Part shown: in pieces, positions 1 to 32,733 of the stretch | Layout of the letters: the number at the start of each line of letters is the position of its first letter | Position numbering within the stretch: the first letter of the stretch is position 1 | DNA from: Candidatus Poribacteria bacterium | Lineage (GTDB): Bacteria > Poribacteria > WGA-4E > WGA-3G | Direction of reading: 5' to 3' | Assembly: GCA_022822215.1 (NCBI GenBank) | Contig: JAJECD010000194.1 | Coordinates: 1 to 32,733, forward strand | Length of the DNA: 32,733 nt | Made by a program: the position numbers and the translations under genes | The notes under the pieces: model-generated | Databases searched by the model: none | What the model was told of the DNA's origin: nothing | Seen by the model: only the letters and a program-made list of their open reading frames with translations

Positions 1-1190
1 TCACCTCTTACCTCTCGCTAACCCGTTCAGATTTCCTCTTTGATGTCAATTTCGGTCCTACGATCTCTCTGAAAATCGATGCCCCGACTTACACGCTTCG
101 CGAAGACCTTACATACGAATTAAATTCAAGGCACCGCCTCGAATCAGGATTAATCCTCGGAATTGAGCCAGGACAGGTCACCGGCACCTTCACCCGGATA
201 CCTGATGAGGGTGAGGTAGATTTTGATATCCGACTTGAAGAAAGGGTCCCTTTAGATGAATACGTGCGCGGACAACGCATTGAGGGCTACCTTCAAGATA
301 GATATGCACTCCTACCATTTTTATCGGTTGTGTTCGGGCTCCGCTTCGACTATTTCAACCGCATTGATGAACTCTCTATCCAACCACGCGGCAGCCTACT
401 CTTAGAAATCCCCAGCGGTTCCGAACTTCAATTTTCTTATGGACTCTACAACCAAACACCCCTGCCAGCACTCCTCTCTCCGAGTATAGGAAACCCAGCA
501 CTAAAGTCCAGTCAGGCGAGCCACTATATCCTCGAACTCAAACGGCAACTCTCACAAAATACAGAAATCAAAATGGCCGCTTATTACAAAGACTTGACGG
601 ATTTGGTAACCGTTGACGAAGAAGTCGCCTACCTGAATCAAGGGGAAGGCTACGCACAAGGGACCGAAATTTTCCTGCGACACCAGAGCGGCGATCGGTT
701 TTTCGGTTGGATCTCTTACGCGTATTCGCTCTCTGAACGCCGCGATCGCCCTGGTGAACCCTATCGTCCCTACTCGTTTGATCAGACACACGTGGCAACG
801 ATAGCCGCAAGTTACGACCTCACACCTACCTGGGAGTTCGGCGCGAAATGGCAGTACCGAACCGGGAACCCCTATACGCCTCGCTTAGGTACGACATTCG
901 GGGTTAATCCGAGAAACGGACAGCCTATCTTTATTCCAATTTACGCAGAAACCTACTCAGACCGGCTGCCACCCTACCATAGATTGGATCTACGCGTCAG
1001 TAAAACCTTCCAATTCGGGAACTGGAAACTCGGGACATTTCTCGAACTCTTGAACGCTTACAACCGCGCAAACCTGCTCGACTTCAATTATCCCGAAGAT
1101 TGTCTAACGCCAGAAGATTGCCGTGAAAGACGAAACGACATCAATCAATTACCCATCGTCCCTTATTTAGGAATTACAGCGGAATTCTAA
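1..1190 (+). CDS. TonB-dependent receptor, C-terminal beta-barrel part (5' truncated by window start)
   Basis: Frame 3 is open from the window edge (TSYLSLTRSDFLFDVNFGPTISLKIDAPTYTLREDLTYELNSRHRLESGL...) into the 264..1190 ORF, so the listed GTG at 264 is internal. Alternating barrel strands, terminal ITAEF ending in Phe, strong similarity to the C-terminus of the next ORF. Confidence 0.85.
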   Translation, partial: TSYLSLTRSDFLFDVNFGPTISLKIDAPTYTLREDLTYELNSRHRLESGLILGIEPGQVTGTFTRIPDEGEVDFDIRLEERVPLDEYVRGQRIEGYLQDRYALLPFLSVVFGLRFDYFNRIDELSIQPRGSLLLEIPSGSELQFSYGLYNQTPLPALLSPSIGNPALKSSQASHYILELKRQLSQNTEIKMAAYYKDLTDLVTVDEEVAYLNQGEGYAQGTEIFLRHQSGDRFFGWISYAYSLSERRDRPGEPYRPYSFDQTHVATIAASYDLTPTWEFGAKWQYRTGNPYTPRLGTTFGVNPRNGQPIFIPIYAETYSDRLPPYHRLDLRVSKTFQFGNWKLGTFLELLNAYNRANLLDFNYPEDCLTPEDCRERRNDINQLPIVPYLGITAEF

Positions 1191-1212
1191 CCATTTTTCA
1201 AGGCACAGGAAC

Positions 1213-3321
1213 GTGAGATATATATTAATTCTCTTGATGCTGATAGGTACATCGAATGCCTTCGCGCAAACCGATGCTAACACCGCTAAATCAGATTCAG
1301 CAAAGCGTGATGCATCAGATGGTGTTCCCACCTTAGACGTAATCCAGGTTGAAGATCAACAGTTAGAGAAGAAACCGCGTTACACCTTCAGTGGGAGGGC
1401 AATCCGGAGTGCGATGGGGAGCGGTGGAGATCCGATTCGCGTGCTAAGCAGCCTCCCAAGTGTCGGTCTCCTAAATGATTTCGTCGGAATCCTCTCTGTC
1501 CGCGGGGGCGGACCTGAAGACAATCTTTACTACTTCGATCGATTACCGTTGGGTTATCCATATCACCTCCAAGGGATCGTTTCAACGGTCAACGCTGAAG
1601 TGATTGAAAATATTGAGGTGTACCCCGGTGGATACGGCGTAGAATTCGGTTCCGACTCACAAGCCGTGATTGACATCCACTCCCGTACGAAAACCGATAC
1701 GCCTTTCGGCGGAACAGTCAATTTTAATCCAGTATATGGACAATTTTTCCTTGAAGGAAATGTAGGGCAACGCGGATATTGGTATGCCTTTGGACGACGG
1801 AGTTACATGGCGCCACTCTTTGAGCTGCTACCGCGTCTGCTGGACATCGAGAACGACGTAGTAACCGAGGTGCCGCGTTTCTGGAGTTATCAGGGAAAAG
1901 CAGTCTATCAATTAAACAGCACTCACAAGTTAGTTATCAACGCCATCGCGGCAGATGATTCCGCTAAATTCAATTTTACTTCGGATGAAGTGTCTGAAAG
2001 CGATCTGCCGGGTACGCTTAGTTCGGATAACCCGTTTGATTCACAGGGCATCCATTTTTACTCTGAGAGCGAGAATCAGTTCAGTTCTGTTGTATCGCTG
2101 ACGCGCTCGTTTTCGCGCACAGAACTTAGTTTTGGCGAAGGTTATTTCTATCGAAACACCGAAAGCGTCTATGCGCTACGGGGCGACCTTGAATATTGGG
2201 TTAAGTTTCCAAAAACGCTATTGGAGTCGGGTTTCGTCCTTTCGAGTCTCCCTTCAACATTGATTAGCAACGGGGCGCGTCCACCTGAAGAAGGGGATCC
2301 GGACTATAACTTCAGACTCAAACAAGATGGAGAGAAAATTTTTACCTCCACACCTACAATCTCGCACCGCCTTGAAGGATATTTACAAGCAACCCAGCAA
2401 CTGCCTTCGTTCCGTTATGCTGACCTCTACGCCACTGTCGGGATGCGGACGAGTTACCTCAATCTGATAGACACGTTTTCATTGCAGCCGCGCGGGCTCC
2501 TCGGTGTAACACTTGGACCGGGTTTCGCGAATATCGATGGACTTTCGCTTTTCCCAGTAGACCTACGCTTCATGTACGGCATTTACATCCAAAACCCACA
2601 ACCCTATCAAGTGTTGCTCGGGCAGGAGAACCCAGAAATCACTCCCAGTTTGGCAAAGCATTATGTTATAACCCTGCAAAAAGAACTCAGGCCCCAGAAA
2701 CCATTAGTTTCGCAGATGAGAGCTGGCATCACCGGTTATTACAAAGATCTTCGAGATATGATTACCTACAATGAATCCGAAAGCCGCTATCAGAATCAGC
2801 GCACTGGATACGTAAGAGGGATCGAGATTTCATTGGAACACGAAATCGGTGACACCTTTCGGAGTTGGCTCTCCTACGCCTATACTATCTCCAAACGTCA
2901 AGACGCCTCAAGGGACGAGGAACGCTTTTATATGTATAGCACGCCACACGTTTTGGGAATCGGTCTGAATTATCTATTAGGATCTTGGGAATTCGGTGCG
3001 AATTGGCAATATAAGAGTGGAGTTTTGTATTCACCACTGTTAGACAGAGAGCCGTATACCAACCCGTTTACTAAAAATGAAACATGGCTGCCGATTTACG
3101 GCGATCCAGAACGTACAGCAGCATACCATCGCTTGGATTTACGGTTCCACTTTACTATCTTTCAGATCGAGAATTGGAAAGGTGGATTTACCTTTGAACT
3201 ATGGAACGCTTATAACCGCACCAATCTCCTTCAAGTTCGCTATAACCCAAACTTTACAAAAGAGATTCCAATTGCCCAATTACCTATAGTCCCATTCTTC
3301 GCGGCAACCCTTGAATTCTGA
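1213..3321 (+). CDS. TonB-dependent receptor (plug + barrel), paralogue of upstream ORF
   Basis: N-terminal signal peptide (MRYILILLMLIGTSNAFAQ), plug-like segment (GGDPIRVLSSLPSV...LSVRGGGPEDNLYYFDRLPL...VEVYPGGYGVEFG-type), C-terminal Phe. Confidence 0.85.
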   Translation: MRYILILLMLIGTSNAFAQTDANTAKSDSAKRDASDGVPTLDVIQVEDQQLEKKPRYTFSGRAIRSAMGSGGDPIRVLSSLPSVGLLNDFVGILSVRGGGPEDNLYYFDRLPLGYPYHLQGIVSTVNAEVIENIEVYPGGYGVEFGSDSQAVIDIHSRTKTDTPFGGTVNFNPVYGQFFLEGNVGQRGYWYAFGRRSYMAPLFELLPRLLDIENDVVTEVPRFWSYQGKAVYQLNSTHKLVINAIAADDSAKFNFTSDEVSESDLPGTLSSDNPFDSQGIHFYSESENQFSSVVSLTRSFSRTELSFGEGYFYRNTESVYALRGDLEYWVKFPKTLLESGFVLSSLPSTLISNGARPPEEGDPDYNFRLKQDGEKIFTSTPTISHRLEGYLQATQQLPSFRYADLYATVGMRTSYLNLIDTFSLQPRGLLGVTLGPGFANIDGLSLFPVDLRFMYGIYIQNPQPYQVLLGQENPEITPSLAKHYVITLQKELRPQKPLVSQMRAGITGYYKDLRDMITYNESESRYQNQRTGYVRGIEISLEHEIGDTFRSWLSYAYTISKRQDASRDEERFYMYSTPHVLGIGLNYLLGSWEFGANWQYKSGVLYSPLLDREPYTNPFTKNETWLPIYGDPERTAAYHRLDLRFHFTIFQIENWKGGFTFELWNAYNRTNLLQVRYNPNFTKEIPIAQLPIVPFFAATLEF

Positions 3322-3420
3322 CAAACCTGCCCAAAATTAAAATTTATATAGTCCACTTTGCCTCCTTTTTCGTCTTTATAATAATTAATCAGATCCTATT
3401 TTCATAAGGAGGCAACGTTT

Positions 3421-5676
3421 GTGAGCAAGTATCTATCTTCTTTACGACAATTCCAGAGACTTACAATTTTTTTGATTGCTGTTACGCTATTGAAGGGGGG
3501 TGTTAGCGCACACGCTGAACTGGACGACAAGCAGATTAAAGCATACCGTACCTACCAAAGTATTGAGATTGATGGCGATTTAACGGAGGAGGATTGGCAG
3601 CACGCAGAGGCCATGGACCGATTTATCCAAGTCGAGCCTTATGAAGGCGAAGACCTTTCTGAACCCATGGAACTCCGTATTCTTTACGATGATGAGAACA
3701 TCTATTTCGGTTTCACCTGTTACGATTCGGAGATGTCCAAACTCATTGCGAACGAAATGCGTCGCGATTCACGCGACCTACACGAAAACGATAATGTTTT
3801 CGTGCTATTAGACACATACAACGACAAAAGAAGCGGCTTCTTTTTTCGGATGAACGCTCTCGGTGCAGTACAGGACAGAGCCATCACGAACAGCGGTGAT
3901 ACATTTAACTCGAATTGGGACGCTGTCGTCGCATGCAAGTCAAAAATCAACGATTCTTACTGGACGGCGGAACTCAGCGTTCCCTTCAGTCAACTCCGCT
4001 TTGAAAAGAACGATCCCATGACATGGGGCATCAATGCTGGACGCGGAATCGCACGTTCACGAGAAGAAGCAATCTGGAACCCCGTTCCCTCCTCTTACGG
4101 CGGTAGAGCCAAATACCGAACAGCACACGTCGGAAGCCTCGTCGGGTTGGAAGGGATCGCCCCTTCTCGAAACTTAGAAGTTCTCCCTTATATTCTGCCG
4201 GGCATTGCCCAAGTCAGTAACGACGACGCACAACTCGAAACAACACGTGAATTTAAACTCGGCTTCGACGCAAAATACGGTATCACTTCAAATCTCACCG
4301 CCGATGTTACCTATAACACAGATTTCGCACAAGTTGAAGCGGATGATGAACAGGTAAATTTAACCCGATTTAGCCTCTTCTTCCCCGAAAAACGACCGTT
4401 CTTCTTGGAAGGGGCAGGACTTTTCGATTTCGGGGTCCCGCGGACGAGCTTTCGCCGCCCACCACCGATGCTCCTTTTCTATAGCCGCCGTATCGGACTC
4501 GCTGAAGGAAACGCTGTTCCTATCATTTTCGGTGGTAAAACAACCGGTAAGATCGGATCCTACGGGGTCGGGCTGCTCAATGTCCTTACCGATGAATTTT
4601 ACGATGACGCTACCGATGATGACCCTGTCAACGTTCCACGGACGAATTTTTCTGTGCTTCGGCTGACGAAGGACATCGCCTCGGGCTCCCGTGTGGGTAT
4701 GATGGCAGTCAATAAAGATGAATTCGGAAATTATAACCGCGCCGGCGGTCTTGACTTCGAATATCGACCCAGCGATCGTTTAAATGTTCGCGGCATGTGG
4801 TCCCGGACTTTTGAACCTGGTATATCCGGAGAAAACAACGCATGGTACATGGGTTCCCAATGGCAAAATAATAACTTCCGCGTAGAAGGTTCATATACTG
4901 ATATTGATGACGATTTCAACCCTGCCGTCGGATACGTCCGGCGTACCGGTATCCGCCATTTCCGAAGCGAGATGCGCTGGACACCGAGACCTCAAAAATT
5001 TGGGGTCAGACAGGTCTGGACGGGCCCAGAGATGAACTACCTTTTGGATCACGACAACGAAGTCATAGAATGGGACATCTCCTATCTCAATTGGTTTGAG
5101 TTCAACACCGGGGACTATATCATGTTCAGGGGGAGGCGTAACTTTGAGCGATTGGACGAGATTTTCGATTTTCGAGACGGTGTAGAAATTCCGATAGGTG
5201 GCTACTATGCTAATACCTACGGTGTCCGTCTCTCCAGTAATGATAGCCGCGCAGTTGGTGGGACACTTGATGTCGGCATTGAGGATTTCTACAACGGGGA
5301 AGTCCGCAGAGCCTCTGTAGAAACCGTCCTTAAACCGAATGGAAATATCGCTATAAGAGCAGAATACCAATTTAATCAGATCGTTGACCTCCCAGCAACT
5401 TACTTTACTGACGAAAACCCGCGCCCTGTTTATGTCAATCTTTTCCGCAGTAGAATCGACTACTCCTTTTCTACGGAACTCTTCGCGAAAGTCTTTGCAC
5501 AGTGGAATACGGACGCGGACGTTGTCTCTATGAACTTCCTCATTAATTACATCTATCGTCCAGGCAGCGATTTCTATTTCGTTTTCAATCAGACTTACGA
5601 TACCGATGGTGCAACAAAATCCACCCTGTTGGATTCGACCGTTGTGGCAAAGATGACCTATTGGTGGAACCCATAG
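3421..5676 (+). CDS. CBM9-like N-terminal domain / DUF5916 outer-membrane barrel protein
   Basis: GTG start after AAGGAGG; signal peptide; IEIDGDLTEEDWQHAEAMDRFIQVEP...LRILYDDENIYFGFTCYDSE is typical of CBM9-like DUF5916 proteins; FFPEKRPFFLEGAGLFDFG motif; barrel-like C-terminus. Confidence 0.85.
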   Translation: MSKYLSSLRQFQRLTIFLIAVTLLKGGVSAHAELDDKQIKAYRTYQSIEIDGDLTEEDWQHAEAMDRFIQVEPYEGEDLSEPMELRILYDDENIYFGFTCYDSEMSKLIANEMRRDSRDLHENDNVFVLLDTYNDKRSGFFFRMNALGAVQDRAITNSGDTFNSNWDAVVACKSKINDSYWTAELSVPFSQLRFEKNDPMTWGINAGRGIARSREEAIWNPVPSSYGGRAKYRTAHVGSLVGLEGIAPSRNLEVLPYILPGIAQVSNDDAQLETTREFKLGFDAKYGITSNLTADVTYNTDFAQVEADDEQVNLTRFSLFFPEKRPFFLEGAGLFDFGVPRTSFRRPPPMLLFYSRRIGLAEGNAVPIIFGGKTTGKIGSYGVGLLNVLTDEFYDDATDDDPVNVPRTNFSVLRLTKDIASGSRVGMMAVNKDEFGNYNRAGGLDFEYRPSDRLNVRGMWSRTFEPGISGENNAWYMGSQWQNNNFRVEGSYTDIDDDFNPAVGYVRRTGIRHFRSEMRWTPRPQKFGVRQVWTGPEMNYLLDHDNEVIEWDISYLNWFEFNTGDYIMFRGRRNFERLDEIFDFRDGVEIPIGGYYANTYGVRLSSNDSRAVGGTLDVGIEDFYNGEVRRASVETVLKPNGNIAIRAEYQFNQIVDLPATYFTDENPRPVYVNLFRSRIDYSFSTELFAKVFAQWNTDADVVSMNFLINYIYRPGSDFYFVFNQTYDTDGATKSTLLDSTVVAKMTYWWNP

Positions 5677-5710
5677 CGCGAGCAACGAAATTTGTCGGAT
5701 TCTAAAAAAA

Positions 5711-5739
5711 TTGACAGAAAAAAAGAAATATGGTACAAT
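5711..5739 (+). promoter_or_regulatory. sigma70-like promoter TTGACA-N17-TACAAT
   Basis: Perfect -35 at 5711-5716, -10 TACAAT at 5734-5739, 17-nt spacer; about 210 nt upstream of the TonB start. Confidence 0.75.
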
Positions 5740-5746
5740 TAAAGTG

Positions 5747-5781
5747 CCTCTATACACAAATTGTGCCATATTCTATAGAGG
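5747..5781 (+). promoter_or_regulatory. leader stem-loop CCTCTATA...TATAGAGG enclosing CACAAATTGTG palindrome
   Basis: Perfect 8-bp inverted repeat (5747-5754 / 5774-5781) just downstream of the predicted promoter. Confidence 0.5.
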
Positions 5782-5948
5782 TTATTAAACCTTCTCTTAG
5801 CATTTGATGTCAAAAATAGGTACTTGCGAATCGTAATTGGTTTTCGTTTTTTGAGGCACTCGTTTTCGTTAAACCTCTTAGGATCAGGTTCATATAGACA
5901 GATTCCGAATCGAAATCATAGGTTCTTCTTTTTATAGGAGGAAGACAG

Positions 5949-6902
5949 ATGAGTAGCAGAACTTCCGGTATGCTTACTGAAATGCGGCAACGTCGGGCAG
6001 AGCGCAAAAAACCGAAGCGGTTTGTTGCCCTGAAGAAGGTTTCGCTGGATGCCAGTCAACAACAAAGTATTTCCACTGCGAAAGCAAACGTAGTGAAACA
6101 TCCGATCACGCAAAAACACGTCGGACGGAGTTCCACGGCGTTTTCAGTAGCGATTGCCTTCCACGCAATTATTGGGTTTATTATTAGTGCTTTCTTTATT
6201 GTCGAACAGATTGAGATGAATCAAGAGACATTTGATATCAGCATCGTCACAGAAGAGCCAAAAACTAAGCGTCGCCTCCGCCGGAGAGAGACACCAAAGT
6301 TTGAAACAAAACCAGATCAGCAGAAAGTTGTTATTCAGCGTCCCCTAACGACCGCCACCTCACAACTGCCCTCAAATGATGGGTTCGTTATCCCTGATGG
6401 TGCAGAAGCAACCGTTGACCTTTCAACACCCAGCGCAGACGAAGGTCCGAACCTCATAGAAGTTGACCGGGGTTTTGTCCAACCGACACGTTCATTGGAA
6501 CCCGAGACAAAGGCACCCGGCTTTGAGATACAGCGTGAAGCACCATCACTGATTAACAAACTCGACCCTGGCGCTGCGTTGGAAGCGGGTCCCGGATTGG
6601 GGAGTGTTGACTTCGAGCCTGAACCTGGGGTCATTGAGCCGAAGATTAAGTTTCTCGCAGAAAAGAAGTATCCAGATGCGGCAAAGAGAGCGGCGAAAGA
6701 AGGTAAGGTTATTCTGAAAGTGACTATCGATGAAAATGGTATCCCACGAGACATTGTAGCACTGACAAGCCTCGGGTATGGACTTGAGGAAGCAGCGATT
6801 GAGATGCTGAAGAAGAGCACCTTCCGTCCCGCTACAAAAGCTGGAGAACCTATCAGTCTGGAGGTCGAAATACCTGTTGATTTCAAGCTTAAGGAAAACT
6901 AA
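5949..6902 (+). CDS. tonB: TonB family energy transducer
   Basis: Single N-terminal TM (VAIAFHAIIGFIISAFFIV), Pro-rich middle, TonB C-terminal domain (KKYPDAAKRAAKEGKVILKVTIDENGIPRDIVALTSLGYGLEEAAIEMLKKSTFRPA); SD AGGAGG. Confidence 0.85.
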   Translation: MSSRTSGMLTEMRQRRAERKKPKRFVALKKVSLDASQQQSISTAKANVVKHPITQKHVGRSSTAFSVAIAFHAIIGFIISAFFIVEQIEMNQETFDISIVTEEPKTKRRLRRRETPKFETKPDQQKVVIQRPLTTATSQLPSNDGFVIPDGAEATVDLSTPSADEGPNLIEVDRGFVQPTRSLEPETKAPGFEIQREAPSLINKLDPGAALEAGPGLGSVDFEPEPGVIEPKIKFLAEKKYPDAAKRAAKEGKVILKVTIDENGIPRDIVALTSLGYGLEEAAIEMLKKSTFRPATKAGEPISLEVEIPVDFKLKEN

Positions 6903-6915
6903 AAGAATCCAGAAT

Positions 6916-7677
6916 TTAACCTATTTTCAGTAAGCCTTTTGCTGCGAAATTCCGCACTAAATTGACAACAGATTGACGGGCTGTCCCGGCGATTTGGGTC
7001 TGTTCAAATGTCAGTTCTCCGATTTCCGCTTCCAGGGCTTCTGCTTCCGAGGCAGACATGTTTTCAAAGAAACGATCGTAGACCGTCGCTGGCGCGTTGT
7101 GCAGCGCAACCGCTAAGGTCTGTTTGTCGAGTACTTTTAGAACGGTCTGAATCGCCTCGCTCTCCAACTTATCTAAATCCCCAAAGGTAAAGAGTTGTTC
7201 AGAGACGCTATTTACCATATTGGGGTTTTTTTCTCCCAAAGCCTCCAACAATTGATTCTGTGCCGCTACATCCATGTAGGATAATAGTTTGGCAAGATTT
7301 GCTGTGCCTTCCCCTAAGAAAGTCGTTTGTTGGAGTGTCTCCTTAATTTTAGCGATATGTTCATGCCAGATTTGAGCCGCACGCTCAGCATCAACAACCT
7401 CTGTGGCAGTTACGCTTTCAGCAATACTCACCTGCCTGTCGAAGGGTAACTGTGCGAAAAGTCTGCTGGCATGTGCAGTGAGAGCATCGCCGATGAGGGC
7501 ACTCTCCAAATGCGCACACATTACAAAAAACACGGCGGCATCATCGTCCGCTACATTTTGGAACGCTCTCAAAACAACCTGTGGATGTGTCTCATCAAGC
7601 AAAACCACCAATTCCTTGAGCGCAGCTTCATCTAAAACGGGGGTTATCGTCTGTGCGTCTATATTAGGAAGTGACAC
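6916..7677 (-). CDS. orphan FliG-like protein (FliG middle + C-terminal domains)
   Basis: The listed ORF 6916..7983 overlaps purM; the plausible start is GTG at 7677 (VSLPNIDAQTITPVLDEAALKELV...), ~253 aa. EHPQ-like motif (ETHPQVVLRAF), GEGTANLAKLLSYMD, LEALGEKNPNMVNSVSEQLFTFGDLDKLESEAIQTVLKVLDKQTLAVALHNAPATVYDRFFENMS, then a FliG-C-like tail. Confidence 0.75.
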   Translation of the reverse strand: MSLPNIDAQTITPVLDEAALKELVVLLDETHPQVVLRAFQNVADDDAAVFFVMCAHLESALIGDALTAHASRLFAQLPFDRQVSIAESVTATEVVDAERAAQIWHEHIAKIKETLQQTTFLGEGTANLAKLLSYMDVAAQNQLLEALGEKNPNMVNSVSEQLFTFGDLDKLESEAIQTVLKVLDKQTLAVALHNAPATVYDRFFENMSASEAEALEAEIGELTFEQTQIAGTARQSVVNLVRNFAAKGLLKIG

Positions 7678-8704
7678 CTCGCACCCCCTTTTCGCCCGCG
7701 ACCACTTCACCAATAAGGTAGGTGGACTCCCCAGAGGCGTTAAGAGACGATAGCGCAATATCAACATCATCTGGCGAAAGGACAACGACCATCCCCACTC
7801 CCATATTGAAAACCCTGTACATCTCTTCGTCCTCAACGTCCCCTTTCGCCTGTAAAAACGGAAAAATAGCCGGAATCTCCCAAGTCCCTTTTTGGATATC
7901 GGCGATACACCCATCGGGTAGGATCCGGAGTACATTCGCAGGAAGCCCACCGCCAGTGATATGCGCAAGTCCTTTAATCTCACATACCTCGCGGAGTGCC
8001 AATACAGATTTCACATAACTCTTGTGGGCGGCGAGGAGGGTCTCCCCAACTGTTTCTGAGAGTTCTGGAAGGTAGGTGTCAACGTCGTAGTCGCACCGCT
8101 CAAAGAGAATACGACGGACCAATGAAAAACCGTTGGTATGCAAACCTGCCGAACCCAACCCAATGAGTTTATCTCCAGGTACGATTCTACTCCCAGTAAT
8201 TACGCCTTTTCTTTCTACAACACCGACGATCGTGCCGACCAAATCGTATTCACCCACAGCGTAGAAATCTCGGAGTTCCGCGATTTCACCACCGATTAAC
8301 GCGCAGCCAATCTCTCGGCAACCCGATGCCAAGCCCTCAATAACCTGCTCAATAACCGATGGCACCACTTTATTAATGCCGATATAATCGAGAAAGAAGA
8401 GCGGCTCAGCACCCTGCACAACGATGTCATTCCCACAATGCGCGACAATATCAAAACCGACGGTATCGTGGCGTGCGGCTTTAAATGCAACTTTCAGTTT
8501 TGTGCCGACACTGTCTGTACTCGAGACGAGAACAGGTTCGTTGTAGGACTTGAGCGCGAATAGGCCGCCAAAACTTCCAACATCACTGAGTACTTCGGGA
8601 CGATAGGTCGTCTGAACCAGTCCTTTGAGGCGTTTTATCGCCTCGGCTTCGGCTGCAAACGAGACACCCGCATCGGCGTACGTCAACGACTTTTTATTTG
8701 CCAT
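7664..8704 (-). CDS. purM: phosphoribosylformylglycinamidine cyclo-ligase
   Basis: MANKKSLTYADAGVSFAAEAEAIKRLKGL...FGGLFAL...STDSVGTKLKVAF...GGEIAELRDFY...ITGGGLPANVLRILP; classic PurM/AIR synthetase signatures. Confidence 0.97.
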   Translation of the reverse strand: MANKKSLTYADAGVSFAAEAEAIKRLKGLVQTTYRPEVLSDVGSFGGLFALKSYNEPVLVSSTDSVGTKLKVAFKAARHDTVGFDIVAHCGNDIVVQGAEPLFFLDYIGINKVVPSVIEQVIEGLASGCREIGCALIGGEIAELRDFYAVGEYDLVGTIVGVVERKGVITGSRIVPGDKLIGLGSAGLHTNGFSLVRRILFERCDYDVDTYLPELSETVGETLLAAHKSYVKSVLALREVCEIKGLAHITGGGLPANVLRILPDGCIADIQKGTWEIPAIFPFLQAKGDVEDEEMYRVFNMGVGMVVVLSPDDVDIALSSLNASGESTYLIGEVVAGEKGVRGVTS

Positions 8705-8999
8705 CTGATTTCTCTTGTTCCTTCATTAATTGTTTACGCAGTGGAGAAACGCTCTCCCGCGGTCTTAAGAGGCTAATGACCAACACAATTCCGCTAATAA
8801 CCAAGGCAATGAGAACACCCATATCCTCAGCCTCACCCGGTGTCATACTCGGTCGTAATTTCCCAATCACAGACGGGAGAACTCTGCTCAGAACCATACC
8901 GAGGATCGCACACCCGAGCAAAGAGATGAGCGTATGCCGCCCTTGCGCCGTCCCTATCGGATTCGGTCTTTTCTGTTTACCACGTTGTCTATACTGCAT
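8694..8999 (-). CDS. small membrane protein of unknown function (listed ORF extends to 9032)
   Basis: Two hydrophobic segments (LISLLGCAILGMVLSRVLPSVIG, GVLIALVISGIVLVISLL); 3' end overlaps purM start by 11 bp; likely start Met at 8999. Confidence 0.6.
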   Translation of the reverse strand: MQYRQRGKQKRPNPIGTAQGRHTLISLLGCAILGMVLSRVLPSVIGKLRPSMTPGEAEDMGVLIALVISGIVLVISLLRPRESVSPLRKQLMKEQEKSDGK

Positions 9000-9051
9000 A
9001 AAAATCTTCCTTGTAGCGCAAGGCGCGTTCAACGCATATCAAGACGCCGGG

Positions 9052-10461
9052 TTAACCCACAATGAGGGGCAGCTGCTCCGAAGGCTCGTCCACAAACGGG
9101 ATTGGATATTCTCCATCAAAACAGGTGGTACAAAAGTCTTTCGATGCCTTCACCGAGTTAAGCATGCCATCGATGCTCAGATAACCCAGACTGTCGGCAC
9201 GAATGTATTTGCGGATCTCTTCAATCGTGTGTGAACTGGCAATCAACTCGCCACGTGTAGGGGTATCCACACCATAGAAACATGAAAATTTATTCGGGGG
9301 GGAGGCAATACGGAGGTGTACAGCGGTCGCGCCGCCTTGCCGAACGATTTTGATGAGTTTCCTACTATTTGTCCCACGCATAATTGAATCGTCTACAAGC
9401 ACCACACGTTTGCCGCGGAGGACATCGCGTATCGGATTCAACTTTATTTTTACCATGAGTTCTCTGATATCCTGCGTCGGATTCATAAAAGAGCGTCCAA
9501 CGAAAGTATTTCGCGACAACCCTAAATCGAAAGGAATACCAGACTCCTCAGCATAGCCGAGGGCGGCAATCGTGGCAGAATCGGGGACCGGGATAACAAC
9601 ATCCGCTTTGACGGGGTGTTCACGGGCAAGCTGCCTACCGAACTCACGGCGCGTACTATTCACACTCTGACCGAACATCATACCATCCGGACGCGCCAGA
9701 TAGATATATTCAAAGATACACTGCGATAATTTCGGCTCTCGCCTACGAAAACAGAAGGACTCTACGCCGCGATGCGCAGAACGTATAAATATCAACTCAC
9801 CGGGTTCCACCTCGCGTATCGGTTCCGCTTCAATTACATCAAGCGCACACGTTTCGGACGCAAGGACATAAGCATCATCCAGCTTACCGAGCCAGAGTGG
9901 ACGGAATCCGTGCGCATCGCGCGCCCCTATGAGTGTATTTTTATCCATACATACGAACGAGTAAGCCCCTTCAATACCCCGAAGTGCCTCAATAATTCTA
10001 TTTTCCAAAACCTGCTTCCGCGAATGCGCTATGAGATGGAAAACGACCTCGGTATCCAGACTCGTGCTGAAGATTGAACCCGCATTCTCCAGATGGTTCC
10101 GAATGTACGATGAATTGACAAGATTGCCGTTATGACCAAGCGCAAGAGGCCCCTGTTTATAATTCCGAACCAGCGGCTGCGCGTTCTCCAGCGTACTTTC
10201 TCCTGCTGTTGAATATCGGTTGTGCCCAATAGCGATATGACCATTGAGCCTCGCTAAAACCTCAGTCGTAAAGACAGAATGGACAAGCCCCATGCCGTGG
10301 TGATACGTAAACTTTTCACCATCTGATGCGACAATCCCGCTGCTCTCTTGGCCGCGATGCTGAAGGGCACGTAACCCCAGATAGGTTAACTCTACCGCTT
10401 TTGGGTGACCGAAGACACCGAAGACACCGCATTCGTCCTTTGGTTTATCATCATATTGCAT
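9052..10461 (-). CDS. purF: amidophosphoribosyltransferase (Fe-S type with short propeptide)
   Basis: MQYDDKPKDECGVFGVFGHPKAVELTYLGLRALQHRGQESSGIV; Cys after 10-residue propeptide; PRPP motif VVLVDDSIMRGTNSRKLIKIVR; Cys pattern QCIFEYIYLARP / FSCFYGVDTP / FCTTCFDG as in Fe-S PurF enzymes. Confidence 0.97.
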   Translation of the reverse strand: MQYDDKPKDECGVFGVFGHPKAVELTYLGLRALQHRGQESSGIVASDGEKFTYHHGMGLVHSVFTTEVLARLNGHIAIGHNRYSTAGESTLENAQPLVRNYKQGPLALGHNGNLVNSSYIRNHLENAGSIFSTSLDTEVVFHLIAHSRKQVLENRIIEALRGIEGAYSFVCMDKNTLIGARDAHGFRPLWLGKLDDAYVLASETCALDVIEAEPIREVEPGELIFIRSAHRGVESFCFRRREPKLSQCIFEYIYLARPDGMMFGQSVNSTRREFGRQLAREHPVKADVVIPVPDSATIAALGYAEESGIPFDLGLSRNTFVGRSFMNPTQDIRELMVKIKLNPIRDVLRGKRVVLVDDSIMRGTNSRKLIKIVRQGGATAVHLRIASPPNKFSCFYGVDTPTRGELIASSHTIEEIRKYIRADSLGYLSIDGMLNSVKASKDFCTTCFDGEYPIPFVDEPSEQLPLIVG

Positions 10462-10469
10462 TTTTTTCT

Positions 10470-10603
10470 CAATTGCTCCTGGGCTGCGGCCGATGTCCTT
10501 GCAGATTCTAAATTGTTAAAAAACCATTTGTAACCTGAAGCAAGTTCTCTACTAAATTTTAAACCGGGGTGGACAACGGACACCCCGCTCAGATTTAATA
10601 GGT
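10470..10603 (+). repeat. paired-hairpin intergenic element, copy 1 (hairpin CGGGGTG-GACAACGGA-CACCCCG at 10565-10587)
   Basis: Gapless-to-near-gapless homology to copy 2 at 22411-22541 (linkers ...TTAAaAAACC.TTTG.AAC...GTTCT.TA....AATT.TA.A...); left hairpin GCTGC...GCAG weaker. Boundaries approximate; the left part extends slightly past the purF start region. Confidence 0.7.
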
Positions 10604-10611
10604 AAAAGTAT

Positions 10612-11154
10612 CTATCCGTGTTCTGCGCTGACTTTGGTATTTTCGGCGGATGCCAATCTGTATCCCAATATCGCGCCGATAGGAACAGCAAGAATATACC
10701 AAATCTCGACCGGCAAACCCAGCGACACCCACCCGCGCATCGGGAGCGAAACGACATACGCGATCGCCTTAAGCACCGGAAGCAGCATCGCCAGAATAAG
10801 GTTCGGTCTACCAAATATCTCCCACGGCACGTTAAGCAAGGCAAGCAAACCGACGACAGCTGGCGGCCCCAAAAATGCACCTGAGTAAAGCCGCTTTAAG
10901 GGGATGTTAACACCAAATCTTTGGCTCACAAAGCGTATACCTTGGCTCGCGCCCACAACCACCGTTCCGTACCAGACACTCAAGGAAATCAGGAGCAGCA
11001 AACCGACCCAGAAGCCGTGGCGGATCCGATCCCCGAGCAGCACTTGCCAAATAAAATTCTCAATTACCAACAAGCAGATCCAACCGCCTAACAGCCCAAC
11101 AATACTTCCAGCAGCAATTTGTCCAAGGGTTAATGTGACACTACTTTTTTTCAT
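10612..11154 (-). CDS. polytopic membrane protein of unknown function
   Basis: MKKSSVTLTLGQIAAGSIVGLLGGWICLLVIENFIWQ... several hydrophobic segments; first gene after a good promoter, upstream of purF. Confidence 0.65.
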   Translation of the reverse strand: MKKSSVTLTLGQIAAGSIVGLLGGWICLLVIENFIWQVLLGDRIRHGFWVGLLLLISLSVWYGTVVVGASQGIRFVSQRFGVNIPLKRLYSGAFLGPPAVVGLLALLNVPWEIFGRPNLILAMLLPVLKAIAYVVSLPMRGWVSLGLPVEIWYILAVPIGAILGYRLASAENTKVSAEHG

Positions 11155-11194
11155 ACACTCCGACTTTTAAAAAAAATAATTTAAATTTAATTCT

Positions 11195-11223
11195 ATTGTA
11201 CCATTATGCCACATAAATGTCAA
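11195..11223 (-). promoter_or_regulatory. sigma70-like promoter TTGACA-N17-TACAAT (minus strand)
   Basis: Minus-strand TTGACATTTATGTGGCATAATGGTACAAT: -35 at 11223-11218, -10 at 11200-11195, 17-nt spacer, 40 nt upstream of the 11154 start. Confidence 0.75.
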
Positions 11224-11449
11224 AAAAATCTTTTTTTTTAGAACGGAACGCCGCAGCAAAAACACCCCACCCACTGTCAGTGTCCAAGTATCCATGTTAC
11301 GCGTCAGTTCTGAATATTTTAGCAAAAGTTGGCAATTCATGAAAAGTGAAAAAAATGCCATTGACCAAACGCTGAATACCTGATAGGATAATAGCATGCA
11401 GCGTTTACAGTAAGCAACCAGCTCCGATGAAGTATTTGAGGACTGACCT

Positions 11450-12322
11450 ATGAAAGAATATTTGGAAATTCAGAAGCCTGAACTTGGCTATACCTACGAG
11501 TTCGGGGTTGATCAACTCTCTCTTATGTCCGAATGTTTGGAGGCACATGGCTTTGCTATCATCAAAGACGTTTTACCTCCTGAAGTAGTCGACAGTTTAA
11601 AACAGGCGGTTTTTGACGGCACCGATCCAAAAAGAGAGTTGAAACCGGGAGAAAGTCGGACCCGACACGCTTGGGTTGAGTCTGGACCGGGGGCTTGGCA
11701 ACTCTTGGAATATGAACCCTTTATGAAAATCCATCATCATCTGATTGGGACCGAGGAAATGACTGTCCACCGGTCTGCCGCTATCATTCGGATGCCTGGA
11801 TCTCAACCGGTTTCGTGGCATACCGACTGGTGCGGATTTTCAACGGATCCACCGAAAAATTCGGGAGATGTCCTAAATCGCGGACTTTGGCCCTCTGGCA
11901 AATGGTTCTACCTGACGGGTTCTCGCCCAGAACACGGCGGTCTATGCGTGATTGAGGACTCCCACGTAGAAAACTGGGAGGGACCCGAAGGTTTCAAGAT
12001 GACAGCGGACAGACGTTCCTTTTACAAGGAAGGCGAAGCAGAAAAGGCGTATGTCGGGTTTGATATTCCAGGATTGGTGCCGCTGTTTACGAATCCGGGG
12101 GATATGATCGTATTTGCGCATCGGACGTATCACGGGGCATTCCCGAACCAGATAGATGAGATTCGGTTGTCGTGCGCGATCGGTTTTCGGAGTCGGGACC
12201 ATCACATTGATATCCCATGGGAGATTCCAGAAGAAGGCAAACAGTTTTTAGCGGACTTACCGCCGCAGTTCCACCAATACACGCACGGGTATACCAGCAT
12301 CAATCTGAATTGGCGAGGATAA
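11450..12322 (+). CDS. phytanoyl-CoA dioxygenase (PhyH) family protein
   Basis: HGFAIIKDVLPPEVVDSLKQAV; Fe/2OG dioxygenase facial triad HTD...H (SWHTDWCG ... FAHRTYHGAFPNQ); HxR-like end. Confidence 0.85.
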   Translation: MKEYLEIQKPELGYTYEFGVDQLSLMSECLEAHGFAIIKDVLPPEVVDSLKQAVFDGTDPKRELKPGESRTRHAWVESGPGAWQLLEYEPFMKIHHHLIGTEEMTVHRSAAIIRMPGSQPVSWHTDWCGFSTDPPKNSGDVLNRGLWPSGKWFYLTGSRPEHGGLCVIEDSHVENWEGPEGFKMTADRRSFYKEGEAEKAYVGFDIPGLVPLFTNPGDMIVFAHRTYHGAFPNQIDEIRLSCAIGFRSRDHHIDIPWEIPEEGKQFLADLPPQFHQYTHGYTSINLNWRG

Positions 12323-12395
12323 TTGTCCGCATCCGGATTCACAAGATTCGCGGAGTAGCAGGATAACTCGCCCGATTATAAGTTACTTGAAAAAC

Positions 12396-12424
12396 TTGTA
12401 TTTTTTCTCCGAAAATGTTATATT
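12396..12424 (+). promoter_or_regulatory. possible promoter TTGTAT-N17-TATATT
   Basis: Two hexamers with 17-nt spacing upstream of the thuA-like gene; moderate consensus match. Confidence 0.4.
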
Positions 12425-12440
12425 ACTTATGCACGGTGAC

Positions 12441-12495
12441 GGTGGATACCACCTCCCGCTTAGGAGTGCCACCACTCCTTTTGATAGCGGTATCC
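12441..12495 (+). promoter_or_regulatory. structured 5' leader with overlapping inverted repeats, one terminator-like
   Basis: GGTGG-ATA-CCACC (12441-12453), AGGAGT-GCCACC-ACTCCT-TTT (12462-12482), long-range GGATACC/GGTATCC (12444-12450/12489-12495). Confidence 0.45.
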
Positions 12496-12557
12496 CCATA
12501 TAAAAGGAACATTCTGTATCTCAGAGAAAAAATCAAAGTCAAACCGAGGAGGCTCTC

Positions 12558-13205
12558 ATGTCGAAAATTCTTGTGCTATCGGGCGAAAATCACCGCTTTA
12601 ATGCAAGTGCCAGCGTCATTCACGATTTTCTTTCCGAAGATGCCGATATTACAGCAACACTCACTGACGATAAAGGGATTTTAGCATCACCCGAACTGAA
12701 TACCTACGATGCATGCGTCTTTGGTACAGGTTTCACGCGTACGGAACGCCGAGAAGACGGATCTGTCGAGCGTGTCTCCGATTTAACTCCTGCTGAAGAA
12801 GAAGGCTTGTTCCAATTTGTCAGTGAAGGCAAAGGGTTGGTCGGAATTCACGGTACCGCATGGTGGATCGGTGGTCAGGCAATGGAACTCATCGGAGGCG
12901 CCGCCAATTGGCATCCGCCCGGCTCAACCTTTACTGTCCATATCGAGGATAACGCACATCCGACGACACAAGGCGTTGAAGATTTCGATGTAGAAGATGA
13001 AATCTATATCTCCGCACACGATCCACACATCCATGTCTTGGCATCCGCCGAATGGTTCGGCAAAGCACACCCCATGGCGTGGGTAAAGCCTTACGGTTCT
13101 GGACGGGTTTTTTATACCACGCTGGGACACGGACCCGGCACCTTCGAGCGCGAAGGTATGCAGAAATTCCTTACCCAAGGCGTAAAATGGGCAGCGTCAT
13201 CATAG
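12558..13205 (+). CDS. ThuA-like domain protein (class I glutamine amidotransferase-like fold)
   Basis: GKGLVGIHGTAWWIGGQAMELIGGAANWHPPGSTFTVHIEDNAHPTTQGVEDFDVEDEIY...GSGRVFYTTLGHGPGTFEREGMQKFLTQGVKWAA; SD GAGGAGG. Confidence 0.88.
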   Translation: MSKILVLSGENHRFNASASVIHDFLSEDADITATLTDDKGILASPELNTYDACVFGTGFTRTERREDGSVERVSDLTPAEEEGLFQFVSEGKGLVGIHGTAWWIGGQAMELIGGAANWHPPGSTFTVHIEDNAHPTTQGVEDFDVEDEIYISAHDPHIHVLASAEWFGKAHPMAWVKPYGSGRVFYTTLGHGPGTFEREGMQKFLTQGVKWAASS

Positions 13206-13215
13206 AATATCGCAC

Positions 13216-13237
13216 GGCGAGGCACAACTGCCTCGCC
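13216..13237 (+). repeat. perfect intergenic hairpin GGCGAGGCA-CAAC-TGCCTCGCC
   Basis: 9-bp perfect stem, 4-nt loop, between the thuA-like stop and the enolase-family start; no downstream T-tract. Confidence 0.7.
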
Positions 13238-13256
13238 ATACCACTGCTCAAATATA

Positions 13257-14336
13257 ATGCCTACACTAAAAATCAAAACCATAGAAACCGAAGTCGTTGA
13301 GGTAAATCACCGCGGCAATTGGCTCTTTGTCAAGCTCCACGCCGATGACAACACAATCGGTGTCGGTGAGGCTTCCCACGGTAGAGATGACGGTCGTGTT
13401 CAACACGTCATTGACACCCTCAAACCCGCACTAATTGGGTGGAATCCCTTCCAATTGGAGGCATTCCGTCAGCGTTTCTATCGTGATACCGAAAGCCACA
13501 CCTATCACACCGCACTCAGTGGAATCGAACAGGCGATGTGTGACCTGATAGGCAAGGCGTTGGACGTACCGAGTTATCAATTGTTAGGCGGCAAATGTCG
13601 AGGAAAAATCCGGCTCTACGCAAATATTAACCGCGCGACCCTCGATCGGAGCCCATCCGGGTTCGCCAGTAACGCCGAACGTGCCGTTGCCGAAGGATTC
13701 ACAGCTATAAAATGCGCACCCTTTGACGACGTTTCAACATCAAATATATCAAGCGGAAGCCTCACCCGTGCCATCTGTACAGGCATTGACCGCATCCGGA
13801 CAATCCGAGCCGCAATCGGTGATGACATCGACTTGATGGTAGACTGCCACAGCCGTTTTAACCCGGGTATCCTCATACAGGTCGCAAAAGAACTCGAGGA
13901 CTTGCACCTCTTTTGGATTGAAGACGCTGTGCCGCTGGACAATCTTGACGCTTTCGCACATATCAGCCGTTCCATCGGCATCCCCATCGCAACCGGTGAA
14001 CGCTTACGAACCCCTGTAGCTTTTGATAGGCTGCTCAGACACGCTGAGGTCGATTATATCCTACCGGATGTCAAACACGTCGGTGGAATTTCGGGGTTGA
14101 AAAAAATCGCCACACTCGCTGCCGCACGCAACGTCATGGTAACACCTCACAATCCGAGCGGTCCTGTCGCGACAGCCGCGAGTGTGCAATGCATGGCAAG
14201 CGTCCCGAATTTCGCTATCCTCGAATACGCGTGGGGAGAGGTAGAATGGCGCGCTTCCCTTGTTTCACCGCCAGAAAAGATCGTCAACGGATTCATTGAA
14301 GTGCCTGATAGACCGGGATTGGGTATTACACTTTGA
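13257..14336 (+). CDS. mandelate racemase/muconate lactonizing enzyme family (enolase superfamily)
   Basis: AIKCAPFDD...DLMVDCHSRF...FWIEDAVPLDNLDAF...IPIATGERL...DYILPDVKHVGGISGLKKIATLAAARNVMVTPHNPSGP. Confidence 0.9.
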   Translation: MPTLKIKTIETEVVEVNHRGNWLFVKLHADDNTIGVGEASHGRDDGRVQHVIDTLKPALIGWNPFQLEAFRQRFYRDTESHTYHTALSGIEQAMCDLIGKALDVPSYQLLGGKCRGKIRLYANINRATLDRSPSGFASNAERAVAEGFTAIKCAPFDDVSTSNISSGSLTRAICTGIDRIRTIRAAIGDDIDLMVDCHSRFNPGILIQVAKELEDLHLFWIEDAVPLDNLDAFAHISRSIGIPIATGERLRTPVAFDRLLRHAEVDYILPDVKHVGGISGLKKIATLAAARNVMVTPHNPSGPVATAASVQCMASVPNFAILEYAWGEVEWRASLVSPPEKIVNGFIEVPDRPGLGITL

Positions 14337-14360
14337 CATAATAAACATCAGGAGGGTAAA

Positions 14361-15146
14361 ATGATACCTCTCAACACCAACTTGCAAATCATACCAAAAT
14401 TTACCACGCTTTATCTCCTTCTGCTCATTGGCACTTTTGCTGGATGTATCGGAAGCATGCAGACGAGTCAAACAGAAACAGCAGAAACCGACACAGCCGC
14501 CGCTATTACAGCAACAGAAGAATCACCTCGTGCCCTTGCGGAACTCCAACTTTCGACAACGAAAACAAATTACGCAGCGAAGGAAGAAATCCCGCTTAAG
14601 GTCAACATTCAAAATGGTAAATTCGATCTACTCGTGCCTTTTTTCGCTGTCGCGACGAAGGGTGCTTTCACACAAGTAACGGTGAAGGACGCGAACGGAC
14701 AAATCGTCGAACCGAAGCGTGCCATTACACAAGAGAACCCACAAAAATACGTCCAACGCGATGGAAAATCTGTCCGCTGTATTCAGGGATTTGATTTCAA
14801 AGCATCCATGAATCAGGAGCTAATGCTGAGAGATTTACAGAGATACTATCAATTACAACCCGGCACTTATACTGTCACACTCGCGATTGAATTAGAAGTA
14901 TACCGAGAATCCATAACCGAAGAACATCCAGAAATAGCGGAGTTAAGACGAGACCTCGCACGGCTTCAGAACGACCCGAATCTTCAAGCCGCCGCAAAAC
15001 AGGACGCGGCGAACTACTATCAAGAACAAATCAAATTCATTCAAGAGAGAAGCAAGGATGAAGAAAAGAATATCTACTTACCTGTCAAGGCACGCCGCGG
15101 ACAGGCATCGCTCGTATCCAACGAAACCACACTAATAATAGAATAG
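14361..15146 (+). CDS. predicted lipoprotein of unknown function
   Basis: Signal peptide with lipobox (LLLLIGTFAGC) followed by Thr/Glu-rich linker; SD AGGAGGG. Confidence 0.7.
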   Translation: MIPLNTNLQIIPKFTTLYLLLLIGTFAGCIGSMQTSQTETAETDTAAAITATEESPRALAELQLSTTKTNYAAKEEIPLKVNIQNGKFDLLVPFFAVATKGAFTQVTVKDANGQIVEPKRAITQENPQKYVQRDGKSVRCIQGFDFKASMNQELMLRDLQRYYQLQPGTYTVTLAIELEVYRESITEEHPEIAELRRDLARLQNDPNLQAAAKQDAANYYQEQIKFIQERSKDEEKNIYLPVKARRGQASLVSNETTLIIE

Positions 15147-15155
15147 GAGTCTCGA

Positions 15156-16130
15156 ATGAAGGTATTCCGCTTTTTTCTAATCTACAGCCTCAATGTCTTG
15201 TTGTGTTTCCCCATTTTTGCACAAGCACCTACAACGGCAAAAATTGCTTTCGTGTCAAGAGGTATAAATCCTTCGGGGATCTATCAATCCAACATCTATA
15301 TGATGAACCCTGATGGCAGCGATTTAATCAACCTCATCAGTAGATCTCGTAGTCGTGGTATTAACCACATCGCTTGGGAACCCTCAGGACAACGAATCCT
15401 TTTCTGCTCCGATCACAAAGGCAAGCACGATATACACGTTATGCATGCAGATGGAACAGATGCAAAACCGGTGTTCACTGAACCGAGATATAGAGTAGAA
15501 CCCACTTGGTCACCGGATGGCAAACGGATCGCCTATGTCGCTTCGGCAAAATCTATGGGACGGAGTCTCTACATCGCACCAATAAATGGACAGTCCGGTG
15601 AGCCGATTGTTCAGGTAGGTCCTCATAGCGGGCAACCTGACTGGTCCCCTGATGGGACCGAAATCGCTTTTGTTGTAGGATCCCGTGGCATCCGGAAAAT
15701 TTATATTCTGAATCTTGAGTCGCACACCCAAAGGCTCCTGCTGCCAGATAAGAACCCGTGGATGCAGTATCCCGCCTGGTCGCCTGACGGTGAGAGAATC
15801 GCTTTCGTTTGGTCTCCAAATAGGTCTGGGTCAGGTATCTATGTTGCAAATCGTGATGGAACAGGACTGGAACAAATTACGGAACCAGACCCGTTGAGAA
15901 CTGTATCAATAGCATGGGCACCCTCCGGTGATGAACTCGTTTACGCGAAGGATACAGGAGACAGCCTACACCTCTTCAAAGTCAGTTTGAAGGATAAACG
16001 CCCTCAACAACTTACGCATGAAATGATCAACCCAGAAGCAATTTGGTTCGATCCGGCGGCAGTTGTCCCAGTCGAACCCTCGGCATCCGCACGCATAACA
16101 ACATGGGGTAAAATCAAAAATCAAGACTAA
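15156..16130 (+). CDS. TolB-like PD40 beta-propeller protein
   Basis: Signal peptide; repeated (W/A)SPDGxxIAFV motifs (EPTWSPDGKRIAYVAS, QPDWSPDGTEIAFVVG, YPAWSPDGERIAFVWS, SIAWAPSGDELVYA). Confidence 0.85.
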   Translation: MKVFRFFLIYSLNVLLCFPIFAQAPTTAKIAFVSRGINPSGIYQSNIYMMNPDGSDLINLISRSRSRGINHIAWEPSGQRILFCSDHKGKHDIHVMHADGTDAKPVFTEPRYRVEPTWSPDGKRIAYVASAKSMGRSLYIAPINGQSGEPIVQVGPHSGQPDWSPDGTEIAFVVGSRGIRKIYILNLESHTQRLLLPDKNPWMQYPAWSPDGERIAFVWSPNRSGSGIYVANRDGTGLEQITEPDPLRTVSIAWAPSGDELVYAKDTGDSLHLFKVSLKDKRPQQLTHEMINPEAIWFDPAAVVPVEPSASARITTWGKIKNQD

Positions 16131-16204
16131 GTTTGTCCTCTGAAAAGCGTTTTCAGAAAAAATAGATACGAACACAACGCGCTTGTACAGATTAAAAATT
16201 TTAC

Positions 16205-16233
16205 TTGCAAATCAGTGCAAAATGATATATAAT
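16205..16233 (+). promoter_or_regulatory. sigma70-like promoter TTGCAA-N17-TATAAT upstream of nuoA
   Basis: -35 TTGCAA 16205-16210, -10 TATAAT 16228-16233, 17-nt spacer, 65 nt before nuoA. Confidence 0.65.
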
Positions 16234-16298
16234 TTTAATAATAAAATCGTCCATGCACAAAAGTTTTTGTAACCCACGGTTCCCAAGGATAATCCAGA

Positions 16299-16709
16299 AT
16301 GCTTTTTAATTTCGCGAATGTGCTGATCTTCTTGATTGTTGGCAGCCTATTTGTCGTCCTAAACCTGACTATCTCTCGCCTTCTACATACCAAGATATTT
16401 TCAGGCGAAAAGTATATCCCTTACGAATGCGGTGAAGACCCAATCGGCGATACGCGGATTAAATTCAACACCCGTTTTTACGTCATCGCGCTCATCTTCC
16501 TCATCTTTGACGTAGAAGCCGTGTTCCTTTTCCCGTGGGCAGTCGTTTTCCGAGACTTTGGGCTCTTCGCATTCTTAGAGATGCTCGTCTTCATCGTTAT
16601 CCTTTTAGTCGGGCTCGCTTATGTTTGGGCAAAAGGCGATCTGGAGTGGATCCGCTCCACACAGTTGGAAGTCCAATCGCTCCGGAGGGAAGAAAGTTAT
16701 GATAATTGA
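16299..16709 (+). CDS. nuoA: NADH-quinone oxidoreductase subunit A
   Basis: [49 protein letters not shown] signature. Confidence 0.97.
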
Positions 16710-17307
16710 TGAGAAATTAGATAAGAACGTTATTGTCACCTCGGTTGACGCTGTCGCTAATTGGGCACGCTCTTCAGCACTCTGGCCCATGACGTTCGGT
16801 CTGGCATGTTGCGCCATTGAATTTATGGCGACCGCTGCCTCCAACTATGATCTCGACCGGTTCGGTGCCGGTGTCCCGCGCGCGACACCACGCCAATCCG
16901 ACCTGATGGTTATCTCGGGTACGGTGACGCTTAAAATGGCAACACGGATTCGGCGGTTATATGAACAGATGCCGGAACCGAAATACGTCATCTCAATGGG
17001 AAGCTGCGCAACGAGCGGCGGCCCCTACTGGCAACACGGATACCATGTCCTCAAAGGTGTGGACCGTATCATCCCCGTTGACGTTTACGTTCCAGGATGC
17101 CCACCGCGTCCAGAGGCACTTATCGAAGGGCTGCTTAAACTACAAGAGAAAATTAAAAGTCAAACCGTCGCCAAACGTGAGCACGTTCCCTTCTTGAAAA
17201 GACTCTTTACCAAAACGGAATGGTATGAACTTGAGGGAACCGATACCGAGATTGCGGCAGAAATACCGCCTACGGAAGACGATAACGCAGAAGAAAGCAC
17301 CGCTTAG
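16699..17307 (+). CDS. nuoB: NADH-quinone oxidoreductase subunit B
   Basis: Start ATG at 16699 ([10 protein letters not shown]) overlapping nuoA end, not the listed 16621. [10 protein letters not shown]...[13 protein letters not shown]...[20 protein letters not shown]. Confidence 0.96.
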
Positions 17308-17365
17308 CACACAACGCGTCTACGGTAGATACGATTTGTAACCGCGACCATGGAGTAGGAATTAC

Positions 17366-17851
17366 GTGAAACCAGAAGAAATCTATGAAGTCCTAACCCA
17401 ACAGTTTAGTGAAGCCGTTCTCAACTTTGACACTGAACTCGCTGGTGACCCAAGTATCCACATTGCCCCCTCAGCAATCGCCGATGTATGTCAATATCTC
17501 GCCGAAACCGAGGCATTGGCATTTGACTCCTTGATGTGTCTGAGCGGTCTCGACTTGAACGCCAATGACGAAGAGTTTGCTGTCGTCTACCACATCTATT
17601 CCATGCGACATCGACACAGCGCGGTCATCAAAGCCATGGTGCCGAAAACGAATCCACACCTTCCGAGCGTCTCGCATATCTGGAAAACAGCGGATTGGCA
17701 CGAGCGCGAGGCTTATGACCTCTACGGAATTCTCTTTGAAGGACACAACGACCTCCGTCGTATCTTACTACCCGACGATTGGGAGGGATACCCGCTGCGC
17801 AAGGATTACAAGGAACCCGAATTCTATCGCGGCATGCGCGTGCCATATTAA
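17366..17851 (+). CDS. nuoC: NADH-quinone oxidoreductase subunit C (30 kDa subunit)
   Basis: TADWHEREAYDLYGILFEGHNDLRRILLPDDWEGYPLRKDY signature; GTG start. Confidence 0.95.
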   Translation: MKPEEIYEVLTQQFSEAVLNFDTELAGDPSIHIAPSAIADVCQYLAETEALAFDSLMCLSGLDLNANDEEFAVVYHIYSMRHRHSAVIKAMVPKTNPHLPSVSHIWKTADWHEREAYDLYGILFEGHNDLRRILLPDDWEGYPLRKDYKEPEFYRGMRVPY

Positions 17852-17879
17852 GCACAAGACTTTGCGGTGCTGCGTTATG

Positions 17880-17910
17880 CGAAAAATGTCACGCTTTTCG
17901 TTTTTTTTTT
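17880..17910 (+). terminator. candidate intrinsic terminator after nuoC
   Basis: CGAAAA (17880-17885)/TTTTCG (17895-17900) stem followed directly by T10 (17901-17910). Confidence 0.5.
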
Positions 17911-17985
17911 CGCAGCGGAACATTAAAATCAAAACGCCTGAAAACTTAGGCAGCACACGGGTTTGTAGGCATAAACGCTAAATTT

Positions 17986-18011
17986 AAAATGTTACATTGG
18001 TGTAACATTTT
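17986..18011 (+). promoter_or_regulatory. 26-bp palindrome AAAATGTTACA-TTGG-TGTAACATTTT
   Basis: Perfect 11-bp inverted repeat, 4-nt centre, 37 bp upstream of the promoter before nuoD. Confidence 0.6.
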
Positions 18012-18047
18012 TCCACAGAAATGACAGCCTAAAAGACAGGTTAAGAT

Positions 18048-18076
18048 TTGACATTAGACCGCAAAAGTGGTATCAT
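18048..18076 (+). promoter_or_regulatory. sigma70-like promoter TTGACA-N17-TATCAT upstream of nuoD
   Basis: -35 18048-18053, -10 18071-18076, 17-nt spacer. Confidence 0.7.
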
Positions 18077-18133
18077 ATATACGGCAAACAGATAGGTATT
18101 GATAACAACTTCGAGTTTCGTAAAACCCGCATT

Positions 18134-19339
18134 ATGGAAACAACACAACAGACTGAAAGCAAAATTATCGAACTAAAACCGTTCGCCGATGAGATGGTTG
18201 TAAACATGGGACCTCAGCATCCCAGTACACACGGTGTGTTACGCTTGGAGTTGAAGTTAGATGGCGAGGTCGTCCGTGAAGCGATCCCCCATATCGGTTA
18301 CCTACACCGCTGTTTCGAGAAACATTCCGAAAACCTCTCTTATCCCCAAATCATTCCGTTTACCGACCGGATGGATTACATAGCGGCGATGAACCAGAAT
18401 TGGGGATTCTGTCTCGCTGTCGAAAAGTTATTGGAAACGGACGAAAGCCGGAATTTCGAGGTGCCAGAACGTGCGGAATACTTACGCGTGCTTATCTGTG
18501 AATTAAACCGCATCGCCAGTCATCTCCTCTCTTTCGGAACCTATGGAATGGATCTCGGTGCATTTACACCGTTCCTTTATGCCTTTCGCGACCGGGAGCG
18601 ATTGCTCCTCCTTTTCGAGAAGGTATGTGGTGCCCGACTCACCTATAACTACGTCCGTATCGGGGGTGTCTCTGAAATCATACCCCTGGAACCCGGTTCT
18701 ATTACCGAGCAGAATTATTTGGACGAGGTAGAAGCATTTTTAGACTATTTTGAACCGAAAATTGATGAGTATAACGAACTCCTGACAAAAAACAGTATTT
18801 TCACAGAACGCACCACCGAAGTTGCCGTTATGTCGGCAGACATGGCACTTAGTTATGGCGCGACGGGCCCCAACCTTCGCGGGTCTGGGGTAGATTGGGA
18901 TCTCCGAAGAGACGAACCTTACTCCATCTATGACAGATTTGACTTTGATGTGCCTGTCGCTGTAGATGTCCCAGAATTAGGTGCTGTCGTCGGGGACTGT
19001 TGGTGTCGGTACAAAATCCGTATGGACGAAATGAAGGAATCTGTCCGAATTGTCCGACAGATTTTGGCGGAAGGACTCCCGGACGGGCCCGTTATGGCAG
19101 ATTTAAAAGCCGTCCGTCCACCAAAAGGCGAGATCTATTTTCGGAGTGAAGCACCCCGCGGTGAACTCGGCTTCTATATTGTTAGCGACGGTACCCCGAA
19201 GCCAGTCCGTGTGAAGGGACGCTCTCCCTGTTTTAGTGCCTTGAGTGTGATGCAGGAACTCAGTCGCGGTTTGATGGTCGCAGATATTATCGCCATCATC
19301 GGCAGTATTGATATTGTGATGGGAGAAGTTGACCGGTAA
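18134..19339 (+). CDS. nuoD: NADH-quinone oxidoreductase subunit D (49 kDa subunit)
   Basis: VNMGPQHPSTHGVLRLELKLDGEVV...GYLHRCFEK...RMDYIAAMNQNWGFCLAVEKLL...IIGSIDIVMGEVDR. Confidence 0.97.
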   Translation: METTQQTESKIIELKPFADEMVVNMGPQHPSTHGVLRLELKLDGEVVREAIPHIGYLHRCFEKHSENLSYPQIIPFTDRMDYIAAMNQNWGFCLAVEKLLETDESRNFEVPERAEYLRVLICELNRIASHLLSFGTYGMDLGAFTPFLYAFRDRERLLLLFEKVCGARLTYNYVRIGGVSEIIPLEPGSITEQNYLDEVEAFLDYFEPKIDEYNELLTKNSIFTERTTEVAVMSADMALSYGATGPNLRGSGVDWDLRRDEPYSIYDRFDFDVPVAVDVPELGAVVGDCWCRYKIRMDEMKESVRIVRQILAEGLPDGPVMADLKAVRPPKGEIYFRSEAPRGELGFYIVSDGTPKPVRVKGRSPCFSALSVMQELSRGLMVADIIAIIGSIDIVMGEVDR

Positions 19340-19365
19340 ACGTGCTTGTTAGATAAGGAGATTGG

Positions 19366-20634
19366 ATGTCGGATTTTAGGGCGATGCTTGCAGGTTTCCC
19401 AAATTTCAATGCCTCTGAAAGTTTCTTTCCGAATATAAACTTGCAAGACGGGCTCAATTGGGCAGAGGAATTTATACAGAACGTCGTGCTCCCGCGATTG
19501 CCGGAAGCCGTCGCTTCGCATTTCCCTGTGGAGTTAGGCACGGTCCTCGTTATGTTTGGATGTGCCGGCATCTTCGTCGCAGTGGTACCACTACTTCCTT
19601 TGGTATTGGTGCTTGCAGAACGAAAAGTTGCCGCCCGTTTTCAGAACCGAACGGGTCCCATGCGCGTCGGACCCTGGGGTGTCCTGCAAACGTTAGCAGA
19701 CGGTGTTAAACTCCTCTTCAAAGAGGATTTTATCCCACCCCAAGGCGACAAATTCCTTTTCTTACTCGCTCCCTATGTCATTTTCGCCTGCTCCTTCGCT
19801 GTTTTTGCTGCGATTCCGTTCGGACAAAATATATTGGTGAGCGACTTTAATATCGGCATCTTCTACATCATGGCGATCTCCTCGGTCATCGTCATGGGGG
19901 TAATTATGGCGGGTTGGTCATCAAATAGCAAATGGTCACTCTTGGGGTCGCTCCGCTCCGCCGCCCAGATTGTTAGCTACGAAATCCCACTCGGTCTCTC
20001 CATCCTAACAGTCGTCATGCTCGTTGAAAGCTTGAGCATGTCAGAGATTGTGGCGAGCCAATCTAACGGTGTTTTCAGTTGGTTGATCTTCCGAACCCCC
20101 TTTACCTTTATCGCATTCTTTATCTTCTTTATATCTGGAATTGCCGAAGTAAACCGGACACCGTTTGATTTGCCCGAAGCCGAGTCTGAAATCGTTGCCG
20201 GTTTCCATACCGAGTATAGCGGAATGCGCTTCGCACTCTTCTTTATCGCTGAATACGCGAATATGTTCGCCGTGAGCGCAATTGCTGTGACCCTTTTCCT
20301 CGGGGGTTGGGAAGGCGCATTGCCGGGTTACGATATTATCGGTGGACTCCCCGGTTTTGTTATAAAAACATTGGCACTCGTCTTTTTGATGATGTGGTTG
20401 AGATGGACGTTGCCGCGCTTGCGAGTCGATCAGCTGATGAATCTCTGCTGGAAATACTTCATTCCGATTGCCTTCTTTAACATCTTAGGCACCGGCATCT
20501 GGGGACTCATTTTCCCAGAGGATACCCTGGTCAGTACTGGCATTAGCTGCGCTATTATCTACATCGGGCTTATCGCGGCGTATAAAATGGCTGGACGGAC
20601 TTTCGCCGAGAGACCAGCACCACAACCGAGTTAG
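19366..20634 (+). CDS. nuoH: NADH-quinone oxidoreductase subunit H
   Basis: AERKVAARFQNRTGPMRVGPWGVLQTLADGVKLLFKEDFIP...AEVNRTPFDLPEAESEIVAGFHTEYSGMRFALFFIAEYANM; ~50-aa N-terminal extension. Confidence 0.97.
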   Translation: MSDFRAMLAGFPNFNASESFFPNINLQDGLNWAEEFIQNVVLPRLPEAVASHFPVELGTVLVMFGCAGIFVAVVPLLPLVLVLAERKVAARFQNRTGPMRVGPWGVLQTLADGVKLLFKEDFIPPQGDKFLFLLAPYVIFACSFAVFAAIPFGQNILVSDFNIGIFYIMAISSVIVMGVIMAGWSSNSKWSLLGSLRSAAQIVSYEIPLGLSILTVVMLVESLSMSEIVASQSNGVFSWLIFRTPFTFIAFFIFFISGIAEVNRTPFDLPEAESEIVAGFHTEYSGMRFALFFIAEYANMFAVSAIAVTLFLGGWEGALPGYDIIGGLPGFVIKTLALVFLMMWLRWTLPRLRVDQLMNLCWKYFIPIAFFNILGTGIWGLIFPEDTLVSTGISCAIIYIGLIAAYKMAGRTFAERPAPQPS

Positions 20635-20734
20635 GATTTTTAATCCATGAGCAATGAAGAGGCGTTTTTTATAGAGACAAAGGACGTAGTCCGCACCTAA
20701 ACCGACCTCACCGAACCGCAAGGAAAATTAAAAG

Positions 20735-21457
20735 ATGGACAAATACATACGAAACATCTACAGAGGTGTTTATACCGTTCTCGTAGGAATGCGGCTGACA
20801 ATCAGGCAGTTCTTTGAACCGAACGTCACACATCAATACCCGTATGAACACGACTATGAGAAGAAACGCAACGTTCGAGAGATCCCTAAAGGGTACCGCG
20901 GGCAGCTTTACAATCGGATTGAAGACTGTATCGGATGTAAAAAATGTGAGATGATTTGCCCAGTTGATTGCATTACGATTACTGGCACCAAACTCCCGAA
21001 AGGCGAACAGCTGTGGGATAGCATGAACATCGTGCACCTCAAAGACGGACGAGAAGTGATTGGTATCATTGAAGGCGATGACAAAAAGATAAAAGCCGCA
21101 GATTCAATAACTGTTACGAATATCTCCTCTCGCCAAGGGGCCCAGGAAGTTATAGACCGCCTTGAGCCATCAGGTGTTGAGAATCGAACCGAGACCTTTT
21201 CCAATGACGAAGTATCGCGTGTGGTCACCCGAAATCCTGTTGTTTTTTATTTGGATCAGTTCGATATTGATATGTCCCTCTGTATGTATTGTGGACTTTG
21301 CACGGAAGTCTGCCCAACAGAATGCCTTACCATGAAGGATACACTCGAAGGCATTGAGTACTCCAAGTTCGACCGGTCAGATTTAATTTTTAAGTTCGAC
21401 AAACAGGAGATGTATACTCATAAAGACGGTAGCGAAGAGGTAGAAGCCGCAGATTAA
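20735..21457 (+). CDS. nuoI: NADH-quinone oxidoreductase subunit I, 2x[4Fe-4S], with long inter-cluster insertion
   Basis: CIGCKKCEMICPVDC and CMYCGLCTEVCPTEC separated by ~106 residues; position between nuoH and nuoJ. Confidence 0.9.
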   Translation: MDKYIRNIYRGVYTVLVGMRLTIRQFFEPNVTHQYPYEHDYEKKRNVREIPKGYRGQLYNRIEDCIGCKKCEMICPVDCITITGTKLPKGEQLWDSMNIVHLKDGREVIGIIEGDDKKIKAADSITVTNISSRQGAQEVIDRLEPSGVENRTETFSNDEVSRVVTRNPVVFYLDQFDIDMSLCMYCGLCTEVCPTECLTMKDTLEGIEYSKFDRSDLIFKFDKQEMYTHKDGSEEVEAAD

Positions 21458-21484
21458 CATTGAGAAATTTGCTCAAAACCAGCA

Positions 21485-21508
21485 GCACTGCAACAACGGC
21501 AGCAGTGC
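21485..21508 (+). repeat. intergenic hairpin GCACTGC-AACAACGGCA-GCAGTGC between nuoI and nuoJ
   Basis: Perfect 7-bp stem; loop AACAACGGCA resembles the GACAACGGA loops at 10572 and 22510. Confidence 0.55.
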
Positions 21509-21571
21509 GGACCTAAAAAAAGGATCTGCATGCCAACGAATCCAGATAATTCGCTTGCGTCAGTTTAAAAA

Positions 21572-22093
21572 ATGGAATTTACACTTAGAACTTTTATTTT
21601 TTACGGTTTCGCGCTTACGACAATCGCTTCAGCGCTCGTCGTCGTCACAGTGCGAAACATTGTTCACGCAGCGTTTTCGCTCATGGTGACGCTTTTCGGC
21701 GTTGCCGGGCTTTACGTCTTTTTACAGGCTGACTTCCTCGCCGCAACGCAGGTAATTGTCTACGTCGGTGGTATACTTGTTCTCATTCTATTCGGGGTCA
21801 TGATGACAAGTGGTCGCTTAGAGATGCGCATTCATATTGAACGCGGGCAGCTCCTACTTGGCGGTGTGGTTGCCTTGGCACTCCTCATGCTGCTCTTGAC
21901 AGTCATTGCGAATACACCCGCATGGAAGAACCTTACTGATGACGGAACCGAACTGCCACCGACAACCGAACGTATCGGTGAACTGATCCTTAATGGACCC
22001 TTTCTCCTACCATTCGAGGTCGTCTCCGTGCTATTGTTGGTCGCGCTAATCGGAGCCACCCTAATTTCCCGAAAGGAGGTTAGGGACGAATGA
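21572..22093 (+). CDS. nuoJ: NADH-quinone oxidoreductase subunit J
   Basis: VRNIVHAAFSLMVTLFGVAGLYVFLQADFLAATQVIVYVGGILVLILFGVMMT. Confidence 0.95.
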   Translation: MEFTLRTFIFYGFALTTIASALVVVTVRNIVHAAFSLMVTLFGVAGLYVFLQADFLAATQVIVYVGGILVLILFGVMMTSGRLEMRIHIERGQLLLGGVVALALLMLLLTVIANTPAWKNLTDDGTELPPTTERIGELILNGPFLLPFEVVSVLLLVALIGATLISRKEVRDE

Positions 22094-22398
22094 CCTTACA
22101 ACACTATCTCGTCATCAGTGCTATTCTGTTCACGCTCGGTATTTTTGCTGTCTTAACCCGCCGGAACGCTATTAGCATTTTGATGGGTATTGAACTTATT
22201 CTCAACTCGTGTAATCTTAACTTTGCAGCGTTCGCGCGTTTTATGACACCACCAGAGGACATCAGTGGACAGATCATCGCAATTTTTGGGATCGTGCTTG
22301 CCGCCGCAGAAGCCGCTGTCTTTTTAGCAATTATTCTCGCTATCTACCGCGAATTCGGTAGCATCCGTCCTGATGAAGTGGACACTTTAAAAGGTTAA
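22090..22398 (+). CDS. nuoK: NADH-quinone oxidoreductase subunit K
   Basis: ISILMGIELILNSCNLNFAAFAR...IIAIFGIVLAAAEAAVFLAIILAIYR; 4-bp overlap with nuoJ. Confidence 0.97.
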   Translation: MTLQHYLVISAILFTLGIFAVLTRRNAISILMGIELILNSCNLNFAAFARFMTPPEDISGQIIAIFGIVLAAAEAAVFLAIILAIYREFGSIRPDEVDTLKG

Positions 22399-22410
22399 CT
22401 TTTTACCGAT

Positions 22411-22541
22411 AATTTCTGAGCTGCCCTCCGTTGCCAAGGCAGCTTTAGAATGCTTAAGAAACCTTTTTGAACAGCAGACAGGTTCTGTAACCAATTGTAG
22501 ATCGGTGTTGACAACGGAAACACCGCCCCGGAGCAATAGTT
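22411..22541 (+). repeat. paired-hairpin intergenic element, copy 2 (hairpins 22419-22444 and 22503-22525)
   Basis: AGCTGCC-CTCCGTTGCCAA-GGCAGCT and CGGTGTT-GACAACGGA-AACACCG in opposite orientation, linked by ~58 nt matching copy 1. Boundaries approximate. Confidence 0.7.
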
Positions 22542-22547
22542 AAAAAT

Positions 22548-24758
22548 ATGGTTGTACTCTTAATAAGTCTCATCTTGCTCTGTCCCCTCGCTGCCTTCGC
22601 GATCTTCGGACTTTTGGGCTTAGCGAAACGGAGTTTCCCGCGACAAGATTACCTATCCACAGCAGCGATGCTCATCGCACTCGTCTGCTCGCTTTTACTC
22701 TTGCAAGAGGTAGTCCCCGACCCAGAACCGCATACTGTTCAGTGGCTTTCGCTCGGTAGTGTTACCTTCTCGATGGGCTTTTACCTCGATAGCGTCACCG
22801 CAATCATGTTGATTGTTGTCACACTCGTCAGCAGCCTCGTCCATATCTTCTCCATGGGCTACATGCACGGCGATCCGAGGTATCCACGGTTTTTTGCTTT
22901 CCTCTCGCTCTTCTCCTTTTCGATGCTCTTCCTGGTTGTGTCAGATAACCTACTCGGTATCTATATCGGTTGGGAACTCGTCGGTCTCTGCTCCTATCTG
23001 CTCATCGGTTTCTGGTTTGAAAAGGACTCCGCAGCGGACGCCTGCAAAAAGGCGTTTCTGACGACGCGCGTCGGCGATGTCGGTATGTTCATCGGCATGA
23101 TGATGCTGTTCACTAAATTCGATACGCTTTCACTCTACGGAGAAGGCGGTATTTTCGCCCAAGCCGCTGTGCAACTCAACACAGGTGATATGATATGGCT
23201 CTCTATTGCCGGTGTCCTCATTTTCTGTGGCGCAGTCGGTAAATCCGCACAAGTCCCACTCCACACTTGGTTGCCCGATGCGATGGAAGGTCCTACACCC
23301 GTTAGTGCGCTGATTCACGCCGCGACAATGGTCGCTGCAGGTGTGTATCTCACGGCGCGGATGTTCCCAATTTTGACAGAAACCTCATCTCTGGTCATCG
23401 CCTATATCGGCGGTATTACCGCGATCATCGCTGCCACTATCGCTATCGTCCGCTTTGACATCAAGCGGGTCTTGGCATACTCCACAGTCAGCCAACTCGG
23501 ATACATGATGCTTGGGATCGGTGTAGGCAGTTACGTCGCTGGACTCTTTCACCTCACAACACACGCTTTTTTCAAGGCACTGCTCTTCCTCGGTTCTGGC
23601 AGTGTTATCCACGCTTTCCACGCAATGCATGGACACGGGCATGACGATGAACACGATGCACATGGACACGATCACGATGAGGATCACGGTTCAGAACATG
23701 TGCTCGGCTCTGAGATTCCACCGGACCAAGATATGCGGAATATGGGCGGACTCCGCCATAAGATGCCGATTACTTTCATAACGATGCTCATCGCAACGCT
23801 GTCTATCTCTGGTGTCCCATTTATCTTCTCCGGTTTCTGGAGTAAAGACGCAATCTTAGCTGGTGTACTGGGACGCGCAATGGAATGGAACTCCGTCCAC
23901 CATTATCTCCTGTTCGGCATGGCACTCTTTGCCGCTGGGATTACGGCGTTCTATATGTTCCGTCTCATTTTCATGACCTTTTTCGGTGAACCGCGTAATC
24001 AAGAGATGCACGACATGGCACACGAGTCTCCTAAAAGCATGACCGTGCCGCTCCTCGTCTTGGCTGTCCTGAGTTTTCCGGTCGTCAACACCCTCTGGTT
24101 CAACGCCGATTACGTTAAACCGCCAGAACAACCGCATTTACATGCCCCAGCACATGCGCACGTTTCACCCGATAGCAAAGTCGGTGAAGCCGGTCTCACT
24201 TTTTCACTCTTCGGAATTTCGGAAGCCGTTGCAGCAGAAGAAGGGGCAGACGGCACACACGGCGCACACGGAGATGACGCACATCACGGACACGGTCCCG
24301 CACACACCATTGCGATGGTCTTATCTATCATCGTCGCAGGGTTAGGTATACTGCTGTCATGGCTGTTCTACCATAGACGTACCTTGTCTGCTGAGTCTGT
24401 CGCAACGACTTTCCGTCCACTTTATACGCTTTTCTGGCACAAATACTATTTTGACGAGTTCTACAACGGTGTCTTAGTCGCCGTAACAGTATGGAAATCT
24501 CGACTCTTTGCCCAATTTGACGGAACTATCGTTGACGGCATCGTCAACGGGGTCGGAACGGTGACGCGAGACATACTCGCCGTATTCGTCGGCGTTTTTG
24601 ATAACCGTATTGTTGACGGTCTCGTCAATCGCGTTGCTGAGGTTACATGGTCTATCGGTGGAAGAGTCCGACAAATTCAGACAGGCGCGATTCAGACATA
24701 TCTCTTCGTCGTACTGGCAGGCATCGTGTTGTTAATCTTAATTTTCCGGGCGTTGTAA
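22548..24758 (+). CDS. nuoL: NADH-quinone oxidoreductase subunit L, with His-rich insertions
   Basis: FYLDSVTAIMLIVVTLVSSLVHIFSMGYMHGD...GWELVGLCSYLLIGFW...KSAQVPLHTWLPDAMEGPTPVSALIHAATMVAAGVYL. Confidence 0.97.
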   Translation: MVVLLISLILLCPLAAFAIFGLLGLAKRSFPRQDYLSTAAMLIALVCSLLLLQEVVPDPEPHTVQWLSLGSVTFSMGFYLDSVTAIMLIVVTLVSSLVHIFSMGYMHGDPRYPRFFAFLSLFSFSMLFLVVSDNLLGIYIGWELVGLCSYLLIGFWFEKDSAADACKKAFLTTRVGDVGMFIGMMMLFTKFDTLSLYGEGGIFAQAAVQLNTGDMIWLSIAGVLIFCGAVGKSAQVPLHTWLPDAMEGPTPVSALIHAATMVAAGVYLTARMFPILTETSSLVIAYIGGITAIIAATIAIVRFDIKRVLAYSTVSQLGYMMLGIGVGSYVAGLFHLTTHAFFKALLFLGSGSVIHAFHAMHGHGHDDEHDAHGHDHDEDHGSEHVLGSEIPPDQDMRNMGGLRHKMPITFITMLIATLSISGVPFIFSGFWSKDAILAGVLGRAMEWNSVHHYLLFGMALFAAGITAFYMFRLIFMTFFGEPRNQEMHDMAHESPKSMTVPLLVLAVLSFPVVNTLWFNADYVKPPEQPHLHAPAHAHVSPDSKVGEAGLTFSLFGISEAVAAEEGADGTHGAHGDDAHHGHGPAHTIAMVLSIIVAGLGILLSWLFYHRRTLSAESVATTFRPLYTLFWHKYYFDEFYNGVLVAVTVWKSRLFAQFDGTIVDGIVNGVGTVTRDILAVFVGVFDNRIVDGLVNRVAEVTWSIGGRVRQIQTGAIQTYLFVVLAGIVLLILIFRAL

Positions 24759-24770
24759 GGATGGACTTGT

Positions 24771-24947
24771 ATGGTATTACTGAAATTGCTTCCGTTTTTT
24801 GGACCGCTGTTCGGTTTTTTTATCGCTTGGCTTTTTGTGCGCCATCCGAACTTTGAAACGCGGCGTAAGAGAGCACAGATATTGCTTGTACTCGCTCCGA
24901 TTGTGTTCCCAGCACTCTTGCTTGTAGGCTATTTGATTTTCCAATAA
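24771..24947 (+). CDS. 58-aa membrane protein between nuoL and nuoM (absent from supplied ORF track)
   Basis: MVLLKLLPFFGPLFGFFIAWLFVRHPNFETRRKRAQILLVLAPIVFPALLLVGYLIFQ*; two hydrophobic segments around a basic loop; 12 bp after nuoL stop and 24 bp before nuoM. Confidence 0.65.
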   Translation: MVLLKLLPFFGPLFGFFIAWLFVRHPNFETRRKRAQILLVLAPIVFPALLLVGYLIFQ

Positions 24948-24971
24948 TGGGATAAGGAGGATTCCCACGAG

Positions 24972-26483
24972 ATGTTACTGTCGCTAATGATTTTTATCCC
25001 ATTACTTGGGATGATTGCTGTTTTACTTCTGCCCCGCGAGTCGGAGGAATTGGTTAAACGCGTCACGCTTCTTTTTACGCTCATTCCCCTCGCACTCGCA
25101 GTCGCTCTATTCATATCCTACGACCGCTCGGCTGCAGGAACGCAGTACGTCGTCAATATCCCTTGGATTCAGGCGTTTAATATCCAATATCACATCGGTA
25201 TCGACGGTCTGAGTGTTACGCTGCTGCTCCTCACTGCCCTTTTAGGTCCCATCTGTGTTATTGCTTCGTGGCGCAACATCGAAAAAGGCATCAAGGCGTA
25301 TATGGCGTTGTTCCTGTTGCTTGAGACCGGGATGTTAGGCTTTTTCGCTGCGTTGGATCTCTTCCTCTTTTACGTCTTCTTTGAACTCACACTCTTGCCG
25401 ATGTATTTCCTTATCGGTGTCTGGGGTGGACCGCGGCGTGAATACGCTGCGATTAAGTTTTTCCTTTATACCCTCTTTGGTAGTGTACTGATGCTGGTCG
25501 CCATGATCGCAGTTTACCTCAACAGCGGCGCACCGGGAGCGCGGACATTTGACATCCCAACGCTCATTACCTTAGCAGCGACTGAAGGACATGCCCTGAA
25601 CAACCTAAACTTCCAAATCTGGGCTTTCCTCGGCTTCTTTATCGGATTTGCCGTAAAAGTGCCGATCTTCCCGTTCCACACATGGCTCCCTGACGCACAC
25701 GTTGAAGCACCGACTGCAATTAGTGTCATCCTTGCAGGCATCCTGCTAAAAATGGGAACTTACGGACTGGTACGGGTCAACATGGCAATGTTTCCACAAG
25801 GTATGGACTTTTTCTGTAACGGCACCGGCACTTGGGGTAACAGTTTAGCACTGCTCGGATTCATTAATATCGTCTACGGCTCTTTCTGCGCCTTGGCACA
25901 AACCGACTTCAAGAAATTGGTGGCGTACTCGAGTATCGGACACATGGGCTTCGTCATATTAGGGCTTGCCGCTCGAAATACAGAAGGTATCACCGGCGCG
26001 ATTCTCCAGATGTTCAACCACGGGGTCATCAGCGGGATGCTCTTCCTGCTCGTCGGTGTTCTTTACGACAGAGCACACCATCGTGAGATTAATGGGTTCG
26101 GTGGTCTCGGCGCGAAAATGCCAGTCTACACCGGTATTACCACACTCGCGTTCATGGCATCTTTGGGACTGCCCGGCTTGAGCGGGTTCGTCGGGGAAGC
26201 ACTCTCTTTACTCGGTGCTTACGACAAATTCAAAATGCTAACCATCTTATCAACGATCGGGATTGTTGTCGGTGCAGCCTATTTCCTCTGGACGCTCCAA
26301 CGCGTCTTCTTAGGAACACTCAACCCAAAATATGAAGCACTCCCTGAAATCAACGGACGCGAAATTTTGACATTGGCACCGCTCGGTATCCTCACGATTG
26401 TACTCGGCATCTGGCCCAACTTCGCCATTGATATGTTCAGAGAGTCGGTTACTAACCTCGTCAACGTGCTACAGGCGATATAG
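24972..26483 (+). CDS. nuoM: NADH-quinone oxidoreductase subunit M
   Basis: IGIDGLSVTLLLLTALLGPICV...FFELTLLPMYFLIGVWGG...VKVPIFPFHTWLPDAHVEAPTAISVILAGILLKMGTYG. Confidence 0.97.
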   Translation: MLLSLMIFIPLLGMIAVLLLPRESEELVKRVTLLFTLIPLALAVALFISYDRSAAGTQYVVNIPWIQAFNIQYHIGIDGLSVTLLLLTALLGPICVIASWRNIEKGIKAYMALFLLLETGMLGFFAALDLFLFYVFFELTLLPMYFLIGVWGGPRREYAAIKFFLYTLFGSVLMLVAMIAVYLNSGAPGARTFDIPTLITLAATEGHALNNLNFQIWAFLGFFIGFAVKVPIFPFHTWLPDAHVEAPTAISVILAGILLKMGTYGLVRVNMAMFPQGMDFFCNGTGTWGNSLALLGFINIVYGSFCALAQTDFKKLVAYSSIGHMGFVILGLAARNTEGITGAILQMFNHGVISGMLFLLVGVLYDRAHHREINGFGGLGAKMPVYTGITTLAFMASLGLPGLSGFVGEALSLLGAYDKFKMLTILSTIGIVVGAAYFLWTLQRVFLGTLNPKYEALPEINGREILTLAPLGILTIVLGIWPNFAIDMFRESVTNLVNVLQAI

Positions 26484-26499
26484 GAGGTTTTTGTCCGGT

Positions 26500-27996
26500 A
26501 TGCAACCCTTAAGCAACATCGAAAGCCTTCTCTATTTTACGCCGGAACTGTTGTTAGTCGTTTCTGCTATCGTTGTTATCCTCGTCGATCTCGGCGTAAA
26601 GAACCGGGAGAGTTCCACAGTTGCCTACCTCTCTCTCGCAGGGATTGGCTGTGTATTCGCCGCGGTCCTTCTCACGCATGGGCAGCTCGGGGACAGAACC
26701 TCCATCTCCCTTTTTCTTGGGATGATCCGGCTCGACGCGTTTTCTACCTTTTTCAAGGTACTCCTGTTGCTCGCAACGACGGCAACAATTCTTTTCTCCA
26801 TCCGTTCTGCAGAACTTGATGCACAGCTGAAGGGTGAATACCATGCACTCCTGTTAGCCATCACGCTCGGAATGTTCTTGATGGCATCCTCAACCAACCT
26901 ACTGATGATATTCATATCGTTGGAAACAGTGAGTCTGACCTCCTACATTCTCGCCGGATTTCTAACGCACAACCCGCGCTCAAGTGAAGCGGCGTTCAAA
27001 TATATCACGTATGGTGCAGTCGCCTCAGGTACGATGCTGTTCGGTCTCTCATTCCTGTTCGGCATGACCGGAACGGGTGATCTTGGGCAAATCAGTACAA
27101 AACTCACTGAACTCTTAGCAGCAGGCGAAGTTTTTCCGCTCACTGTGTTGATTGCGATCATCTTTGTCCTCGCCGGTGTCGGCTATAAGATAGCCTCCGT
27201 GCCCTTCCACATGTGGTCCCCAGATGTCTACGAAGGCGCACCTATCCCGATAACCGCCTTCTTATCCGTCGCCTCAAAATCCGCAGGATTTGCCCTGTTC
27301 ATTAGATTCTTCTATTCCGGGTTCAGCAGTTCCGAAGTCATGCAATCCGTCGACTGGACGCTTATGTTAGCGATCGTCTCCGCGCTGACGATGACTGTCG
27401 GAAACCTTGCCGCACTCCCCCAACAGAATGTGAAACGTCTACTGGCGTACTCAAGCATCGCTCACGGGGGTTATCTACTCATGGGAGGTGTCCTGCTCAC
27501 ATCTGAAGGCATCGGCGCAATCCTCTTTTACCTCGTCGTCTACCTCTTTATGAATTTGGGCGCATTCTACGTTGTTGTGCTCATTGCAAACGAAGAAGGC
27601 AGCGAAATGATTGAAGGTTACCGAGGACTTGCCTCACGCGCACCGTTGGTCGCTGGAGCGATGGCGATTTTTCTATTCTCACTGACGGGTATTCCCCCAT
27701 TCGCCGGTTTCTTCGGAAAATGGCTACTCTTTGCGGCTGTCCTTGAGCAAGGGTATTATTGGTTGGCATTTGTCGGTCTGCTAAACAGCGTGGTCTCGCT
27801 CTACTATTACGCCCGAATTGTGAAAGCGATGTACTTCGAAGCTGCTGATGAGGAAACAACAAGCACCAGCACCGCCTTTTCCGCTGGCACTTTTGCCCTC
27901 TTGAGCGTTTTTGTAATCCCAACAATCCTCATCGGGTTCATTAATATCTTCTATACCTTCTCCAATATTTCAGTTTCGGTCCTACCGATACAGTAA
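26500..27996 (+). CDS. nuoN: NADH-quinone oxidoreductase subunit N
   Basis: Start ATG 26500 (MQPLSNIESLLYFTPELLLV) after TAGGAGG; the listed 26398 start lies inside nuoM. VGYKIASVPFHMWSPDVYEGAPIPITAFLSVASKSAGFAL. Confidence 0.95.
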   Translation: MQPLSNIESLLYFTPELLLVVSAIVVILVDLGVKNRESSTVAYLSLAGIGCVFAAVLLTHGQLGDRTSISLFLGMIRLDAFSTFFKVLLLLATTATILFSIRSAELDAQLKGEYHALLLAITLGMFLMASSTNLLMIFISLETVSLTSYILAGFLTHNPRSSEAAFKYITYGAVASGTMLFGLSFLFGMTGTGDLGQISTKLTELLAAGEVFPLTVLIAIIFVLAGVGYKIASVPFHMWSPDVYEGAPIPITAFLSVASKSAGFALFIRFFYSGFSSSEVMQSVDWTLMLAIVSALTMTVGNLAALPQQNVKRLLAYSSIAHGGYLLMGGVLLTSEGIGAILFYLVVYLFMNLGAFYVVVLIANEEGSEMIEGYRGLASRAPLVAGAMAIFLFSLTGIPPFAGFFGKWLLFAAVLEQGYYWLAFVGLLNSVVSLYYYARIVKAMYFEAADEETTSTSTAFSAGTFALLSVFVIPTILIGFINIFYTFSNISVSVLPIQ

Positions 27997-28125
27997 ATTT
28001 TCCACAATTCTGTTTTGTCTTGCACAAGGTTCTATTTTTAAGGTATAATATTTGTAGAAAGGTTGTTTTTTCCCAATTCAGAATAGGGTAGCATATCGGA
28101 AAATTGATGAATTGGAGGAATAGTA

Positions 28126-28227
28126 ATGAACTGGATGGAATGGGTCATTGCCGGTGTGTTCATTGTCTTTCTAACTGGTTTGGGTACAATCGTAGGCACT
28201 GCTATAAAACACGCGAAGAAAAGTTAA
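28126..28227 (+). CDS. 33-aa single-TM small protein downstream of nuoN (absent from supplied ORF track)
   Basis: MNWMEWVIAGVFIVFLTGLGTIVGTAIKHAKKS*; SD TTGGAGGAA; upstream TTGCAC-N18-TATAAT. Confidence 0.6.
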   Translation: MNWMEWVIAGVFIVFLTGLGTIVGTAIKHAKKS

Positions 28228-28312
28228 AATTACGCATTCATGGAGAATTAACAAGCAGGATTTATTAAGGTATACTTAAAAATATAGCGCGTCCATAATA
28301 AACGCGTGTCAA

Positions 28313-28383
28313 TGCCCGGTCGTCTAATGGTAGGACGCGTGGCTCTGGACCACGTAGTGAAGGTTCGAGTCCTTCCCGGGCAG
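28313..28383 (+). tRNA. tRNA-Gln (anticodon CTG)
   Basis: Acceptor TGCCCGG/CCGGGCA, anticodon stem CGTGG-CTCTGGA-CCACG, T-arm GGTTCGAGTCC, no encoded CCA. Confidence 0.93.
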
Positions 28384-28404
28384 TTTACTCTGTTATATCA
28401 ATAT

Positions 28405-28476
28405 GCCGCTATCGTCTAGGGGTCAGGACGGGTGGTTCTCAGCCACCAAACCGGGGTTCGAATCCCCGTAGCGGTA
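28405..28476 (+). tRNA. tRNA-Glu (anticodon CTC)
   Basis: Acceptor GCCGCTA/TAGCGGT, anticodon stem GGTGG-TTCTCAG-CCACC, T-arm GGGGTTCGAATCCCC, no encoded CCA. Confidence 0.93.
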
Positions 28477-28491
28477 TCTCTTTACCTATAA

Positions 28492-28525
28492 GAGCGGTGC
28501 CATCCATTGGAACCGCTCATTTTTT
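28492..28525 (+). terminator. intrinsic terminator downstream of the tRNA pair
   Basis: GAGCGGT-g-CCA-tccat-TGG-a-ACCGCTC followed by ATTTTTT. Confidence 0.8.
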
Positions 28526-28553
28526 CATGTCTCGTAAAATAAGGTAACATCAA

Positions 28554-28877
28554 ATGAAACGAACACAAACGTTAGCAGAAGCTCAAAACCAATTATTCGC
28601 ATCTATCCGTTCCCTTGCAGAACACACGATTTATCATGCTCATTCTGTATACCTTAATTCCGATAAAGATGCCCTTGCTAATGCACAGCAAAATTTCTCG
28701 AAGGCTTTACGCCGCTATGCTGAAGCATTAGTTTATGATGCTTACTCCCGTTATGATCCTTACGATGGCGGTGAATTCTTGACGTATGAGGCTTATCAAG
28801 AAATCCTAAGATCCCTTGAGGATAATGAAGTAATTCCAATGGAGGAAGTTGCCGAGGAGTTGGGAATCAAGTGGTAA
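28554..28877 (+). CDS. putative type II antitoxin (non-canonical N-terminus)
   Basis: 107 aa, ends ...EILRSLEDNEVIPMEEVAEELGIKW; stop overlaps the GTG of a RelE-like toxin. Confidence 0.7.
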   Translation: MKRTQTLAEAQNQLFASIRSLAEHTIYHAHSVYLNSDKDALANAQQNFSKALRRYAEALVYDAYSRYDPYDGGEFLTYEAYQEILRSLEDNEVIPMEEVAEELGIKW

Positions 28878-29122
28878 AACTCGGGTGGAAGACACAAGCA
28901 CATAATGCTTTTACGAAGTTGGACGCTACCATTCAGAGACGTATCGCCGATAAACTCGAAGAAATAGTAGAGAACGCCCCGCATTACCCGCACCGACCTC
29001 TGAGAGGGAACCTTGCTGGTAATTTTAGATTTCGAGTTGGGATCTATCGAATTGTTTATACCTACAACAATAACCTTTTGACTGTCCAAAGCGTTCAACG
29101 GCGGGACAAAGGTTACGGATAG
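28871..29122 (+). CDS. RelE/ParE superfamily toxin
   Basis: HNAFTKLDATIQRRIADKLEEIVENAPHYPHRPLRGNLAGNFRFRVGIYRIVYTYNNNLLTVQSVQRRDKGY: RelE fold signature. Confidence 0.88.
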   Translation: MVKLGWKTQAHNAFTKLDATIQRRIADKLEEIVENAPHYPHRPLRGNLAGNFRFRVGIYRIVYTYNNNLLTVQSVQRRDKGYG

Positions 29123-29171
29123 AAAAGTAGAGTAATGAAAATTAAACACGTATTAATGAGAGGAACTTTCG

Positions 29172-29414
29172 ATGCCTAACACCAAAGAACAGCAGGATTT
29201 CATAACTGCCATGCAAAACTATGCGGAACAGTTAGTTGTTGACGCGTATGCCCGCACTACTGAAAATCCCGATGAGCACTTAAGCGAGGAAGTCCTCGCC
29301 GAACTTGTCGATGCCGTCGAAAGAAGGCTAATTATTGAGACAACGAAAGCAGTCAAATCAGTTGCAAATTCGATGACATCTACTGATAAAGAATCGGCAC
29401 AATCTATCGGATGA
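29172..29414 (+). CDS. small antitoxin-like protein
   Basis: 80 aa; [38 protein letters not shown] resembles RRYAEALVYDAYSRYDPYDGGEFLTYEAYQEILRSLE of the antitoxin two genes upstream. Confidence 0.55.
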
Positions 29415-29452
29415 TCAGAATATTATACCCTCGTAATGCTGGAGAAAAACAA

Positions 29453-31516
29453 ATGCACGACACACCCAAACACACTAACCGCCTTACCCATGAAACAAGC
29501 CCTTATCTGCTCCAGCATGCACACAATCCCGTCGACTGGTATCCGTGGGGAGAAGAAGCACTGACACGCGCCAAGCAAGAGCAGAAACCTATCCTACTGA
29601 GTATCGGCTACTCCGCATGCCACTGGTGCCACGTCATGGAACGCGAATCCTTTGAAAATGAGGAGATCGCAGCGGTCATGAACGAACTTTTCATCAACAT
29701 CAAGGTCGACAGAGAAGAACGTCCCGATTTAGATGAAATCTACATGAACGCCGTCCAAATCATGACCCGTCAAGGCGGCTGGCCGATGACGGTTTTCCTC
29801 ACCCCGGATCTCAAGCCCTTCTACGGCGGCACCTATTATCCACCGACCGACCGATACGGTAGACCCGGATTCCCAAAAGTGATGCACGCTGTCGCAGAGG
29901 CGTTCAGCGGTCAGAATACACAGGTCCTGCAGCAAGCCGATCAAATCACAGCACACCTTGCGCAGATGAGCAACGTTGTCGATCCGCACCATCATGAACT
30001 CACTGAAGAACTCATGAACAACGCCTTCCAAAACTACCGTTCCCAATTCGACTCACATCACGGTGGATTCGGTAATGCCCCGAAATTTCCACCCAGCATG
30101 GGACTGCCTTTCCTGCTCCGCTATTGGCACCACAGCGGTAACGCCAACGCCTTAGAGATGGTCGAACTCACCTTGGAGAAAATGGCGCGCGGGGGTATGT
30201 ATGACCAGCTCGGCGGCGGTTTCCACCGATACTCCACCGACGCACACTGGCTTGTCCCACACTTCGAGAAGATGCTGTACGACAACGCCCAACTCGTCGT
30301 CGCCTATTTTGAGGCATATCAAGCCACGCAGAAACCGTTCTACCGTGACATCGCCACGGAAACGCTCGACTACGTTATCCGTGAGATGTACGACGCAGAA
30401 AACGGAGGCTTCTATTCCACACAAGACGCAGACAGTGAAGGCGTAGAAGGGAAATTCTTTGTCTGGGAACCGAACGACGTGGAAGACATTATCGGCGAAG
30501 AGAACGCCAAAATCTTCTGTGAGTATTACGACATTACTCCACAAGGCAACTTTGAAGGGGAAAACATCCTCAACGTCCAAGCACCACCCGATATTCTTGC
30601 CCGAAAACTCCGTATGGACCTCGGTGAACTGGAGGCACTCCTTGCAGATGGAAAACAGAAGCTGTTCGAAGCGAGAGAAAAGCGGATTAAACCCGGACTC
30701 GACGATAAAATCCTAACCAGTTGGAACGGGATTATGATCCGCGGCATGGCGATGGGATACCAGCTCACAGGAAAACCTGAATACCTGGAGGCATGCGAAA
30801 AATCCGCCGAATTCGTCCTGACCACGCTTTCCCAAAACAACGGTCTACTCTTACGCACCTATCGTGATGGCAAGAGCCACCTCAACGCCTACCTTGAAGA
30901 CTATTCCTATTTCATCGCCGGGTTAATCGCACTCTATGAAGCCAGTTTTGAACCAAAATGGCTCACGGAAGCCGAACGCCTTGCCCATATTATGATTGAC
31001 CAGTTCGGGGACGACGCAGGTGACGGGTTCTTCTTCACCGGCAAAGCGCACGAGACCCTTATCGTCCAATCCAAATCCGCCTACGACGGCGCAACGCCTT
31101 CCGGCGCGTCCATGGCGATCCATAGCCTATTACGACTTGCCAAACACCTCGACAACTCCGAATTCCACGCCCAAGCCGCTGAGACCTTGTTGCTCTACTT
31201 CCACCAGATGGAAGGAATGCCATCAGGATCCGGTCAATTGCTCTGCGAGTTAGCGTTCTTGCTATCGACCCCGAAAGAGATTGCGATTGTCGGTCCGAAA
31301 GGCGATGCAAAAACAGCAGCGATGTTAGCAGCACTGCACAGCACCTACCAGCCCAACAAAATTGTCGCCTTGAGCGAATCCGCTGACGGACAGACGCTAC
31401 CACTCCTCACTGGCAAGACCCCAATCAACGACACTGCAACAGCTTATGTGTGTGAGAATTACGTCTGCCAGGCGCCAACGACAGATGTTGAGGCATTTGT
31501 AGAACTCCTACGGTAA
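29453..31516 (+). CDS. DUF255/YyaL thioredoxin-fold protein (SSP411 family)
   Basis: [91 protein letters not shown]; likely start Met at 29453 rather than 29411. Confidence 0.93.
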
Positions 31517-31547
31517 CCTAATAGTTTGTCTACTTTGAATTGTAGGT

Positions 31548-31621
31548 AAATTCGTTCGTAGCAGTGCGATTTTGCGGCGTACACGCCTAAATGCGACGTG
31601 CATTATCGCACGTCCGAATTT
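31548..31621 (+). repeat. imperfect long palindrome with inner hairpin GACGTGC-ATTATC-GCACGTC
   Basis: Ends AAATTCG (31548-31554) / CGAATTT (31615-31621); inner perfect 7-bp stem 31595-31614. Confidence 0.55.
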
Positions 31622-31624
31622 GCC

Positions 31625-31653
31625 TTGCAGTTTTCATACACCCTTGCTATAAT
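31625..31653 (+). promoter_or_regulatory. sigma70-like promoter TTGCAG-N17-TATAAT
   Basis: -35 31625-31630, -10 31648-31653, 17-nt spacer, upstream of the helicase-like gene. Confidence 0.65.
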
Positions 31654-31675
31654 AGAGCCACGAAAAATAGAAAAC

Positions 31676-31762
31676 CGACTCTTGCCCCCCTGATAAGGGG
31701 GGTTGGGGGGTTAGATAGAAATCCAACTCCCGCCCCCTGATAAGAGGGTTAGATAGAAAACT
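31676..31762 (+). repeat. two degenerate tandem units CCCCCTGATAAG(R)GGG...TTAGATAGAAA
   Basis: Unit 1: ACTCTTGCCCCCCTGATAAGGGGGGTTGGGGGGTTAGATAGAAA; unit 2: ACTCCCGCCCCCTGATAAGAGGGTTAGATAGAAA; each forms a C/G-run hairpin with a TGATAA loop. Confidence 0.8.
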
Positions 31763-31769
31763 GACACCC

Positions 31770-32733
31770 ATGGCTCTACACCCCGACTTTCCCGAATCTC
31801 CACACGCCATCATAGACCCTTCAGTACGTTGGCTTCCAGATCAATCGCTCCTGTTCGATCTGGAATACAGTATGATGCTTCCGCCACTTGTTCATAAGAT
31901 CCGAGAGCAAGTCAAAACGTGGCGAGACGACAACTACAACGGTGCTTCCGCAACAAGCAAAGCACTCCTCAATTGGTGGTTCAAGCCCCCCCATTTACAA
32001 GAGCAGTCCGATGGAACAACAAGCGAATTTCAGTATTACTTCGCCCAACGCGAGGCAATCGAAAGTATTATCTATCTGTACGATGTCGTCAAGGTCCGGG
32101 AGCAATTCGACCTCATGCGGTTTGACAGTTCCGGCGCCGTCTCAACAGGGATGTTCGACGAAAACTGGCGACGGTTCGTCATAAAGATGGCGACAGGCAC
32201 AGGGAAAACAAAGGTAATGAGCCTCGCAATCGCGTGGAGTTTCTTTCACAAACTGTATGAACCCAATTCCGAACTCTCGCGTAATTTCCTCGTTATTGCC
32301 CCGAACATCATTGTATTAGACCGCCTCTATCACGACTTTCAAGGATTACGCATCTTCTTTGAAGACCCCGTGCTGCCTGATAACGGTTTTGAAGGACATA
32401 ACTGGCGCGACGATTTTCAACTCACCCTGCACCTCCAAGACGAAGTGCGTACCACGCGTACCACCGGCAACATCTTTCTCACCAACATCCATCGTGTCTA
32501 TTCCAGCGATCAGTCCGTCCCATCACCCGATGACGAGGACAGTATGGATTACTTCTTAGGCAAGAAACCGACAGGGGCAACAACAGATTCTAAAGTGGAC
32601 CTTGGGGATATCGTCCGCGACATCGACGAACTGATGGTCCTCAACGATGAAGCACACCACGTTCACGATCAAAAGTTGGCTTGGTTCAAGTCTATTGAAG
32701 ATATTCACAACCGTCTTTTACAGAAAGGCAGTG
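31770..32733 (+). CDS. type III restriction enzyme Res-like / DEAH-box helicase family protein (3' truncated by window end; absent from ORF track)
   Basis: Continuous frame from ATG 31770 (MALHPDFPESPHAIIDPSVRWLPDQSLLFDLEYSMMLPPLVHKIREQVKTWRDDNYNGAS...) to the window end; Walker A VIKMATGTGKTKVMSLAIAWSF; DEAH box VLNDEAHHVHD; YYFAQREAIESIIYL. Confidence 0.88.
   Translation, partial: MALHPDFPESPHAIIDPSVRWLPDQSLLFDLEYSMMLPPLVHKIREQVKTWRDDNYNGASATSKALLNWWFKPPHLQEQSDGTTSEFQYYFAQREAIESIIYLYDVVKVREQFDLMRFDSSGAVSTGMFDENWRRFVIKMATGTGKTKVMSLAIAWSFFHKLYEPNSELSRNFLVIAPNIIVLDRLYHDFQGLRIFFEDPVLPDNGFEGHNWRDDFQLTLHLQDEVRTTRTTGNIFLTNIHRVYSSDQSVPSPDDEDSMDYFLGKKPTGATTDSKVDLGDIVRDIDELMVLNDEAHHVHDQKLAWFKSIEDIHNRLLQKGS

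Follow-up and report, generated by a model that had tools for sequence, protein, structure and literature searches.

A dispersed palindromic repeat family at stop-to-start junctions of operons in a Candidatus Poribacteria genus

Mycobacterial interspersed repetitive units (MIRUs) are, according to a review (PMC12548453) that cites Supply et al. (1997), short mobile intergenic repeats located at start codons, where their insertion barely disturbs the gene. REP palindromes measure 20-40 bp and carry a GTAG or CGTC tag at one end (PMC3733652); unlike them, the element analysed here has a unit of ~147 bp and displays the consensus TTTTAGATCG beside its second hairpin. Mobile repeats are usually viewed as tolerated intergenic DNA, whereas at dozens of operon junctions the family described below is the entire spacer.

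Two of its copies lie in the window, that is, the whole 32,733-nt stretch of DNA analysed, which comes from an 84%-complete MAG. The paired hairpins observed there are confirmed as two copies of a real repeat family, previously unreported as far as the literature searched shows, a search on Poribacteria repeats having returned nothing relevant.

The two copies in the window

Copy 1 constitutes the whole spacer between purF and the minus-strand open reading frame (ORF) upstream of it, with the following features:

10463..10608, + strand (model orientation +): element copy 1, matching covariance model R1 at E=8e-29 and 123.7 bits
10463..10483, + strand: left terminal inverted repeat, degenerate, reading CCAGGAGCAATTGAGAAAAA on the minus strand
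10484..10504, + strand: hairpin 1, CTGC...GCAG, as seen in the sequence
10565..10587, + strand: hairpin 2, stem CGGGGTG/CACCCCG, loop GACAACGGA
10588..10608, + strand: right terminal inverted repeat CTCAGATTTAATAGGTAAAAG
9052..10461, - strand: purF (amidophosphoribosyltransferase; TIGR01134, 508 bits, cut-off 350)
10612..11154, - strand: upstream co-directional ORF, family not assigned, its TAG stop (10614-10612) 3 nt from the right end of copy 1

The left end of copy 1 lies 1 nt before the purF ATG (10461-10459), and the loop of its hairpin 1, GCCGATGTC, is at all but two positions the reverse complement of the loop in the right arm. Copy 2 is the complete nuoK-nuoL spacer:

22400..22546, + strand: element copy 2, matching model R1 at E=2.2e-28 and 122.1 bits
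22400..22419, + strand: left terminal inverted repeat, 1 nt past the nuoK stop (TAA, 22396-22398)
22420..22443, + strand: hairpin 1, GCTGCC...GGCAGC, loop region with TCCGTTGCC
22503..22525, + strand: hairpin 2, stem CGGTGTT/AACACCG, loop GACAACGGA
22526..22546, + strand: right terminal inverted repeat CCCCGGAGCAATAGTTAAAAA
22090..22398, + strand: nuoK (complex I chain 4L; PF00420), upstream gene
22548..24758, + strand: nuoL (TIGR01974/NF005141), downstream gene

The right repeat of copy 2 carries a Shine-Dalgarno-like GGAG (22530-22533), and the nuoL ATG stands at 22548. The preliminary description had placed copy 1 at 10470-10603, an interval that does hold a real element although it falls slightly short of its true extent, 10463-10608. 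The hairpins it gave as CGGGGTG-GACAACGGA-CACCCCG (10565-10587) and CGGTGTT-GACAACGGA-AACACCG (22503-22525) are present as claimed, their stems differing at two positions that are both compensated, and the second inverted hairpin that it reported (10484-10504 and 22420-22443) matches between the copies, as does the linker.

At the nuoKL junction the element is found in genome G000 and, in shortened versions, in G025, G008 and G031, while unrelated spacers occupy it elsewhere, the closest relative G012 included. Since the nuoK-nuoL spacer is wholly different among close species (four loci compared), palindromic CAGTTATCAGTTATCAG-type repeats being among the sequences found there, this junction turns over fast.

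Extent, anatomy and base pairing of the family

BLASTN with copy 2 does not return copy 1 among its matches; the two copies alone being too diverged for this method, the family was needed to prove their kinship. Covariance model R1, built from eight copies including both of the window, finds it, with ~62 matching places in the own genome (4.3-Mb assembly). The exact loop-plus-stem pattern occurs nine times in this genome and never in the reversed control, and terminal-repeat ends number 168, the control giving 29. That two loci resemble each other by chance, for which the lack of a direct BLASTN match might speak, is thus refuted by ~60 copies and by these controls and has practically no probability left; the family is dispersed and MITE-like, as had been proposed, and both further copies and covariation are found. 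Among 38 same-genus genomes, matches range from 0 to ~74 per genome (both strands counted) and 27 genomes are positive at E<=1e-4, whereas the model has no matches in eight genomes from other genera of the order. When 85,462 species genomes were scanned with the strict pattern, 40 stretches matched, and every one carries the title Candidatus Poribacteria. A viral carrier was rejected, the pattern having no matches among viral contigs, and an Rfam scan of the window gave only two tRNAs above gathering score, the element matching no family.

Aligned copies are imperfect palindromes of ~147 bp from terminal repeat to terminal repeat. Their terminal inverted repeats span ~21 bp (TTTTTAACGATT...TCTGAG / CTCAGA...AATCGTTAAAAA), and each arm holds one small hairpin, with loop TCCGTTGTC on the left and GACAACGGA on the right, the two loops being reverse complements because the element is palindromic. 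Read from the left, the element has the terminal repeat TTTTTAACGATTaaaTCTGAG, hairpin 1, then AATTGTTAAAAAACCT and AGGTTTCTTAACAATT, which form an inner inverted repeat enclosing CCTTTCATAACCTAAAGCAGG, followed by hairpin 2 and the right terminal repeat CTCAGATTTAATCGTTAAAAA. Some copies show a second hairpin class, with loop GAAACGNAGTGGA, and some contain inserted repeats (AATCAACGGTATGAATGCC...). Comparison of G000 with G012 reveals that internal parts have been lost from some elements with both ends kept (L172, L185, L196). A separate hairpin repeat, approximately GAATCAACGGTATGAATGCCGTGAGGCATTC, is inserted at one same site, beside hairpin 2, in copies at five loci, and two G012 loci (L334, L342) exhibit tandem partial duplications within the element, from TAACGATT/AACGATT of the left end, with intact flanks.

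Hairpin 2 had been described as a covarying stem around a conserved loop, and this holds across the family: its covariation is significant and its loop near-invariant, with more than 10 different perfect 7-bp stems surrounding one same loop. Paired cells reach 74% against 58% in shuffled alignments, and double-change cells 42 against 15, a value attained in 0 of 500 shuffles, these controls ignoring relatedness among copies. Treated as a stem, the terminal repeats display no covariation and their paired cells do not exceed those of shuffles, which dismisses a long-range RNA stem that would juxtapose stop and start codons. Whole elements folded as RNA do not outperform shuffled sequence (z -1.75, -0.38 and -0.10). 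Since hairpin 2 covaries, the terminal repeats do not and whole folds are ordinary, the constraint is local, on a hairpin presenting a fixed loop. A kissing-loop pairing of hairpins 1 and 2 was also discarded, several copies changing one loop and not the other.

Hairpins with a like loop also occur outside the family. At 21484-21509 of the window, GCACTGC-AACAACGGCA-GCAGTGC lies in the spacer that precedes the gene for complex I chain 6 (21572); it nearly shares the loop core ACAACGG with the element and is conserved in two other genomes, the spacer that holds it ending TTTAAAAA-ATG. Similarly, further genomes of the genus repeatedly carry AGCCTGC-AACAACGGC-GCAGGCG (four loci and others), with the same loop core and without the terminal repeats of the family.

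Placement at gene boundaries and fate of native spacers

Placement was evaluated on 63 copies, testing for each the best co-directional gene pair. As the mapping to gene ends proposed earlier would have it, the copies do sit there: in 42 of the 63 a downstream start codon stands within -1 to +4 nt of where the element ends, at exactly +1 in 28, and an upstream stop lies at -7 to +24 in 50, with a stop codon within the element in 31. Both conditions, at the script's own limits, coincide in 35/63. At non-orthologous loci of other genomes (n=21), starts fall at -2 to +3 in 15 and stops at -12 to +20 in 18. Both orientations occur (38 and 25), and both strands present the same architecture, the element being a palindrome. 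GGAG is found in 11 of 59 start-side ends versus 1 of 59 stop-side ends (p=0.004); in the smaller second set the bias (3/21 versus 1/21) is not significant. Some copies keep 10-16 nt between element and ATG (three loci), a native Shine-Dalgarno being included in part of them, so abutment to the ATG is not absolute. The flanking genes are core genes found across the genus, and the host operons are functionally diverse (purF and nuoKL among others).

Joined-flank searches in relatives, together with spacer comparison, were used to evaluate what the element displaced. The coding sequences of relatives with other spacers remain alignable position by position as far as the ends of the element, or to within a few bases of them. 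The native spacers of L176 (46 nt), L172 (37 nt), L170 (52 nt) and L164 (69 nt) are homologous in several relatives and entirely missing in the element-bearing genomes G000 and G012; a conserved purF leader, ending GCTGGAGGTTTCACCCGTCAAA-ATG, is also gone. The native spacers of L162 and L163 measure just 5-10 nt. Insertion only at pre-existing overlapping or near-zero stop/start sites is therefore dismissed, since four loci and purF lost conserved spacers of ~35-95 nt. Target-site duplications of 2-10 nt are not detectable, flank identity staying within the noise of shuffled pairs. Altogether, the comparison of relatives shows that the element has replaced the native stop-to-start spacer almost without remainder.

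Another, distinct spacer repeat was also noticed in the window, where CCGCAAGGAAAATTAAAA (20716-20733), directly before an ATG at 20735, matches its end; in relatives this repeat precedes start codons (two loci, for example), and in G010 it appears reversed, right after a stop codon.

Interpretation and comparison with known systems

We consider it probable, with some room for doubt, that the copies belong to a non-autonomous, palindromic, MITE-like family of one Candidatus Poribacteria genus living in operon stop-to-start junctions. They would be spread by mobilisation in trans, a putative enzyme recognising the hairpin loop and the terminal repeats; transposition is here deduced from dispersal, since neither a mobilising enzyme nor a target-site duplication was found. 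Neither an autonomous relative nor such an enzyme was identified in the 84%-complete MAG, and no parent transposon with matching ends appeared among the matches listed of the terminal-repeat scan of this MAG; the assembly being incomplete to that degree, absence of enzymes is weak evidence. The 5' end of the element closes the upstream reading frame, through stop codons lying inside it in about half of the copies, and its A-rich 3' end, sometimes bearing AGGAG next to the ATG, would probably serve initiation as a ribosome-binding region, because of which insertion would be near neutral for both genes. Since the element would thereby supersede the native spacer, the latter may have been lost upon its arrival or soon after, either by insertion beside the ATG and subsequent loss or by direct replacement through template switching. 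Operon junctions would be the only tolerated sites, or else targeted ones. That a selfish or domesticated element substitutes whole stop-to-start intervals with both frames intact, several unrelated spacer families of the genus perhaps behaving likewise, is a more tentative proposal, and one we hold as possible rather than likely.

Alternatively, the element could act at strand level as a regulatory RNA: a protein or small RNA would bind the GACAACGGA loop within mRNA leaders, with the ~60 operons forming a post-transcriptional regulon or sharing a translational-coupling device. The near-invariant loop with compensated stem changes, the position directly before start codons and between co-directional genes, the equal RNA architecture that a palindrome gives in either orientation, and the ACAACGG loop topping unrelated hairpins elsewhere in the genus are consistent with it. 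The preliminary description had likewise suggested a protein-binding RNA, of which the conserved loop and covarying stem stand, while folding of the whole element, no better than shuffled, does not bear it out. Moreover, copy number varies from 0 to 74 among species of one genus, orthologous operons lack the element, the operons hosting it have diverse functions, a change in one loop is not followed by one in the other that would restore loop-to-loop pairing, and quasi-palindrome template switching could also keep the stems complementary, all of which makes this explanation rather unlikely. About equally unlikely is an ectopic copying of entire stop-to-start spacers through template switching, without any transposition, with microhomology at A-rich/ATG and stop sequences and with palindromes favoured. 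It would account for native spacers fully replaced at gene boundaries without duplication, and other, unrelated spacer families in relatives do begin at stops or end TTAAAA-ATG; however, well-defined terminal repeats in all copies and the near-exact +1 spacing look like those of an element with ends, and the left junctions have no common microhomology.

The two inverted hairpins and linker resemble a REPIN (PMC3116915, PMC8266576), and a REP/REPIN doublet mobilised as single-stranded DNA by a Y1 (HUH) transposase would agree with the lack of target-site duplication and the presence of Y1_Tnp genes. Nevertheless, the REP-type membership raised in the preliminary description is not sustained: the three intact Y1 transposases of the genome are of the IS200/IS605 type by equivalog, the search for a RAYT gene yielded none above cut-off in the incomplete genome (31-35 bits versus 80), and no element lies near any of the three genes. 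The ~147-bp length and terminal inverted repeats also depart from a tagged palindrome of 20-40 bp, and insertion at a fixed site leaves the replacement of spacers unexplained, so this reading is distinctly improbable. An attC-like cassette junction of an integron is more improbable still, to the point of hardly deserving consideration. The ends of attC sites read RYYYAAC...GTTRRRY; those of the element, TTTAAC...GTTAAA, recall them, and its ORF-abutting position is cassette-like, but the genes flanking it are core across the genus rather than cassettes, and no integron integrase was found, the only two Phage_integrase proteins (Xer-like tyrosine recombinases) scoring 44-49 bits against the TIGR02249 cut-off of 265.

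At the junctions it occupies, the family supplies the stop codons itself, and probably the region where translation starts as well, in place of native leaders, that of purF included. How operon spacers originate, and how mobile sequence can rewire translation starts harmlessly, thus become directly testable questions, and the variety of perfect stems enclosing an invariant loop offers a clean natural experiment for finding the protein that recognises it.

Regarding known systems, the element shares with REP, BIME and REPIN sequences an inverted pair of small hairpins, a conserved motif, compensated stems and an extragenic location, and differs from them in being larger, having terminal inverted repeats, standing right at start codons between co-directional genes and lacking a RAYT above cut-off. 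Like attC sites, it is an imperfect palindrome between consecutive ORFs with AAC...GTT ends; unlike them, it resides in housekeeping operons instead of cassette arrays, and no integron integrase accompanies it. With MITEs (e.g., Correia/NEMIS) it has in common a length of ~150 bp, terminal inverted repeats, dispersal in tens of copies (~62 places here) and an intergenic location, while the absence of target-site duplication, the lack of a parent IS among the matches listed and the strict stop-to-start placement set it apart. By analogy, it would work like MIRUs, being inserted at start codons within operons, a likeness of habit that implies no relatedness: MIRUs have a small ORF and a -4 spacing that couples it to the downstream gene, whereas here a palindrome bearing hairpins and terminal inverted repeats takes the place of long native spacers. 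The best reading is hence a family built like a MITE that behaves like a MIRU, its unusual feature being the replacement of spacers.
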